DNA from: Mesorhizobium japonicum MAFF 303099 | Lineage (GTDB): Bacteria; Pseudomonadota; Alphaproteobacteria; Rhizobiales; Rhizobiaceae | Length of the DNA: 64,000 nt | Assembly: GCF_000009625.1 (NCBI RefSeq) | Contig: NC_002678.2 | Location: 4,248,001-4,312,000, forward strand | Direction of reading: 5' to 3' | In this document: in pieces, positions 1 through 64,000 of the stretch | Numbering within the stretch: the stretch's first letter is position 1 | How the letters are laid out: every line of letters starts with the position of its first letter | Translations under genes and position numbers: made by a program | The notes under the pieces: model-generated | Databases searched by the model: none | The model's input: the letters and a program-made list of their open reading frames with translations, nothing else | Told to the model about the DNA's origin: nothing

Positions 1-2776
1 CGCCGCGTTCGGGCGCGATGCCTTCGAGCGTTGCCATCAGCCGGTTGCGGATGGTGGCGATGCGGGCCGGGCTATCGATCTTCTGGCCGGTGAGGTCTGT
101 GACATAGAAGGTGTCGATGACCTTTTCACCGAAAGTGGTGATGTGCGCCGAGGCGATGTCGAGCGACAGGTCGGACAGCGTGCCGGTGATCTCCGACAGC
201 AGGCCCGGGCGGTCGAGCCCCTCGACCTCGATGACCGAAAACCGGTTTGACAGCGTGTTGCGGATTTCGGCGCGTGGCGGGATCTTGAACACTTTGGCGC
301 CGCGTTTTGGCTTGGTGCGCTTCTCGATCATCTCCGGCAGCCAGCTCTTGCCCGACAGCACATCCTCGATCAGCCGGCCGACGCGCTCGGCGCGGCGGCG
401 TTCGTCCTCGTCACGGTCGAATTCCCGCGAAATCAGGATGGTGTCGAGCGCGCGGCCGTCGGCGGTGGTGAAGATCTGCGCGTCGACGATATTGCCGCCG
501 GCGCCGACGCATGCCCCTGCAATGACCGAGAGAAGACGGGGATGGTCCTGCGCCAGAACGGTGATTTCGGTCACCGCCTCGAACTGGTGGGTCTTGACCA
601 TGGTGGCGAGCTTCTTGCCGGCTGCGTCGGCCTCGCGGACGAATTCGGCGTGGCGCAGCTGATCCGGCAGGTCGACGGTCAGCAGGTAGTTCTCATAATG
701 CAGCCCGACATAGCGCTTGCGGTCTTTGTCGGGCCAGTCGGCGAGCGCCTCGGCCAGACGTTCGCGCGCCGCCGCCGTGCGCTGGGCGCGCGACACTTCC
801 GAGAAACCGCCGGTCAGGAGCAACTCGGTCTCGTAATAGAGCGTGCGCAGCAACTGGCCCTTCCAGCCGTTCCACACCCCTGGCCCGACGCCCCTGATGT
901 CGCAGACGGTGAGGACCAACAAGAGCTTCAGCCGCTCGACCGACTGCACGATCGAGGCGAAATCCTCGATGGTCTTGCGGTCGTTGAGGTCGCGCGTCTG
1001 CGCCGTCATCGACATGGCGAGGTGGTTCTCGACCAGCCAGGCGACGGTTTCCGTGTCCGCCGCCGACAGCCCCATATGCGGGCAGATGCGCCGCGCGATG
1101 CGGGCGCCGGCCTCGGAATGGTCTTCCGGCCTGCCCTTGGCGATGTCGTGCAGCAAGACGGCGACATAGAGCGCCTCGCGGCTCTTCTTCAGGCCGGGCA
1201 TCAGCGAATGCGACAGCGGATGCACCTTCTCGCCATCGCCGCGCTCGATCTCGGCCAGCACGCCGATGCAGCGGATCAGGTGCTCGTCGACCGTGTAGTG
1301 GTGGTACATCGAGAACTGCATCATGGCGACGATCTTGCCGAAGTCGGGGATCAGCCTGCCCAGAAGCCCGGCCTCGTTCATCCGTCGCAGATTGAGTTCG
1401 GCATTGCGGTCCGAGGTCAATATGTCGAGGAACAGCCGGTTGGCCTCTTCGTCGCGCCGCAGCGATTTGTTGACCAGGCCGAGCGAGCGGGTGAGCAGCT
1501 TCAGCGCATCGGGGTGGAATTCCAGCCCGTGCTTGTCGGCGAACCAGAACAGCCTGAGCAAATTGACCGGATCGCGCTCGAACACCTGGTCGTCGGCGAT
1601 GTTGATGCGGTGGTTGTCGACAATGAAGTCGGAGGTGCCGGCGAGCTTGCGCTTGCGGCGCTGGAAGGTGAGGAAGATGCGATTGAAGCCGGGGACGTGC
1701 TTGGCTTGTTCCTCCTCGAGCGCCGCGCAAAAGATGCGGGTCAGGTCGCCGACATCCTTGGCGACGAGGAAGTAGTGTTTCATGAAGCGTTCGACCGCCG
1801 ACAGGCCGGGATGGGTGGTGTAGCCGAGCCGCTCTGCGATCTCGCGCTGGATGTCGAAATGCAGCCGCTCCTCGGCCTTGCCGGTGAGGAAATGCATGTG
1901 GCAGCGCACCGCCCACAGGAAGTCCTCGGCCTTCTGGAACTCGCGGTACTCGGCCTCGGTGAAGACGCCCTTTTCGACCAGTTCCTCGCCGGTGCGCACC
2001 CGGTAGAAGTATTTGCCGATCCAGAACAGCGTCTGCAGGTCGCGCAGGCCGCCCTTGCCGTCCTTGACGTTGGGCTCGACCAGATAGCGGCTCTCGCCGG
2101 CCTTGGCATGGCGCTCGTCGCGCTCGGCGAGCTTGGCCTGGACATATTCCGGGCCAGTCGTGCGCACCACCTCATGGTCGAAACGCAGCATCAGCTCGTC
2201 GTAGAGCTTGCGTTCGCCCCACAGGAAGCGCGCTTCCAGGATCGAGGTGCGGATGGTGATGTCGGTGCGCGACAGCCGCAGGCACTCATCGATGTTGCGG
2301 GTGGCGTGGCCGACCTTCAGGCCGAGATCCCACAGCATGTAGAGCATGTATTCGACGGTCTGCTCGCCCCATGGCGTCTGCTTGTAGGGCAACAGGAACA
2401 GAAGATCGATGTCGGATCCCGGCGCCAGCGTGCCGCGGCCATAGCCGCCGACCGCCACGACGGCCATGCGTTCGGCCGACGAACGGTTTTTCACCCGGTA
2501 GACATGCGTCGCGGCGAAATCGTAAAGCGCCCGGATCAGCTCATCCATCAGATGCGACAATCGCTCGGCGCAGGCATTGCCGCCGCCATCCTCCTTCAGC
2601 ATGGCCTCGGCAATCTTTCGGCCTTCGGCGAGCCGGGCCTTGAGAAGCTGCAGGACGCCGGCGCGGGCGGCTGCTCCCGAACCGTCGCCCGCCGTGGCCG
2701 TCGTCAGCGCGGTCATCTCGCGGCGCAAGGCTTCGCCGTCGATCAGTTCATCGAGCTTCAGGGAGATTTTCGCCAT
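1..2776 (-). CDS. glnD: PII uridylyltransferase / uridylyl-removing enzyme GlnD (3' end cut by window)
   Basis: Bifunctional nitrogen sensor that uridylylates PII proteins when glutamine is low and removes UMP when glutamine is high. About 925 codons are present from the ATG at 2776, and the frame stays open to base 1, so the C-terminus is missing. The nucleotidyltransferase signature GGYGRG is near residues 110-115, followed by GSDIDLLF with its metal-binding aspartates. An HD phosphohydrolase motif (LLHDIAKG) is near residue 543. Two ACT-type glutamine-sensing segments begin near residues 735 and 847. In Sinorhizobium meliloti glnD lies beside mutS and tme. Here about 5 kb separates it from mutS. 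A 757-codon open frame on the opposite strand is a shadow of this gene. Confidence 0.97.
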
Positions 2777-2866
2777 AAGTATCAGTCGGCCTTGCCATTT
2801 GGGCGGCGTCTATAGCGTGTTTTCGCGGCGCTGGGTATGGGGCCTGCTGGCGGCCCGGCAAGCGGC

Positions 2867-3664
2867 CTAGTCCTTTGCCTCGATCGGATCGAGGGGAACG
2901 ACGATCCGTTGCCGGAATCTGCAGAAATCGGCGATCCACCGTGCGGTCCGCCCGGCCTCCCTACTGATTCTCACGGCCATTGGCTTCTTCTGCCTTGTCA
3001 TAAGCCCGCTCGCGGTCCGCGCGGCATCGCGTTCCTGGTCGAGCAGGCTTGGCAGCCTTCCGCCGACGAATTGATCCTGTGCGCAGAGCGCCGGGACAAG
3101 TTGGTAGATAGTCTTGCCGGCCGATATGATGGGGTCGAAGATGAGATCATCGACAGCAATGTTGACCTGCGCCGTTGCCTCCAGAAAGTCGCGTGCCGTT
3201 CGCCGCGAGAGCAGATAACCGCCAGCTCCCGGATGGCCCTTGCGGAGCCGGAACATGGAAAAACCATGCCCGGCAGAGATCCTTCTCCTCTGGATCACGG
3301 TTCTGGAGAAGAACGTTTCGAGCTTCACGACATCGGCGTCCGCCGGCACCCAACTCGTATCGCCCAGCAACGCCCCGGCCTTGCTGGAGAAGACCATGTC
3401 GTCCTCGAAAACCGCGCCGTATGGGGCCTCATCCTGCGCAATGATCGTCCAGCAGGCTCGATGACTGTGCAGGCAGGCGATTTCACTGCCGGAGAGCGGC
3501 CGGGTGGCGTGTATCGCGTGCTGCGGCTGCAGCATCAGGTCGGGATGTTCCTTGCCATCGACCCCCGCGACCCGCTCGAACCCAATGCCGATGCGGGCGA
3601 ATTCCTTCGACATGTGGGCAAGCCGCTCGGGAGATCGATCGAGGTTGATGACCAGACGCTTCAT
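2867..3664 (-). CDS. Glycosyltransferase family 25 (LPS-type galactosyl/glucosyltransferase)
   Basis: Predicted 265-residue cytoplasmic glycosyltransferase of family 25, a family that decorates lipooligosaccharide or surface polysaccharide from nucleotide sugars. The N-terminal INLDRSPERL block is typical of the family. SEIACLHSHRACW follows, then an acidic EDD motif in AVFEDDMVF that takes the place of the DxD metal/sugar-nucleotide site. The frame is open upstream to 3808, but homologues begin at MKRLVINLDRS, so the ATG at 3664 is chosen. The acceptor cannot be read from sequence. It sits alone between glnD and the copper genes and lies on the same strand as glnD with about 90 bp between them. 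Confidence 0.85.
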   Translation of the reverse strand: MKRLVINLDRSPERLAHMSKEFARIGIGFERVAGVDGKEHPDLMLQPQHAIHATRPLSGSEIACLHSHRACWTIIAQDEAPYGAVFEDDMVFSSKAGALLGDTSWVPADADVVKLETFFSRTVIQRRRISAGHGFSMFRLRKGHPGAGGYLLSRRTARDFLEATAQVNIAVDDLIFDPIISAGKTIYQLVPALCAQDQFVGGRLPSLLDQERDAARTASGLMTRQKKPMAVRISREAGRTARWIADFCRFRQRIVVPLDPIEAKD

Positions 3665-4017
3665 TTTCACGAGCTGCTTTGTTCGAAATCCTTGCTTCCA
3701 TGGAACTGGCGGGAGCCGCCAGGCATCGCGGGAGCCTTCTAGCACAGGTGGCGCTATGGTTTGTTGATCTTTTCCGGTGTGGATATCATGCCGCAATGGG
3801 AGAGCCAACAGAAAGCCAAGCTCTTAAAGCCAGCCTGACTTCCCAGGATTGCCGCAAGATCACACCCGATGTCGGGAACGCCGGATTGAAGACGAGATCA
3901 TCGGCCGCCTGCCGGTAGCGTCGAGATGGTCGCGCGCCATTTACCTGACATGATGTAGCCGCCGGTTCCCGGCGAACAGCCAATGCCGGGCCAAAAACGA
4001 AAAAATCGGAACAGCCC
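3665..4017. other. Intergenic stretch before the copper operon
   Basis: About 350 bases between the glycosyltransferase start and the CueR-like promoter. Open frames on both strands are short and look like no known family. I see no tRNA, repeat copy or remnant of a merR-type regulator here. Confidence 0.5.
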
Positions 4018-4048
4018 TTGACCTTCCAGTTACTGGAAGCACTACCTC
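4018..4048 (+). promoter_or_regulatory. MerR/CueR-type copper-responsive promoter and operator
   Basis: A perfect inverted repeat CTTCCAG-TTA-CTGGAAG (4023-4039) starts at the last base of a TTGACC -35 box (4018-4023). A 19-bp spacer would put the -10 at 4043-4048 (TACCTC, a weak match). Overlong 19-bp spacers with a dyad between the boxes are the hallmark of MerR-family activated promoters, and the sequence closely resembles the E. coli copA CueR site. It lies 35-65 bp before the copper ATPase start. No cueR gene is present in the window. Confidence 0.75.
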
Positions 4049-4082
4049 CGCAACCAGGCAGAGGCAAAGAGGCATTTTTGGA

Positions 4083-6602
4083 ATGACGCATCCAGACCAT
4101 GACCATCGCGGCGAGCACCACGCACATGGCGCGCACGGCAGCTGTTGCGCGCCGAAAGGCGCCGATGCGGCGGCCGTTCTGCGCGATCCGGTCTGCGGCA
4201 TGACCGTGGATCCGGCCGCCGGCAAGCCGACATCGGAGCATGGCGGTCGTCTCTATCATTTCTGCAGCGAGCGCTGCCGTTCGAAATTCCAGGCCGAGCC
4301 GGAACAATACCTGACGGCCACCGACCCCGTCTGTGGCATGAGCGTCGACCGTGCCACAGCCAGGCACCTCGTTCGCCATGAAGGCCAGGGCTTCTATTTC
4401 TGTTCCGCCGGCTGCAAGGCGAAATTCGAGGCGGCACCGCAGACCTATCTCGGCGACAGGCCGGCGCCGCCGCCCGCGCCCAAGGGCACGCAATACACCT
4501 GCCCGATGCATCCCGAAATCATCCGTGACAAGCCCGGCTCCTGCCCGATCTGCGGCATGGCGCTTGAGCCGATGGGCGTGCCATCGGGCGATGAAGGGCC
4601 AAATCCCGAACTGGTCGATTTCACCAGGCGGTTCTGGGTCAGCGCGGTCCTGTCGATCCCGCTTCTGATCGTCGCGATGGCGCCGATGATTGGTGTGTCT
4701 TTCGAAAGCTGGGTCGATGATCGCACAAAGGTCTGGATAGAGCTGGTCCTGGCAAGCCCAGTGGTGCTCTGGGCCGCTTTTCCCTTCTTCCGCCGTGGCT
4801 GGGAGTCTGTCCTCAACCGCAGCCCCAACATGTGGACGCTGATTTCGCTGGGCGTCGGCGCGGCCTACCTCTACAGCGTCGTCGCCACCCTGTTTCCGGA
4901 TATCTTCCCGCATCAGTTCCGCGGCCATGGCGGTGCGGTGCCGGTCTATTTCGAGGCCGCCGCCGTCATTGTCGCGCTGGTCTTCCTTGGCCAGGTGCTG
5001 GAACTGCGTGCCCGCGAAAAGACCGGATCGGCAATCCGCGCCTTGCTCGATCTGGCGCCGAAGACCGCGCGGCGTATGGCCGAAGACGGTTCCGAGACCG
5101 ATGTACCGCTGGACAGCGTCAAGGCCGGCGATCGCCTGCGCATCCGGCCCGGTGATGCGGTGCCGGTCGATGGCACGGTGCTCGAAGGCCGCTCCTCCAT
5201 CGACGAATCGATGATCACGGGCGAGCCGCTGCCGGTCGAAAAGGCCGAGGGCGACGCACTGACCGGCGGCACGCTCAACAGGCAAGGTTCGCTGATCATG
5301 CGCGCCGAACGGATCGGCGCCGAGACCACGCTGGCGCGCATCGTCGAACTCGTCGCCAAGGCACAGCGCTCGCGCGCGCCGATCCAGGGATTAGCCGACC
5401 GCGTTTCCTTCTACTTTGTCCCGGCCGTCGTCCTTGTCGCCATCGCGGCCTTCATCGCCTGGGCCATCTTCGGTCCTGAGCCCAGCCTGATCTTCGCCAT
5501 CGTCTCGGCGGTCTCGGTGCTGATCATCGCCTGTCCCTGTGCGCTTGGCCTCGCCACGCCGATGTCGATCATGACCGCCACCGGGCGCGGGGCGCATGCC
5601 GGCGTGCTGATCAAGGAAGCCGCCGCGCTTGAACGCTTCGCCTCCGTCGACACGTTGATCGTCGACAAGACCGGCACGCTGACGGAGGGCAGGCCGAAAC
5701 TGACGGATGTCGTCGCGGCAAACGGCTTTTCCGAAGACGAATTGCTGGGGCTCGCCGCGAGCCTGGAGAAGGGCTCGGAGCATCCGCTTGCCGAGGCCAT
5801 CGTCGAGGGCGCCGCGGCGCGCGGTGCAACCGTCACCGACGCCGGGGATTTCGAGGCGGTTACCGGCAAGGGTGTTTCCGGCACGGTGTCGGGCAAGGCC
5901 GTCGCGCTCGGCAATGCCGCGATGATGGGCGATCTCGGCGTTGACGTTTCCGCCGTTTCGGCCAGCGCAGAAGCGCTGCAGGGCGACGGCAAGACGGCGA
6001 TGTTCGTCGCTGTCGGCGGCACACTGGCCGGCATCGTTGCCGTCGCCGATCCCATCAAGGCGACCACCGCCGAGGCGATCAGGGCGCTGCATGACAGTGG
6101 CCTCAGGATCATCATGGCGACCGGCGACAATGAGCGCACGGCCAACGCAATCGCCAAAAGCCTCGGCATCGACGAGGTTCGCGCCGGCCTGTTGCCGGAA
6201 CAGAAGGCAGCCCTGGTCGAGGAACTGCGCGGCAGGGGCGCCGGCGTCGCCATGGCCGGCGACGGCGTCAACGATGCGCCGGCCTTGGCCAGCGCCGATG
6301 TCGGCATCGCCATGGGCACCGGCGCCGATGTCGCGGTCGAAAGCGCCGGCATCACTTTGGTCAAGGGCGACCTCAACGGCATCGTGCGGGCCCGCACGCT
6401 GGCCCAGGCGACGATCGGCAACATCCGCCAGAACTTGTTCTTCGCCTTCCTCTACAATGTGCTTGGCGTGCCGGTCGCCGCCGGCGTGCTCTATCCGCTT
6501 ACCGGCATGCTCTTGTCGCCAATGCTGGCGGCGGCGGCGATGAGCCTGTCCTCGGTCTCCGTCATTGCCAACGCATTGCGGCTGCGGACGTTGAAACTCT
6601 GA
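4083..6602 (+). CDS. copA: Copper-exporting P1B-type ATPase with two YHS-like domains
   Basis: Inner-membrane ATPase of 839 residues predicted to export Cu(I). The N-terminus is His-rich with a CC pair (residues 1-24). It is followed by two YHS-like metal-binding modules, each starting DPVCGM (about 35-77 and 81-123), and a heavy-metal-binding zinc-ribbon-like segment with CPMHPEI and CPICGM (about 138-165). This replaces the usual CxxC HMA domains. The membrane core carries the CPC metal site (Cys484-Pro-Cys486), the actuator TGEP motif, the phosphorylation motif DKTGT (Asp528) and the hinge GDGVNDAP. A CueR-like promoter lies directly upstream and a DUF305 protein directly downstream. Silver or other monovalent metals are possible additional substrates. 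Confidence 0.95.
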   Translation: MTHPDHDHRGEHHAHGAHGSCCAPKGADAAAVLRDPVCGMTVDPAAGKPTSEHGGRLYHFCSERCRSKFQAEPEQYLTATDPVCGMSVDRATARHLVRHEGQGFYFCSAGCKAKFEAAPQTYLGDRPAPPPAPKGTQYTCPMHPEIIRDKPGSCPICGMALEPMGVPSGDEGPNPELVDFTRRFWVSAVLSIPLLIVAMAPMIGVSFESWVDDRTKVWIELVLASPVVLWAAFPFFRRGWESVLNRSPNMWTLISLGVGAAYLYSVVATLFPDIFPHQFRGHGGAVPVYFEAAAVIVALVFLGQVLELRAREKTGSAIRALLDLAPKTARRMAEDGSETDVPLDSVKAGDRLRIRPGDAVPVDGTVLEGRSSIDESMITGEPLPVEKAEGDALTGGTLNRQGSLIMRAERIGAETTLARIVELVAKAQRSRAPIQGLADRVSFYFVPAVVLVAIAAFIAWAIFGPEPSLIFAIVSAVSVLIIACPCALGLATPMSIMTATGRGAHAGVLIKEAAALERFASVDTLIVDKTGTLTEGRPKLTDVVAANGFSEDELLGLAASLEKGSEHPLAEAIVEGAAARGATVTDAGDFEAVTGKGVSGTVSGKAVALGNAAMMGDLGVDVSAVSASAEALQGDGKTAMFVAVGGTLAGIVAVADPIKATTAEAIRALHDSGLRIIMATGDNERTANAIAKSLGIDEVRAGLLPEQKAALVEELRGRGAGVAMAGDGVNDAPALASADVGIAMGTGADVAVESAGITLVKGDLNGIVRARTLAQATIGNIRQNLFFAFLYNVLGVPVAAGVLYPLTGMLLSPMLAAAAMSLSSVSVIANALRLRTLKL

Positions 6603-6644
6603 TCCAAACCCCCAAATACGAACCCAACCAACAGGAGACCATGA

Positions 6645-7037
6645 ATGACCTTGGCCAAGAAACTCGTGCTTTTGCTGATGGCGGCCGGAATGCTGCTCGC
6701 CGTCTTCCTCGAAAGCGTCCCGGCGCAGAGCGAAGAGATGAAACACGATATGGCTGGCATGTCGATGGGCGCGACCAGCCCTTCAACCGAAGGCTACAAG
6801 GCGGCGATGGACAAGATGCATGCCGACATGATGGCATCGCAATACACCGGCAATGCCGATATCGATTTCGTCCGCGGCATGATCCCGCACCATCAGGGCG
6901 CCATCGACATGGCCAAGGTCGAGCTTGCCAACGGCAAAGACCCGGAAATCCGCAAGCTCGCCGAAGGCGTCATTGCTGCGCAGGAAGCCGAGATCAAGCA
7001 GATGCAGGACTGGCTCGCCGCGCATCCGGTGAAGTGA
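6645..7037 (+). CDS. DUF305 (CopM-type) secreted metal-associated protein
   Basis: Small 130-residue protein with an N-terminal hydrophobic signal segment (about residues 5-27), so it is likely exported or membrane-anchored in the periplasm. A Met/His-rich stretch (MKHDMAGMSM) follows, then the DUF305 ferritin-like helical core with FVRGMIPHHQGAIDMAK. DUF305 members such as CopM bind copper. Its position 42 bp behind the copper ATPase suggests a periplasmic copper chaperone or buffer, probably co-transcribed. The start at 6645 is preferred over an out-of-frame ATG at 6641 because AGGAG at 6633-6637 is correctly spaced. Confidence 0.88.
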   Translation: MTLAKKLVLLLMAAGMLLAVFLESVPAQSEEMKHDMAGMSMGATSPSTEGYKAAMDKMHADMMASQYTGNADIDFVRGMIPHHQGAIDMAKVELANGKDPEIRKLAEGVIAAQEAEIKQMQDWLAAHPVK

Positions 7038-7126
7038 GACTTTCGCGACGGGGAGATTTGGGCGAGAAACGCCTTTGGATTTCTCGCCTGCCCTGTGATG
7101 CGATTCGGCCTCGAACGGAGCCTGCC

Positions 7127-7972
7127 ATGCCATCCACCGTCAGAACCACCACGCTGCCCTCTGGCGAAACCGTCCAGGTGCTCGGCCAGGGCACCTGGAA
7201 GATGGGTGAGGATTCGCGTCGCCGTGCCGATGAGGTGAACGCTCTCAAACTCGGCCTCGACCTTGGCCTCACACTGATCGACACCGCCGAAATGTATGCC
7301 AGCGGCGGCGCCGAAGAGGTCGTGGCTGAAGCCATTGCCGGGCGCCGCGCCGAGGTCTTCGTGGTCTCGAAAGTTCTGCCATCGAACGCGTCGCACGCGG
7401 GCGTGCAGCGCGCCTGCGAGAACAGCCTCAAGCGCCTGCGCACCGACCGCATCGATCTCTACCTCCTGCATTGGCCGGGCAGCGTGCCTTTGGCCGAGAC
7501 GGTCGAGGCCTTCGAGGCCGTGAAGAAGGCCGGCAAGATCCGCCATTGGGGCGTCAGCAATTTCGACACCGAGGACATGGACGATCTGGCCGGCTTGCCC
7601 GACGGCAGCAACGTCCAGACCAACCAGGTGCTTTACAATCTCGTCCGGCGCGGCCCCGAGTTCGATCTGGCGCCCTGGAGCCGCAAGCGAGGCATTCCAC
7701 TGATGGCCTATTCGCCGGTCGAGCAGGGCGCGCTGGCGCGCAATACTGGGCTTGATGCCGTCGCCGCCCGCCACAATGCGACTGCCGCGCAAATCGCGCT
7801 GGCTTGGGTGATGCATCAGGACGGCATCATCGCCATTCCAAAGGCCAGCAGCCAGGAACATGTCCGCCAGAATTTTGCGGCGCTCGACATCAAGCTTACG
7901 CCGCAGGACATCACCGACCTCGACCGTGCGTTCCCGCCACCGACCCGCAAGCGTGGCCTGGAGATGATCTGA
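7127..7972 (+). CDS. Aldo/keto reductase
   Basis: Predicted NAD(P)H-dependent oxidoreductase of 281 residues with the aldo/keto reductase barrel. The catalytic tetrad is visible: Asp in LIDTAEMY, the Tyr of the same motif, Lys in VVSKVLP and His in LLHWPG. The family motif GVSNFD and the C-terminal IPKASSQEHVRQN cofactor segment are intact. The in-frame ATG at 7127 begins the family-typical N-terminus (PSTVRTTTLPSGETV). An open frame reaching back to 6641 only overlaps the DUF305 gene. The stop codon abuts the mutS stop with no spacer. Substrate is unknown. Membership of the copper operon is possible but not shown. Confidence 0.92.
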   Translation: MPSTVRTTTLPSGETVQVLGQGTWKMGEDSRRRADEVNALKLGLDLGLTLIDTAEMYASGGAEEVVAEAIAGRRAEVFVVSKVLPSNASHAGVQRACENSLKRLRTDRIDLYLLHWPGSVPLAETVEAFEAVKKAGKIRHWGVSNFDTEDMDDLAGLPDGSNVQTNQVLYNLVRRGPEFDLAPWSRKRGIPLMAYSPVEQGALARNTGLDAVAARHNATAAQIALAWVMHQDGIIAIPKASSQEHVRQNFAALDIKLTPQDITDLDRAFPPPTRKRGLEMI

Positions 7973-10702
7973 CTACTTCCCCGCCAGTCCCTTCAGCCGG
8001 TAGAGCGCCTCCAGCGCTTCCCGTGGCGTCATCTCGTCGGGATTGATGTCGCCGAGGGCGGCGCCGAGCGCGTCGCTCTTCACCGGCTTCGGCGCCTCCC
8101 GCTTCATGGCCACGGAAAACAGCGGCAGGTCGTCGACCAGCCGGTTGGTCTTGCCGGAAACCTCGCCTTCCTCCAGCTGGTGCAGCACCTGCTTGGCCCG
8201 GTCGACCACCGCTTCCGGCAGGCCGGCGAGCCGCGCCACCTGCACGCCATAGGAGCGGTCGGCGGCACCCTTGCCGACCTCGTGCAGGAAGACGACGTCG
8301 CCTTCCCATTCCTTGACCCGCATGGTGACGTTGTGGAGCCGCGCCAGCTTGCCGGCGAGCGAGGTCATTTCGTGGAAATGGGTGGCGAAGATCGCCCGGC
8401 AGCGGTTCTTCTCATGCAGGTATTCGACCGCCGCCCAGGCGATCGACAGGCCGTCGAAGGTGGCGGTGCCGCGGCCGATCTCGTCGAGGATCACCAGCGC
8501 CCGTTCGCCGGCCTGGTTGAGGATCGCCGCCGTCTCGACCATCTCGACCATGAAGGTCGAACGGCCGCGCGCCAGATCGTCCGAAGCCCCGACGCGCGAG
8601 AACAGCCGGTCGACGACGCCGATATGGGCCGATGTTGCCGGCACAAAGGAGCCGGTCTGGGCCAGGATGGCGATCAGCGCGTTTTGCCTGAGAAACGTCG
8701 ATTTACCGCCCATGTTCGGGCCGGTCAGCAGCCAGATCGCGCCGTTCTTGGCGTTCCCCTCCGGCGACAGGTCGCAATCATTGGCGACGAACGGTCCCTC
8801 GCCCGAACGGCGCAAGGCCTGCTCGACCACCGGATGCCGGCCGCCGGAGATTTCGAAGGCAAGGCTCGAATCCACCACCGGCCGGCACCAGGCTTCGCTT
8901 TCCGAAAGCAGCGCAAGTGCCGCCGAGACATCGATTGCTGCCAGCGCATCGGCGCCGGCACGGATCTTTTCCGCCTCGCCGACCGCTTGCGCCGTCAGCG
9001 CCTCGAAGGCCGCCAGTTCGATGCCGAGCGCGCGGTCGGCGGCGTTGGCGATCTTGGTCTCGAGTTCGGCAAGCTCGGTCGTGGTGAAACGCATGGCATT
9101 GGCCATGGTCTGGCGGTGGATAAAGCGCGCCTTGGCGCCATCGCTGCCGGTCATGATCGCATGATGGTTGGCGGTCACCTCGATGTAGTAACCCAGCACA
9201 TTGTTGTGCCGGATCTTCAGGGAACGGATGCCGGTCTCCTCGATCAGCGAGCGCTCCAGCCCGGCGATTACCTTCCGCGATTCGTCGCGCAGCGCCCGCA
9301 TCTCGTCGAGTTCCGGGTGATAGCCGCCGCGCAGGAAACCACCGTCGCGCTTCAAAAGCGGCAATTCCTCGCCCAGCGCCTGAATCAGGTGCTGGGCAAG
9401 CGCCTGCGGCAGCGCCCGGATGGCGGCCATCGCCTCCGCCAACTCCTGGGGCAGGGCGGTTGCGGCGAAGATTTCGACGATGGCGCCGGCCGCCTCGAAG
9501 CCGGCGCGCAGCGCGCCGAGGTCGCGTGGGCCGCCGCGGTTGAGCGCCAGCCGCGACAGCGCGCGCGGCATGTCGGCGACGCTCTTCAGGCTCGCCCGCA
9601 CCGCCTGGCAAAGCCGGGTTTCGGTGCGGAAGAACGACACCGAATCCAGGCGCGCGCCGATCGCCGCCGGGTCGGTCAGCGGCGCCATCAGCCGGTCGGC
9701 GAGCAGCCTTGCGCCGCCGCCGGTCACCGTGCGGTCGATCGCCTTGAACAGCGAGCCCTCGCGGCTTCCCGAGAGCGTGCGCAAGAGTTCGAGATTGCCG
9801 CGCGTCGCCGGATCGATGAACAGGGTCGAACCCTGCTCCTCGCGCTCCGGCCGCGACAGCGGCGGACGCTCGGCCTTCTGCGTCTTCTCTACATAGGCGA
9901 TGGCGCCCGAGATCGCCGACAGTTCGGCGCGCGAAAACGTACCAAAGCTGTCCGGCGTCGCCACGTCGAAGAAGCGGGCGATGCGGCCCGTGGCCGAGGC
10001 CGAATCGAACAGCGATGGCGGCTGCGGGTTGGCGACGCGGCCGAGCACGTCGAACACCGGCCTCAGCTCAGGATCATGGAACACCGGCTCGGCGACGATG
10101 AGCTCGCGCGGATCGACGCGGAAGATGTCGGCGAGCAGCCGGTCGGCGGTGGTCTCGGCGACGCGGAAGGCGCCGGTCGAGATGTCGATCCAGGCAATCG
10201 CAAAGGAGTGGTCGCTGCCGCCCTTCACCCGCCCCAGCGCCATCAGGAAGCTCGATTCCGACGGCGCCAGCAATTTGTCCTCGGTGATGGTGCCCGGCGT
10301 CACCAGCCGCACCACGTCGCGGCGCACCACCGATTTGGAGCCGCGCTTCTTGGCTTCGGCCGGATCCTCGATCTGCTCGCAGACGGCGACGCGGAATCCC
10401 TGGCCGATCAGCTTCTGCAGATAATCGTCGGCCGCATGCACCGGCACGCCGCACATCGGGATATCGTGGCCCTGGTGCTTGCCGCGCTTGGTCAGGACGA
10501 TGCCCAGCGCCCGGCTCGCCTTTTCGGCGTCGTCGAAGAACAGCTCGTAGAAATCGCCCATGCGGTAGAACAAGAGCGAATCCGGGTTCGCCGCCTTGAT
10601 CTCGATGAACTGCTCCATCATCGGCGTGACGGCGGCCGTGCCGGGCTGCGGCGTCGTCATCACCTCGGGGGCGTCGGGCTCGTTCGGGCTGTGCATGTTC
10701 AT
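7973..10702 (-). CDS. mutS: DNA mismatch repair ATPase MutS
   Basis: Mismatch-recognition protein of 909 residues, slightly longer than E. coli MutS because of an N-terminal extension. The mismatch-binding Phe-X-Glu is in MGDFYELFF. The ATPase domain has the Walker A motif GPNMGGKST, the Walker B/D-loop [12 protein letters not shown], and the conserved ATHFHE. The gene is convergent with the aldo/keto reductase, stop codon to stop codon, and divergent from the malic enzyme across 214 bp that must hold both promoters. The start could be either of two nearby Met codons (10702 or 10696). An 845-codon frame on the opposite strand is a codon-bias shadow. Confidence 0.98.
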
Positions 10703-10916
10703 GGCGCGGCACGCTAGCAGATGTGGCGGCCGGGTTTAATGCCGGGGCTTCGAAAAGCAGGGGAAGACCGAGGCGATCGTTTGTAAGCAATTGCCCCTCG
10801 GCCTGCGATTCCGGCGCGCTGGCGGTTTACACGCGGCGGCGCGTGGTCTTAATTCGGACCGAAACAAAGCACCCGCTTCAAGGAGGTGCTGCACCGGCGA
10901 GGAAATCAAAAGCATC

Positions 10917-13196
10917 ATGGCCAGGAAAACCGAGAACAACGGTCCGTCCGTCAGCGCGCAGGAAGCGCTCGAATTCCATGCGATGGGCCGGCCTGGCAAG
11001 CTGGAGATCGTCGCCACCAAGCCGATGACGACGCAGCGCGATCTGAGCCTCGCCTATTCGCCAGGCGTCGCCGTGCCGGTGCGCGCCATCGCCGAAGACC
11101 CCAGCCGCGCCTTCGACTATACGACGCGTGGCAACATGGTCGCCGTCATCTCCAACGGCACCGCCATCCTTGGCCTCGGCAATCTCGGCGCACTGGCCTC
11201 CAAGCCGGTGATGGAAGGCAAGGCGGTGCTGTTCAAGCGCTTCGCCGATGTCGATTCCATCGACCTCGAGGTCGATACCGAGGATGCCGACGAATTCATC
11301 AACTGCGTGCGCTTCCTCGGGCCGTCCTTCGGCGGCATCAACCTGGAAGACATCAAGGCGCCGGAGTGCTTCATCATCGAGCAGCGCCTGCGCGAACTGA
11401 TGGACATCCCTGTCTTCCACGACGACCAGCATGGCACCGCCATCATCTCGGCCGCCGGCCTGATCAACGCGCTGGAGATCACCGGCCGCGACATGAAGAC
11501 CACCAGGCTGGTCTGCAACGGCGCGGGCGCCGCCGGCATCGCCTGCATCGAGCTGATGAAGGCGATGGGCTTCGCGCCCGAAAACATCATCCTGTGCGAC
11601 ACCAAGGGCGTGGTCTTCCAGGGCCGCACCGAAGGCATGAACCAGTGGAAGTCGGCGCATGCGGTCAAGACCGAGGCACGCAGCCTTGCCGACGCGCTCG
11701 ACGGCGCCGACGTCTTCCTCGGGCTCTCGGCCAAGGGCGCGCTGACCACCGCCATGGTGCAGTCGATGGCCAAGAACCCGATCATCTTCGCCATGGCCAA
11801 TCCCGATCCGGAAATCACGCCGGAGGAAGTGGCCGAGATCCGCACCGACGCCATCATGGCGACGGGCCGTTCGGACTATCCGAACCAGGTCAACAACGTG
11901 CTCGGCTTCCCCTACATCTTCCGCGGCGCGCTGGATGTGCGGGCGACCACCATCAATGAAGACATGAAGATAGCCGCTGCCCGGGCGCTGGCCGAACTGG
12001 CGCGCCAGGACGTGCCCGACGACGTCGCTGCCGCCTATCAGGGCAACCGGCCGAAATTCGGTCCCAACTACATCATTCCGGTGCCGTTCGACCCGCGGCT
12101 GATCTCGGCCATTCCGCTGGCGGTGGCCAAGGCGGCGATGGAGTCCGGCGTCGCCCGCAAGCCGATCCTCGACCTTGACCGCTATGCGCAGGAACTGTCG
12201 GCCCGCCGCGACCCGATCGCCTCGACCCTGCAGCGCATCTACGACCGCGTGCGGCGCCAACCCAAGCGCATCGTCTTCGCCGAGGGCGAGGAGGAGCAGG
12301 TGATGCGCGCCGCCGTTTCCTATGTGAACCAGCGGCTCGGCACCGCCATCCTGCTCGGCCGCGACGATGTCATCAAGGAAAACGCCAAGCACGCCGGCAT
12401 CGACCTGAACAAGCAAGGCATCGAGATCATCAATGCAAGGCTGTCGCGCCGCAACGGCATCTACACCGACTATCTCTACGAGCGCATGCAGCGCAAAGGC
12501 TTCCTGTTCCGCGACTGCCAGCGCCTGATCAACAACGACCGCAACCATTTCGCCGCCTGCATGGTGGCGCTGGGCGACGCCGACGGCATCGTCACCGGCG
12601 TGACCCGCAACTATTCGACCGCGCTCGACGACATCCGCCGCGTCATCGACGCCAAGCCCGGCCACCGCGTCATCGGCGTCTCGATCGTGCTGGCGCGGGG
12701 CAAGACTGTGCTCGTCGCCGACACTGCCGTGCACGACATGCCGAACGCCGAGCAGATCGCCGACATCGCCGAGGAAGCGGCAGGCTTCGCTCGACGCATG
12801 GGCTACGAGCCGAGGCTCGCCATGCTCGCCTATTCCACCTTCGGCCATCCGCAGGGCGAACGTTCCGAGCGCGTCCAGGAGGCCGTGCGCATCCTCGACA
12901 AGCGCCGCGTCGATTTCGAATATGACGGCGAAATGGCCGCCGATGTCGCGCTCAATGCCCGCGCCATGGCGCAATACCCGTTCATCCGCCTCACCGGCCC
13001 GGCCAATGTGCTGATCATGCCGGCCTTCCACTCGGCCTCGATCTCGACCAAGATGCTGCAGGAACTCGGCGGCTCGACGGTGATCGGCCCGCTGTTGGTC
13101 GGTCTGAACAAGCCGGTGCAGATCGTCTCGCTGAACGCCAAGGACTCGGACATCGTCAACATGGCGGCGATCGCCGCGTACACGGCCGGGACTTGA
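10917..13196 (+). CDS. maeB: NADP-type malic enzyme fused to a phosphotransacetylase-like domain
   Basis: Oxidative decarboxylation of malate to pyruvate, feeding acetyl-CoA and NADPH supply during growth on dicarboxylates. The 759-residue protein has an N-terminal malic enzyme module (LAYSPGVAVP, DDQHGTA, Rossmann GAGAAGIA) and, from about residue 435, a phosphotransacetylase-like module starting near RQPKRIVFAEGEEEQ. This is the usual chimeric form in Gram-negatives. The start MGRPGKLEI region and the location beside mutS match S. meliloti tme (NADP) rather than dme, so NADP preference is inferred. A frame open to 10791 is ignored because the ATG at 10917 has GAGGAA upstream. Confidence 0.94.
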   Translation: MARKTENNGPSVSAQEALEFHAMGRPGKLEIVATKPMTTQRDLSLAYSPGVAVPVRAIAEDPSRAFDYTTRGNMVAVISNGTAILGLGNLGALASKPVMEGKAVLFKRFADVDSIDLEVDTEDADEFINCVRFLGPSFGGINLEDIKAPECFIIEQRLRELMDIPVFHDDQHGTAIISAAGLINALEITGRDMKTTRLVCNGAGAAGIACIELMKAMGFAPENIILCDTKGVVFQGRTEGMNQWKSAHAVKTEARSLADALDGADVFLGLSAKGALTTAMVQSMAKNPIIFAMANPDPEITPEEVAEIRTDAIMATGRSDYPNQVNNVLGFPYIFRGALDVRATTINEDMKIAAARALAELARQDVPDDVAAAYQGNRPKFGPNYIIPVPFDPRLISAIPLAVAKAAMESGVARKPILDLDRYAQELSARRDPIASTLQRIYDRVRRQPKRIVFAEGEEEQVMRAAVSYVNQRLGTAILLGRDDVIKENAKHAGIDLNKQGIEIINARLSRRNGIYTDYLYERMQRKGFLFRDCQRLINNDRNHFAACMVALGDADGIVTGVTRNYSTALDDIRRVIDAKPGHRVIGVSIVLARGKTVLVADTAVHDMPNAEQIADIAEEAAGFARRMGYEPRLAMLAYSTFGHPQGERSERVQEAVRILDKRRVDFEYDGEMAADVALNARAMAQYPFIRLTGPANVLIMPAFHSASISTKMLQELGGSTVIGPLLVGLNKPVQIVSLNAKDSDIVNMAAIAAYTAGT

Positions 13197-13374
13197 GGGG
13201 CGGTCCGCGTAGAGGTCGGAAGCCAACAATCTGGCGTTCCGAACGCGGCGCCGCCCAAGACGCCGCCGGCTCCCCATAACAGATTGATAAGATTCAGCTG
13301 ATATACGGAAGCTCTTGCCGGCATGCCGTAACGGCATCCACGGCGCGCTCAGACCGCTAATTGGGGGTGCGGCC

Positions 13375-14460
13375 ATGAAGCATGACGGAGTTTCCGTATC
13401 CACGGTCGGCCCGGGGGTCTACCACGACGAGCGCCTGGACGCGCTGCTCAGCATTACCGGCCGCATGGACGGTTATCTCTATCGCTGCCGCAACGACGCG
13501 TCCTACACCATGCTCTATATCAGCGACGGCATCTTCACCGTCAGCGGTTATCGGCCGAGCGATTTCATCCACAACGCAGTGCGCGACTATGTCTCGGCCA
13601 TCCACCCGGATGACCTGCCGTCGGTCTATGCCGCCGTCGACGCCGCGCTCGAGGCGCGCCGCAATTGGAACGTCGACTATCGCATTGTGCCGAGGGCCGG
13701 CGAACCGCTCTGGGTCCGCGAGATCGGCGGCGGTGTCTGGGACAAAGCCGGCGAACTCGAATTTCTGGAAGGTTTTGTTGTCGACATCAGCGACCGCAAG
13801 GTCGTCGAGGACCTCAACGCCCAGCTGGTCCTCGATCTGAAGACCGCCAACGAGGAACTCTCCGCGCAAAAGCGCGAGATCGAGGTGGCGAAGCAGCAGA
13901 GCGACCATTCGGCCAACCACGATGCCTTGACCGACCTGCCCAACCGGCGTGCGTTCCACAACGAGCTCAAATCGGTCGTCGCCCGCTGCGGCGCCACCGG
14001 CGAGGCGGCCGGGCTGCTGTTCATCGACCTCGACCGGTTCAAGGAGGTCAATGACACACTCGGCCACGAGGCCGGCGATGCGCTGCTGCAGCGCGTGTCG
14101 AGCCAGCTTCGCTCGATCCTGCGCAGTGCCGATTTCGTCGCCCGGCTCGGCGGCGACGAGTTCGCCTTCCTGTTCTCGGCCGACACCGAACTGGCACGGC
14201 AGAAGGCCGTGCGCGTCGCCGAACGCATCCTGGAAAGGCTGCGGATCAAGGTTCCCACGCCCAATGGCGCCATCCAGGTCGGCTGCACCGTCGGCGTGGC
14301 CATGTATCCGGCGGAAGCCGCCGATTGCGACACTCTGATCGCGCTCGCCGACCGGCTGATGTACGTCGGCAAAAAGAGCGGCCGAAACCGGCTGGTCACC
14401 GCGAGCGAAATGGCGCCGCAACAGCCGTCGTCCAGGCCTCGCCTTCGCAAGACGGCGTAG
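13375..14460 (+). CDS. PAS-GGDEF diguanylate cyclase
   Basis: Predicted soluble c-di-GMP synthase of 361 residues. A PAS fold with PAC tail occupies about residues 25-145 and ends in the family hallmark VDISDRK. A short coiled linker follows (about 150-180), then the GGDEF domain starting DALTDLPNRR. The active-site LGGDEF is intact. An RxxD inhibitory site (RSAD) lies exactly five residues before GGDEF, so product feedback is likely. No membrane segment is seen, so the PAS probably senses a cytoplasmic cue. ATG 13375 is preferred to an upstream in-frame start because GGGGGTG precedes it. Confidence 0.93.
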   Translation: MKHDGVSVSTVGPGVYHDERLDALLSITGRMDGYLYRCRNDASYTMLYISDGIFTVSGYRPSDFIHNAVRDYVSAIHPDDLPSVYAAVDAALEARRNWNVDYRIVPRAGEPLWVREIGGGVWDKAGELEFLEGFVVDISDRKVVEDLNAQLVLDLKTANEELSAQKREIEVAKQQSDHSANHDALTDLPNRRAFHNELKSVVARCGATGEAAGLLFIDLDRFKEVNDTLGHEAGDALLQRVSSQLRSILRSADFVARLGGDEFAFLFSADTELARQKAVRVAERILERLRIKVPTPNGAIQVGCTVGVAMYPAEAADCDTLIALADRLMYVGKKSGRNRLVTASEMAPQQPSSRPRLRKTA

Positions 14461-14513
14461 CCATCGGCGCGAACTATGCCGATTCCGAAACCCAAGGGTT
14501 GACCGCGCGGGCT

Positions 14514-15206
14514 TCAGCTCGGCGCGAACGCTCGTGCCGCTTCGACCACTTCCTCGATCTGGTCCTGCCGCAGCAGATCGATCGGAATGCGGCCGTCGAG
14601 TTGTGCTGCCGGGCGCGTGAGCCACAGCCAGGTCAGTCGCGGATTGCCGATCAGCGACTGCACGTCGCTTATGCCCGCGACCGGCCTGCCGTCGACGAAT
14701 TGCGCCAGCGGGAAGACGTGCTTGCGGCCGCCCTTGCGCAAGGCGATGACGTCGCCGCGCCTCTGCCAGCGGTGCAGGGTCGAGCGGGCGATGCGCAGGT
14801 TTTCCTCCAGATAGGTCGAGCCGGCGACACGGCCGGCCCAGTCCTCGATCAGCATCGATTCGAGGTCGTCGGACCGTGGCGGCGCGGCAAGCGTTTCATC
14901 GGCCGGCAACGCCGTCGGCATATCGGTGACGCCGGCTTCGCTGCGGCGCGCGGCTTCGGCCGCCAGCGCGCGCACGAATTTCGAGGCAAGGCCGGGAAGG
15001 TCGGCATGGATGGCGTCGATGGCGCGCTGGTGCTTCGGCGACAGCAAGGTGACGGCGGATGCTATGCTGCCGGCGATCTTGCCGACCGAGACCATGGTGG
15101 ACTGGTTTATGGCTTCGTCATAATGGGCAAGCGCACGTTCGACGTCCTCCGCGACCATCTCCGCGAATTCGTCCTGTCCAAGACCGGTTGTCTGAAATCT
15201 GCTCAT
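14514..15206 (-). CDS. Orphan ParS/Xre-type antitoxin-like protein
   Basis: Protein of 230 residues that I do not recognise as a named family member throughout. The C-terminal 45 residues (NPRLTWLWLTRPAAQLDG onward to VVEAARAF) look like the Xre/MbcA/ParS toxin-binding domain of RES/Xre toxin-antitoxin modules. Ahead of it is a possible winged-helix motif (STLHRWQRRGDVIAL, then GRKHVFPLAQF). The N-terminal 100 residues are helical. The partner expected in such modules, a RES-domain toxin of about 150-200 residues next to it, is absent: the neighbours are a GGDEF gene and a hairpin-rich intergenic stretch. It may be a solitary regulator. Confidence 0.6.
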   Translation of the reverse strand: MSRFQTTGLGQDEFAEMVAEDVERALAHYDEAINQSTMVSVGKIAGSIASAVTLLSPKHQRAIDAIHADLPGLASKFVRALAAEAARRSEAGVTDMPTALPADETLAAPPRSDDLESMLIEDWAGRVAGSTYLEENLRIARSTLHRWQRRGDVIALRKGGRKHVFPLAQFVDGRPVAGISDVQSLIGNPRLTWLWLTRPAAQLDGRIPIDLLRQDQIEEVVEAARAFAPS

Positions 15207-15626
15207 GCATCTGTCTTCCGGCCGCGCGCGCTCCTCCCTCTGCCGCGGCCGATTGCTGAATGTCTACTGCGGAAAACGAAAATCATGGCGGCGACGGATC
15301 GCGCCGCCCGACAGCTTGCTGTCTTGCATCTTTTCAACATCCCATCTGGCTGCGGGCGCGCCGAAATGTCAGTCACGGGACGCTCCCGATTCCGTGTAGG
15401 AGCGATATGTGACAACTGCGCGACGGTGAGAAGCGGTCCGCGCAGCGGACGAAAAGCCAATTGCTTGGCTTTTCGAGCTTCGAACGGTGAAGACCCGGTC
15501 CGCCTTTGGGCGGATCAAAAGGTCCAGTGGACCTTTTGAAGGGGCTGAACGCCCGAAAGGCTGGGAGCCTGCGAAGGGCAGCGGCCGACAGTGAGGGTAT
15601 GAAGAGTGCCGGCGGGAAATCGGCCC
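15207..15626. other. Intergenic stretch containing a hairpin cluster
   Basis: About 420 bases between the orphan ParS-like gene and adenosine kinase. It contains the four tandem hairpins listed separately. Short open frames cross it in all frames, but they run through the palindromes and look non-coding. Confidence 0.55.
15436..15539. repeat. Cluster of four perfect hairpins, repeat-like intergenic element
   Basis: Four consecutive inverted repeats fall in 104 bases: GTCCGC/GCGGAC (15436-15450), an 11-bp arm pair CGAAAAGCCAA/TTGGCTTTTCG with a 4-base loop (15450-15475), TCCGCC/GGCGGA (15499-15514) and an 11-bp arm pair TCAAAAGGTCC/GGACCTTTTGA with a 3-base loop (15515-15539). Such mosaic palindromic elements resemble rhizobial intergenic repeats. 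A structured small RNA or a transcript end for the adenosine kinase gene is an alternative. Confidence 0.6.
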
Positions 15627-16619
15627 CTACAGCAACCCAGCCTGTTCCGCCTCGCGGCGCAGGTTCTGCCGCGGCCTTGGGCCGATCTGCTGGATCACCA
15701 GTCCGGCTGCCAGTGAGCCGAGGTCGCCGCAGGTCTTGAGGTCGCGGCCTTGCGTATAGCCGTGCAGGAAACCGGCGGCGTAGAGGTCGCCGGCGCCCGT
15801 CGTGTCGACCAGCTCCCGAATCGCCGTCGCCTGGATGACCACGGTCTCGTCGCCGCGCACGATGACCGAGCCTTTTTCCGAGCGGGTGACGGCGGCTATT
15901 CTGCAGTCCTTGCGGATATTGGCCAGCGCCTCGTCGAAGGACGATGTCTGGTAGAGCGACTTGATCTCGTGGCTGTTGGCAAAGACGATGTCGACCGTGC
16001 CCGAGCGCATCAGGTCGAGGAATTCGTCGCGGTAGCGGTCGACGCAGAACGAATCCGACAGCGTCATGGAGACTTCGCGGCCTGCGGCATGTGCCAGCCT
16101 GGCCGTCTGCCGGATCGCCTCCTTGGCGCGCGGCGGGTCCCACAGATAGCCTTCGAAATAGGTGACCTTGGCCCCAGAGGCCTTGTCGGCCTCGACATCC
16201 TCCGGTCCGAGCTCGACGCAGGCGCCGAGATAGGTGTTCATCGAGCGTTCGCCATCGGGGGTGACGAAGATCATCGAGCGTGCCGTCGGCGGCTCACCCT
16301 GAAGCGGCGTGGTGTCGAAGGCGACGCCCTGTGCGCGGATGTCGTGCGTGTAGATTTCGCCCAGCCCATCGTTGGAGACCTTGCCGAAGAAGGCGGCGCG
16401 GCCGCCGAAGGAGGCAACACCGGCCGCCGTGTTGCCGGCGCTGCCGCCGGAGGCTTCGATCGCCGGACCCATGCGGCTGTAGAGCAATTCGGCGCGGTGG
16501 GTGTCGATGAGGTTCATCGCGCCCTTGATGATGCCGTTGGTTTCGAGGAATTCCTCCTCGCACTGGGCGATGATGTCGACAATGGCATTGCCGATGCAAA
16601 GCACGTCATAATCCGGCAT
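15627..16619 (-). CDS. Adenosine kinase-like PfkB-family sugar kinase
   Basis: Cytoplasmic kinase of 330 residues in the ribokinase/PfkB family. The N-terminal GNAIVDIIA, the GGSAGNTA substrate-binding loop and the C-terminal anion-hole motif DTTGAGDLYAAGF with catalytic Asp are all intact. The overall pattern fits bacterial adenosine kinases, which make AMP from adenosine, though a related nucleoside or sugar is possible. The start MPDYDVLCIG at 16619 has GGAGA at good spacing. A 13-residue upstream extension is rejected. Monocistronic on the minus strand. Confidence 0.88.
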   Translation of the reverse strand: MPDYDVLCIGNAIVDIIAQCEEEFLETNGIIKGAMNLIDTHRAELLYSRMGPAIEASGGSAGNTAAGVASFGGRAAFFGKVSNDGLGEIYTHDIRAQGVAFDTTPLQGEPPTARSMIFVTPDGERSMNTYLGACVELGPEDVEADKASGAKVTYFEGYLWDPPRAKEAIRQTARLAHAAGREVSMTLSDSFCVDRYRDEFLDLMRSGTVDIVFANSHEIKSLYQTSSFDEALANIRKDCRIAAVTRSEKGSVIVRGDETVVIQATAIRELVDTTGAGDLYAAGFLHGYTQGRDLKTCGDLGSLAAGLVIQQIGPRPRQNLRREAEQAGLL

Positions 16620-16865
16620 CAATGTCTCCGCCAAAAACCCGAGCCGGCTTCTTGCCATGCCGGCCGGGCGCGGGTCTAGCGATTCGCAACGGCTTTGCCT
16701 AGGGCATGTTGATATTCAGGTGATGCCGGCCCGATCTGAATTGCAACGAACCCTGGCGCGCGACACGCCAGGCGCTACGACAATTCGACCGTGGCCGAAA
16801 CATTTCGTCTGCCTGTCGCTTACAAGCTGGCTCTGCCGATCACCCATCAAGGCCAGCCAGTCTCC

Positions 16866-17769
16866 ATGTCTACAAAGAACAATACGACAACCGACCTGAC
16901 CTTGCTCGGCGTGCTGGCGGTGCTGTGGGGAGCCTCCTACACCTTCATCAAGATCGGCGTCGAGACCATCCCACCCAGTCACCTTCATCGCCGCCCGCAC
17001 CTTGATCGCCGGCGGCATCCTGTTTGCTATCATCCGCTGGCGCGGACTTGCCATGCCGGGCGATACCGCCACCTGGCGCCGCTTCGCCTTCCAGGCCTGC
17101 CTCAACAGCGTCATACCGTTCACGTTGATCGCTGCGGCCGAGCGCTCGGTCGATGCCGGCCTCGCGACCATCCTCAATGCAACCTCGCCGATCTTCACCT
17201 TCCTCCTCACCGCTCTGATCACCCGCCATGAGCCGGTCACGGCACGCAAGCTGATCGGTGTCGGCGCCGGCATAGCCGGCATCTGCCTCATCGTCGGCAC
17301 CGAGGCGCTGGGTGGCATCGGCCACGAATTGTGGGCGCAGGTCGCCATCGTCGCGGCAACGATCTGCTATGCCGGCGCCGCCATCTTCGGCCGAGGCTTC
17401 AAGGGCCTCGATCCGATGCTGCCGGCGGCCGGCTCGATGCTGTGCGGTGCGGTCATGCTGGTGCCGCTCAGCCTGGTGGCCGATCAGCCCTGGGCGCTCA
17501 CGCCGTCGACGGCGTCGATCCTGGCCCTGCTCGGCCTGTCGGTGTTCTCGACCGCGCTCGCCTTCGTCATCTATTTCCGCCTCATCCACACGCTGGGGTC
17601 CGTCGGCACGACGTCGCAGGCCTATCTGCGCGTGCCGATCGGCGTCGGCATCGGCGCCATCTTCCTCGGCGAAAGCCTGGGGCCGACGGCATGGCTGGGC
17701 ATGGCCTTCGTCGTGGCCGGCGTCGCGGCCATGACCATTCCGGTCCGTAAGCCGGCCTTCACCCGTTAG
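16866..17769 (+). pseudogene. EamA/DMT-family transporter interrupted by a single-base frameshift
   Basis: Ten-helix EamA-type drug/metabolite transporter split across two frames. The first part starts at ATG 16866 (STKNNTTTDLTLLGVLAVLWGASYTFIKIGVETIPP) and the rest continues in another frame as PVTFIAARTLIAGGILFAI to the stop at 17769. The break is at the C-rich CCACCC (16971-16976). Removing one C restores a continuous reading frame of about 300 residues with both EamA repeats. This is either a real inactivating mutation or a sequencing error. The downstream half alone could start internally but would lack the first helices. Confidence 0.85.
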
Positions 17770-17863
17770 GCGCCCCGATTTACTTGTGCTCTAGCCTCGC
17801 GCTGCCTATCTCGGGGAGCGTCCCGCCTGTCGGCGGTGTTCGCTGACCTGGGGTTGAAGCACG

Positions 17864-18562
17864 GTGATTTTCGACGCTGCCCGCATTGCGGCCCTCGAGC
17901 TGCTCTCGCCGCCGTTTCGCGCCGTGTTCATCAAGACGCTGGGCCTGACCGTGCTGGCGCTGGTCGCCTTGTGGTTCGGCCTGACCAGCCTTGTCGAGTG
18001 GCTGGCTTTGCCGTGGCTCCAGACCTTGCTGCCGGGCATACCGTCCTGGGCCGGCTGGCTGGGCGGCATCATAGCGGCGATAGCGCTTGCCTTCGGTATG
18101 GCGCTGCTCGTCGCGCCGGTAACGGCAGTGATCGCCGGCCTGTTCCTCGACGATGTCGCCGAAGTGGTCGAGCGCACCGACTATCCCCGCGACCCGGTCG
18201 GGCGCGCCATGCCGGCGCTGCGCTCGCTGCTGCTGGCGATAAAATTCCTCGGCGTCGTCATCCTCGGCAACATCCTGGCGCTCATGCTCCTGCTGGTGCC
18301 GGGCATCAACATCGCCGCCTTCTTCATCGTCAACGGCTATCTGCTCGGCCGCGAATTCTTCGAATTCGCCGCCATGCGCTTTCGCCCCGAGGACCAAGCC
18401 AGGGCTCTGCGTCGGCAGTATGCCGGCACAGTGTTTCTCGCCGGCTTGGTCATCGCGGCCTTCCTTGCCGTGCCGCTGCTTAATCTGCTGACGCCGCTCT
18501 TCGCCGCCGCCATGATGGTGCATCTGCACAAGGCCATTTCGGCCCGCGAAAGTAGCCGGTGA
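17864..18562 (+). CDS. EI24/CysZ-like inner-membrane protein
   Basis: Membrane protein of 232 residues with about four to six hydrophobic helices (roughly 25-50, 65-95, 125-155, 185-215). The pattern, including FLDDVAEVVE and LLVPGINIAAFFIVNGYLLGREFFE, matches the EI24 domain family that contains the sulfate transporter CysZ. A sulfate-uptake role is only inferred from family membership, as no cys genes are nearby. Translation probably starts at GTG 17864. The gene converges with the PEP-mutase-like gene with a 27-bp gap. Confidence 0.82.
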   Translation: MIFDAARIAALELLSPPFRAVFIKTLGLTVLALVALWFGLTSLVEWLALPWLQTLLPGIPSWAGWLGGIIAAIALAFGMALLVAPVTAVIAGLFLDDVAEVVERTDYPRDPVGRAMPALRSLLLAIKFLGVVILGNILALMLLLVPGINIAAFFIVNGYLLGREFFEFAAMRFRPEDQARALRRQYAGTVFLAGLVIAAFLAVPLLNLLTPLFAAAMMVHLHKAISARESSR

Positions 18563-18589
18563 CCGCAGTCGTCATGCGACGGCCGCCGT

Positions 18590-19393
18590 TTAATCCTGGG
18601 ATTTGCCGAACAGCGCCTGCAATTTGCCGAATGGCATGGCGGCCCGGGTGAAGCCGAACGTGCCGTCCTGCTGGATTTCGCGCGTCGCCGTCTCCAGCAT
18701 GCCATAGGCGAAATTGGTCAGCCACGGTCCGAGCGAAATGCGCTTCACTCCGGCCTTTGCGAGATCGGCGATGGTGAAGCCCGGTTTTGCCATGACGTTG
18801 ACCGGCTTGCTGACCGCCGAACACAGCGTGCGCACCATCTCGACGTCGCCGATCCCAGGCGCATAGAGCACGTCGGCGCCGGCCTTCTCGAAGGCCTGCA
18901 GCCGCTTGATGGTGTCGTCGAGATCGGACTTGCCCCATAGGAAATTCTCGGCCCGCGCCGTGAAGACGAAATCGCGTCTCAAGGCCCGCGCCGCCTCCAC
19001 CGCCGCCGCCACGCGCTCGACCGCGTGTGAGAAATCATAGATCGGCCTGTCGGGATCGCCGGTGTGGTCCTCGATCGAGCAGCCGGCAAGGCCTGCGGCT
19101 TCTGCCGCGAAGATGGTTTCGGCGGCCCGCTCGGCGCTGTCGCCCTTGCCCTTCTCTAAGTCGGCCGAGACCGGCAAGCCGGTCGCCGCTGTCACCTCGC
19201 GGCAGTGATGGATCATCTGCTCGAAGGTCACCGCGCCGTCCGGCAGGCCGCGCGAAAAGGCAAAGCCGGCGCTGGTCGTCGCCAGCGCCTTGAAGCCGAA
19301 GGATCCGAGCAGCTTGGTCGTGCCCGGATCCCAGGGATTGGGCATGACGAAGGTCGAGGCATGCAGGTCGCGAAAGATCTTGCCCTTGTCCAT
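18590..19393 (-). CDS. Isocitrate lyase/PEP mutase superfamily protein
   Basis: Predicted TIM-barrel enzyme of 267 residues in the isocitrate lyase / phosphoenolpyruvate mutase superfamily. It carries VMPNPWDPGTTKLL, the substrate-binding SADLEKGKGD and the metal-binding SIEDHTGDP. The KKCGH loop of true isocitrate lyases and methylisocitrate lyases is not present, so it is a mutase- or oxaloacetase-like member acting on a small 2-oxo or phosphono acid. The exact substrate cannot be assigned. Nothing nearby suggests phosphonate metabolism. Confidence 0.87.
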   Translation of the reverse strand: MDKGKIFRDLHASTFVMPNPWDPGTTKLLGSFGFKALATTSAGFAFSRGLPDGAVTFEQMIHHCREVTAATGLPVSADLEKGKGDSAERAAETIFAAEAAGLAGCSIEDHTGDPDRPIYDFSHAVERVAAAVEAARALRRDFVFTARAENFLWGKSDLDDTIKRLQAFEKAGADVLYAPGIGDVEMVRTLCSAVSKPVNVMAKPGFTIADLAKAGVKRISLGPWLTNFAYGMLETATREIQQDGTFGFTRAAMPFGKLQALFGKSQD

Positions 19394-19467
19394 GAATGCT
19401 CCCCATCACGAGTGTCGGGACGGATGCTATCGCGCCGCCTTCGGCCGGGCAAATGAATGCGCTTGGT

Positions 19468-20322
19468 TCAGAAGCGTTTCTCGTTCTCTGCTGCCAATTT
19501 CTCGAATGCGTCGGAATCCTTGACGTAGCGCGATGTCTTCTTGTCCCAATGATAGGTGACGGAAATATCGTGCGACGACGCTTCGGGCGGCGCGTCGTCG
19601 CAGTTTTCATCGCTTGGCACGGTGCTGTCGGTCACCGTCACCTTGACGGCGGCATAGAGCTGGCCGGCGGCGATGGTCTGGAAGGCCATATCCTGCTTGC
19701 GGCTATAGGCGCAGAGCCTTTCGTCGAACGTGTAGATCATGTCGATCAGCTCGAATTTGTCGTCGCGGACCATGATCAGCGGCGTGATCACATAGCCCTG
19801 GCTCGAATTGAAATGCGTGCTCATGGTGATGAGCATGTCGTCGCCGGCGTCGATCGAAAGCTTGTTCGGTTCGCGGAAATAGGTGCTGCGGTCGACCGCG
19901 ACATTGACCGCATCGAGCAGTTTCGGCTTGGCCGTGACGTCGTAGAGCGCCAGCACCGCATAACCCTCGGCGCTGTCGGGAGAATCGCCGAGGTCGAACA
20001 GCATCGCCAGCCGGTCCTTGCCGCCGGCCTTGATAGGAAGCACGGCCGCATTGGGGAAGCTGGATGTCTCCGGCGGCGAACCGCCGCCATCCGGTCCCTC
20101 GATGTGGCGCATCTCGATCGGCAATCCGCCCTTGTAGAAACCGTCCCCGTTCGCGGCGAGGCTAGGGATGACCAATTTGGCCAGGTCGAGATAGGTGACA
20201 TCGTTGCGGCCGGGCAGCGGGCTGCCCAGGTCCGGAAAGCTGACGGCTTGCGCGCCAGCGGCGGTCCACAAGAACGGCAGCAACATCACGGCGAGGATGA
20301 AGCGGAAAAGGTTCGTTGGCAT
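19468..20322 (-). CDS. Secreted hypothetical protein
   Basis: Protein of 284 residues with a clear Sec signal peptide: basic start, hydrophobic FRFILAVMLLPFLWTAAG, cleavage after AQA near residue 26. The mature part is soluble, acidic and rich in beta-strand-like segments. It has two cysteines far apart (RLCAYS and ENCDD) that could form a disulfide in the periplasm. I do not recognise a named domain. Flanked by unrelated genes. Confidence 0.8.
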   Translation of the reverse strand: MPTNLFRFILAVMLLPFLWTAAGAQAVSFPDLGSPLPGRNDVTYLDLAKLVIPSLAANGDGFYKGGLPIEMRHIEGPDGGGSPPETSSFPNAAVLPIKAGGKDRLAMLFDLGDSPDSAEGYAVLALYDVTAKPKLLDAVNVAVDRSTYFREPNKLSIDAGDDMLITMSTHFNSSQGYVITPLIMVRDDKFELIDMIYTFDERLCAYSRKQDMAFQTIAAGQLYAAVKVTVTDSTVPSDENCDDAPPEASSHDISVTYHWDKKTSRYVKDSDAFEKLAAENEKRF

Positions 20323-20393
20323 GGGCGCCCCCCAAGATCAGGCCACTCACGCTAGCACGGGTTCCAGCATCGCGCAGCCGTGCTGGAACCGGA

Positions 20394-21053
20394 TCAGTGG
20401 ATCGGCACCAGTCCGGCCAGTTCGCGCATGTCGTCGAACAGGATGCCGCCGGCCTCGATCAGGCCATCGCGGTCGGAATGGGGATCGCCATGATAGGAGA
20501 ACACCCGCATGCCGGCGGTGATCCCGGCCTGCGTGCCGGCGACGCTGTCCTCGATGACGATGCAATCGGCCGGCGCGAAGCCCATGGTCTTGGCCGCATG
20601 CAGGAACAGGTCAGGGAACGGCTTGCCGCGCCCGACCATGGTCGACGAAAACATCGCATGTTCGAACAGCGGCAACAGTCCGGTCTGGCCAAGCGTGATG
20701 TGCATCTTCGAAATCCTGGCCGACGTGGCGACGCAATAGGCAATGCCGGCCGCGCGCACCGCTTCGACGAACTCGCGGACGTAAGGGATTGCCTCGACGC
20801 CATGGGAAAACAGGTCCGGCAGGCCGGCATTCCAACGCTCGACGAAATCGGCGCCGAGCCGGACCTCGGTCGTCTCCTCGATCTCTTTCTGGACCGAGGC
20901 CATGCTGCGGCCGGAGAAATTCTTGCGGCAATATTCGAAGCTTGTCGGATAGCCGGCAGCCGTCAACCATTCAGCGAGGCGTCGATTGGCGAGATTCTCC
21001 GTGTCGACGAGAATCCCGTCGCAGTCGAAGATCACAAGCTTGGGTATTTGCAT
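20394..21053 (-). CDS. HAD-superfamily phosphatase/phosphoglucomutase-like hydrolase
   Basis: Haloacid-dehalogenase-fold phosphotransfer enzyme of 219 residues, subfamily IA like beta-phosphoglucomutase and GPH-type phosphatases. Motif I FDCDGILVDTE supplies nucleophile Asp10 and acid/base Asp12. Motif II is in CVATSAR, motif III Lys in GRGKPFPD, and motif IV Asp in VIEDSVAG. The start codon shares one base with the dut stop (TGATG), so the two are translationally coupled. House-cleaning of a phosphorylated sugar or nucleotide is plausible, but the substrate is not readable. Confidence 0.9.
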   Translation of the reverse strand: MQIPKLVIFDCDGILVDTENLANRRLAEWLTAAGYPTSFEYCRKNFSGRSMASVQKEIEETTEVRLGADFVERWNAGLPDLFSHGVEAIPYVREFVEAVRAAGIAYCVATSARISKMHITLGQTGLLPLFEHAMFSSTMVGRGKPFPDLFLHAAKTMGFAPADCIVIEDSVAGTQAGITAGMRVFSYHGDPHSDRDGLIEAGGILFDDMRELAGLVPIH

Positions 21054-21538
21054 CAGACGGTGCCGGTCGATCCGAACCCGCCCGAACCGCGTGCCGTGCC
21101 GCCGGCCAGCGAACGCTCCTCGACGGCCGCCTGCGTCACAACAGCGAAAACGATCTGGGCGATGCGCATACCGCGCGTCACCGCGAAATCCTCGTCGCCG
21201 AGATTGATCAAAAGCACCTTCACCTCGCCGCGATAGTCGCTGTCGACCGTGCCGGGGGAATTGAGGACGGTCAGGCCGTGCTTGAAAGCAAGGCCGGAGC
21301 GCGGCCGCACCTGACCTTCCATGCCTTCGGGGATCTCCAGGATCAGCCCGGTCGGCACCAAGGAGCGTTTCCCAGGCAGGATCAGCAGCGGCCGGTCGTC
21401 GGGTACCGCGGCGCGAAGATCCATGCCGGCGGCGCCGGTGCTTTCATAGGCGGGGAGGGGAAGTCCTTCAGCATGCGGCAATCTGACGAAGCCGACAGTC
21501 GGACCGATGACAGAGGAGTTTTGGAGAGCTGCGCGCAT
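21053..21538 (-). CDS. dut: Deoxyuridine 5'-triphosphate nucleotidohydrolase (dUTPase)
   Basis: Trimeric dUTPase of 161 residues that hydrolyses dUTP to dUMP, keeping uracil out of DNA and supplying thymidylate synthesis. All five family motifs are readable: [24 protein letters not shown] with the catalytic Asp, RIAQIVF, and the C-terminal P-loop-like [10 protein letters not shown]. Length is normal. It is the first gene of a two-gene unit with the HAD hydrolase. Confidence 0.97.
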
Positions 21539-21634
21539 AAAATCGATCCTATCGGCGCGATTGCCGATTCGGTCAATTCGCCCGCGCCGCTATCAACGGC
21601 TTTCTTTCAGGCATCACTATGACCTGAGCACGCT

Positions 21635-22105
21635 TTAGCGCACTTCCATTGGAACAATTGTCGTCTCCTTGATCTCCTCCATGACGAAGGAGGCGGATAC
21701 GTCGGACAGCGCCACCTTGGCGATCAGCCGCTGGTAGAGCCGGTCATAGGCCTTCACGTCGGCAACGCGGGCGCGCAGGACATAATCGAGGTCGCCGGAC
21801 ATGCGGTAGACGCCGGTGATCTCGGGAAAGCCGGTCACCGCCGCCCGAAACTTCTGCAACCAGTCGGGATCATGGTTGGACGTACGGACCAGAATGAACA
21901 CCGAAAGGCCAAGCCCGAGCTTGTCGGCATCGACCAGCGCCACGCGCCCGGTAATAACACCATCTTCCTCCAGCCGCTTGACCCGGCGCCAGCAGGCATT
22001 GCGCGACAAGGCCACCCGTTCCGACAGCTGGTCGACCGACAACGTGCCGTCGCGCTGCAATTCGGCAAGCAGTTTTCGGTCTATTTCATCGATATCCAGC
22101 GCCAT
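21635..22105 (-). CDS. Lrp/AsnC-family transcriptional regulator
   Basis: Feast/famine regulator of 156 residues. The N-terminal winged helix-turn-helix (residues about 3-60, LDEIDRKLL-type start, LSVDQLSERVALSRNACWRRVKRLEEDGVI) is followed by a RAM ligand-binding domain (about 68-150, with GDLDYVLRARV). The start at 22105 matches family N-termini, and a longer frame to 22231 adds no family sequence. It lies divergent from the DUF6356/amidotransferase pair, which it may control. Effector, probably an amino acid, is unknown. Confidence 0.93.
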   Translation of the reverse strand: MALDIDEIDRKLLAELQRDGTLSVDQLSERVALSRNACWRRVKRLEEDGVITGRVALVDADKLGLGLSVFILVRTSNHDPDWLQKFRAAVTGFPEITGVYRMSGDLDYVLRARVADVKAYDRLYQRLIAKVALSDVSASFVMEEIKETTIVPMEVR

Positions 22106-22218
22106 GTTGGGATGTTTGTCCCACGGAGTGACAAAATACAAGGACATTTTGAGACCGATGAACCGGCGAAGCGTGTCAGGATACTCATATCGGAACGCAA
22201 GCGCTGAAGGGGATCTCA

Positions 22219-22467
22219 ATGTCGGTCGCAAGCATCTTCACTTCTCATCCCGCCAAGGTCGGCGAAACCTATTTCGGCCATATGGCCTTTGCAGCCTGGT
22301 TCTCCTCGCGCCTGCTGCTGGCGGCCGGCGCCGCTCTCGTTCACGCTTTCTTGCCATTTCTCTTCGAGACTACCGCCAGCCGAATCGTCCGCGAGCTCTA
22401 CGAGCGGACGCACAACAGAGGCACACACGCGACCAAGGAGCCGGCGGCTCTTCCGGATCGCGCCTAG
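22219..22467 (+). CDS. DUF6356 small membrane protein
   Basis: Protein of 82 residues. The pattern FTSHPAKVGETYFGHMAFA followed by one hydrophobic segment (RLLLAAGAALVHAFLPFLFETTASRIV, about residues 31-56) matches the DUF6356 family of small alphaproteobacterial membrane proteins of unknown role. It has a GGGGATCTC-type Shine-Dalgarno region just upstream. It lies 15 bp ahead of the amidotransferase gene, so they are probably one transcript. Confidence 0.75.
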   Translation: MSVASIFTSHPAKVGETYFGHMAFAAWFSSRLLLAAGAALVHAFLPFLFETTASRIVRELYERTHNRGTHATKEPAALPDRA

Positions 22468-22482
22468 AGGACGACAGAAGCG

Positions 22483-23283
22483 ATGTGCCGGTGGGCGGCC
22501 TATTTCGGTGAAGCGGTCTTTCTCGAGGACATTCTGACCGCGCCCTGCCACTCGCTGATCGCCCAGAGCCATTGTGCACAGGAAGCCAAGTCGCCGACCA
22601 ATGGCGACGGTTTCGGCCTTGCCTGGTATGGCGACCGGCCTGAGCCCGGCCTCTACCGCGACATCCTGCCGGCCTGGTCCGATCCCAACCTGAAAAGCCT
22701 GTGCCGGCAGATCAAATCCGGCCTGTTCCTCGCCCATGTGCGGGCTTCCACAGGCGGCGCAACCAGCCGCATGAACTGTCATCCCTTCATCTCCGGTTCC
22801 TGGTCGTTCATGCACAATGGTCAGATCGGCGGCTTCGAGAAGATCCGCCGCGCGCTGGAGAATTCGCTGTCCGACACCGTCTTCGACCAGCGCGAAGGCA
22901 CCACCGATTCCGAACTGTTCTTCCTGCTGATGATCGACGAGGGCTTGACTGGCGACCCGCAAGGCGCGGTCTCGCGCGCCACTGCCCGCGTGCTCGAAGC
23001 CTCGTGCCGCGCCGGCCTCGAACCGGCACTGAAGCTCACCGCCGCCTTCTCGGATGGGCAGGCGCTGCACGCGGTGCGCTATGCCACCGACGCCCATGCG
23101 CCGACGCTCTACACCTCCTCCTTACGCAAAGGCGGCGGCCGCTGCATCGTCTCCGAACCTTTTGATCGCGAGGGTGGAGACTGGCAGGCGATCCCACCGT
23201 CGAGCTTCGTCACCATGACTGGGGATGGCATGGCCATCCGTCCTTTCGCGCCCGCATCGGCCAGGCTGGCTCTGGCCGTCTAG
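22483..23283 (+). CDS. Class II glutamine amidotransferase (YafJ/EgtC-like)
   Basis: Ntn-hydrolase-fold glutaminase domain protein of 266 residues. Cys2 becomes the N-terminal nucleophile after Met removal (MCRWAAYFG). The supporting motifs NGDGFGLAWYG, LAHVRASTGG, and NCHPFISGSWSFMHNG are intact. There is no synthetase domain, which is the YafJ/EgtC layout. EgtC-type members cleave gamma-glutamyl bonds, but no ergothioneine genes are near, so the substrate is open. Confidence 0.92.
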   Translation: MCRWAAYFGEAVFLEDILTAPCHSLIAQSHCAQEAKSPTNGDGFGLAWYGDRPEPGLYRDILPAWSDPNLKSLCRQIKSGLFLAHVRASTGGATSRMNCHPFISGSWSFMHNGQIGGFEKIRRALENSLSDTVFDQREGTTDSELFFLLMIDEGLTGDPQGAVSRATARVLEASCRAGLEPALKLTAAFSDGQALHAVRYATDAHAPTLYTSSLRKGGGRCIVSEPFDREGGDWQAIPPSSFVTMTGDGMAIRPFAPASARLALAV

Positions 23284-23440
23284 TCGCACTTGCAACGCCG
23301 CGGGCCATAGAGCGCCGACCTCAACAGACGGCGCAATTTCGATCAAACCCAGCCAGCCTTCCAATGCTCAACTCCGCTTGAAGCCGCGCCGCTCTCCGCC
23401 ATCTTGATCGGATGAGCGCGGCCAAGCCGGAGCCTTGATC

Positions 23441-24814
23441 ATGAATCCCGTCTTCTCCTCGACCATCGAACTCGCCACCGCCATCGCTCGTCGCAAAATC
23501 TCTGCCGTCGAAGCACTCGATGCCCATCTGGCGCAGATCGACCGGCACAACGAAGGCGTCAACGCCGTCATCTCGCTCGACAGGGAGGGCGCGTACGAAT
23601 GCGCCAGGAAGGCCGACGCGGCACTCGCGCGCGGCGCCACGCCCGGGCCGCTGCACGGCGTTCCCTTCACGCTGAAGGACATGCACGAGACATCTGGCAT
23701 GAAAACCACGGTCGGCTTCCCGCCCTTCGCCGACTATGTCGCGAGCCACGACAGCCCGGTCGTTGCGAGACTGAAGGCGGCCGGCGGTGTGCTGATGGCC
23801 AAGACCAATGTCGCCACTATGCTGTCGGACTGGCAGTCGAACAATCCGCTGTTCGGGCGCACCAGCAATCCATGGAACCTTGAGCGTACGGCGGGTGGCT
23901 CCAGCGGCGGCGCCGCGGCGGCGGTGGCGGCCGCCATGACTCCGTTCGATGTCGGCACCGACATGCAGGATTCGATCCGGCTGCCGGCCGCCTTCTGCGG
24001 CGTCTACGGCCTGAAGCCGACCGAACACCGCGTCTCGCTGGCCGGCGCCTTCCCAAATCCAGGCGATGCCGCGCGCAGCGTGCGGCTGATGTCCTGCCTC
24101 GGCCCGCTGGCGCGCGGCGTAGACGATCTGTCGCTGATCTATCAAATCATCGCCGGGCCGGATGGACGAGACACCGATCTGGCGCCGGTGCCGGTCGTGG
24201 CCATGCCGAAGCTCAACCTGAAGACATTGCGCATCGCCTTTGCGCCGTCCTTCCCCGGCTTCCCGGTGGCCGGCGATATCGGCGTTGCGGTCGAAAAGCT
24301 CGCAAGGCAGTTGCAAGACGCTGGTGCGATCGTCGCGGATGCGAAACTGCCCAACCTCGATCTGCGCGACGATCTCGCGCAAGGCGGGGCGCTGATCGGC
24401 GTGATGATGGAGGCCGCACAGCCGGAGCCGCCGGAGCGGCCGACACCGGTCTCGCGCTGGTTCGAAGCGCTCGCCCGCCGCGACCGATCCATTCTCACCT
24501 GGGACCAGTTCTTCGACAATTATGACGCGCTGCTTTGCCCGGTGGCGATGACCACGGCCTTTCCGCATTGCGAGCCGGGTACACCGATCAAGGTCGACGG
24601 CAAGGATCAGGACTACTGGATGCTGCCGGCCTATGGCGCCGTCTTCAACTACAGCGGCCATCCGGCACTTTCGATGCCGTGCGGAGAAGATCGCGACGGC
24701 CTGCCGATCGGCCTGCAACTCGTCGGCAAACGCTGGTCGGAGGCGCGGCTGCTCGGTGTCGCGGCGGCGATCGAGCCGCTCACCGGCGGCTTTCGCCGTC
24801 CGCCCGGCTACTGA
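23441..24814 (+). CDS. Amidase signature family hydrolase with altered active-site loop
   Basis: Amidase of 457 residues using a Ser-cis-Ser-Lys triad. The catalytic Lys79 is in FTLKDMHE, the cis-Ser lies in AGGSSGGAAA (154/155), and the nucleophile Ser178 is in GTDMQDSIRLPAAFCG. The usual sequence before the nucleophile is GGSIR, so the oxyanion-loop glycines are replaced by Gln-Asp. Whether it is still an efficient amidase is therefore uncertain. The start ATG 23441 follows a GGAG. A TTG two codons earlier is less likely. It overlaps the tail of the convergent FAD oxidoreductase by 7 bp. Confidence 0.9.
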   Translation: MNPVFSSTIELATAIARRKISAVEALDAHLAQIDRHNEGVNAVISLDREGAYECARKADAALARGATPGPLHGVPFTLKDMHETSGMKTTVGFPPFADYVASHDSPVVARLKAAGGVLMAKTNVATMLSDWQSNNPLFGRTSNPWNLERTAGGSSGGAAAAVAAAMTPFDVGTDMQDSIRLPAAFCGVYGLKPTEHRVSLAGAFPNPGDAARSVRLMSCLGPLARGVDDLSLIYQIIAGPDGRDTDLAPVPVVAMPKLNLKTLRIAFAPSFPGFPVAGDIGVAVEKLARQLQDAGAIVADAKLPNLDLRDDLAQGGALIGVMMEAAQPEPPERPTPVSRWFEALARRDRSILTWDQFFDNYDALLCPVAMTTAFPHCEPGTPIKVDGKDQDYWMLPAYGAVFNYSGHPALSMPCGEDRDGLPIGLQLVGKRWSEARLLGVAAAIEPLTGGFRRPPGY

Positions 24815-25875
24815 GCAAAGCGCGACAATCCATAGGGGGCAAGCAGCGGGTCGCGCTCGCCGTCGAGGATTTCCCGGGCCGCAAACAGGCCGACGGCTGG
24901 CGCCAGCGTGATGCCCGAATGCATGACCGCGACATAGAGCCCGTCCTTGGCGCGGCCGATGATCGGAAAACCGTCGATCGGATTGGGGCGGTAGCCGATG
25001 GTGTGGAAATCGAGTTCCAGCTCCTCGGCGCCGCGCAATGCCGCCTTCGTCACCGCGAACAGGTCGCGTGCCGTCGCTTCGGGGTTCTGGCCGGGATCGC
25101 CGCCGGCGAAATCCGAGCCGGCGATAATGCGGCCCTCTGCCGTCTGGCGCATATGCAGCCTCTCGGCGTGCACCAGGCCGTTGAGCAGCCTCTTGTAGGG
25201 CCGCGAATGGACGATCAGGCCAGGTGGCGTTTCGATAGGCAGCTTGATGCCGGCCGTCGCGGCAACGTCTGGCGAGCCGACGCCGGCCGCGATCACCACC
25301 TCGTCGGCGGCAATCACCCCATGCGATGTGTCCACGCCGGTCGTCCTGCCATTGGTCTGGGCCAGCGCCGAGACCGTGCCGGCAACGACCCGCGCGCCAT
25401 GCCGTTCGGCATCCGTCAGCAGGGCCCTGGCCGTCGCAACTGGTTCGGCCACGCCTTCCTCCGCGACATAAACGGCGAATTCAGGAGGCTCGACGAGGGT
25501 GGGTTCGATTTGCGCCGCCCGCTCGCGGCCAACGCGTTCGATGCCGTAGCCCCATGAGGAATGTTCGGCCGCGTAAGCCTCAAGCCTGTCGGCCGGCAGG
25601 TCCCAGCATAGCCCGCCGCACCAGGCGAGCGGCAGCCCAGGCAGTTCATTGGCCAGTCGCCTCCACTCGGCCATGGCGCGGATGCGCAGCCGGAAATAGA
25701 TTTCGGGGTTGCCCCAGCTGGCGTTGATCCAGGCAAAGGAATTGGGCGTCGCGACGCCACCTGCGCCGCTTTCGGAAACGACCGTGACCTGTGCGCCTGC
25801 CCTTGTCAGATGCCAGGCGATCGAGGCGCCGATGATGCCGGCGCCGATGACGATCACTTGTTTCGCCGCAGCCAT
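24808..25875 (-). CDS. FAD-dependent D-amino-acid/glycine oxidase-family oxidoreductase
   Basis: Flavoprotein of 355 residues in the DAO family, which oxidises amino acids or secondary amines. The N-terminal dinucleotide fold VIGAGIIGASIAWHL (about residues 8-22) binds FAD. The C-terminal YRPNPIDGFPIIG and HSGITLAPAVG segments are typical of the family. The substrate is not predictable. It is divergent from the TetR gene with about 125 bp between starts, so the TetR operator could also influence it. Confidence 0.88.
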   Translation of the reverse strand: MAAAKQVIVIGAGIIGASIAWHLTRAGAQVTVVSESGAGGVATPNSFAWINASWGNPEIYFRLRIRAMAEWRRLANELPGLPLAWCGGLCWDLPADRLEAYAAEHSSWGYGIERVGRERAAQIEPTLVEPPEFAVYVAEEGVAEPVATARALLTDAERHGARVVAGTVSALAQTNGRTTGVDTSHGVIAADEVVIAAGVGSPDVAATAGIKLPIETPPGLIVHSRPYKRLLNGLVHAERLHMRQTAEGRIIAGSDFAGGDPGQNPEATARDLFAVTKAALRGAEELELDFHTIGYRPNPIDGFPIIGRAKDGLYVAVMHSGITLAPAVGLFAAREILDGERDPLLAPYGLSRFAQ

Positions 25876-25968
25876 GTTCGCTCCTTTACCTGATTGTCCG
25901 CCGAGGACGCTCTTGCAGTGCCACCCCGCTCGTCACTTGCCAACATCGGATACGGTAAAAAGATGCGC

Positions 25969-26003
25969 TTGACATAAATACGTACGTACGTATTATTTGG
26001 ATA
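25969..26003 (+). promoter_or_regulatory. TetR promoter with operator palindrome between -35 and -10, leaderless start
   Basis: A consensus -35 TTGACA (25969-25974) and a -10 TATTAT (25991-25996) are 16 bp apart. A perfect 18-bp palindrome AATACGTAC/GTACGTATT (25977-25994) fills the spacer and overlaps the -10, an ideal site for repressor binding. The predicted transcript start falls on or within a base of the ATG at 26003, and no Shine-Dalgarno sequence precedes it, so the mRNA is probably leaderless. Confidence 0.78.
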
Positions 26004-26596
26004 TGGCTAGACAATCACTCCGCGAAAAACTTCTCGACGCCGGTTTCCGGACCATCTGGAATTCAGGCTATGCCGCCGCCGGCGTGCGCGACATCGTTGC
26101 CGCCGCCGACGCCCGGCCGGGATCCTTCACCAATCATTTCGCCTCGAAGGAGGCGTTCGCCGGCGAAGTGCTGGACCGCTACTTCACCTATGTCAGTGGG
26201 CTGGTCGAGGCTGCGCTGGCGCAGGACGGCACGCCGCCCATAGGCAGGCTGCGCCGCTACCTCGACGTCATCACCTCGAAGCTCGAGGCGCATGACTGGG
26301 CGCGCGGCTGCATGATCGGCAATCTCAGCCTCGAGGCAGCGGTGCACAGCGAGCCGTTGCGCGTGCAACTCGTCGCCATCTTCGAGCGCTGGCGCCAGCC
26401 CTTCGCCGTCTGCATCGCCGAAGGCCAGGCGGCCGGCGACATCGCCAAGACCTTCGAGGCCGAGGACCTCGCCGACTTCCTGCTGTCGTCCTGGCAGGGC
26501 GCCATGCTGCGCATGAAGGTCGAGCGCAGCCCCGAACCGCTCGAGCGGTTCAAGAAAATCATCTTCAACACAGCGTTTGCAAAGGAGACCCCATGA
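26003..26596 (+). CDS. TetR-family transcriptional repressor
   Basis: Repressor of 197 residues. The N-terminal helix-turn-helix spans about residues 5-50 (LREKLLDAGFRTIWNSGY, VRDIVAAADARPGSFTNHFASKEAF). The C-terminal ligand domain (WARGCMIGNLSLEAA) resembles the AcuR/YxaF-like TetR branch with TetR_C domain. It probably represses itself through the palindrome in its own promoter and, with it, the haloalkane dehalogenase whose start overlaps its last codons. The inducer may be a haloalkane or its alcohol product, but this is inference from context. Confidence 0.93.
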   Translation: MARQSLREKLLDAGFRTIWNSGYAAAGVRDIVAAADARPGSFTNHFASKEAFAGEVLDRYFTYVSGLVEAALAQDGTPPIGRLRRYLDVITSKLEAHDWARGCMIGNLSLEAAVHSEPLRVQLVAIFERWRQPFAVCIAEGQAAGDIAKTFEAEDLADFLLSSWQGAMLRMKVERSPEPLERFKKIIFNTAFAKETP

Positions 26597-27522
26597 GTTC
26601 GAAAGCCAACCCGCCTCAGCCGGTCGCCACCGCGCCGAAACGTTCGCAGATTCCCATACTCGATTCGACCATGTCCTATGTCGAGGCGGGAGCGTCCGGC
26701 CCGACCGTGCTGTTCCTGCATGGCAACCCGACCTCGTCCCATATCTGGCGCAACATCATCCCCCATGTCGCGCCGTTCGGCCGCTGCATCGCGCCTGACC
26801 TGATCGGCTATGGCCAGTCCGGCAAGCCCGATATCGACTATCGCTTCTTCGACCATGTCCGCTATCTCGACGCCTTCCTCGACGCCCTGGACATCAGGGA
26901 TGTGCTGTTGGTTGCGCAGGATTGGGGCACGGCCCTTGCCTTCCATCTCGCGGCAAGGCGGCCGCAGCGCGTCCTCGGCCTCGCCTTCATGGAATTCATC
27001 CGGCCCTTCGAGCGCTGGGAGGATTTTCACCAGCGCCCGCAAGCTCGCGAAATGTTCAAGGCGCTGCGCACGCCCGGCGTCGGCGAAAAGCTGGTCCTGG
27101 AAGACAATGTCTTCGTTGAGAAAGTGCTGCCGGCCTCGGTGTTGCGCGCGATGAGCGACGACGAGATGGACGTCTACCGGGCGCCGTTCCCGACGCCGCA
27201 ATCGCGCAAGCCGGTGCTGCGCCTGCCCCGGGAAATGCCCATCGAGGGTCAGCCCGCCGACGTTGCCGCCATCAGCGCGCACGACCATCGCGCGCTGCGG
27301 CTGTCCACCTATCCGAAACTGCTGTTCGCGGGTGATCCCGGGGCGCTGATCGGGCCGCAGGCCGCGCGCGAATTCGCGGCCGGTTTGAAGAATTGCAGTT
27401 TCATCAATCTCGGGCCTGGTGCGCACTATCTGCAGGAGGATCATGCCGATGCGATAGGCCGCGCTATCGCCAGCTGGCTTCCGGAGGTCGTTTTGGCGAA
27501 CCAGACGGACGAGTTGGCCTGA
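26593..27522 (+). CDS. Haloalkane dehalogenase (HLD-II, DbjA/DmlA type)
   Basis: Alpha/beta-hydrolase of 309 residues that hydrolyses carbon-halogen bonds to give an alcohol, halide and proton. Catalytic residues of subfamily II are all in place: nucleophile Asp110 with halide-binding Trp111 (VAQDWGTALAFH), Asn45 in HGNPTSSH as second halide ligand, acid Glu134 in FMEFIRP, and base His278 in AHYLQEDHAD. The sequence is strikingly like Bradyrhizobium DbjA, with an extra N-terminal extension of about 8 residues. The start codon overlaps the TetR stop (ATGA), giving translational coupling. Whether haloalkanes are the natural substrates is unknown. Confidence 0.95.
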   Translation: MSSKANPPQPVATAPKRSQIPILDSTMSYVEAGASGPTVLFLHGNPTSSHIWRNIIPHVAPFGRCIAPDLIGYGQSGKPDIDYRFFDHVRYLDAFLDALDIRDVLLVAQDWGTALAFHLAARRPQRVLGLAFMEFIRPFERWEDFHQRPQAREMFKALRTPGVGEKLVLEDNVFVEKVLPASVLRAMSDDEMDVYRAPFPTPQSRKPVLRLPREMPIEGQPADVAAISAHDHRALRLSTYPKLLFAGDPGALIGPQAAREFAAGLKNCSFINLGPGAHYLQEDHADAIGRAIASWLPEVVLANQTDELA

Positions 27523-27622
27523 GGCAAGCCATGGCATCCGGCGGCGTCCGCGCCGCCGGACCGGTCGACAGCCCGGCACTACGCTGCTAGAAGCCCGGCC
27601 TGTCACACGGAAATCCCAGCGA

Positions 27623-29215
27623 ATGCCCGAAACAATACCAGAGGAAGTGGCGCGCCGCCGCACCTTCGCGATCATCGCGCACCCCGACGCCGGCAAGACG
27701 ACGCTCACCGAAAAGCTGCTGCTGTTCGGCGGCGCCATCCAGCTTGCCGGCGAGGTCAAGGCCAAGAAGGACAAGATCCAGACCCGGTCCGACTGGATGA
27801 AGATCGAGCGCGAGCGCGGCATTTCGGTCGTCACTTCGGTGATGACCTTCGAGTATGAAGACAATGTCTTCAACCTGCTCGACACGCCCGGCCACGAGGA
27901 TTTCGCCGACGATACCTACCGCACGCTGTCGGCCGTCGACTCGGCCGTCATGGTCATCGACGCCGCCAAGGGCATCGAGCCGCGCACGCTGAAACTGTTC
28001 GAAGTCTGCCGGTTGCGCGACATCCCGATCATCACTTTCGTCAACAAGATGGACCGCGAAAGCCGCGATCCGTTCGAGATTCTGGACGAGATCGAGCAGA
28101 AGCTGGCGCTGGACACCGCACCCATCACTTGGCCGATCGGCCGCGGCAGGACGTTTTCCGGCACCTATCACCTGGCGCTGAACGCGGTGCGCAAGGGCGA
28201 CGACGAGAAGGAACGCACGCCGGTCAACGGTCCCGATTCCAACCGCGTCGCCGGGCTGCTGCCGGAGAACGAGCGCGAGGCCTTCATCGAGGAACTGGAG
28301 CTCGCGCGCGAAGCCTGCCGGCCGCTTGATATTGATGCCTTCCGCGAGGGCCATTTGACGCCGGTCTATTTCGGCTCGGCGCTGCGCAACTATGGCGTGC
28401 GCGACCTGATCGAGGCGCTCGGCGCCTTCGGCCCGCCGCCGCGCGCGCAGGAGGCCGACGCCCGCAAGGTCGAGGCGACCGAGGACAAGATGACCTCCTT
28501 CGTCTTCAAGATCCAGGCCAATATGGACCCCAATCACCGCGACCGTATCGCTTTCGTGCGCGTCTGCTCGGGCAAGCTCGAGCGTGGCATGAAGGCCAAG
28601 CTGGTGCGAACCGGCAAGCCGATGAGCCTGTCGGCGCCGCAGTTCTTCTTCGCCCGCACCCGCGTCACGGCGGATGAAGCCTTTGCCGGCGACGTCGTCG
28701 GCATTCCCAACCACGGCACGCTGCGCATCGGTGACACGCTGACCGAGGGCGAGGAAATTCTTTTCAGGGGCGTGCCGAACTTCGCGCCGGAAATCCTGCG
28801 CCGTGTGCGCCTCGGCGACGCCATGAAGGCGAAGAAACTCAAGGAAGCGCTGCACCAGATGGCCGAGGAAGGCGTCGTGCAGCTATTCTCGCCCGAGGAT
28901 GGCTCACCGGCCATCGTCGGCGTCGTCGGCGCCCTGCAGCTCGACGTGTTGAAAGAGCGGCTGAACTTCGAATACACACTGCCGGTCGAATTCGAAATGT
29001 CGCGCTTTTCCGTCTGCCGCTGGATCTCGGCCGACGACAAGGCCGAGACGCTTCGCTTCATCGAGGCGCATCGCGGCGACATCGCCAGGGACCTCGACAA
29101 CGACCCGGTGTTCCTGGCCCAGCACGCCTTCTCGCTGAACTACGAAGCCGAGCGCTGGAAAGCGATCCGCTTCGCCACCATCAAGGACTACCAGGTCCGC
29201 GACAAGGCGGCGTGA
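27623..29215 (+). CDS. prfC: Peptide chain release factor 3
   Basis: Translational GTPase of 530 residues that removes RF1/RF2 from the ribosome after termination. The G-domain motifs are AHPDAGKTTLTE (P-loop), DTPGHEDF and NKMDRE. The C-terminal RF3 domains with GVVGALQLDVLKERL are intact and length matches the family. A palindromic repeat lies directly after the stop. Single-gene unit. Confidence 0.97.
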   Translation: MPETIPEEVARRRTFAIIAHPDAGKTTLTEKLLLFGGAIQLAGEVKAKKDKIQTRSDWMKIERERGISVVTSVMTFEYEDNVFNLLDTPGHEDFADDTYRTLSAVDSAVMVIDAAKGIEPRTLKLFEVCRLRDIPIITFVNKMDRESRDPFEILDEIEQKLALDTAPITWPIGRGRTFSGTYHLALNAVRKGDDEKERTPVNGPDSNRVAGLLPENEREAFIEELELAREACRPLDIDAFREGHLTPVYFGSALRNYGVRDLIEALGAFGPPPRAQEADARKVEATEDKMTSFVFKIQANMDPNHRDRIAFVRVCSGKLERGMKAKLVRTGKPMSLSAPQFFFARTRVTADEAFAGDVVGIPNHGTLRIGDTLTEGEEILFRGVPNFAPEILRRVRLGDAMKAKKLKEALHQMAEEGVVQLFSPEDGSPAIVGVVGALQLDVLKERLNFEYTLPVEFEMSRFSVCRWISADDKAETLRFIEAHRGDIARDLDNDPVFLAQHAFSLNYEAERWKAIRFATIKDYQVRDKAA

Positions 29216-29227
29216 GCTGTGGTTCTT

Positions 29228-29249
29228 CCTTCTCCCACAAGGGAGAAGG
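29228..29249. repeat. Short palindromic repeat / possible terminator
   Basis: CCTTCTCCC and GGGAGAAGG form 9-bp arms around ACAA, between the convergent prfC and VOC-protein genes. The same arms recur at 32782 and 55770, so it is the core of the intergenic repeat family and may also end transcription from both sides. Confidence 0.7.
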
Positions 29250-29265
29250 GAAAACAGTGCAGTGC

Positions 29266-29736
29266 TCACCCTTTCGCCGCCGCTTCGAGCTTGGCGATGT
29301 CGATCTTGCCCATCTGCATCATCGCATTCATCGCCCGGCCGGCCTTGGCGCGGTCCGCATCCCCGAGCAGACGCGGCAGCTGTTCCGGCACGACTTGCCA
29401 GGAAACGCCGAATTTGTCCTTCAGCCAGCCACAGGGTCCTGGTTCGCCGCCATCCTCAGTGAGCCTGGTCCAGAAATGATCGACTTCTTCCTGCGTCTTG
29501 CAGTCGATCGACAGTGAAATCGCCTCGGTGAACTTGTATTGTGGTCCGCCGTTGAGCGCCAGGAACGGGACGCCGTCGAGTTCGAACGAGGCCACCAGCA
29601 CCTTGCCCTCATCAGCGTGGCCCTTGGGCCAGCGTGTCACGCTCAGCTCCTTCGAATTCTTGAAGATCGACATGTAGTGGTTCATCGCCTCTTCGGCCTG
29701 GCCGTCGAACCACAGGAAGGTGGTGATCTTCTGCAT
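29266..29736 (-). CDS. VOC/PhnB-like (glyoxalase-fold) protein
   Basis: Protein of 156 residues in the vicinal-oxygen-chelate superfamily, subgroup of PhnB-like 3-demethylubiquinone-methyltransferase homologues. It starts MQKITTFLWFDGQAEEAMNHYMSIF and carries FLALNGGPQYKFTEAISLSI and WLKDKFGVSWQVVP, the usual landmarks. Despite the database name of this group it is not a methyltransferase. It closes an operon with an SRPBCC protein and an ArsR regulator. Enzymatic role unknown. Confidence 0.88.
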   Translation of the reverse strand: MQKITTFLWFDGQAEEAMNHYMSIFKNSKELSVTRWPKGHADEGKVLVASFELDGVPFLALNGGPQYKFTEAISLSIDCKTQEEVDHFWTRLTEDGGEPGPCGWLKDKFGVSWQVVPEQLPRLLGDADRAKAGRAMNAMMQMGKIDIAKLEAAAKG

Positions 29737-29784
29737 GCGTCTCTCCTCGTTTTTATCTTTGGGGTGCTTGGGGTGAAGGAAGGG

Positions 29785-30312
29785 TCAGGCGGCGCCCTTG
29801 GCAGCGTCCTGAAGTGAAATGAGATAAGCATCGAGCTGGGCATAGCTCTCGCCCATGCCGCGGGTCATGCCGGTGCCGAGCGCGCCGTCGCGGGCCGCTT
29901 GCGAGGCGTAAAGCACCGTCTGTGTCAGCAGCGTCTTTCCGGCCTGTTCGGTGAAGACCACGGTCCCTACGGTTTCGCCACCAGTCCAGTCCTCGTCGAA
30001 CAGTTCGGTGGCGACGATCCTGGCTGGACGCACGATTTCGCGATAGGCGCCGCTCATGCCCATGCTTCGGCCATCGCGATGCTGCCAGACGTAGCGCGTG
30101 GCGCCGCCAACCCTCAGGTCGATTTCACAGATCGCCAGCCGCCAGCCATCGGGGCCGTGCAGCCAGCCCTTCAGCAGCTCGGGTATCGTCCAGCAGTCGA
30201 AAACCATCGGCCGCGACGCGTCGAAGATGCGGGTGATCTGGACCTCGCGGTCGCTGGGCGTGGTCACCGTCAGCGTAGCGACGGTCGAACCGGGCAAGGT
30301 TGTGGTGCTCAT
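29785..30312 (-). CDS. SRPBCC (AHSA1-type) domain protein
   Basis: Protein of 175 residues with the START-like fold of the AHSA1 family. It shows the typical REVQITRIFDASRPMVFDCWTIPE, GWRLAICEIDLRVGGATRYVW and a C-terminal amphipathic helix. Such proteins bind hydrophobic ligands. The start at 30312 follows GGAGGACCATC, and the upstream open frame to 30366 is rejected. It is 73 bp downstream of the ArsR gene and 48 bp ahead of the VOC gene, a trio often seen together in Rhizobiales. Confidence 0.88.
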   Translation of the reverse strand: MSTTTLPGSTVATLTVTTPSDREVQITRIFDASRPMVFDCWTIPELLKGWLHGPDGWRLAICEIDLRVGGATRYVWQHRDGRSMGMSGAYREIVRPARIVATELFDEDWTGGETVGTVVFTEQAGKTLLTQTVLYASQAARDGALGTGMTRGMGESYAQLDAYLISLQDAAKGAA

Positions 30313-30385
30313 GATGGTCCTCCTCCTATTTGCCCAAGGACGTGCGGCCGGCCGGTGATCCGACACAGGCCGCGATCTTTTTCGG

Positions 30386-30730
30386 TTATTGGTCGGTACT
30401 GTCGGGGGCTCTCTCGGCCTTCATCGCGTCGAGCAACGCGTCGAGGCGCTGGAAGTTGCCTTCCCAGATCTTGCGATATCGCTCCAGCCAGTCATTGGCC
30501 TCGGCCAGCGGTTTTGCTTCGAGCCGGCAGGGCCGGCGCTGCGCGTCGCGGCCACGTGAAATCAATCCGGCGTTTTCCAGCACCTTGAGATGCTTGGAAA
30601 TCGAGGGCTGGCTCATCGCGAAGGGCTCGGCCAGTTCCATCACGGATGCTTCGCCCTGGATGAGCCGGGCCAGGATGGCGCGGCGCGTCGGATCGGCGAG
30701 TGCGGCAAAAGTGGCGTCCAGCTGGTTCAT
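30386..30730 (-). CDS. ArsR-family transcriptional regulator
   Basis: Winged-helix repressor of 114 residues (FAALADPTRRAILARLIQGEASVMELAEPFAMSQPSISKHLKVLENAGLI). It has no cysteine pair of the metal-sensing ArsR/SmtB types, so it is probably not a metal sensor. It is the first gene of an operon with SRPBCC and VOC proteins and probably controls its own promoter through the inverted repeat just upstream. The start MNQLDATF at 30730 is chosen over an open extension to 30820 that runs through that repeat. Confidence 0.92.
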   Translation of the reverse strand: MNQLDATFAALADPTRRAILARLIQGEASVMELAEPFAMSQPSISKHLKVLENAGLISRGRDAQRRPCRLEAKPLAEANDWLERYRKIWEGNFQRLDALLDAMKAERAPDSTDQ

Positions 30731-30739
30731 CGGATTTCC

Positions 30740-30771
30740 ATAGCCAAGAAGGTATATACCCATTTGGCTAT
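30740..30771 (-). promoter_or_regulatory. Candidate ArsR operator
   Basis: Inverted repeat ATAGCCAA (30740-30747) and TTGGCTAT (30764-30771), with the small palindrome GTATATAC (30752-30759) in the middle. It starts 9 bp upstream of the ArsR start codon, where an autoregulatory site is expected. Confidence 0.6.
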
Positions 30772-30926
30772 ATACAAGCGAATGCCGCTCGTCAACAACC
30801 ATCCGGATTTCGTGGCGCATTGCAAAAATGTGGCCAGACCATACTTGCGAGTCTATAAGGCCTGCGGTCCGAATTCAGCGCCGCCACGCTCCGCATCGAG
30901 CGCAGTCAGCCAGCTAAGGAAAAGTC

Positions 30927-32771
30927 ATGCCCGCCTATCGCTCCCGCACCACCACCCATGGCCGCAACATGGCCGGCGCCCGCGGCCTGTGGCGCGCGAC
31001 CGGCATGAAGGATTCGGATTTCGGCAAGCCGATCATCGCCGTGGTCAACTCCTTCACCCAGTTCGTGCCGGGCCATGTCCACTTGAAGGACCTCGGCCAG
31101 CTGGTGGCGCGCGAGATCGAGAAGGCCGGCGGCGTCGCCAAGGAATTCAACACCATCGCGGTCGACGACGGCATCGCCATGGGCCACGACGGCATGCTCT
31201 ATTCGCTGCCGTCGCGCGAGCTGATCGCCGATTCCGTCGAGTACATGGTCAACGCCCACTGCGCCGACGCCATGGTCTGCATCTCCAATTGCGACAAGAT
31301 CACCCCCGGCATGCTGATGGCCTCGCTGCGCCTCAACATCCCGACCGTCTTCGTCTCCGGCGGGCCGATGGAAGCCGGCAAGGTGGTGCTGGCCGGCAAG
31401 ACTCAGGCGCTCGACCTGGTCGACGCCATGGTCGCGGCCGCCGACGACAAGATCTCCGACGAGGACGTCAAGGTCATCGAGCGCTCGGCTTGCCCGACCT
31501 GCGGTTCCTGCTCGGGCATGTTCACCGCCAATTCCATGAACTGCCTGACCGAGGCGCTCGGCCTGTCGTTGCCGGGCAACGGCTCGACGCTGGCCACGCA
31601 TGCCGACCGCAAGCGGCTGTTCGTCGAGGCCGGCCATCTCATCGTCGATCTGGCCCAGCGCTATTACGAGCAGGATGACGAAACGGCACTGCCGCGCAGC
31701 ATCGCCTCGAAAGGCGCCTTCGAAAACGCCATGACGCTCGACATCGCCATGGGCGGCTCGACCAACACCGTGCTGCACATCCTGGCCGCCGCACATGAGG
31801 GCGAGGTCGACTTCACCATGGAGGATATCGACCGGCTGTCGCGGCGGGTTCCAGTGCTCTGCAAGGTGGCGCCGGCCAAGTCCGACGTCCACATGGAAGA
31901 CGTCCACCGTGCCGGCGGCATCATGGCGATCCTCGGCCAGCTCGACAATGCCGGGCTGATCAACCGCGACCTGCCGACAGTGCACACATCAAGCCTCGGC
32001 GAGGCGCTTGACCATTGGGATATTTCCCGCACCTCCAGCCAGAACGTCCGCGACTTCTTCCTCGCCGCGCCCGGCGGCGTGCCGACCCAGGTCGCCTTCA
32101 GCCAGGACCGCCGCTGGGACGAGCTCGATCTCGATCGTGAAAAGGGTGTCATCCGTTCGGCGGAAACGCCGTTCTCGAAAGATGGCGGTCTTGCCGTGCT
32201 GAAAGGCAATCTGGCGCTCGACGGCTGCATCGTGAAGACGGCCGGTGTCGATGAGTCGATCCTGAAATTCACCGGCCCGGCGCGGGTGTTCGAAAGCCAG
32301 GACGCTTCGGTCAAGGCAATCCTCTCCAACGAGATCAAGGCCGGCGACGTCGTTGTCATCCGCTATGAGGGCCCGCGCGGCGGCCCCGGCATGCAGGAAA
32401 TGCTCTACCCGACCAGCTATCTGAAGTCGAAGGGCCTGGGCAAGGCCTGCGCGCTGGTCACCGATGGCCGCTTCTCCGGCGGCACGTCGGGCCTGTCGAT
32501 CGGCCATGCGTCGCCGGAAGCCGCCGAAGGCGGCACGATCGGGCTGGTCCAAGAGGGCGACACGATCGAGATCGATATCCCCAACCGCACCATCCGCCTC
32601 GCTGTCAGCGACGCCGAACTCGACAGCCGCCGGGCGGCGATGGAAGCCAAGGGCGCCCTGGCCTGGAAGCCCGAGGAAAAGCGCAAGCGCAAGGTGACGA
32701 CCGCGCTGCGCGCCTACGCCGCCTTCGCCACCAGCGCCGACAAGGGCGCGGTGCGGCACGTGCCGGAGTGA
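30927..32771 (+). CDS. ilvD: Dihydroxy-acid dehydratase
   Basis: Iron-sulfur dehydratase of 614 residues for the penultimate step of valine, isoleucine and pantothenate-precursor synthesis. The cluster cysteines lie in [10 protein letters not shown] (about residue 122) and [18 protein letters not shown] (about residue 195). The C-terminal [15 protein letters not shown] motif appears as [17 protein letters not shown]. Length and start ([19 protein letters not shown]) match the family. Monocistronic and followed by a palindromic repeat. Confidence 0.97.
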
Positions 32772-32781
32772 CGGACTTCTT

Positions 32782-32804
32782 CCTTCTCCCGCAAGGGGAG
32801 AAGG
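32782..32804. repeat. Short palindromic repeat / possible bidirectional terminator
   Basis: CCTTCTCCC and GGGAGAAGG around GCAAG, in the 44-bp gap between the convergent ilvD and ABC exporter genes. It has the same arms as the copies at 29228 and 55770. Confidence 0.7.
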
Positions 32805-32815
32805 TGGAGGCCGCA

Positions 32816-34669
32816 CTACGGCATCAGCTGATATTCATAAAGCTTCTGGTAAAGCCCGCCCTGCGTGAGCAGAGCACGATGCGGCCCGCTCTCCACCACC
32901 TTGCCGCCCTCCAGCACCACGATCGTGTCGGCCTGGTGCACGGTTGACAGGCGGTGCGCGATGACGATTGTCGTGCGTCCGTCGGTCAGCTGCTGCAGCG
33001 CGTCGCGGAACAGCGCTTCGGATTCGGCGTCGAGCGCGCTGGTCGCTTCGTCGAGCAGCAGGATTTCGGCGTTGCGCAGCATGGCGCGCGCGATCGAGAT
33101 GCGTTGGCGTTGGCCGCCTGACAAGAGGCCTCCATTCTCGCCGACATCGGTCTCGTAGCCCTTCGCCTGGGCCATGATGAAGTCATGCGCGTTGGCGGCC
33201 TTGGCGGCGGCGATCACCTCTTCATCGGTCGCGTCCTGCCGCCCAAGCCGGATGTTGTGCATGATGGTGCCGGCAAACAGGAACGTGTCCTGGCTGACAT
33301 AGGCGATCTTTTCCCTGAGCGAGGCGAGCGTGGCATGGGAAATGTCCTGGCCGTCGAGCAGGACCTTGCCGCTCTTCGGGTCGTACATGCGCATGATCAG
33401 GTTCAGGATCGTCGACTTGCCGCCGCCGGAGGGGCCGACCAGCGCCGTCATTTTGCCTGCTTCAAGGGTGAGGTCGAACCGGTCGAGCACCGGCGGCCCA
33501 TTCTGGTAGGCGAAGCTGATGGCGTCGAACCGGATCTCGCCCGGTCCGGCCCGAAGCGGCTTTGCATCGGGCTTCTCGGCCAGTGTCAGCGGCTCGTCGG
33601 CGAGCTGGAACATCATGCGCACGCCGACAATGCCGCTTTCCAGTGAGATGCGCACACGCGCCAGGCGCTTTGCCGGTTCATAGGCGAGCAGCAGCGCCGC
33701 GATGAACGCCATGATGTTACCAGGCATCTGGCCGCCCTGCAGAACCAGCAAGCCGCTGACCATGACGGCGCCGGCGATCGCCAGCCCGGCCAGCGTCTCC
33801 ATCACCGGGCTGGTCACTGCTTCCAGCGCGGCAATGTTGTTGGCCCGATCCTCGACGTCCGCCACCGCCTTGTACATGCGCTTGCGCATCAAGCTTTCGA
33901 GGTTGAAGGACTTGACCACGCGCACGCCGATAGCGGTTTCCTGCATCACCTGAACGATCTGGCCAACCGAGCGGAACTCCATGGCGGCGAAGTTGCGCAC
34001 GCGCTTCAGGATGCGGTTGACGCCATAGATGGCCACGGGCCCGGCGACGAAGCAGATCAGCGACAGCACCGGCTGCTGCCAGACCATGACACCGATCAAG
34101 GCAAGCAGGGTCACCAGGTCGCGCACATAGGAGGTGACGATCAGGTCGAGCACGTTGCGTGCCGCCTGGGCATTGTTGGTCATACGGGTGATCAGGTCTG
34201 ACGACGAGGTCGAATGGTAGAATTCGATGCCTTGCGCCAGGATGCGGTCGTAGATCTTGCGCTGCCGGTCGGCGATGATGGCATTGCCGACCCGGCTCAT
34301 GAAATAGGCCTGGACAAAATTGGCGAGGCCTTTGAGGACGAAGATCCCGGCGACGGCCGCGGCAATCATGTTGACGCGGTCGACCCGCTTGTCGATCACG
34401 AATTCATTGGTGATTTCGCGCAGGATCCAGGCGCTGGCAGCGGTCATGCCGGCCACCACCAGCATCGAAAGAATGGCCGCGCCATATCCGAACATGTGCT
34501 CCCGGAACGATTCTCTGACCAACCTTGCGACGAGTCGCTGGTTTTCCGTCGAGCGGAAGAAACGAAACAAAGGCTGATCCTTGATAGCGGACTGACGAAG
34601 GCGGCTTATAGAGGGAGTTGTCGCCGGATGGAACCATTGGCGGCTTCTGGAAAGAAACCGCTGCGTCAT
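32816..34669 (-). CDS. MsbA-like ABC exporter (fused permease and ATPase)
   Basis: Half-size ABC exporter of 617 residues. A cytoplasmic N-terminal extension of about 55 residues precedes six membrane helices (about 60-350). The nucleotide-binding domain has Walker A GPSGGGKST, signature LSGGQRQR and Walker B LLLDEATSALD followed by the H-loop His in AHRLST. The pattern is that of MsbA-type lipid/multidrug exporters and it would act as a homodimer. The substrate is unknown. Divergent from the amidohydrolase with only 53 bp between starts. Confidence 0.93.
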   Translation of the reverse strand: MTQRFLSRSRQWFHPATTPSISRLRQSAIKDQPLFRFFRSTENQRLVARLVRESFREHMFGYGAAILSMLVVAGMTAASAWILREITNEFVIDKRVDRVNMIAAAVAGIFVLKGLANFVQAYFMSRVGNAIIADRQRKIYDRILAQGIEFYHSTSSSDLITRMTNNAQAARNVLDLIVTSYVRDLVTLLALIGVMVWQQPVLSLICFVAGPVAIYGVNRILKRVRNFAAMEFRSVGQIVQVMQETAIGVRVVKSFNLESLMRKRMYKAVADVEDRANNIAALEAVTSPVMETLAGLAIAGAVMVSGLLVLQGGQMPGNIMAFIAALLLAYEPAKRLARVRISLESGIVGVRMMFQLADEPLTLAEKPDAKPLRAGPGEIRFDAISFAYQNGPPVLDRFDLTLEAGKMTALVGPSGGGKSTILNLIMRMYDPKSGKVLLDGQDISHATLASLREKIAYVSQDTFLFAGTIMHNIRLGRQDATDEEVIAAAKAANAHDFIMAQAKGYETDVGENGGLLSGGQRQRISIARAMLRNAEILLLDEATSALDAESEALFRDALQQLTDGRTTIVIAHRLSTVHQADTIVVLEGGKVVESGPHRALLTQGGLYQKLYEYQLMP

Positions 34670-34722
34670 GCTGTCTTTTGCGACACGATGGCAAAGTGAT
34701 TCTTCAGGCGAGATGACGACAG

Positions 34723-36003
34723 ATGGATTTCGACCTTATCGTTCGTGGCGGCACGCTGCCGGATGGCAGGATTGCCGATATCGGCATCAGCGGCGAGACG
34801 ATCGCCGCGATCGAGCCCAAATTGCAGGGTTCCGCCCGGACCGAGGTCAATGCCGGCGGGAATCTGGTCTCGCCACCCTTTGTCGATCCGCATTTCCATA
34901 TGGATGCCACGCTGTCCTATGGCATTCCGCGCATCAACGCCTCGGGCACGCTGCTGGAAGGCATTGCGCTATGGGGTGAGCTGAAGCCGCTTCTGACGCA
35001 TGAGGCGGTGCGCGACCGGGCGCTGGCCTATTGCGACTGGGCGGTGTCCATGGGCCTGCTCGCCATCCGCACCCATGTCGACGTCTGCGACGACAGGCTG
35101 CTGGCGGTCGAGGCCCTGCTCGACGTCAAGAAAACGATCGCGCCCTATATCGACCTGCAGCTCGTGGCCTTTCCTCAGGACGGTTTCTACCGCTCGCCGA
35201 AGGCGCGTGAAAACACCATCCGTGCGCTGGACATGGGCGTCGACATCGTCGGCGGCATTCCGCATTTCGAGCGCAGCATGGCCGACGGCACGCGCTCGGT
35301 GACCGAGCTGTGCGAGATCGCGGCAAAGCGCGGACTGATGGTCGACCTGCATTGCGACGAGACCGACGACCCGCTGTCGCGCCACATCGAGCAACTGGCC
35401 TATGAAACGCAGCGCCTGGGCCTGCAGGGCAGAGTGGCCGGCTCGCACCTCACCTCCATGCATTCGATGGACAATTACTATGTCTCGAAGCTTCTGCCGC
35501 TGATCGCCGAGGCCGGCGTTTCCGCCATCCCCAATCCGCTGATCAACATCATGCTTCAGGGTCGCCACGACACCTTCCCGAAGCGCCGCGGCCTGACCCG
35601 GGTCAAGGAGATGCTGGCGCTCGGCATCCGTGTCGGCTGGGGTCAGGATTGCGTGCTCGATCCCTGGTATTCGCTGGGCACCGCCGACATGCTCGACGTC
35701 GCCTTCATGGGCCTGCATGTCGCGCAGATGTCGAGCCCGGCCGACATGGCGCGCTGTTTCGACATGGTCACCAACGTCAATGCCGCCATCATGGGACTGG
35801 ACCATCTCGGCCTCGCCGTCGGCAAGCGCGGCAGCCTCGTCATCCTCGCCGCCGGCAATCCCATCGAGGCCCTGCGCCTGCGCGCCGAGCGCATTTGCGT
35901 CATCGCCAGGGGCAAGGTGGTGGCGGAACGGACGCGGCAGGATACGAGGCTTTCCATCCCGGGCAGGCCGCCACTGGTCAACCGCAGGCACAAAGCCACG
36001 TAG
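34723..36003 (+). CDS. Cytosine-deaminase-like metal-dependent amidohydrolase
   Basis: Amidohydrolase of 426 residues with the CodA-like layout. The metal site is formed by HFH in FVDPHFHMDATL, His in DLHCDETDD, His in GSHLTSMHSM and the Asp of GWGQDCVLDPW. These are the residues used by cytosine deaminase and isoguanine/creatinine-type deaminases. The exact substrate is not certain. No cytosine permease is adjacent, but an EamA transporter follows about 110 bp downstream. Confidence 0.9.
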   Translation: MDFDLIVRGGTLPDGRIADIGISGETIAAIEPKLQGSARTEVNAGGNLVSPPFVDPHFHMDATLSYGIPRINASGTLLEGIALWGELKPLLTHEAVRDRALAYCDWAVSMGLLAIRTHVDVCDDRLLAVEALLDVKKTIAPYIDLQLVAFPQDGFYRSPKARENTIRALDMGVDIVGGIPHFERSMADGTRSVTELCEIAAKRGLMVDLHCDETDDPLSRHIEQLAYETQRLGLQGRVAGSHLTSMHSMDNYYVSKLLPLIAEAGVSAIPNPLINIMLQGRHDTFPKRRGLTRVKEMLALGIRVGWGQDCVLDPWYSLGTADMLDVAFMGLHVAQMSSPADMARCFDMVTNVNAAIMGLDHLGLAVGKRGSLVILAAGNPIEALRLRAERICVIARGKVVAERTRQDTRLSIPGRPPLVNRRHKAT

Positions 36004-36110
36004 GCCCAGCCGATTCCCGGTCCTGGTCTCGCGATTTCCCGGATTCTTCTCGTCAAAGCCGCCGCTTGCGTCTACGACGCGACTTAAGCGAGGGAGGAAT
36101 CGGGATCGGC

Positions 36111-37034
36111 ATGACGCAACCCGTTGCGCAGAATTCCAAGATCAGGAACGTGCTTCTGGCCGGCATTCTGCTGATGCTGGCCGGCGACTTCCTGTTTGCG
36201 CTGAACGATGCGATGGGCAAGTGGCTGGTTGCCAGCTTCTCCGTCGGCCAGGTGGTGCTGATCCGCTCCATCGGCGCCTTCTTCGTGCTCGGGCCGATGA
36301 TTGCGCATCAGGGCACAGCCAAGCTGTTTCGCATGGAACGCCCCGAACTGCAGATCTTGCGTGTCGTCATGACCACGCTCGACACCGCGCTCTTCTATGC
36401 AGCGGTCGTCTATCTGCCGCTTGCCGACGTCATGAGTTTCTACATGGCGGGGCCGATCTATGTCGCGGCGCTCTCGCACCTGCTGCTCGGCGAAAAGGTC
36501 GGCTGGCGCCGCTGGGTGGCGATCCTGCTCGGCTTCTGCGGCGTGGTGATCATGCTCAAGCCTTCCTCGGCCGCCTTCTCGCTGTCGTCGAGCTTCGCGC
36601 TCGCAGGCAGCATCGCCTTTGCCTTCGCCATCATCCTCAACCGGCGGCTGCGCGGCACCAGCGACACCAATCTGGTGACATGGCAGACGATCGGCACGCT
36701 GCTGGTCGGCGGCGTGCTGACCATCGGCGCCTGGCAGACGCCCTCGGCGCTCGATTTCGGCGCCATGCTGCTGCTCGGCATCGTTTCCTGCAGCGCCCAT
36801 CTGATGATCACGCGGGCGCTCAAGCTGGCGCCGGCCTCGACCCTGGCGCCGCTGCACTACACGCTGCTCCTGTGGGCCGTGGTGTTCGGGCTGGTGTTCT
36901 TCGGCGACGTCCCCGGTCCGCGCATCCTGATAGGCTCAGGCATCATCGTTCTGGCCGGCCTGTTCATTTTCCATCGCCAGAAGGTGGTCGACACCACTGT
37001 GCCGCCCGAAAACGTGCCGAAGGGCGTGAATTAG
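36111..37034 (+). CDS. EamA/DMT-family transporter
   Basis: Inner-membrane transporter of 307 residues with ten predicted helices in two EamA repeats. The sequences LNDAMGKWLVASF near the start and LPLADVMSFYMAGPIYVAALSHLLLGEKVGWRRW in repeat one are typical. The ATG at 36111 is supported by GAGGGAGGAA upstream, while the frame open to 35649 overlaps the deaminase. Likely exports or imports a small metabolite. Unlike the EamA gene at 16866 it is intact. Confidence 0.92.
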   Translation: MTQPVAQNSKIRNVLLAGILLMLAGDFLFALNDAMGKWLVASFSVGQVVLIRSIGAFFVLGPMIAHQGTAKLFRMERPELQILRVVMTTLDTALFYAAVVYLPLADVMSFYMAGPIYVAALSHLLLGEKVGWRRWVAILLGFCGVVIMLKPSSAAFSLSSSFALAGSIAFAFAIILNRRLRGTSDTNLVTWQTIGTLLVGGVLTIGAWQTPSALDFGAMLLLGIVSCSAHLMITRALKLAPASTLAPLHYTLLLWAVVFGLVFFGDVPGPRILIGSGIIVLAGLFIFHRQKVVDTTVPPENVPKGVN

Positions 37035-37303
37035 AGCGCTTCCAGGAAAGTGTGAAACGGGCTTTCCGTCAGCGATTGCGGCCAAATAAAGCATACAGCA
37101 CGTCACACGCTGCGTTTTCGAAGCTCCGCGTTTAGCGGCCGAAGGCTATCATCTCGAATTGCTGGAGTTTCCAGCCAAAAAATCCGGTATTTACATCGAT
37201 AGTTTGCCGTGTACGTTGCCTTGAGAGCACAATACAGGATTGATTCTTGCTTGGGTGAGCCAAGGATCAACATCTCAAGAAAACTAAGATGGAGGGGGTG
37301 GTA
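37035..37303. other. AT-richer intergenic stretch before the DUF805 gene
   Basis: About 270 bases with clearly lower GC than the flanks. No gene, tRNA or repeat is recognisable. It presumably holds the DUF805 promoter. Confidence 0.5.
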
Positions 37304-37777
37304 ATGGGAAGTTTTTCCATATGGCATTGGCTGATCGTCTTGATCCTGATCGGTTTGCCGCTGGTGTTTGTTCTAAGAGCGGCGCCAGCCGGTGCGAATC
37401 GGTTTGGAGAAATGCCGGCTTCGATGAATTTTGGCGAAGCCGTTTCAAGCTTCTTCCGAAATTATGTGAATTTTTCCGGCAGGGCCAGCCGCTCGGAGTT
37501 CTGGTACTCCTACCTCTTCATTATCATTGTCGGCGTCATTCTCGTCATAGTTGATACCATTGTGAAGAATGAAATCATCTCATCGATTTGGAATCTTGCC
37601 GCCCTTCTGCCGACGCTGGCCATGACCACCCGCAGGCTGCATGACATCAACAGAAGCGGTTGGCATCAACTCCTTGCGTGGTTCATTCCCGTCGGGAGCA
37701 TTGCGCTGATCATTTGGTATTGCAAAAAGTCTGACGATACAGTGACGTTGAGCGAGATAGAGAGGGTTTTCAGGTGA
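37304..37777 (+). CDS. DUF805 membrane protein
   Basis: Membrane protein of 157 residues with an N-terminal helix and the DUF805 core (FSGRASRSEFWYSYLFIIIVG, then TTRRLHDINRSGWHQLL), containing about three further helices. Function of the family is unknown. Two ATGs are possible. The one at 37304 is preferred because GGAGGGGG sits just before it and overlaps the earlier ATG at 37289. The gene and its 270-bp upstream region are visibly less GC-rich than the surroundings, which suggests acquisition. Confidence 0.87.
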   Translation: MGSFSIWHWLIVLILIGLPLVFVLRAAPAGANRFGEMPASMNFGEAVSSFFRNYVNFSGRASRSEFWYSYLFIIIVGVILVIVDTIVKNEIISSIWNLAALLPTLAMTTRRLHDINRSGWHQLLAWFIPVGSIALIIWYCKKSDDTVTLSEIERVFR

Positions 37778-37805
37778 ACTGGAGCTGCTGTCATATGGAA
37801 TTGCG

Positions 37806-38708
37806 CTAACCCATACGCACAGCAGCCAAATGCCGTGAAAACTCCGGCGTCTCCATCAACGCCTTGCAGCGGGCGAAGCGGCCGTCCGCATAGGCGCGGA
37901 AATCGTCGACGGGATTGTCGTTGGCAAGCTGGATCAGCCCCCACAGCGTCCAGAGCAGATCGCACATGGCCTTGTAGATGACGACGCGGCCGCGCTCCGC
38001 CGGCCTCGCTTCGCCGCCGAAATAAGCGCGCATCAGCTCTTCGTCCTGGTTCGCATTGAACTTGCCTTCCACGCTGAGGTCGCCGAGATCCCAGAGCGGG
38101 TCGTTCATCCCCGAATATTCCCAGTCGACGATCCACATCCGCTCGCCCGTATCGAGGAAGTTCTCGCACAGCGGATCGCAATGGCAGGCGGCAAGCGGCA
38201 GCGGATGAGCGGCAAGCGCGGAGCGCACGCCGCCGGCCTCGCGCACCACGTCGTGATAGCCGGCAGGCAGGGTGACGTTCTTGGTCGACAGCACCTTGAG
38301 ATAGTCGTCGATCATCGCGAAAAGTTCGAAGCGGAAGGGGAACACCGCACCGGACCCGTGCAGCTTGCGGAAGGCTTCGCCGGCCCGGGCGGGACTGCCC
38401 GGTCGTGTCTTGAATTTCTCCGGCGACATGGTCTGCGCGCCCGCGATGTAGCGCGTCACCATGACCCCGGTGGCGGGATCGACATGCAGCACCTCGGGAC
38501 TGACCCCCGCCTTTGCCGCTTCGCGCGCGGCCACCGCTTCGTTGGCGCGGTTGATATATTCCTCGGTGCCTTTGCCTGGGATGCGCAGGCAGAGATCGCC
38601 GGCCCTGAAGACGAGATTGGTAAGGCCGCCGAGCCGTTCCAGCGGCCCGGTGTAGCCGGCCAGCATGGGAATGGCGGCCAGCTTCGCCCGCGCTTCGTCC
38701 GTCATCAT
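37806..38708 (-). CDS. Choline/aminoglycoside-kinase-fold phosphotransferase
   Basis: Kinase of 300 residues with the APH/choline kinase fold. The catalytic loop is CHCDPLCENFL (Asp base and Asn metal ligand) and the DxD-like metal site is in IVDWEYSGMNDPLWDLGDL. This closely resembles bacterial LicA/choline-ethanolamine kinases. The N-terminal segment LGGLTNLVFRAG replaces the glycine-rich loop. A second kinase of the same fold lies at 41891-42778. A small amino-alcohol is the likely acceptor, but this is family inference. Confidence 0.9.
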   Translation of the reverse strand: MMTDEARAKLAAIPMLAGYTGPLERLGGLTNLVFRAGDLCLRIPGKGTEEYINRANEAVAAREAAKAGVSPEVLHVDPATGVMVTRYIAGAQTMSPEKFKTRPGSPARAGEAFRKLHGSGAVFPFRFELFAMIDDYLKVLSTKNVTLPAGYHDVVREAGGVRSALAAHPLPLAACHCDPLCENFLDTGERMWIVDWEYSGMNDPLWDLGDLSVEGKFNANQDEELMRAYFGGEARPAERGRVVIYKAMCDLLWTLWGLIQLANDNPVDDFRAYADGRFARCKALMETPEFSRHLAAVRMG

Positions 38709-38811
38709 GCCCGCGCCCCCACGCCGTTATTTCTCACGGCAACGGTTCCACAATTTTCGTCGTTTGGCTATCATCGGATCAAAGGCAACTCGATCAGGCG
38801 ACACAGCAGCG

Positions 38812-39444
38812 ATGACGGACGGCAAACATTTGGACGCGCTCACCGCGGCCTACGCAGCCAAGCGCCCGGAAGAGGTGGCCGCCCTCTATGATCGCTGGTC
38901 GCGGACCTATGACGCCGACATGTCGGCCGCCGGTTATCGTCATCCGACGATCTGTCTGGCTCTGCTGACCCGCCATCTGCCGCGCGGCGCGGCGCCGTTG
39001 CTCGATGCCGGCGCGGGCACCGGGCTTATCGGCGAATGGCTCGATATATCAGGCTATCCTGAAGTCGAGGCGCTGGACATCTCGCAAGGCATGCTGGACC
39101 AGGCCGCCCGCAAGGGTGTCTATTCCGCGCTGCATTGCCTCGCGCTCGGCGGCGCGCTGCCTTTTGCCGACGATGCCTATGCCGGGATCGTCTCGGCCGG
39201 TGTCTTCACCTCAGGCCATGTCGGCGTCGAAGGGCTGAATGAGCTGATCCGCATCTGCCGGCCTGGCGGGGTCATCGTGCTGACGGTCAAGAACACACTG
39301 TGGGAGCAGGGTTTTGCCGCACGCATCGCCGAACTTGAAGCGCAAGGCGTCGTCACCCGTGCCGAGGAAACGCGCCCCTACGTCTCGATGCCGGGCGAGG
39401 CCGACACCGTGCCCAGCCGTGGTCTCGCCTTGCGGGTGAACTAG
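38812..39444 (+). CDS. Class I SAM-dependent methyltransferase
   Basis: Methyltransferase of 210 residues with motif I LLDAGAGTGLIGEWL, motif II/III at LDISQGMLDQA and post-motif GGVIVLTVKN. The arrangement resembles the small WBSCR27-like methyltransferases. The start at 38812 gives the family N-terminus, and an extension to 38665 overlaps the divergent kinase start. Its last 4 bp overlap the tail of the convergent dehydrogenase. Acceptor unknown. Confidence 0.9.
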   Translation: MTDGKHLDALTAAYAAKRPEEVAALYDRWSRTYDADMSAAGYRHPTICLALLTRHLPRGAAPLLDAGAGTGLIGEWLDISGYPEVEALDISQGMLDQAARKGVYSALHCLALGGALPFADDAYAGIVSAGVFTSGHVGVEGLNELIRICRPGGVIVLTVKNTLWEQGFAARIAELEAQGVVTRAEETRPYVSMPGEADTVPSRGLALRVN

Positions 39445-41894
39445 GCCCTTACCCTCTCCGCCGTAGGGTCGAACATCGGCTCGAGATGGATCCTGGCCGG
39501 CGTCCGCTCCATCGCGACCACCAGCTCGTAGTCGCCCGAGGTCAGGAAATCGTCGCTCACGCCCTCGGCGTTACGCACATAGCCGTAGCCGATGTTCTTG
39601 CCCAGCGTGTAGCCATAGCCGCCGCTGGTCAGATAGCCGACCGGCTCGCCATTGCGCAGGATGGTCTCACGGCCGAGCAGCACGATCTCCGGATTGTCGA
39701 CCGCGAAGCCGGCAAAGCGCTTCTTCAACGGCGCGCCGACAACTTTCTCCAGCGCGCGCCGTCCGACGAAATCGGTGTTCTTCCTGAGCTTGACCGCCCA
39801 GCCGAGCCCGGCTTCCTGCGGCGTGTCGTTGGGCGTGATGTCGGAACCCCAGGCGCGGTAGCCCTTTTCCAGCCGCAGCGATTCCAGCGCCCGGTAGCCG
39901 ACCGGGCGGATGCCGTGCGTCTTGCCAGCCGCCATCAGCGCGTCGAAGACTTCGCCTGTCGCCGCGATCGGCACATGCAGTTCCCAGCCAAGTTCGCCGA
40001 CATAGGTGACACGCAGCGCCCGAACTGTGTGGCCGGCAATGGCGATCTCGCGCACATGGCCGAACGGGAACGAAGCATTCGACACATCGGCATCGGTCAC
40101 CGCGGCGAGCACGTCGCGCGCCTTGGGACCCATCAGCGACAGCGTGCCGAAATCCTCGGTGACATCGGTCAACTCCGCATCGTGACCCTCGCCGATATGG
40201 TCGCAGATCCATGAGGCATCATGCGTGCGGAAGCCGGTGCCTGTGACGATGTAGAATTTCTCCTCGGCCAGCCGCGCCACGGTCAGGTCGGCCTCGATGC
40301 CACCGCGCGTGTTGAGAAGCTGCGTGTAGGTCAGCCTTCCGACCGGCTTGCTGACGTCGTTGGCGCAGATCCAGTCGAGCGCCTTGGCCGCGTCGGGTCC
40401 GCCCAATTCGTATTTGGCGAAGGACGACTGGTCGAAGATGCCGACCTTCTCGCGCACATGCCGGTGCTCGTCGCCGACCGCCGAAAACCAGTTCTGCCGG
40501 CCCATGGAATAGATGTCCTGCGGCTCGACGCCTTCCGGCGCGAACCAGTTCGGCCGCTCCCAGCCGAGCTTCGAGCCGAACACGGCGCGCTGCTGCTTCA
40601 GCCTGTCGTAAAGCGGCGAGACGATGCGCGGCCTGCCGCTGGCATATTCCTCATGCGGGAAGCCGATCGTGTAATGCTTGCCATAGGCCTCCAGCGTGCG
40701 CTCGCGCACCCATTGCCGGTCGCGGTGCAGGTTGGAAAAGCGCCTGATGTCGACCACCCACAGGTCGAGCGGCGCCTCGCCGTCCACCACCCATTGCGCC
40801 AGCACCCAGCCGGCGCCGCCGCCCGACGCGATGCCGAAGGCGTTGAAGCCGGCGCCGACGAACATGTTGACGCATTCGGGCGCCGTGCCGAGAATGAAAT
40901 TGCCGTCCGGCGTGAAGCTTTCCGGCCCGTTGATCATCTGCTTGACGCCCACGGTTTCCAGTGCCGGCACACGCGCGATCGCCTGCGTCATATGCTGCTC
41001 GAAATGGTCATAGTCGTCGTCGAACAGCCGGAATTCCCAATCGTTGGGCACGTCGCCCCCTGGGAGGTCGGTCGTCCACGCCTGCGGGTTCGGCTCATAG
41101 CCGCCCATCACCAGCCCGCCGACCTCTTCCTTGAAATAGGTGCGCCGGTCGGGGTCGCGCAGCGTCGGCGCGTCGGTCGCCAGGCCATCGACCTTCTCGG
41201 TGATGATGTATTGGTGCTTCACCGGCTGCAGCGGCACGTTGATGCCGGCCATGGCGCCGACCTGTCGCGCCCATTGTCCCCCGCAGTTCACCACCTTGTC
41301 GCAGGCGATGTCGCCCTGATCGGTCTTCACCGCCGTGATGCGGCCACCCTTCATCTCGAAGCCGGTGACGCGGACATTCTCGAACAGCTTCGCGCCATGC
41401 ATGCGCGCGCCCTTGGCCAGCGATTGGGTGATGTCGGAGGGGCTGGCCTGGCCGTCGGTCGGCAGCCAGGAAGCACCGACCAGATCGCCGGTTTCCATCA
41501 GCGGCCACATCGCCTTGACCTCGGCCGGGGACAAAAGATGCATGTCCATGCCGAAACTCTTCGCCGTGGTCGCCAGCCTTTTGTACTCTGTCCAGCGGTC
41601 GGCATTGGTCGCGAGCCGCAGGCAGCCGGTCATTTTCCAGCCGGTGGCAAGGCCGGTTTCGGCCTCCAGCCCCTTGTAGAGGTCGACCGAATATTTGAGC
41701 ACGCGGGTGATCGAGGCAGACGAGCGCAATTGCCCGACCAGGCCGGCGGCGTGCCAGGTCGAGCCCGAGGTCAGCTTGCCCTGCTCGAGCAGCACGACGT
41801 TTGCCTTGTGGTCGCGCGCCAGATGATAGGCCGTCGAGCAGCCGATGATGCCGCCGCCGATGACGACGATGGCGGCATGGCTAGGCAAGGTCAT
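39441..41894 (-). CDS. Dimethylglycine/sarcosine dehydrogenase-like FAD and GcvT fusion protein
   Basis: Flavoprotein of 817 residues predicted to demethylate a tertiary or secondary amine such as dimethylglycine and hand the one-carbon unit to tetrahydrofolate. The N-terminal DAO domain has VIGGGIIGCSTAYHLA. The motif GSTWHAAGL contains the His that carries covalent FAD in dimethylglycine dehydrogenase. The C-terminal half is the GcvT aminomethyltransferase fold (about 430-810, with YVGELGWELH and CGYR-like PVGYRALESLRLEKGYR). The start overlaps the stop of the kinase upstream (ATGA), so the two are coupled. The frame open to 42215 is not used. Confidence 0.93.
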   Translation of the reverse strand: MTLPSHAAIVVIGGGIIGCSTAYHLARDHKANVVLLEQGKLTSGSTWHAAGLVGQLRSSASITRVLKYSVDLYKGLEAETGLATGWKMTGCLRLATNADRWTEYKRLATTAKSFGMDMHLLSPAEVKAMWPLMETGDLVGASWLPTDGQASPSDITQSLAKGARMHGAKLFENVRVTGFEMKGGRITAVKTDQGDIACDKVVNCGGQWARQVGAMAGINVPLQPVKHQYIITEKVDGLATDAPTLRDPDRRTYFKEEVGGLVMGGYEPNPQAWTTDLPGGDVPNDWEFRLFDDDYDHFEQHMTQAIARVPALETVGVKQMINGPESFTPDGNFILGTAPECVNMFVGAGFNAFGIASGGGAGWVLAQWVVDGEAPLDLWVVDIRRFSNLHRDRQWVRERTLEAYGKHYTIGFPHEEYASGRPRIVSPLYDRLKQQRAVFGSKLGWERPNWFAPEGVEPQDIYSMGRQNWFSAVGDEHRHVREKVGIFDQSSFAKYELGGPDAAKALDWICANDVSKPVGRLTYTQLLNTRGGIEADLTVARLAEEKFYIVTGTGFRTHDASWICDHIGEGHDAELTDVTEDFGTLSLMGPKARDVLAAVTDADVSNASFPFGHVREIAIAGHTVRALRVTYVGELGWELHVPIAATGEVFDALMAAGKTHGIRPVGYRALESLRLEKGYRAWGSDITPNDTPQEAGLGWAVKLRKNTDFVGRRALEKVVGAPLKKRFAGFAVDNPEIVLLGRETILRNGEPVGYLTSGGYGYTLGKNIGYGYVRNAEGVSDDFLTSGDYELVVAMERTPARIHLEPMFDPTAERVRA

Positions 41895-42778
41895 GGTTTC
41901 AGGATCCCGTATTTTGTCCGGTAGTTTTCCAGCGCCGCGTCGAGCCGCACGAGGTTTTCCTCGGTGTAGGCGACGTAGTCGATGCCGGGCGCGTCGAGAT
42001 AGAGTTCCGACACCATGCTCCACATCGCCTCGCGCAACAGCGAGGCGCATTGCATGGCAGCGTGCGAGCGGCGGATCGCCGCGTCCGGCTCCTTCATGAA
42101 ATAGGCGGTCAGGAAGGCGAAGGATTCCTCGTCGCTCATCCCGGCGTTCGAGGCGACGCCGGCAAGGTCGAACATTGCCGTGTTGAAGCCGGCATATTCG
42201 AAATCGATCAGCCACAGCCTGTTGCCGTCGTCGAGAATGTTGGCTGGCAAAAGATCATTGTGGCCGAAGACGATCGGCAGCAATTTCTGCGCCCGCTCCA
42301 GCTCATCAGCCAGCGTTAGCAGACGCGGCAAGTCGCTGCGCTTGCGGCTGTTGCCTTCCTCGAGCGTGCGCGCATAGTCGCGGATGACGTGGAACACCCA
42401 GAACATGAAGCCGGCGCCGGAGACATGGTTCGGCATCTCGCGATGGAAGGATCGCAGCAGCGCCGCCACACGGCCGAGATTGGCGCGCACGTCTTCGGCG
42501 AGGAAGGTCCTGGCGCCGAGAAACTGCGTCACCAGGATGCCGGGCTCGGAATAGTGCACGGCCGGCGCGAAGCCGGCGGCATGGGCCGCCCGCGCGGTCA
42601 TCACCTCGCGCTCGCGGAAGACATGGTGGAAGGGGTAGTCCTGGCCGAAGCGCACGACATGTTTCCCGGCAGCGTCGCTGACCACATAATTGGCGTTGCT
42701 CAGGCCGCCGGGCAGGGGGGCGATCTCGATGGCGCCGATCCAGCACGGCAGGGCGCAGATGCGATCTTCGGCAATCAC
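41891..42778 (-). CDS. Second choline/aminoglycoside-kinase-fold phosphotransferase
   Basis: Kinase of 295 residues of the APH/choline-kinase fold, first gene of a coupled pair with the dehydrogenase. It has GGLSNANYVV near the start, the catalytic loop GHNDLLPANIL and the metal site LIDFEYAGFNTAMFDLAG. The best start is GTG at 42778, since the frame open to 43135 runs through a large intergenic palindrome. Its pairing with a methylated-amine oxidase suggests that the route involves a phosphorylated amino-alcohol, which is inference. Confidence 0.85.
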   Translation of the reverse strand: MIAEDRICALPCWIGAIEIAPLPGGLSNANYVVSDAAGKHVVRFGQDYPFHHVFREREVMTARAAHAAGFAPAVHYSEPGILVTQFLGARTFLAEDVRANLGRVAALLRSFHREMPNHVSGAGFMFWVFHVIRDYARTLEEGNSRKRSDLPRLLTLADELERAQKLLPIVFGHNDLLPANILDDGNRLWLIDFEYAGFNTAMFDLAGVASNAGMSDEESFAFLTAYFMKEPDAAIRRSHAAMQCASLLREAMWSMVSELYLDAPGIDYVAYTEENLVRLDAALENYRTKYGILKP

Positions 42779-42781
42779 GGG

Positions 42782-43204
42782 ATCATCCCTGGTTTGCTGG
42801 CCTGGTTTGCTGGGCTTCGACAAGGCGCCATGGACAGCGCGACGAGAGCGGGGAGAAACGCAAATAATCTCGTCGGTGCGGGACGCCAGGATCGGTATCC
42901 CGCACCGCACCGACGAGCCCCTTGGCCAGGATTTTGATCCCGGCATCCGCCCCCGCGGATCTGAAAATTCCTTGCGCCAGACGCGTTCAAGACCGCCTGG
43001 CCAGTGAGTTGCGGCTCTGCCATCGCCCTCCCGTTGCAGCTCCGAACCCCTGCTGATGCCCTGGATTTCACGCCAGGGTTGCCCGGTTGTCAATAAAAAG
43101 ATGTGACTTTTTTTGGGTGTTTTGCCCGAAAGCACGGGACGATATCTTTAAAAGTGCTTGAATTACCTTAAAACCGGTCAAAAGGCGAAGTCCGGGAAAC
43201 CCTA
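42782..43204. other. Divergent intergenic region with a large palindrome
   Basis: About 420 bases between the divergent kinase/dehydrogenase operon and the deoR gene. It contains CTCGTCGGTG (42869-42878) and CACCGACGAG (42908-42917), with an inner GTGCGGGA/TCCCGCAC pair (42876-42883 and 42898-42905), which together make a strong structure. The DeoR-proximal part is AT-rich with T- and A-runs (about 43090-43170) and probably holds the deoR promoter. No further gene seen. Confidence 0.6.
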
Positions 43205-43981
43205 ATGGTCCATTCCAAACGCCACGGCGAGATCCTGCGGCTGCTGCAGGAAGAAGGAACCGTCACCATCGCCAGCCTGGCCGATCGGCTGGGTGTTTCG
43301 CTGGAAACCGTGCGCCGCGACGTCAAGCCACTCAGCAGCGACGGCTCGGTCCTGAAGATGCATGGCGCCATCGGCCTGCCGTCCATGGTCGGCGAGGCGC
43401 CGTTCGAAAGGCGCATGCGCGAGAATGCCGATGCCAAGCGCATCATTGCCCGCATGGTCGCCGCCACCATCCGCGACGGGGAATCGGTCATGCTGGACAC
43501 CGGCACCACGACCTCGTTCCTGGCCCGGGAACTGCTCGGCCACCGGCGGCTGACGGTCGTTACCAATTCGTCCGATATCGCCCGCACGCTGGCCACCATC
43601 AACGGCAACAAGGTCTATATGGCCGGCGGCGAATTGCGCAGCGATTCAGGTGCCGCGTTCGGCACTTCGGCCATCGAGTTCGTCAGCCGCTTCTCGGTCA
43701 GCCATGCCATCATATCCACTGGCGCCGTCGATGCGGTGACGGGGGTCATGGACTATGATCTGGAAGAGGCCGAATTCGCCCGCATGGTGCTGTCGCGTGG
43801 CCAGCGCTCGCTCGTCATCACCGACCACACCAAGTTCGGCCGCCAGGGCCTGGTCCAGGTCTGCGGCTTCGACGGCTTTTCCGAACTCGCCACCGACCGT
43901 TCGCCGCCGCACGACATAGCCGCGGCGCTGGCGCAGGCCGGCGCGCGGCTCAGCATCGCCGGCGGCGAAGCCGGATTTTAG
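43205..43981 (+). CDS. DeoR/GlpR-family transcriptional regulator
   Basis: Regulator of 258 residues. An N-terminal DeoR winged helix (HGEILRLLQEEGTVTIASLADRLGVSLETVRRDVKPL) is followed by the ISOCOT-like sugar-phosphate sensor domain with LDTGTTTSFLA and ITDHTKFGRQGL. DeoR-family effectors are usually phosphorylated metabolites, which fits its divergent position beside a kinase gene. It is the likely controller of the kinase/dehydrogenase operon. Confidence 0.93.
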   Translation: MVHSKRHGEILRLLQEEGTVTIASLADRLGVSLETVRRDVKPLSSDGSVLKMHGAIGLPSMVGEAPFERRMRENADAKRIIARMVAATIRDGESVMLDTGTTTSFLARELLGHRRLTVVTNSSDIARTLATINGNKVYMAGGELRSDSGAAFGTSAIEFVSRFSVSHAIISTGAVDAVTGVMDYDLEEAEFARMVLSRGQRSLVITDHTKFGRQGLVQVCGFDGFSELATDRSPPHDIAAALAQAGARLSIAGGEAGF

Positions 43982-44013
43982 CCGAACATCAGCGATTGGT
44001 TGACCCACACCCG

Positions 44014-44059
44014 CCTGAAGCGCGAAGTGCCTGGACGGGTTCAGGCGACGCGCTTCAGG
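44014..44059. terminator. Candidate bidirectional terminator
   Basis: Perfect 11-bp arms CCTGAAGCGCG (44014-44024) and CGCGCTTCAGG (44049-44059) between the convergent deoR and sensor kinase genes. The right arm overlaps the kinase stop codon. There is no T-run, so it is a weak intrinsic terminator or an attenuating structure. Confidence 0.45.
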
Positions 44060-45416
44060 CCGGCAAGGCGCGAAAACTCATCCGGAAGCAGGCGCCGCTC
44101 GGCTTGCCGTCGAGGATATCGATGCGCCCGCCATGCAACTGCATGATTTCCTGCACCAGGTTGAGGCCGAGCCCGGCGCCGTGATCCTGCGGGCGCAGCC
44201 GGTAGAAGGGCTCGAAGATGCGTTCGCGCTCGTCTGGCGGTACGCCGTCGCCTTCGTCCCGCACCTCGATGACAGCGGAAGCGGTGACACTGACGGTGAT
44301 CTTGCCAGCCCTGCCGCCATGCTCGATGGCGTTCTGCACGATGTTGGTCACCGCGCGCTCGATCGCGGTGCGATCGCCGGTGGCGAAAACCGTTTCCCGT
44401 TCCGGCTCGAACGACATCTCGTATCCGGCCGAAAACGCCATCGGCGCGAGGTCGACGATGACGCCGCGCGCGATCGCCACGAGATCGACTTTCTCGAAAG
44501 GCGTGGTCTGCCGATCGAGGCGTTGCAGGTCGAGCAACTGGTCGGTCAGCGTCGAAAGCCGTGCGGCGTCCTGCAGCAGCCGTGCCCGTTCCGGTGTCGC
44601 CGGCAGCGAGGCCAGGCGTGTGTTGAGGATGGCGACCGGCGTTCGGAGCTCATGGGCGGCATCGGTAAGGAAGCGCTTGTGGCGCTCGTATCCCTTGTCG
44701 AGGCGCGCAAGGGCGGCGTTCACCGCCTTGACCAGCGGCGTGACTTCCTTTGGCACATCCTTCAGCGGCAGTTGCACGCCGCGCTGGTCGATGTCGATGC
44801 GTTCGGCTTCGGCGGCCGCATGGCCAAGACCCGACAGCGCGCCGCGCACCACCCACGGCGTCGCGAAGAGCGTGGCCAGCGCCATGAGGCCGGCGAGCGG
44901 CAATATGCCTTGCAGGAAGAATTGCGGCGCCTGTCCGAGCAGGCGCAGCAGCGAAAGCCCGCCCTTGGTGCCGGTGAAGATCTGGACGTTGCCCGCGGCC
45001 GTTTCGGTCCAGCGGATCTTTGCATCCGGCGGCGCGCTCTCGCCGATGGAATTGTCGATACGCGCGTCGCTGATCGTGTCCAGCAGTTCGGCGAAAGGCT
45101 GGAAGATGGCCGGAACCGTGCCTTCCTGCAGCCGCTGCCCCGGCTTGTCGCGGATAATGAACCAGAGGTCGGGGACTTCGGATCGCAGTTTCGTCAGATC
45201 CGAGGTCTCGCGCAGCACAAGCTTGCCGCCAGCGTCACGCGCCACCGCATCCGCCAGCACGTCCATCGTGCCGTCCTCATAGTCGTGCGGAATGAGGCCG
45301 GTGGCGAGCAACGCGCCGAGAATGCCGACGATGATCAGCGTCAGCATCGCGCATTGCAGTAAGGCGATGCGCAGCACCAGGCTCCATTTGAGCGAACGCG
45401 GGCGCTTGAGGCTCAT
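44055..45416 (-). CDS. Sensor histidine kinase
   Basis: Membrane kinase of 453 residues, partner of the response regulator 10 bp upstream. A transmembrane helix at about 16-40, a periplasmic sensor of about 120 residues, and a second helix near 165-190 are followed by a HAMP-like linker. HisKA has the phospho-acceptor His in DAAHELRTP. The ATPase domain carries NIVQNAIEHGG, RDEGDGVP and GAGLGLNLVQEI. The layout fits the TctE/QseC type. The stimulus is unknown. Confidence 0.94.
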   Translation of the reverse strand: MSLKRPRSLKWSLVLRIALLQCAMLTLIIVGILGALLATGLIPHDYEDGTMDVLADAVARDAGGKLVLRETSDLTKLRSEVPDLWFIIRDKPGQRLQEGTVPAIFQPFAELLDTISDARIDNSIGESAPPDAKIRWTETAAGNVQIFTGTKGGLSLLRLLGQAPQFFLQGILPLAGLMALATLFATPWVVRGALSGLGHAAAEAERIDIDQRGVQLPLKDVPKEVTPLVKAVNAALARLDKGYERHKRFLTDAAHELRTPVAILNTRLASLPATPERARLLQDAARLSTLTDQLLDLQRLDRQTTPFEKVDLVAIARGVIVDLAPMAFSAGYEMSFEPERETVFATGDRTAIERAVTNIVQNAIEHGGRAGKITVSVTASAVIEVRDEGDGVPPDERERIFEPFYRLRPQDHGAGLGLNLVQEIMQLHGGRIDILDGKPSGACFRMSFRALPA

Positions 45417-45426
45417 CGATTGAGGC

Positions 45427-46101
45427 TCACGTCGTTTCGCGCAGCAGATAGCCGACGCCGCGAATGCCGTTGATCGTCACGCCGGCATCGGCGTCGGCGA
45501 GCTTGCGGCGCAGGCGCGAGACATGGGTGTCGAGCGCGTTGGATTGGATCTCGTCGTCGAGGCCGAACACCGCTTCCATCAGCGCCTCGCGCTGCACCAT
45601 GCGGCCGGTGCGCCGCATCAGTGCTTCCAGCACCAGCAGTTCGCGGCGCGGCAGGCTGAGCGGCTCGCCGCCGATCGCCGCCTCGCGATGTCCGACATCG
45701 AGCACCAGATGGCCGGCGCGGATGAATTGCGACTGCAGCGGCGCCGGCCGCCTGAGCAATGCGCGCAAGCGGGCCAGCAATTCCTCGAAGGCGAACGGCT
45801 TTGCCAGATAGTCGTCCGCGCCCATGTCCAGCCCATCGACCTTGTCGGACGTGTCGCCCTTGGCCGTCAGCACCAGCACCGGCGTGGTGTTCGCCGCCGA
45901 GCGCAATCTCGGCACCAGCGACAGCCCGTCGCCGTCGGGCAACTGGCGGTCGAGCAGGATGGCGTCGTAGCTGTCGACGGCGACGAAGCCTTCCGCCTCA
46001 AGCAATGTGCCGGCGTGATCGACCACCATGTCGTGGCGCTTCAGCGCGGCACGCAGCGCCGAGACCATCTCGGGCTCGTCTTCGACCAGCAAGATACGCA
46101 T
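45427..46101 (-). CDS. OmpR-family response regulator
   Basis: Two-domain regulator of 224 residues. The receiver has the acidic pair in VEDEPEM, the phospho-acceptor Asp in AILLDRQLPDGDG and the switch Lys in DDYLAKPF. A C-terminal winged-helix DNA-binding domain follows (about 130-222, with ALDTHVSRLRRKL and IRGVGYLL). First gene of the two-component operon. Target genes are not evident from the window. Confidence 0.95.
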   Translation of the reverse strand: MRILLVEDEPEMVSALRAALKRHDMVVDHAGTLLEAEGFVAVDSYDAILLDRQLPDGDGLSLVPRLRSAANTTPVLVLTAKGDTSDKVDGLDMGADDYLAKPFAFEELLARLRALLRRPAPLQSQFIRAGHLVLDVGHREAAIGGEPLSLPRRELLVLEALMRRTGRMVQREALMEAVFGLDDEIQSNALDTHVSRLRRKLADADAGVTINGIRGVGYLLRETT

Positions 46102-46389
46102 TCATACTCCCCGGCAACGAGCACACCGCATCGGGCGCTACCGCGCCAACATTGCGCAGACATGGCAAAGCCGAATGGCCCGTGGCCGGCAAGTCCTTTC
46201 TTTGCATCCGCGCTATTGCGCAATGTCTATGCAATCCAGCCACGGCAAACAGCGCCGGCCGGCAGGAACCGCCCATGCCGGCGTCAAGGCGTCGGGCCCG
46301 ACGATGCAACAGGATCGGGTCCGACGCCGAAACGAAATCGAGCGGCCGCGCCAAATTTTGGCGTGCCGTTGTCCGGATCGAGGTTGGTT

Positions 46390-46989
46390 ATGCCTGCACA
46401 TGATGCCCTGTCTTTTCTCATGGCGTGGACCGTGGCGCCGTTCAGGATCGGCTCCGTCACGCCGTCCAGTTCCAGCCTGGCGGCGTTGATGACACGCGAC
46501 ATCGGTCCCGAGACAGGCCCTGTGCTGGAGCTCGGTCCTGGAACCGGCCCGTTCACACGGGCCCTGCTGTCGCGCGGGGTGCGGGAAGACGATCTGACTC
46601 TGATCGAGTCCGATCCGGATTTTGCAGCACTTCTCATGCGACGCTTTCCGGCCGCCCGGATTTTCGAAATGGATGCCGTCGGCCTGCGTCATCTGTCGCT
46701 CTTCCCTGGCCCGGTGGTTGGCGCCGCCGTCAGCGGGCTGCCCGTCCGCCTGATTTCACCGCGCAAGACGCTTGCCATTCTCGAAGGCGTTTTCGCGAAC
46801 CTTCGCCCGGGCGGGGCGCTCTATCAGTTCACACTCGGCCGGCGCTGCCCATTCGATCAATCGCTGCTCGACCGGCTCGATCTCGAAGTCACGCGGATCG
46901 GCCATACCTTTCGCAATTTCCCGCCGGCGACGGTCTACCGCGTCGCCAGGATCAAGACGCTCGGGACCTATGACTGGCGCTTCGCGTGA
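46390..46989 (+). CDS. PmtA-like phospholipid N-methyltransferase
   Basis: SAM-dependent methyltransferase of 199 residues in the group of rhizobial PmtA, which methylates phosphatidylethanolamine toward phosphatidylcholine. It starts with FLMAWTVAPFRIGSVTPSS, the N-terminus characteristic of this group, followed by the SAM motif VLELGPGTGPFTRALL and ESDPDFAALL. The family resemblance also covers rRNA adenine dimethylase-like proteins, so substrate assignment is moderate. It overlaps the DedA gene by 4 bp (GTGA), which links it to membrane lipid handling. Confidence 0.82.
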   Translation: MPAHDALSFLMAWTVAPFRIGSVTPSSSSLAALMTRDIGPETGPVLELGPGTGPFTRALLSRGVREDDLTLIESDPDFAALLMRRFPAARIFEMDAVGLRHLSLFPGPVVGAAVSGLPVRLISPRKTLAILEGVFANLRPGGALYQFTLGRRCPFDQSLLDRLDLEVTRIGHTFRNFPPATVYRVARIKTLGTYDWRFA

Positions 46990-47603
46990 CCGGTCCGTTG
47001 TCGGCCATTCTCGGCTTCGGCCTGTTCGGCGTCTTCTGCCTCGCCTTCACCGAGAAGATCCTGCCGATCCCGCCCTCGCATGTGCTGCTGCTGTTCCTCG
47101 GCATGACGGCGGCGCCGGACAGTTCGATGCTGGCGATCCTGCTGGCGGTGACGACACTTGCCTCCTTCGCCGGTTGCCTTGTCTGGTATGGGGTTGGCCG
47201 CCGGATCGGATTTAACCGTGCCGACCGGCTGATCGAACGGGTCGGCAGATATGTCTTCCTGCGCCCGGTAACCTACCGCAAGCTTGGCCAGGCCTATCGC
47301 CGCAATCATGTCCGGGTGTCGCTGCTGGCGCAGTTCATCCCGACGGTGCGCAACTATCTGCCGATCGCGGCCGGCGCGCTTGGTCTGCCGGCGCTGCCCT
47401 TCGCGATGGCGACGCTGCTGGGCGCCACAATCTGGAATGCAGGCTTCCTCCTGACCGGCTATCTTTTGCGCGGCAGCGGCCAGGATTCCTTCACGGTGGG
47501 CTTGCGCATCATCGTCATTGTCGTGGCGCTGGAGACGGCCTTCATGCTTGCATTGCGCTATGGGCCCGCATGGCGGCGGCGCATCAGGCTGGCGCTCGGC
47601 TGA
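46986..47603 (+). CDS. DedA/SNARE-associated family membrane protein
   Basis: Membrane protein of 205 residues with about five helices and the VTT/DedA core (EKILPIPPSHVLLLFLGM, ASFAGCLVWYGVGRRIG, and RFIP-like LLAQFIPTVRNYLPIAAGALG). DedA proteins scramble or flip membrane lipids such as undecaprenyl phosphate and phosphatidylethanolamine. GTG start overlaps the PmtA-like stop, so the two are translationally coupled. Confidence 0.92.
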   Translation: MTGPLSAILGFGLFGVFCLAFTEKILPIPPSHVLLLFLGMTAAPDSSMLAILLAVTTLASFAGCLVWYGVGRRIGFNRADRLIERVGRYVFLRPVTYRKLGQAYRRNHVRVSLLAQFIPTVRNYLPIAAGALGLPALPFAMATLLGATIWNAGFLLTGYLLRGSGQDSFTVGLRIIVIVVALETAFMLALRYGPAWRRRIRLALG

Positions 47604-47677
47604 GCACCAGTCTCCGGTCATGGGATAAGTTCCGCCGTCGGCTTTCCTTCGCCCGGCCGCCGGTGTTTAGTCCGGCC

Positions 47678-48583
47678 ATGGCCTTCACCATCCGCCAGTT
47701 GCAATTCTTCATCGCCGTCGCCGAACAAGGCACGGTGTCGGGCGCCGCGCAGAATCTCTCCATCTCGCAATCGTCGGTCACCGAAGCGATCAAGGAGCTC
47801 GAAAGCGATCTCGGCGTCGAATTGTTCGAACGCCATCCGCGCGGCCTCAACATCACCCATAAGGGCCACCAGTTCCTGCGCCACGCGACCAAGATCCTTG
47901 CCGACGTGTCCGACGCCCGCCGCTCTTTTTCCGGCGAACAAGCGGTGGCGGGAGGGCGGCTGCAGCTTGGCGTCACCTCGCTGGTCGCCGGCTATGTGCT
48001 GTCGGATCTGCTTGCCCGCTACCGCCGCGCCTATCCGGGCGTCGAGGTCTCGGCCATCGAGGACAATGGCGACTACCTCGAACACCTCTTGATCGGCGGC
48101 AAGCTGGACATCGCCGTCATGGTCACCTCCAATCTGCGCGACCGCACGGCGCTGCAATCGGAAATCCTCGAAGTCTCGGCCTATCGCCTGTGGCTGCCGC
48201 TTGGCCATTCGCTCGTCGGCGCCGACATTATCAGCATTGGCGATATCGCCGGCGAGCCGCTGATCATGCTCACCGTCGACGAGATCGAGGAGAACACGGG
48301 AAAGCTGCTGGCGGCGATCGGCGCCAAGCCGCATGTCGCCTTCCGCACCCGTTCGGTGGAAGCCGTGCGCAGCCTGGTCGCCACCGGCGCCGGCGTGGCA
48401 TTGCTGCCCGATCTCGTCTATCGGCCATGGTCGCTGGAAGGCGACCGCATCGAATCGCGCGATATTTCGGGCTCCTTGCCGGTGGTGCAGGTCGGTATGG
48501 TCTGGCGGCGCGGTTCTAGCCTGCCGCAAGCGGCGCGCGATTTCATCGGCCTTGCCCAGTCGCAGCGCACGGTCCGCCGCTAG
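47678..48583 (+). CDS. LysR-family transcriptional regulator
   Basis: Regulator of 301 residues. The N-terminal helix-turn-helix (FTIRQLQFFIAVAEQGTVSGAAQNLSISQSSVTEAIKELE-like segment, about residues 3-60) precedes a substrate-binding effector domain (about 90-295). The start MAFTIRQ at 47678 is the family norm. It lies 74 bp after the DedA gene and may be read through from it. Target and effector are not evident. Confidence 0.93.
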   Translation: MAFTIRQLQFFIAVAEQGTVSGAAQNLSISQSSVTEAIKELESDLGVELFERHPRGLNITHKGHQFLRHATKILADVSDARRSFSGEQAVAGGRLQLGVTSLVAGYVLSDLLARYRRAYPGVEVSAIEDNGDYLEHLLIGGKLDIAVMVTSNLRDRTALQSEILEVSAYRLWLPLGHSLVGADIISIGDIAGEPLIMLTVDEIEENTGKLLAAIGAKPHVAFRTRSVEAVRSLVATGAGVALLPDLVYRPWSLEGDRIESRDISGSLPVVQVGMVWRRGSSLPQAARDFIGLAQSQRTVRR

Positions 48584-48589
48584 TATGGC

Positions 48590-49063
48590 CTACTCCAGGC
48601 GAACGTCGCCAGTCTCGCGCTTGCGCCTTGTGACGGAAACCGCCTCCGCCCTGAACGGCGCGAGCGGAGCAACCTCGAAGCGGCCGGCGCCCGCAAGCCT
48701 GACGGCGCGGCAGAAAGTCGGGCACTCCATCGGCCGGGCGGCCGGACATTTAGCGGCGTGACGCAAAGCCTTTCGGATGGCCCTCAGGCGCTGGATGATT
48801 TGGTCCAGTTCATTCGCCTTGGCATCGAGGCGCCCTCGATCCATTTTCGGCAGGCCGTCGGGCGTCAGCATCGAGGAAATGTCGTCCAGTGTGAATCCAC
48901 CGGCGCGTCCGAGCGCGATCAAGGCGAGTCGGTCCAGGACGGCAGGGTCGAACAGGCGGCGCTGGCCGCGACGGCCGATCGAGGCGACGAGGCCCTTCTC
49001 CTCGTAGTAGCGAAGTGTGGAGGCGGGCACGCCGGTGCGGCGCGACACTTCGGCAATGTCCAT
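48590..49063 (-). CDS. MerR-family regulator with a C-terminal cysteine pattern
   Basis: Regulator of 157 residues. The MerR winged helix (IAEVSRRTGVPASTLRYYEEKGLV) and dimerisation coil are clear. The C-terminal CPAARPMECPTFC contains three cysteines, but the CxxCxC iron-sulfur motif of SoxR is absent, so the signal is not redox through a 2Fe-2S cluster. It faces a methyltransferase across a promoter with a SoxR-box-like dyad and 19-bp spacer that begins 10 bp from its own start. It probably activates that gene and controls itself. Confidence 0.9.
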   Translation of the reverse strand: MDIAEVSRRTGVPASTLRYYEEKGLVASIGRRGQRRLFDPAVLDRLALIALGRAGGFTLDDISSMLTPDGLPKMDRGRLDAKANELDQIIQRLRAIRKALRHAAKCPAARPMECPTFCRAVRLAGAGRFEVAPLAPFRAEAVSVTRRKRETGDVRLE

Positions 49064-49072
49064 ATTTCATGC

Positions 49073-49103
49073 TTGACCTCAAGTCGGCTTGAACTCGTAG
49101 AGT
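49073..49103 (+). promoter_or_regulatory. MerR/SoxR-box-like promoter of the methyltransferase gene
   Basis: TTGACC (49073-49078), a 19-bp spacer and TAGAGT (49098-49103). The spacer carries the dyad TCAAG (49079-49083) and CTTGA (49088-49092), very close to the E. coli SoxR box. The overlong spacer is diagnostic of MerR-type activation. Confidence 0.75.
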
Positions 49104-49146
49104 GCTCGCGACGATCAGTTAGAGCAACATGAAAGCGAGGTCCGTT

Positions 49147-49992
49147 ATGCCGCAATCCGCGCCGCCGAACACACGGCAAGCAGTGCTCTGGAACGATGTC
49201 AGCGGAAAGGCCTGGGTCGAGATGCAGCCGATCCTCGACGAGATACTGGCGCCGTTCGAGCGGCTGGTGGTCGATGCCGGCTATCCCAGGGAAGGGGGCA
49301 ATGTCCTGGACATCGGCTGTGGCGCCGGCGCCACAACCCTGGCGATGGCGCGCCGCGTGGGCAACGACGGAAATTGTGTGGGGCTCGACATCTCGCAACC
49401 GCTTGTCGCCCTGGCGACGGAGCGCACGAAGCTGGGAGAGGTAGCAAACGCAAGTTTTGAAGTGGGCGATGCCCAGACATATGCGTTCGAATCCGGGCAT
49501 TTCGACGCTGCAATCTCCCGCTTCGGTGTCATGTTCTTCGATGATCCCATGGCCGCGTTCACCAACATAAGAAAGGCCGTGAGGCGCCGTGGCAAACTCG
49601 CCTTTGTTGCCTGGCGCAGTCCGCTTGAGAATGATTTCATGACGACCGCCGTGCGAGCGGCTGCGCCTTTCCTGCCGCCTGCACCCGCGCCAGACCCCGA
49701 TGCGCCGGGTCAGTTTGCCTTTGCCGACGGCGCCAAGGTGAGGCGGATCCTGGAAGCGAGCGGCTGGGCTTCAATCGAAGTCGAACAGGCGGACGTCCCG
49801 TGTCGGATCGCCCAACGCGATCTGATGGCGTATGCCACCCGGCTAGGGCCGCTCGGCGCCGCGCTGCGCGAGGTTGACCGGGCAACGGCCGAAAGAATCA
49901 CCACGGTGTTGCCGGCTGCGTTCGCGCCTTTCGTTGACGACGGTGAGGCTCGCTTCAATGCCGCCTGCTGGCTGGTGACGGCACTTGCTTGA
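49147..49992 (+). CDS. Class I SAM-dependent methyltransferase
   Basis: Methyltransferase of 281 residues with motif I VLDIGCGAGATTLAMA, acidic motif II at VGLDISQPL and the downstream DAAISRFGVMFFDDP and GKLAFVAW segments. It resembles UbiE/Methyltransf_25-type enzymes. Two in-frame starts are possible, 49129 and 49147. The latter has GAGG at good spacing. Regulated by the divergent MerR protein. Acceptor unknown. Confidence 0.9.
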   Translation: MPQSAPPNTRQAVLWNDVSGKAWVEMQPILDEILAPFERLVVDAGYPREGGNVLDIGCGAGATTLAMARRVGNDGNCVGLDISQPLVALATERTKLGEVANASFEVGDAQTYAFESGHFDAAISRFGVMFFDDPMAAFTNIRKAVRRRGKLAFVAWRSPLENDFMTTAVRAAAPFLPPAPAPDPDAPGQFAFADGAKVRRILEASGWASIEVEQADVPCRIAQRDLMAYATRLGPLGAALREVDRATAERITTVLPAAFAPFVDDGEARFNAACWLVTALA

Positions 49993-50005
49993 AACGGTGG
50001 CTATC

Positions 50006-50022
50006 TATCGGAAAAACCGATA
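50006..50022 (+). terminator. Short hairpin after the methyltransferase gene
   Basis: TATCGG and CCGATA around AAAAA, 14 bp past the stop codon. No clear T-run follows, so this is a weak terminator candidate. Confidence 0.35.
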
Positions 50023-50203
50023 TCGACTTTCTGACAAATGAATTTGCGAAACCGGAATTTTCCAAGCACCTTCGGTTTCAGGGACCAAAGCCGCCAGCAG
50101 AGCGACATCAAGTCCACAGGACGAACTGATATGTTTTTCAGTCCGCGCGTGATCTGGCGACAACCGGAGCGGTTTCGGGGGCATGCGCCAAAATGGGAGA
50201 TCG

Positions 50204-51361
50204 ATGATGAATTCATTCCTGAAGTCATGCACGGCGCTGACGGTCGCGCTGACCTTCTCGGGTCAGGCCATCGCCCAGGTCAAGGAACTCGGCAAGGGCG
50301 AGGGCCAGGTCAACATCGTTGCCTGGCCGGGCTACATCGAGCGCGGCGAGACCGACAAGGGCTATGACTGGGTCACCGCCTTCGAGAAGGAGAGCGGCTG
50401 CAAGGTCAACGTCAAGACCGCCAACACCTCCGACGAGATGGTCTCGCTGATGAACGAGGGGGGCTTCGACCTCGTCACGGCTTCGGGCGATGCTTCGCTG
50501 CGCCTCGTCGCCGGCAAGCGCGTGCAGCCGATCAACACCGATCTCATCCCGAGCTGGAAGACGGTCGACGACCGGCTGAAGGACGCCCCCTGGTTCACCG
50601 TCGACAAGGTGCATTACGGCGTTCCTTACCAGTGGGGACCGAACATCCTGATGTACAACACCGAGGTGTTCAAGGAAGCGCCCAAGAGCTGGAACGTCGT
50701 CTTCGAGGAGATGAAGCTGCCGGACGGCAAGTCCAACAAGGGCCGCGTCCAGGCCTATGACGGGCCGATCCACATCGCCGATGCTGCCAACTATCTGATG
50801 TTCCATAAGCCGGAACTCGGCATCAAGGATCCCTACGAACTCAACGAAGACCAGTACAAGGCGGCGCTCGAACTGCTGCGCGTGCAGCGCACGCTGGTTG
50901 GCCGCTACTGGCATGATGCAGCCATCCAGGTCGACGATTTCCAGAATGAAGGTGTCGTCGCCTCCGGTTCGTGGCCGTATCAGGTCAACACGCTGGTCGC
51001 GGCCAAGAAGCCGGTTGCCTCGACCGTGCCGGAAGAAGGCGTCACCGGCTGGGCCGACACCACCATGATGGAAGCCGACGCGGCGCACCCGAACTGCGCC
51101 TATATGTGGCTCGAACATTCGCTGTCGCCGAAAGTGCAGGGTGATGTCTCGGCCTGGTTCGGATCGCTCCCCGTGGTGCCCGCCGCCTGCAAGGGCAACG
51201 AGCTCCTGACCGATGAAGGCTGCAAGACCAACGGCTACGACAATTTCGACAAGATCAAGTTCTGGAAGACGCCGGTCTCGAAATGCGCCACCCAGAACGA
51301 CCAGTGCGTGCCCTACTACCGCTGGGTGTCGGACTATATCGGCGTCATCGGCGGACGGTGA
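50204..51361 (+). CDS. ydcS: Polyamine/putrescine ABC transporter substrate-binding protein YdcS
   Basis: Periplasmic binding protein of 385 residues with a Sec signal peptide (NSFLKSCTALTVALTFSGQAIAQ). The mature domain has the bacterial solute-binding fold of PotD/YdcS (LVTASGDASLRLVAGKRVQP, YQWGPNILMYN). The following genes reproduce the E. coli ydcSTUV-patD order exactly, which supports a putrescine or polyamine ligand. GGGAG at 50195-50199 precedes two adjacent ATGs. The first, at 50204, is given. Confidence 0.9.
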   Translation: MMNSFLKSCTALTVALTFSGQAIAQVKELGKGEGQVNIVAWPGYIERGETDKGYDWVTAFEKESGCKVNVKTANTSDEMVSLMNEGGFDLVTASGDASLRLVAGKRVQPINTDLIPSWKTVDDRLKDAPWFTVDKVHYGVPYQWGPNILMYNTEVFKEAPKSWNVVFEEMKLPDGKSNKGRVQAYDGPIHIADAANYLMFHKPELGIKDPYELNEDQYKAALELLRVQRTLVGRYWHDAAIQVDDFQNEGVVASGSWPYQVNTLVAAKKPVASTVPEEGVTGWADTTMMEADAAHPNCAYMWLEHSLSPKVQGDVSAWFGSLPVVPAACKGNELLTDEGCKTNGYDNFDKIKFWKTPVSKCATQNDQCVPYYRWVSDYIGVIGGR

Positions 51362-51384
51362 TTCCGCTTCGCTGAGAACATAGC

Positions 51385-51495
51385 GCTGCCCCTCACCCTT
51401 ACCCTCTCCCCCGTGAAGAACGGGGAGAGGGGGGGTCGCCAGCGTTCCCCGTCACTATACGGGGAGAAGGTGCCGGCAGGCGGATGAGGGGCAGC
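51385..51495. repeat. MITE/REP-like element with 11-bp terminal inverted repeats
   Basis: A 111-bp element bounded by GCTGCCCCTCA (51385-51395) and its exact inverse TGAGGGGCAGC (51485-51495). Inside are CCTCTCCCCCGT/ACGGGGAGAGG arms and a second GGGGAGAAGG-type segment. Its end has the GGATGAGGGG sequence shared with the copy that the IS element interrupts near 55,820. It lies between ydcS and ydcT and could lower expression of the downstream genes relative to the binding protein. Confidence 0.75.
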
Positions 51496-51537
51496 ACGCC
51501 GCCTGAATTTGATGAGCCTGACAGATCAGGACAGCCC

Positions 51538-52536
51538 ATGACATCAGCCGTCTCCTTCCAGAAAGTCTCGCGCCATTTCGGCAGCGTGCGCGCGGTCGAC
51601 GCGGTCGACCTCGACATCGCGCCGGGCGAGTTCTTCGCCATGCTTGGGCCTTCCGGGTCCGGCAAGACGACATGCCTGCGCCTCATCGCCGGTTTCGAGC
51701 AGCCGACTTCGGGTTCGCTCTCGATCTTCGGCGAACGCGCCGAGGGCGTGCCGCCCTATCGCCGCAACGTCAACACTGTCTTCCAGGACTATGCGCTGTT
51801 CCCGCATCTCAATGTGCTTGATAACGTCGCTTATGGGCTGATGGTCAAGGGCGTCGGCAAGGCAGCGCGGCACAAGGCGGCCGAGGAAGCACTGTCGCTC
51901 GTCAGGTTGCCCGGCTACGGCGCCCGCCGCCCCGGCCAGCTTTCCGGCGGCCAGCGCCAGCGTGTCGCGCTCGCCCGCGCTCTGGTCAACCAGCCCAAGG
52001 TGCTGCTGCTCGACGAGCCGCTCGGCGCGCTCGACCTGAAGCTGCGCGAGAACATGCAGGAGGAGCTGAAATCGCTGCAGAAGGCGCTCGGCATCACCTT
52101 CGTCTTCGTCACCCATGACCAGGGCGAGGCGCTGTCGATGGCCGACCGCGTCGCCGTCTTCAACGACGGCAGGATCATGCAGATCGGCACGCCGGAGGAT
52201 ATCTATCAGCGGCCGAGAACCCGCTTCGTCGCCGATTTCGTCGGCTCCTCCAACGTGCTGCCGCCGGATTTCGTCCAGCGCTATTCCGGCCAGCATCGCT
52301 GGGGCAGTCTGCGCCCTGAATCCATTCGCGTCAGCCGCGCGGCAACCGGCGAAGGCGTCGCCGCCCGCCTCGTCTCGACCAACTATCTCGGCGCCACCAC
52401 TAGGCTGGCGCTCGATGCCGACGGATTGAAGCTGCACGCCGTGGTCCCGGCTGGCACGGTGCTGCCTGCCGAGGGCGAAGCGGTGGTGCTCACCTTCAAC
52501 CGCGAGCACCTGCATCTGATGGATGAGCCGGCATGA
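51538..52536 (+). CDS. ydcT: Polyamine ABC transporter ATP-binding protein YdcT
   Basis: ATPase subunit of 332 residues. Walker A GPSGSGKTT, signature LSGGQRQR and Walker B LLLDEPLGALD are intact. The N-terminus FHxVSRxFGSVRAVDAVDL-type is close to E. coli YdcT, and a C-terminal TOBE-like regulatory domain begins near residue 240. It follows the repeat element and overlaps ydcU by 4 bp (ATGA). Confidence 0.93.
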   Translation: MTSAVSFQKVSRHFGSVRAVDAVDLDIAPGEFFAMLGPSGSGKTTCLRLIAGFEQPTSGSLSIFGERAEGVPPYRRNVNTVFQDYALFPHLNVLDNVAYGLMVKGVGKAARHKAAEEALSLVRLPGYGARRPGQLSGGQRQRVALARALVNQPKVLLLDEPLGALDLKLRENMQEELKSLQKALGITFVFVTHDQGEALSMADRVAVFNDGRIMQIGTPEDIYQRPRTRFVADFVGSSNVLPPDFVQRYSGQHRWGSLRPESIRVSRAATGEGVAARLVSTNYLGATTRLALDADGLKLHAVVPAGTVLPAEGEAVVLTFNREHLHLMDEPA

Positions 52537-53501
52537 GCGTCGACGTCACCATGCCGCGCGCCACGGCCCCCGCTATCCTGCCCGGCAGCGGCGGCATGCG
52601 CGGCGCGCTGTCGGACCTGTTCTGGCGTCGGCCGCAACTGCTTCTGCTGCTCATGCTCTTGCCGCCGGTGCTGTGGCTCGGCATCGTCTATATCGGCTCG
52701 CTCTTCGCGCTGCTGGCGCAGAGCTTTTTCTCCATCGACGAGTTCTCCGGCCTCATCAACCGCCAGTTCACGCTGAAGACCTATGGCGACCTGTTGCAGG
52801 CCGCCAATCTCGACATCATCCTGCGCACGGTCACCATGGCGGCCCTCGTCACCGTGGCCTCGGCCATCGTCGCCTTTCCGATCGCCTACTACGCCGCGCG
52901 CTATGCGCGTGGCCGCTGGAAGGCGCTGTTCTATCTCGGCGTCATGCTGCCACTGTGGTCGAGCTATCTGGTCAAGATCTATGCCTGGAAGCTGATCCTG
53001 GCCAAGGAAGGTATCCTCACCTGGCTCTTCGGCAAACTGCATCTGCAATGGCTGCTCGATGCCTGGCTGTCGCTGCCGGTTGTCGGCGGCAACTCGCTGT
53101 CGGTGTCGTTCACCGGCACCTTCATCGTCTTCGTCTATGTCTGGCTGCCCTTCATGATCTTGCCGGTACAGGCCGCCCTCGAGCGCGTGCCCGGCAATCT
53201 GGTCGAAGCCTCCTCCGATCTCGGCGCTTCGCCGGGGCAGACCTTCCGCAACGTGCTGTTCCCGCTGGCCCTGCCCGGCATTGTCGCCGGCTCGATCTTC
53301 ACCTTCTCGCTGACATTGGGCGACTACATCATCCCGCAGATCATCGGCACGTCGCGCCTGTTCATCGGCCAGGCCGTCTATTCGCAGCAGGGCACCGCCG
53401 GCAACATCCCGCTCGCCGCCGCCTTCACCGTGGTGCCCATCGTCATCATGGGCTTCTACCTCTGGGGCGCCAAGCGCATGGGGGCCTTCGATGCGCTCTG
53501 A
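52533..53501 (+). CDS. ydcU: Polyamine ABC transporter permease YdcU
   Basis: Permease subunit of 322 residues with about six membrane helices. The cytoplasmic EAA loop with the conserved Gly is [21 protein letters not shown]. It overlaps both the ATPase gene before it (4 bp) and the second permease after it (11 bp), consistent with coupled synthesis of the complex. Confidence 0.93.
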
Positions 53502-54306
53502 CCGTGGTCAATCGGCTCCGCTCGGCCTGAAGATCGCCGCCGCCTGCGGCCTGCTCTTCCTGCATTTGCCGATCCTGCTGATCTTCGTCTACGCCTTCAC
53601 CACCGAGGAGAAGAGCTTCGTCTGGCCGCCGCCCGGGCTGACCACGCAATGGTTCGCCGTCACCTGGAACCGGCCTGACGTCTGGGAGGCGCTGTCGCTG
53701 TCGGTGCGCGTCGCCGCCATCTCGACGACGATTGCGCTGGTGCTCGGCACGCTGTGCGCCGCCGCGGTGTCACGGACGAAATTTTTCGGCCGCGAGACCA
53801 TCTCGCTGCTGGTCATCCTGCCCATCGCGCTGCCCGGTATCATCACCGGCATCGCGCTGCGCTCGGCCTTTTCGCTCGCCGACATCCCCTTTTCGTTCTG
53901 GACGATCGTGCTCGGCCACGCCACTTTCTGCGTGGTCGTCGTCTACAACAATGCGGTCGCCCGTTTCCGCCGCACATCCGGTTCGATGATCGAGGCCTCG
54001 ATGGATCTCGGCGCCGATGGTTTTCAGACTTTCCGCCATGTCGTGCTGCCCAACATCGCCACCGCGCTGCTTGCCGGCGGCATGCTGGCCTTCGCTTTGT
54101 CTTTCGACGAAGTCATCGTCACCACCTTCACCGCCGGCCAGCAGCAGACCGTGCCGATCTGGATGCTGGAGGAACTGATCCGCCCGCGCCAGCGCCCGGT
54201 CACCAATGTCGTGGCCATGGTCGTCGTGCTGGTGACGCTGCTGCCCATCCTGTTTGCCTATTACCTCACCCGCGACGGCGACCAAATCGCCGGTTCGGGC
54301 AAATAA
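53491..54306 (+). CDS. ydcV: Polyamine ABC transporter permease YdcV
   Basis: Second permease subunit, 271 residues, about six helices. The EAA loop is [21 protein letters not shown]. It forms the membrane heterodimer with YdcU. The start overlaps the end of ydcU by 11 bp. Confidence 0.93.
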
Positions 54307-54332
54307 CGTCAGTTCGTAAGGGAGAGACGTCC

Positions 54333-55760
54333 ATGGACACCCAGATGCTGATCGGCTCGAAATTCGAGAACGGCGCCGAGACCGAGGAGTCGATCCTCAA
54401 TCCGAAGACCGGGGCAACCATCCTCAATCTGCCCGAAGCCAGCCAGGCGCAGATCGAGGCCGCGGTGGCAGCCGCCGAAAAAGCGTTCGTCTCGTGGTCG
54501 CGCACGACGCCGGCGCAGCGCTCTGGTTATCTCCTCAAGATCGCCGACCGCATCGAGGCCGAGGCCAAGGAGTTCGCCGCTCTCGAGGCGCTGAACTGCG
54601 GCAAGCCGATCAATTCCGTGCTCAATGACGAGATTCCGGCCATCGTCGACTGCTACCGCTTCTTCGCCGGCGCGGTCCGTTCGATGCCGGGCGTCGTCGC
54701 CGGCGAATATCTGCCCGGCCACACCTCGATGGTGCGGCGCGACCCGATCGGCATCGTCGCCTCGATCGCGCCCTGGAACTACCCGCTGATGATGATGGCC
54801 TGGAAGCTGGCGCCGGCGATCGGCGGCGGCAACACCGTCGTCTTCAAGCCGTCGGAGCAGACGCCGCTGACGGCGCTGAGGCTGGCCAGGATCCTGGCCG
54901 AAATCCTCCCCGAAGGTGTGGTCAATGTCGTGCTCGGCCGCGGCGACAGCGTCGGCAACGCGCTGATCAACCATCCCAAGGTCAACATGATCTCGATCAC
55001 CGGCGACGTCGCCACCGGCAAGAAGGTGCTGCAGGCGGCCGCCAAATCGGTCAAGCGCACACATCTCGAACTCGGCGGCAAGGCCCCGGTCATCGTCTTC
55101 GACGACGCCGACCTTGGTGCGGTGGTCAACGGCCTGCGCGCCTTCGGCTATTACAATGCCGGTCAGGACTGCACCGCCGCCTGCCGCATCTATGCCGGCA
55201 AGAAGATCTACGACAAGCTCGTCGCCGATCTGTCCTCGGCGGTCTCGACCATCAAGTACAACCAGCCGGACGACACCGAAAACGAGATCGGCCCGCTGAT
55301 CTCGCGCCGCCAGCGCGACCGCGTGTCGAGCTTCGTCGAACGCGCCTCTGAATTGAAGCACATCGAGATCACCACCGGCGGCAGGCCGGGCGAGGGCACC
55401 GGCTTCTACTACCAGCCGACCGTCGTCGCCGGCGCGCTGCAGGAGGACGAAATCGTGCGCCGCGAGGTGTTCGGCCCGGTCGTCTCGATCACCCGTTTCA
55501 CCGAAGTCGACGAAGCGGTGAACTGGGCCAACGATAGTGACTACGGCCTGGCGTCATCGGTTTGGACCAAGGACGTCTCACGCGCCATGGCGACGGCGGC
55601 ACGCCTGCAATATGGCTGCACGTGGATCAACACCCATTTCATGCTGACCAACGAGATGCCGCATGGCGGGTTGAAACAGTCCGGCTACGGCAAGGATATG
55701 TCGCTCTATGCGCTGGAAGACTATACCGCCGTGCGGCATGTCATGGTGGCGCACGCATAG
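54333..55760 (+). CDS. patD: Gamma-aminobutyraldehyde dehydrogenase
   Basis: NAD-dependent aldehyde dehydrogenase of 475 residues, the same length as E. coli PatD (YdcW), which oxidises 4-aminobutanal from putrescine to GABA. The catalytic Glu is in HLELGGKAP and the catalytic Cys in [11 protein letters not shown]. Cofactor contacts are in APWNYPLMM. It lies 26 bp after ydcV with GGGAGAG before the start, so it closes the uptake operon and links polyamine import to degradation. Betaine-aldehyde activity cannot be excluded. Confidence 0.92.
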
Positions 55761-55769
55761 CACGCCTGT

Positions 55770-55823
55770 CCTTCTCCCCTTGCGGGAGAAGGTGGATCGG
55801 CGCGCAGCGCCGAGCCGGATGAG
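55770..55823. repeat. Left part of an intergenic repeat interrupted by the IS110 element
   Basis: CCTTCTCCC/GGGAGAAGG arms (55770-55792), then a GC-rich segment ending GCCGGATGAG at 55823. The rest of the repeat (GGGTGTTCCAG) resumes at 56970 on the far side of the element, consistent with insertion between the two parts. Confidence 0.75.
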
Positions 55824-55838
55824 CGACTATCTGAGGTG

Positions 55839-56774
55839 TCAAGTTGCATTTGCGAATTCGTTACGCGCGTCGCGTGCTTTTGCATTGAGAATGACGAGCA
55901 GCTTGCGGGCGAGCGCAATGCGGATGACCATTTTCTCCTTTCCGGCAGTCTGCAACCGTTGCTTGAAAGCTGCCAGATGCGGATCATATTTGGCAACGAT
56001 GCTGGCAACGAGAAAGAGGACGCCGCGCGGCCCTGCCCGACCGCCGCGCACTGGTCTTCGACCGCTGCGCTTGCCACTGTCATTGGCGATCGGCGCCAGG
56101 CCGGCCAACTTGGCGATGGCCTTGTTGGAGAGGATGCCGATCTCCGGCAACTGCGCCATCAGCCGCGCCACGGTGCGAGAGGCAACACCCTTGAGCGAGC
56201 GGAAGGCTCGGTCGAGGCATGCCCACAGCGGATCGTCATCGATGAGCGTGGCGATCTCACCTTCGAGCCTGCGGCTCTGGCGCGCAAGCAGCGCGATCAC
56301 TTCATCGAGGCTGGCGATAGTTTCGGCGTCGGCGGTGCTCTTGCGCTGCTTTTGAATGGTGAGATCTCCTCCCACCTGGGAAAGCCGCGCAACCAGCGCC
56401 TTGAGCCGCTGCTGGGCCGCGCTCGGCGGCGGCGTCGGCTTGAGCCGCTTGACGGCACCATAACGGGCAATCACGGCGGCATCGATTCTGTCGGTCTTCT
56501 CCAGGAAACCCATTGCCTCGGCGAAGTAGCGAACGCTCCTCGCGTTGGCCATGCCGCAGGGTTGGCCCATCTCCCACAAGAGCAGGAAGGCCAGCCGTTC
56601 GTAGCCGCCACTGGCCTCCATGATGACGAGTTCGACATCATGGTTCTGACACCAGGCGGCCAGATCGGCGATGCCTGCCGCATCGTTGGCGAAGCGGTTT
56701 GCCGCTCCCATCGGCTCGATATGGGCGTCGAGCCAGTCTTTCGAAATATCTATTCCACAGAGGGTCGTGTTCAC
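55839..56774 (-). CDS. IS110-family transposase (bridge recombinase)
   Basis: Recombinase of 311 residues from the GTG at 56774, which follows AGGCAGG. The frame opens earlier at a TTG (56807). The N-terminal RuvC-like domain has the DEDD residues Asp9 (CGIDISKD), Glu53 (IMEASGGYE), Asp95 and Asp98 (EKTDRIDA). The C-terminal Transposase_20-type domain has the candidate catalytic Ser at about 233 (IANDSGKRSG). All catalytic residues are present, so the protein is likely active. It would act with the bridge RNA encoded just upstream. Confidence 0.93.
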   Translation of the reverse strand: MNTTLCGIDISKDWLDAHIEPMGAANRFANDAAGIADLAAWCQNHDVELVIMEASGGYERLAFLLLWEMGQPCGMANARSVRYFAEAMGFLEKTDRIDAAVIARYGAVKRLKPTPPPSAAQQRLKALVARLSQVGGDLTIQKQRKSTADAETIASLDEVIALLARQSRRLEGEIATLIDDDPLWACLDRAFRSLKGVASRTVARLMAQLPEIGILSNKAIAKLAGLAPIANDSGKRSGRRPVRGGRAGPRGVLFLVASIVAKYDPHLAAFKQRLQTAGKEKMVIRIALARKLLVILNAKARDARNEFANAT

Positions 56775-56784
56775 GGTAACCTGC

Positions 56785-56955
56785 CTTGTGCGTGCGATTG
56801 GAGCCAAGCGACTATTCGGTCGTGCGTGACGAAGACGAAGATCCCAGGCTCATCCACGGTTGTAGCCGCAGGGGTGTCGGGCGACTTCGCCAAGCCTCGA
56901 ATCGGATGGCCGTCCGGTTCGAGGCTCAGTCGCTTCCATCGCACAAAGTCTCCTC
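56785..56955 (-). ncRNA. Predicted bridge RNA of the IS110 element
   Basis: The non-coding left end reads, in RNA order: a stem-loop (GCGACT/AGTCGC and AGCCTCGAA/TTCGAGGCT arms, 56933 down to 56881), a left target guide ACACCCCT (56877-56870), a small hairpin, a right target guide GGATGAG (56855-56849), a left donor guide ATAGTCGCT (56815-56807) and a right donor guide ACAAG (56789-56785). These match the sequences at the two element junctions with the polarity known for IS621. The ends are approximate. Confidence 0.75.
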
Positions 56956-56967
56956 CGTGCAGATACA

Positions 56968-56980
56968 AGGGGTGTTCCAG
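56968..56980. repeat. Right part of the interrupted intergenic repeat
   Basis: AGGGGTGTTCCAG continues the repeat that stops at 55823. The first two bases are the core dinucleotide duplicated at the left side. Confidence 0.65.
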
Positions 56981-57004
56981 CTTGGCGCCAGCTTACCCCT
57001 TCCC

Positions 57005-57049
57005 CGGATTGCCAACCGATCTGTGAGGGACAAATCGGTTGGCAATCCG
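57005..57049. repeat. Perfect 16-bp-arm hairpin
   Basis: CGGATTGCCAACCGAT (57005-57020) and its exact inverse (57034-57049) around a 13-base loop, just outside the right end of the IS110 element and 39 bp from the stop of the next minus-strand gene. It could end that transcript or be another intergenic repeat unit. Confidence 0.7.
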
Positions 57050-57088
57050 ACCTCTGCCACAGGGGGGAGGTAAGACCGTCGCGCATCG

Positions 57089-57403
57089 TTACTCGACGAT
57101 GCGATAGATGTTCCACAGGCTGGTGCCTGACACGACATAGGGCTCCATCTCCTTGCCCCATTTGGCGTGTGCGTCGATCTTGCTGATCTTGGCGAACATC
57201 GCCTCCAGCTGGGCCAGGCTTTCGACCTGATGGTGCGACTCGACCGTCGCTTCGCGTGCGCCGATCGATCCGGTCATGATCTGGAACTTCAGCTCGGCGA
57301 GGCCGACCTGCGAGCCGATCTCGCGTTCCCATTTCTTCAACAGGTCGAGCACGGTCTGTTTATGCCCGAACTTCGCGTCGATCTGCCATCTGGCGCTGAA
57401 CAT
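57089..57403 (-). CDS. Conserved hypothetical protein
   Basis: Soluble protein of 104 residues that I do not recognise. It begins FSARWQIDAKFGHKQTVLDLLKKWEREIG and ends in SGTSLWNIYRIVE. The short alpha/beta pattern is reminiscent of dimeric alpha-beta barrel (NIPSNAP/ABM-like) proteins, but this is only an impression. ATG 57403 follows GGGAGGAACC. Last of a run of three small minus-strand genes. Confidence 0.75.
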   Translation of the reverse strand: MFSARWQIDAKFGHKQTVLDLLKKWEREIGSQVGLAELKFQIMTGSIGAREATVESHHQVESLAQLEAMFAKISKIDAHAKWGKEMEPYVVSGTSLWNIYRIVE

Positions 57404-57440
57404 GTTGGTTCCTCCCAAGGTTGAGTTGGCGGCTGCTTGC

Positions 57441-57803
57441 CTATTCGTCCCAGGCTTGCACGACGGTCTGCCGCGCGATCCGCCCGTTCTTCAGCTCCAG
57501 CATCGCGGCGGCGAACACTTTCGTGCCGTCCGGATAGGCGCAGGCCTGGGTGAAGGCGAGGCTGTCGCCGTCGGCGATCGTGGTGTCGACCTTGTGGGTC
57601 ATCGCCCGGCTGCAGATGTCGTCCCAGAAGATGGCGATCGCCGCGCGCCCGCGGACTTCGCGCGGCTTGCTTGGCGGGTTGTTGCGGTCGATCACCCGCA
57701 CCAACGCGTCGTCGGCATAGAAGCTCGACAGCATCTTGCCATCGCGGCTCTCGATCGCCTTCTTGATCGCCGCGCCATCCACGACTTGAGTCTTGGTCAG
57801 CAT
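57441..57803 (-). CDS. SnoaL/NTF2-like protein
   Basis: Protein of 120 residues with the cone-shaped NTF2/SnoaL fold pattern (AIKKAIESRDGKMLSSFYADDALVRVI, then a C-terminal KNGRIARQTVVQAWDE). Members bind or isomerise small hydrophobic molecules. The start at 57803 is supported by GGAGG; an ATG four codons earlier would bury that signal. Lies between a hypothetical gene and a carboxymuconolactone-decarboxylase-like gene on the same strand. Confidence 0.83.
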   Translation of the reverse strand: MLTKTQVVDGAAIKKAIESRDGKMLSSFYADDALVRVIDRNNPPSKPREVRGRAAIAIFWDDICSRAMTHKVDTTIADGDSLAFTQACAYPDGTKVFAAAMLELKNGRIARQTVVQAWDE

Positions 57804-57887
57804 CTTGTCCTCCATGTGCCCGTCTTGACGATCGGGCGGTTGATATTCAGTAGGGGCTGTCCGACGCTCGCCGCCAGGCAGGAATTT

Positions 57888-58367
57888 TCACTGCGACTTC
57901 GCCTTGACGGCAGCGAAGACGTCGTCGGTCTGCTTCTTGAACGTGGCGAGATCGACCTGGCTGCCATTGAGCATCGTCGACCAATGGCGCACGATTGCCG
58001 CCATCGCGATCGTCTCCTTGATCTCCTCGTCGCTCGCGCCGTTGAGCTTGGCGGCCTCGGTATGGAAATAGATGCAGTACTGGCAGGGTATCTGCGAGGC
58101 CACCGCAAGGCCCATCAGTTCCTTGGTCTTGCCGTCCAGAGCGGTTTTCGGGTTGAGCTGGACGCCCTTGATCTCGGCCCAGGCGCCGGCGATGGCGACG
58201 TCAGGCAGTGTCTTGAACATGTCCGGCACCGAGCCGAGCGTCGCCTGGATGTCCTTGTAGGCGGCTGTCGCCGACGCATCCTCGGCCTTTGCGGGAGAGA
58301 TCGTGAGCAGCGCGCCAATCCCTGCCGCGACCACAAATGATCTGACATTCAGCTTTGACTTGAGCAT
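57888..58367 (-). CDS. Exported carboxymuconolactone decarboxylase/AhpD-like protein
   Basis: Protein of 159 residues with a Sec signal peptide (VRSFVVAAGIGALLTISPAKAEDA, cleavage near residue 29). The mature part is an AhpD-fold domain with CQYC and the following His (IPCQYCIYFHTEAAKLNGA), the redox-active CxxC...H motif of AhpD-like peroxidase partners. Export makes a periplasmic antioxidant or thiol-redox role more likely than protocatechuate metabolism. Adjacent to the hybrid LuxR gene. Confidence 0.88.
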   Translation of the reverse strand: MLKSKLNVRSFVVAAGIGALLTISPAKAEDASATAAYKDIQATLGSVPDMFKTLPDVAIAGAWAEIKGVQLNPKTALDGKTKELMGLAVASQIPCQYCIYFHTEAAKLNGASDEEIKETIAMAAIVRHWSTMLNGSQVDLATFKKQTDDVFAAVKAKSQ

Positions 58368-58475
58368 TTCATCCTCCGTTCGCAGTGCCCTTCCGGCGAT
58401 ATCCGCCTGGCCTGCATGGGGGAATTGATAGCGCTTACATCCGTCTGGCCGCTTCGCCCGAAAGCGCCATGGCTC

Positions 58476-60029
58476 TCATGGCCCGTCCGGGCCAGTGTGT
58501 CGGACCGAGAATACTGCCGCCGCCGCTCGCGACGGCAGGTCGAGCTTGAGCAATATGTTGGCGACGTGGCGCTTGACCGTGTGTTCGCTCAGCCTGAGCT
58601 CGGCTGCAATCGCGGCATTGCTCTTGCCGTCGGCAATCAGGCTCACCACCTCGCTTTCCCTCGCCGTCAGCACGGCCGGTTCGGTCGTTTTGGTCCTGAC
58701 GCGGCAGTCAGGCTCCAGGTGCTGTTCCGACATTGCCCGCACCAGCGCCATCGGCTCGTCCAGATCGTCCAGCGTGATCCGGCTGGCGTCTTCGAAATGC
58801 AGGCCTGAGCCGGTTGCCAGATCCGCGACCAGCCGCGACGCCAGGATATCGCTCCGGCTGGCGTGCGCGGCGAGCTGCATCGTCACGCGGGCCGTCAACC
58901 CCACTGGCGGCCCGCGCAGTTCGATCTCCCCGACATGCACGCCCTGCGCGCTGGCCACGCCGATCCCTTGAGCTGCCTCGCGCAGCGCCGCTGCACAGCG
59001 TATCGCGCGCGCCGGCCCATCGAAGCGCGAAATCATCATCTCGCCCTGCGTGCCCAGCGCTCGGCCGCCATGGCGCCCGACCAGCAACCGCCAGGTTTCC
59101 TGGAAGCGCTCGCTGCGCTCGCTCCACATACGGTCGCCCATCCGCGTCGTGTCGTAGATGCGCGTCACCAGAAGTGCCGCCAGCACACGGTCCGCTTCGG
59201 CGACGGCGCGCGTGCCGGTCAGGAACTCCTCGATCAGGTCGGCGACCCGGTCGACATCGCCGGTCCAGATCGGATGGTCACGACCCGGAATCTCGACCAG
59301 TCGCGCATTCGGGATTTTCTTGGCCAGGAAGCGGCTGGCGTCGGGATCGACCCGCGCATCGTTGCGGCGATGGATCAGCAGAGTCGGGGCACTGATCGCC
59401 GCCAGCACACCACGCACATCGATTTCCGCATTCATTCGCGCCAGTGCCGCCGCTGCCGTCGGGCTCGCCGACAGCCGCTCGAATCGCGCCCACCACTGGG
59501 TGAAATGCGCGTCGTCGACCCGGCCCGGCGCGAAATTCGGCAAGGTGGCACCGGTGCCCCAGGCCGTCTCGGCCGTGGCGATAAAGGCGTTGAGGCGTTC
59601 GGGCGGCATCACCCATTTGTGGAAATGCGCATATCCACCATAGAGCGCCAGCGCGCGCGTCCGCTCGGGATAGGTGGCGGCGAACAGCATGGCCATTGGC
59701 GCGCCTTCCGAAGCGCCAAGCAGGGCAGCACGACCGCTGCCGGCGGCGTCCATCACCGCGCGCACATCGTCCATACGCGTTTCCAGACTGGGTAGGTTGT
59801 GCGCATCGACACGGTCGGAAAGGCCGGTGCCGCGCTTGTCGAACAGGATCAGCCGCGAGAATGCCGACAGCCGTCTCAAGAGCCTTGTATAGCCTTCGTC
59901 TTCCCAATGCAGGTCGAGATTGGAAATGAAGCCCGGCACGAAGACAAGATCAAGCGAACCCTGGCCGACCACCTGATAGGCGATCCGCGCCTCGCCACTG
60001 AGGGCATATCGGGTCTCGATCGGCCTCAC
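58476..60029 (-). CDS. Hybrid regulator: alpha/beta hydrolase, cyclase-like domain and LuxR helix-turn-helix
   Basis: Protein of 517 residues. Residues about 1-270 are an alpha/beta hydrolase with nucleophile Ser in LGASEGAP, Asp in RRNDARVDPDA and His in PGRDHPIW. About 290-430 is a degenerate class III nucleotide-cyclase-like segment (ALGTQGEMMISRFDGPARAI). The C-terminus is a LuxR DNA-binding domain (LTARESEVVSLIADGKSNAAIAAELRLSEHTVKRHVANIL). The GTG at 60029 after GGAAG is preferred over the longer frame to 60101. Expected to be a cytoplasmic regulator of nearby genes. Its ligand is unknown. Confidence 0.9.
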   Translation of the reverse strand: MRPIETRYALSGEARIAYQVVGQGSLDLVFVPGFISNLDLHWEDEGYTRLLRRLSAFSRLILFDKRGTGLSDRVDAHNLPSLETRMDDVRAVMDAAGSGRAALLGASEGAPMAMLFAATYPERTRALALYGGYAHFHKWVMPPERLNAFIATAETAWGTGATLPNFAPGRVDDAHFTQWWARFERLSASPTAAAALARMNAEIDVRGVLAAISAPTLLIHRRNDARVDPDASRFLAKKIPNARLVEIPGRDHPIWTGDVDRVADLIEEFLTGTRAVAEADRVLAALLVTRIYDTTRMGDRMWSERSERFQETWRLLVGRHGGRALGTQGEMMISRFDGPARAIRCAAALREAAQGIGVASAQGVHVGEIELRGPPVGLTARVTMQLAAHASRSDILASRLVADLATGSGLHFEDASRITLDDLDEPMALVRAMSEQHLEPDCRVRTKTTEPAVLTARESEVVSLIADGKSNAAIAAELRLSEHTVKRHVANILLKLDLPSRAAAAVFSVRHTGPDGP

Positions 60030-60143
60030 GAGTTTCTTCCGCCCGGCCTGACGACTTCTGATCGTCAACCATAGCAGAGCCGCTTCGATAGGGCAGCTCA
60101 AACTTTAGCGAAGGTGAATGTATGTCCGGACCGCCCGCTGCGG

Positions 60144-60452
60144 CTACTTTTGCGACGCGGCGACGTCTGCCGGGGAGGGGGTGAGCCCGAGCTTGAGATC
60201 GGCCTCGGCCGGCGTGATCGGCCGCCTGATCCTGGCCGATGCAGCCACGACGAGTTCGTCGAAGCCTTCGCCGCTATCCAGCAGTTCGAAGAACTGCCGC
60301 CGCATCCTGGGTTCCCAGAATTTGTTGATGTGCTCGGCGACACCGGCAACACCTTCCTCGCGCGACTTGGAATGGAAGAAGGCCGCGATTTGGTTGGCCA
60401 TGCGCACCAGCTTTTCGCTGGTGCTCGTGATATGGTCTTCGTCATGCGACAT
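60144..60452 (-). CDS. fdsD: NAD-dependent formate dehydrogenase delta subunit
   Basis: Small subunit of 102 residues with the FdsD pattern (EKLVRMANQIAAFFHSKSREEGVAGVAEHINKFWEPRMRRQF). It completes soluble molybdenum formate dehydrogenases of the FdsGBACD type. Its start overlaps the end of fdhD by 11 bp. The ATG at 60452 is chosen over an open extension to 60497. Confidence 0.93.
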   Translation of the reverse strand: MSHDEDHITSTSEKLVRMANQIAAFFHSKSREEGVAGVAEHINKFWEPRMRRQFFELLDSGEGFDELVVAASARIRRPITPAEADLKLGLTPSPADVAASQK

Positions 60453-61272
60453 GCTGGGCAACTCCCGAAACCACCCGGTCGGGGTGGGTGAAAACATCGA
60501 AATCCTCGCCGCGCACCAGCGCCACCAGCGTCATGCCGGCCTCATCGGCGGTGCGGATGGCAAGCGCGGTCGGCGCCGAGACGGCGATGATGAAGGCCGA
60601 GCCGATCGCCGCCGTCTTCTGCACCATTTCGACCGACACGCGCGACGTCACCACGACGGCGCCCGAAGCACCGTCGATGCCGGCTTTGGCCAACGCCCCG
60701 GCCAGCTTGTCCAGCGCATTGTGGCGGCCGACATCCTCGCGCGCCATCACGACGCCCTTGCCGGGAATATAGAAGCCGGCCGCATGCACCGCTCCGGTCT
60801 CGGTGTGAAGCGGCTGCACCTTGGACAAAAGCTTGACCGAACGGACGATGTCGTCGGCATCAAGCGTAAGTTTTGACGCACCAACGGCATCGACGGAGCG
60901 CATTGCTTCCTCGATGGATTCAATGCCGCACAGCCCGCAACCAACCGGCCCGGCAAGCCTGCGCCGCCGCGCCTCGAAGCGTGTATTGGCCTGATCCTTC
61001 AGCCGGATCTGGATATCGATGCCGGCGCCATGGTCCTCGACCTCGATCGCCTCGACCTCTTGCGGGTCGGCAATGATGCCTTCCGTCAGCGAGAAGCCGA
61101 GCGCGAAATCCTCGAAGTCGGCGGGGCTCGCCATCATCACCGCATGCGTGGTTCCGGCAAAGGAAAACGCTACCGGCGTCTCCTCCGGCACCATGCGGTT
61201 GGCAACGGCCGCGCCGCTGGCGCGGTGCGCCAGCCGCGATATCTCAGTCGTTGCTTTGCGGCGCGCGGCCAC
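60442..61272 (-). CDS. fdhD: Formate dehydrogenase accessory sulfurtransferase FdhD
   Basis: Accessory protein of 276 residues that transfers sulfur to the molybdenum cofactor of formate dehydrogenase. It has the CGLCG motif with the sulfur-accepting cysteines (PVGCGLCGIES), and VAREDVGRHNALDKL, the family signature. The GTG start is 2 bp after the fdsA stop. Equivalent to fdsC in fds operons. Confidence 0.96.
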   Translation of the reverse strand: MAARRKATTEISRLAHRASGAAVANRMVPEETPVAFSFAGTTHAVMMASPADFEDFALGFSLTEGIIADPQEVEAIEVEDHGAGIDIQIRLKDQANTRFEARRRRLAGPVGCGLCGIESIEEAMRSVDAVGASKLTLDADDIVRSVKLLSKVQPLHTETGAVHAAGFYIPGKGVVMAREDVGRHNALDKLAGALAKAGIDGASGAVVVTSRVSVEMVQKTAAIGSAFIIAVSAPTALAIRTADEAGMTLVALVRGEDFDVFTHPDRVVSGVAQHVA

Positions 61273-61274
61273 AG

Positions 61275-64000
61275 CTACTCCGCCGCCTGCAGCGAGGCGA
61301 TGCGGCGGCTGTTCCTCGCCTGCTCGTCATACTCGCGCTGCCAATCCGACGGGCCGTTGGAGGCGCCGACCTGCACTGCCGTCACCTTGTACTCCGGACA
61401 GTTGGTCGCCCAGTCCGAGAAGTCGGTGGTGATGACGTTGGCCTGCGTGTCCGGATGGTGGAAGGTGGTGTAGACCACACCCGGCGACACCCGGTCGGTG
61501 ATCAGCGCCCGCAGCGTCGTCTCGCCCGAGCGGCTGGTCAGCCGCACCCAGTCGCCATCGCGCAGGCCACGGTTTTCGGCATCGTGCGGGTGGATCTCCA
61601 GCCGGTCTTCCGAGTGCCACATGACGTTGTCGGTGCGCCGCGTCTGCGCGCCGACATTGTACTGGCTGAGGATGCGGCCGGTGGTCAAAAGCAGCGGGAA
61701 GCGCGGCCCGGTCCTCTCGTCCGTCGCCACATATTCGGTGCGGATGAACTTGCCCTTGCCGCGCACGAAACCGTCGATATGCATGATCGGCGTTCCGAGC
61801 GGCGCCTTCTCGTTGCACGGCCATTGCACCGATCCGACGCGGTCGAGCAGCTCGAAGGAGACATTGGCGAAGCTCGGCGTCGTCTGGGCAATCTCGTCCA
61901 TGATCTGCGAGGGATGCGTGTAGTTCCAGTCGAGCCCGATCGCACGGGCAAGCTCCTGCGTCGCCTCCCAGTCGGCATAGCGCGCCTTCGGTTCCAGCAC
62001 CTTGCGCACCATGTTGATGCGGCGCTCCGCATTGGTGAAGGTGCCGTCCTTTTCCAGGAAGGTCGAGCCGGGCAGGAAGACATGCGCGTAGTTCGCCGTC
62101 TCGTTGAGGAAGAGATCGTGCACGACGACGCATTCCATGGCGGCGAGACCGCCGGCGACATGCTTGGTGTCAGGATCGGACTGCAGAATGTCCTCGCCCT
62201 GGATGTAGATGCCCTTGAAGGAGCCGTCGACGGCGGCGTCCAGCATGTTGGGGATGCGCAGGCCGGGTTCGTCGTCCAGCTTCACGCCCCACAGGCTCTC
62301 ATAGATGTCGCGCACGGCTTCGCCGGAGATGTGGCGATAGCCGGGCAGTTCGTGCGGGAAGGAACCCATGTCGCACGAGCCCTGGACGTTGTTCTGGCCA
62401 CGCAGCGGGTTCACGCCGACGCCCGGCCGGCCGATATTGCCGGTGGCCATTGCCAGGTTGGCGATCGCCATCACCGTGGTCGAGCCCTGGCTGTGCTCGG
62501 TGACGCCGAGGCCGTAATAGATCGCGCCATTGCCGCCCTTGGCGTAGAGCCGCGCGGCGCCTCGGATCAGATCCGGGTCGACGCCGGAAAGCTTGCCGAC
62601 GGTCTCGGGGCTGTTCTCCGGCAAGGCGACGAAGGAGGCCCAGTCCTGGAACTCCGTCCAGTCGCAACGTTCGCGGATGAAGGCTTCGTCGAAAAGCCCT
62701 TCGGTGACGATGACATGCGCCAGCGACGTCAGCACCGCCACGTTGGTGCCGGGCTTCAGCGGCAGGTGATAGTCGGCCTCGATATGCGCCGACTTGACCA
62801 TCTCGGTGCGGCGCGGATCGAGCACGATCAGCTTGGCGCCCTGGCGCAGCCGCTTCTTTAGCCGCGAGGCGAACACCGGATGGGCGGAAACCGGATTGGC
62901 GCCGATGACGACGGCGACGTCGGTGAATTCGACCGAGTCGAAATCCTGCGTGCCGGCCGAGGTGCCGTAGGTCTGGCCGAGCCCGTAGCCGGTCGGCGAA
63001 TGGCAGACGCGGGCGCAGGTGTCGACATTGTTGTTGCGGAAACCCTGCCGCACCAGCTTCTGGACGAGATAGGTCTCCTCATTCGTGCAGCGCGAAGAGG
63101 TGATGCCGCCGATCGAGGTGCGGCCGTACTGATACTGGATCCGGCGGAATTCCTTGGCCGTATGGGCGATCGCCTCTTCCCAGCTCACTTCGCGCCACGG
63201 ATCGGAGATCTTCTCGCGGATCATCGGCGACAGGATGCGGTCCTTGTGGGTAGCGTAGCCATAGGCGAAACGGCCCTTGACGCAGCTATGGCCGTGGTTC
63301 GCCTTGCCGTCCTTGTAAGGCATCATGCGGATGACTTCGTCGTCCTTCACCTCGGCCTTGAACGAGCAGCCGACGCCGCAATAGGCGCAAGTGGTGACGG
63401 CCGAGCGTTCCGGCATGCCCTTCTCGAGCACCGTCTTCTCGCGCAGCGCGTCGGTCGGGCAGGCCTGCACGCAGGCGCCGCAGGACACGCATTCGGAAGC
63501 GATGAAATCCTCATGCATGCCGGCGACCATGCGCGATTCGAAACCGCGGCCCTCGATGGTCAGCGCGAAGGTGCCCTGCACCTCCTCGCAAGCCCGCACG
63601 CAGCGCGAGCAGACGATGCACTGCGCCGGATCATAGGTGAAATAGGGATTGGATTCGTCGCGGGCGATGTAGTCGACCGCCAGCGAGCCATGGCCGGGCG
63701 CCACGCCGTCTTCCTGCTTGACGTGGTTGCGGCCCTCGACGCCATAGCGGTTCTCGGTCAGGCCGACCGACTTCGCCACCGTGTCGAATTCGCTGGCGCC
63801 GGTGCCGGCCTTCTCGTTCCAGCCGGTCGGATGGTCGGAGACGTAAAGCTCCATGACGCCGCGGCGAATGGCGTCGAGCCGGTCGGACTGCGTGCGCACC
63901 ACCATGCCTTCACCGACCGGCGTCGTGCAGGAGGCCGGCGTGCCGCCGCGGCCTTCGATCTCGACCAGGCAGACGCGGCAGGAGCCGAAGGAGTCCAGCA
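61275..64000 (-). CDS. fdsA: NAD-dependent formate dehydrogenase alpha subunit (5' end cut by window)
   Basis: Molybdenum-containing catalytic subunit that oxidises formate to CO2. About 908 codons are present and the frame continues past the right edge. The edge carries part of the N-terminal 2Fe-2S domain (SFGSCRVCLVEIE). Two 4Fe-4S ferredoxin motifs follow (CIVCSRCVRAC and CVSCGACVQAC), then the 4Fe-4S near the active site (CAYCGVGC). The catalytic Cys is in ARVCHSPTG, not selenocysteine. The C-terminal molybdopterin dinucleotide-binding domain is complete. An internal ATG at 63905 is not the true start. It transfers electrons to the FdsB/FdsG subunits expected just outside the window. Confidence 0.96.
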   Translation of the reverse strand, partial: LDSFGSCRVCLVEIEGRGGTPASCTTPVGEGMVVRTQSDRLDAIRRGVMELYVSDHPTGWNEKAGTGASEFDTVAKSVGLTENRYGVEGRNHVKQEDGVAPGHGSLAVDYIARDESNPYFTYDPAQCIVCSRCVRACEEVQGTFALTIEGRGFESRMVAGMHEDFIASECVSCGACVQACPTDALREKTVLEKGMPERSAVTTCAYCGVGCSFKAEVKDDEVIRMMPYKDGKANHGHSCVKGRFAYGYATHKDRILSPMIREKISDPWREVSWEEAIAHTAKEFRRIQYQYGRTSIGGITSSRCTNEETYLVQKLVRQGFRNNNVDTCARVCHSPTGYGLGQTYGTSAGTQDFDSVEFTDVAVVIGANPVSAHPVFASRLKKRLRQGAKLIVLDPRRTEMVKSAHIEADYHLPLKPGTNVAVLTSLAHVIVTEGLFDEAFIRERCDWTEFQDWASFVALPENSPETVGKLSGVDPDLIRGAARLYAKGGNGAIYYGLGVTEHSQGSTTVMAIANLAMATGNIGRPGVGVNPLRGQNNVQGSCDMGSFPHELPGYRHISGEAVRDIYESLWGVKLDDEPGLRIPNMLDAAVDGSFKGIYIQGEDILQSDPDTKHVAGGLAAMECVVVHDLFLNETANYAHVFLPGSTFLEKDGTFTNAERRINMVRKVLEPKARYADWEATQELARAIGLDWNYTHPSQIMDEIAQTTPSFANVSFELLDRVGSVQWPCNEKAPLGTPIMHIDGFVRGKGKFIRTEYVATDERTGPRFPLLLTTGRILSQYNVGAQTRRTDNVMWHSEDRLEIHPHDAENRGLRDGDWVRLTSRSGETTLRALITDRVSPGVVYTTFHHPDTQANVITTDFSDWATNCPEYKVTAVQVGASNGPSDWQREYDEQARNSRRIASLQAAE

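Follow-up and report, generated by a model that had tools for sequence, protein, structure and literature searches.

The window analysed here is a 64,000-nucleotide stretch of the Mesorhizobium japonicum MAFF 303099 genome, to which coordinates refer unless stated otherwise. It contains an insertion sequence flanked by two genes that converge on it: on one side a plus-strand gene ending at 55760, which from its translation we take to encode an aldehyde-dehydrogenase-like product, and on the other side a short minus-strand gene ending at 57089. The element and its flanks comprise the following features.

55822..56969, minus strand: IS110-group insertion sequence, 1,148 bp including the CT core at both ends
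55839..56774, minus strand: DEDD/serine recombinase (transposase) of 311 amino acids with a probable GTG start
56970..56975, minus strand: left target ACACCC, from the flanks of the own-genome copies
55817..55821, minus strand: right target CATCC, from the flanks of the own-genome copies
55770..55821, minus strand: right-hand portion of the split palindromic repeat (CATCCGGCTCGG...AAGGGGAGAAGG)

The left end measures 195 nt up to the GTG codon, the recombinase gene has 311 codons, and 17 nt of right end follow the stop codon. The IS110 group, as opposed to IS1111, is laid out in this way, with a short right end and a long left end in which the RNA lies ahead of the gene. The earlier note had described a complete IS110/IS621-type element at 55822..56969, in agreement with the IS110 domains, the fixed ends and the four identical copies described below. 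Judged by these features, the element is a complete IS110-group insertion sequence, of a family that is already known.

The recombinase matches the Pfam domains DEDD_Tnp_IS110 (PF01548) and Transposase_20 (PF02371) above their curated cut-offs. A phmmer search against the PDB returned only two distinct solved chains, IS621 (PDB entry 8wt6; E = 1.4e-26 over residues 5-294), which is thus a remote relative, and ISCro4 (PDB entry 9t56; E = 2.4e-24), a homologue to which the element is likened by protein alone. In the alignment to IS621 the catalytic D, E, D and D and the C-terminal serine are retained (D8, E52, D94, D97 and S232, with the start residue left out of the numbering). The protein search gave 5,051 relatives at E = 1e-30 among 7,999 scored candidates, and all named relatives among the best 120 of the 5,051 are termed IS110 family transposase or transposase.

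Four copies of the element, 100% identical over 1,148 bp and with different flanks, are found in the M. japonicum genome (7,596,297 bases in three contigs). The element was thus probably active recently. All four read CACCC-CT...CT-CATCC. The base before CACCC is an A in three copies and a G in one (L004, GCACCC), so that only CACCC-CT-CATCC is common to all four. The joined flanks of the window's element were compared with 11 loci of related genomes (L187-L197), seven of which span the crossing point (all except L189, L191, L193 and L194). Both L188 and L192 read CACCCCTCATCCG here, without element or duplication, and contain the uninterrupted sequence CACCCCTCATCC with a single CT. This sequence is near-identical in L187 (one base fewer), L190 and L195 (one base different each) and L197 (one base more); L196 is without 17 bases at the crossing point. 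The four identical copies with different flanks together with the uninterrupted sites in relatives fix the ends of the element, and these sites are as expected if recombination uses a shared CT core and duplicates no target sequence. A sub-terminal inverted repeat of 6 bp (TATCTG/CAGATA, found by eye) flanks the donor junction, intermediate in length between the 2-3 bp reported for the IS110 group and the 7-17 bp for IS1111 (PMC11208160).

The left end contains four words that correspond to the two halves of the target and the two ends of the element.

56870..56877, minus strand: left target guide ACACCCCT, equal to the left target at 56968-56975
56849..56855, minus strand: right target guide GGATGAG, reverse complement of CTCATCC at 55817-55823
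56807..56815, minus strand: left donor guide ATAGTCGCT, equal to the right end of the element at 55822-55830
56785..56789, minus strand: right donor guide ACAAG, reverse complement of the left-end CTTGT at 56965-56969

All four segments had been placed at these positions in the earlier note and are exact on the minus strand. When the left end (178 nt, the first 20 nt being omitted) was resampled 200,000 times by a first-order model, ACACCCCT occurred in 584 cases, GGATGAG in 2,829, ATAGTCGCT in 38 and ACAAG in 20,122; all four together did not occur once. The donor guides thus match the ends of their own element, as in known bridge-RNA systems. Among copies from this and related genomes, the left donor guide fits its own right end at nine of nine positions in 30 of 39 cases and at eight of nine in eight, and the match is broken in one. 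The right donor guide hardly varies among relatives.

The words lie within a predicted structured RNA consisting of a 5' stem-loop and two further stem-loops with internal loops.

56772..56954, minus strand: predicted bridge RNA of the left end, a structure with covariation, its 5' end placed provisionally by a -10-like box
56892..56927, minus strand: 5' stem-loop of the predicted bridge RNA, with 12 of 15 pairs changed on both sides
56834..56891, minus strand: target-binding stem-loop, with 97.5-98.8% of cells paired in the outer stems and 4 of 11 pairs changed on both sides
56772..56828, minus strand: donor-binding stem-loop, with 83.8% of cells paired in the inner hairpin and 2 of 4 pairs changed on both sides

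The target words are found in the first of the two loops and the donor words in the second, so that the order and polarity proposed earlier, those of IS621, hold. Across 20 left ends (distinct sequences picked from 44), 93.9% of the 820 cells are paired, which answers positively whether the left end has a conserved structure. Changes on both sides affect 18 of the 41 pairs, 12 of them in the 5' stem-loop, four in the target outer stem and two in the donor inner hairpin. Doubly changed cells number 88, compared with 23.4 in shuffles (0/500 as high). The 5' stem-loop and the target-loop stem are therefore the best-supported parts. The inner hairpin of the target loop is paired in 81.3% of cells with no pair changed on both sides, and the donor outer stem carries no covariation signal because it is nearly invariant. 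Sliding the partner columns by 1-3 positions lowers pairing to 23-47%, a control that favours the drawn structure since this was drawn partly from the same sequences. The fold of the single sequence is moderately better than those of its shuffles (z = -2.16; 5/200 as good). A scan of 50000-64000 against Rfam gave no match to a bridge-RNA family; a weak SNORA57 match at 51332-51465 (E = 0.57) was taken as chance. The pairing of the left-end CTTGT with ACAAG proposed by RNAalifold was not adopted as RNA structure: CTTGT precedes the likely start of the RNA, so that the pairing is that of the donor guide with the element end.

A structured left end could also be no more than a transposase-mRNA leader or a region under antisense regulation, folded for the control of expression, much as the transposase of ISPpu9 is reported to be controlled by small RNAs and 5'-UTR structure (PMC8450116). 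Such a function does not predict that words in the loops match the target and both element ends, and it is compatible with guiding rather than exclusive of it. We therefore give this explanation hardly any weight and return to the left end as a bridge RNA, which predicts that the guides vary together with the insertion sites.

Some DNA match to the element, often short, is present in 67 of 146 same-genus genomes including its own, and 12 genomes besides its own contain a full-length match at 75-97% identity. The sample consists of 44 left ends with flanks, representing 15 guide types, and for the right side of 39 loci with 13 guide types. In this sample, L105 and L152 are the same element (Rhizobium aethiopicum). 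L055, L056 and L057 have the same left flank and are probably a single old insertion that several species have inherited. Most of the further loci L063-L074 and L116-L144 are outside the counts. No new left end suitable for use came from the family-wide search; the class-wide search contributed L180, while L181 has no end matching the pattern. Two partial structures were seen alongside: a copy matching the first 670 bp only, with the right guide GGGTGAG, in seven related genomes (L013-L018 and L021), to which L055-L057 belong, and at L042 429-500 an additional, incomplete left end in tandem ahead of the full element, beside an N in the assembly.

The sites of the other copies largely match their own guides. 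The right guide matches five of five bases in 34 of 39 loci, or 33 of 38 if the R. aethiopicum element is counted once. The exceptions are L049 and L115 (three bases), L151 and L153 (four) and L059 (none), the last of which is a broken copy with a mis-picked right end. Averaged over guide types, the right guide matches its target at 4.29 of 5 positions, compared with 3.27 when guides are permuted (2/200,000 as good; 13 guide types and 39 loci, nothing dropped). For the left guide these values are 3.31 of 4 and 2.83 (154/200,000 as good; 15 guide types and 44 loci, nothing dropped), a weaker result than on the right. An earlier curated set that omitted L039, L047, L049, L056, L057, L059 and L105 agrees with the full-set result. 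On the left, the three core-adjacent bases match in 38 of 44 loci, four in 27 and all six in six; misses within three bases of the core occur in L037, L039 (where the site is shifted by one), L048, L056, L108 and L151. Per position, the match over loci is 0.90-0.97 at five right positions and 0.00 at the sixth, and 0.98, 0.93, 0.95, 0.68, 0.50 and 0.20 at left positions -1 to -6. Consequently, the fit is sharp over five bases for the right guide and extends over about three or four for the left. The target guides thus co-vary with the insertion sites.

Two clades account for many of these loci. Clade A, with guides ACACCC and GGATGAG, has CATCC on the right in all 11 loci with a right end, and its 12 left targets are ACACCC in six and GCACCC in three, with L037, L039 and L040 departing more. 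Clade B (75% DNA identity) has guides TACCAC (TACCCC in L048) and GGGAGAG; of its 12 loci with a right end, 11 (all but L049) have the right target CTCCC. The left target is CCAC or ACAC, and 11 curated loci match the left guide of the clade at only three or four of six positions. Seven of 12 clade B copies have ATAG at the right end where the guide has ACAG. In the recombinase tree, clades A and B are supported at 99/97 and 100/100, and their sisterhood is weak (87/63). L044 dropped out of this tree owing to an early stop; for L114, L116, L139 and L143 the longest reading frame was used, L115 is over-long, and from the resulting long branches no claim is drawn.

If the recombinase protein rather than the RNA were to read the palindromic target, the guide-like words would be target remnants or chance. 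Recombinase lineage and target are in fact partly confounded, clades A and B differing in both, and L151, which carries GGATGAG at a CATTC site, is a plain counter-case to guiding. We know of no bridge RNA for those IS elements of other families that insert into REP sequences. Insertion of such elements there has also been reported (PMC1525189). Against a protein reader, the words are present in the expected loops in the expected order and polarity, and they change with the target in several lineages: GAATGAG with CATTC (L150), AGGTGAG with CACCT (L106 and L107), GGGTGAG with CACCC (L108-L112 and L180; five copies in one genome and one in another) and GGGAGAG with CTCCC. In particular, L150 belongs to a 99/99 clade of four Rhizobium elements, another member of which, L152, has GGATGAG at CATCC. 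A protein reader is thus very unlikely, and guiding by the loop words is preferred.

The targets themselves are edges of genomic repeats. The clade A repeat reads CACCCCTCATCCGTC-hairpin-CCACCTTCTCCC and the clade B repeat CCCC-A/T-CTCCGTC-hairpin-CCACCTCTCCCCC. Clade B, with its different guides, is inserted at another edge of a related palindrome; the idea that both clades target one identical repeat was rejected, as the flanks show related but distinct repeats. Across the Mesorhizobium-group genomes G000, G037, G044, G117 and G135, perfect sites number 8 to 73 for the A type and 3 to 70 for the B type.

Since the targets are repeats of which the number differs between genomes, the co-variation might only mirror the repeats that each host happens to contain. 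Free perfect sites (CACCCCTCATCCG for A and CCACCTCTCCCCC for B) were counted in four genomes, all of which contain both types: 8 A and 8 B in the M. japonicum genome, 12 and 70 in G135, 37 and 35 in G037 and 73 and 3 in G117. The copies with A guides are all in A sites (four in M. japonicum and two in G135) and those with B guides are all in B sites (three each in G037 and G117). G117 has its three copies at the much rarer B type, and G135 has its two at the rarer A type. A draw by site availability across the four genomes gives a product of 8.4e-8, with copies treated as independent and with two B copies included whose site is one base off the B 13-mer; these are L045 (G037) and L050 (G117), which have ACAC and not CCAC on the left and would fail the B pattern. 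Repeat content as the sole cause has next to no probability, and site choice by the guides is retained.

A second IS110 lineage, with 34% protein identity to the first, is present outside the window in the same genome (L141 486-1634, corresponding to M. japonicum C1:3310912-3312060). It is located 38 bp from copy L002, head to head, in the facing palindrome. Its guides are TCACCC and GGATGAG and its target is CACCC-CT-CATCC; the other copy of this lineage (98%, C1:3407810) is likewise at CACCC-CT-CATCC. The left-end pattern was matched in three of seven full or near-full copies, and the third of these, L209, has the right guide AGGTGAG at a CATCT site (four of five matched). The left ends of both lineages align over 124 of 160 columns (gapped) with a score of 109, compared with at most 75.5 in 200 shuffles. 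Because they are alignable beyond the guides, the guide words common to both lineages could be inherited or could have converged.

From the sequence, the evidence consists of the ends, recombinase homology, guide words, co-variation, compensatory changes in the RNA and uninterrupted sites without duplication. On this basis, we are highly confident that this is a complete IS110-group element, that two target and two donor guides are contained in a predicted bridge RNA of its left end, and that it likely undergoes RNA-guided recombination at a CT core into CACCC-CT-CATCC, where a palindromic repeat of rhizobia has its edge.

Four further short features bear on how the element might work.

55838..55843, minus strand: -35-like CTTGAC, which overlaps the stop codon and lies in the right end 14 nt ahead of the core
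56961..56966, minus strand: -10-like GTATCT of the left end, assigned on sequence
56847..56848, minus strand: target-loop handshake guide position (CC), assigned by the IS621 rule
56783..56784, minus strand: donor-loop handshake guide position (GC), assigned by the IS621 rule

Joining of the ends gives CTTGAC-17 nt-GTATCT, and only on joining would the boxes meet. CTTGAC has the same distance of 14 nt to the core in 38 of 39 right ends, although the pattern by which those ends were identified fixes this spacing. An excised circle would thus bring the two boxes to 17 nt apart, and together they might form a promoter for the bridge RNA and the recombinase. The first loop of the RNA would then pair with the target and the second with the joined element ends, and the recombinase would exchange strands at CT as IS621 does. 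The C following the right target guide can pair with the G that is the last donor base before the core, and the G following the right donor guide can pair with the C that is the last target base. These are the handshake pairings described for IS621 (PMC11208158). As these bases hardly vary among relatives, the handshake reading is simply consistent with them.

The resemblance to IS621 of Escherichia coli extends to the DEDD plus serine recombinase and the left-end RNA, predicted here, with its target loop followed by a donor loop (PMC11208160). It includes the left guide resembling the top strand and the right guide complementary to it, the CT core, the absence of target duplication, the REP-type target and the promoter-like boxes split between the ends (PMC11208160, PMC11208158). 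Moreover, the left-end CTTGTAT of the element equals IS621 donor positions 8-14 (PMC11208158). The right-donor pairing of IS621 is incomplete here, with a C opposite the A at donor position 13. Besides the remote recombinase, the elements differ in that the target here is a rhizobial palindrome and in that the right target guide reaches five bases past the core in most lineages, whereas the natural IS621 guide pairs two (PMC11208160, PMC11208158). Longer right target guides are reported for some orthologues, and bridge RNAs were predicted in 85.7% of the IS110-group elements examined there (PMC11208160). The seekRNAs of IS1111/IS110 elements (ISEc11 and ISEc21) are similar in that a non-coding RNA beside the transposase guides targeting and a promoter forms in the circle, the boxes here being sequence matches; the IS1111 type differs in its mostly downstream RNA and longer sub-terminal repeats, and ISEc21 in a target inside other IS genes that is not a REP (PMC11187229).

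Insertion of IS110 elements into REP sequences was described in 2006, including ISRm19 of Sinorhizobium meliloti, a rhizobial IS110-family element in REP sequences in four of four cases, to which the present element is likened by description (PMC1525189). Our plasmid search gave three records at E = 1e-40, none of them named ISRm19. A literature search that reached a minority of subscription journals found no publication on this element and no paper joining bridge RNA, IS110 and Rhizobium. The element is apparently new and unstudied within a known kind.

More tentatively, and as a proposal that may well be wrong, rhizobial IS110 elements could have been repeatedly re-aimed by loop words alone onto edges of one palindromic repeat family: clade A onto the left edge, clade B onto the right edge and the second lineage, with the same words, 38 bp from a clade A copy. 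Distant bridge RNAs would then converge on these repeats as common safe harbours, with the right guide rather than the left as the main reader.

The finding leaves the known mechanism unchanged. It adds a compact bridge-RNA recombinase (~311 amino acids) for which target and donor guides can be read from the sequence, together with a natural two-clade swap in which related enzymes have different loop words and different sites. These properties make the element a good candidate for studying the evolution of guides and which guide positions matter, and the enzyme a possible tool for rhizobia.
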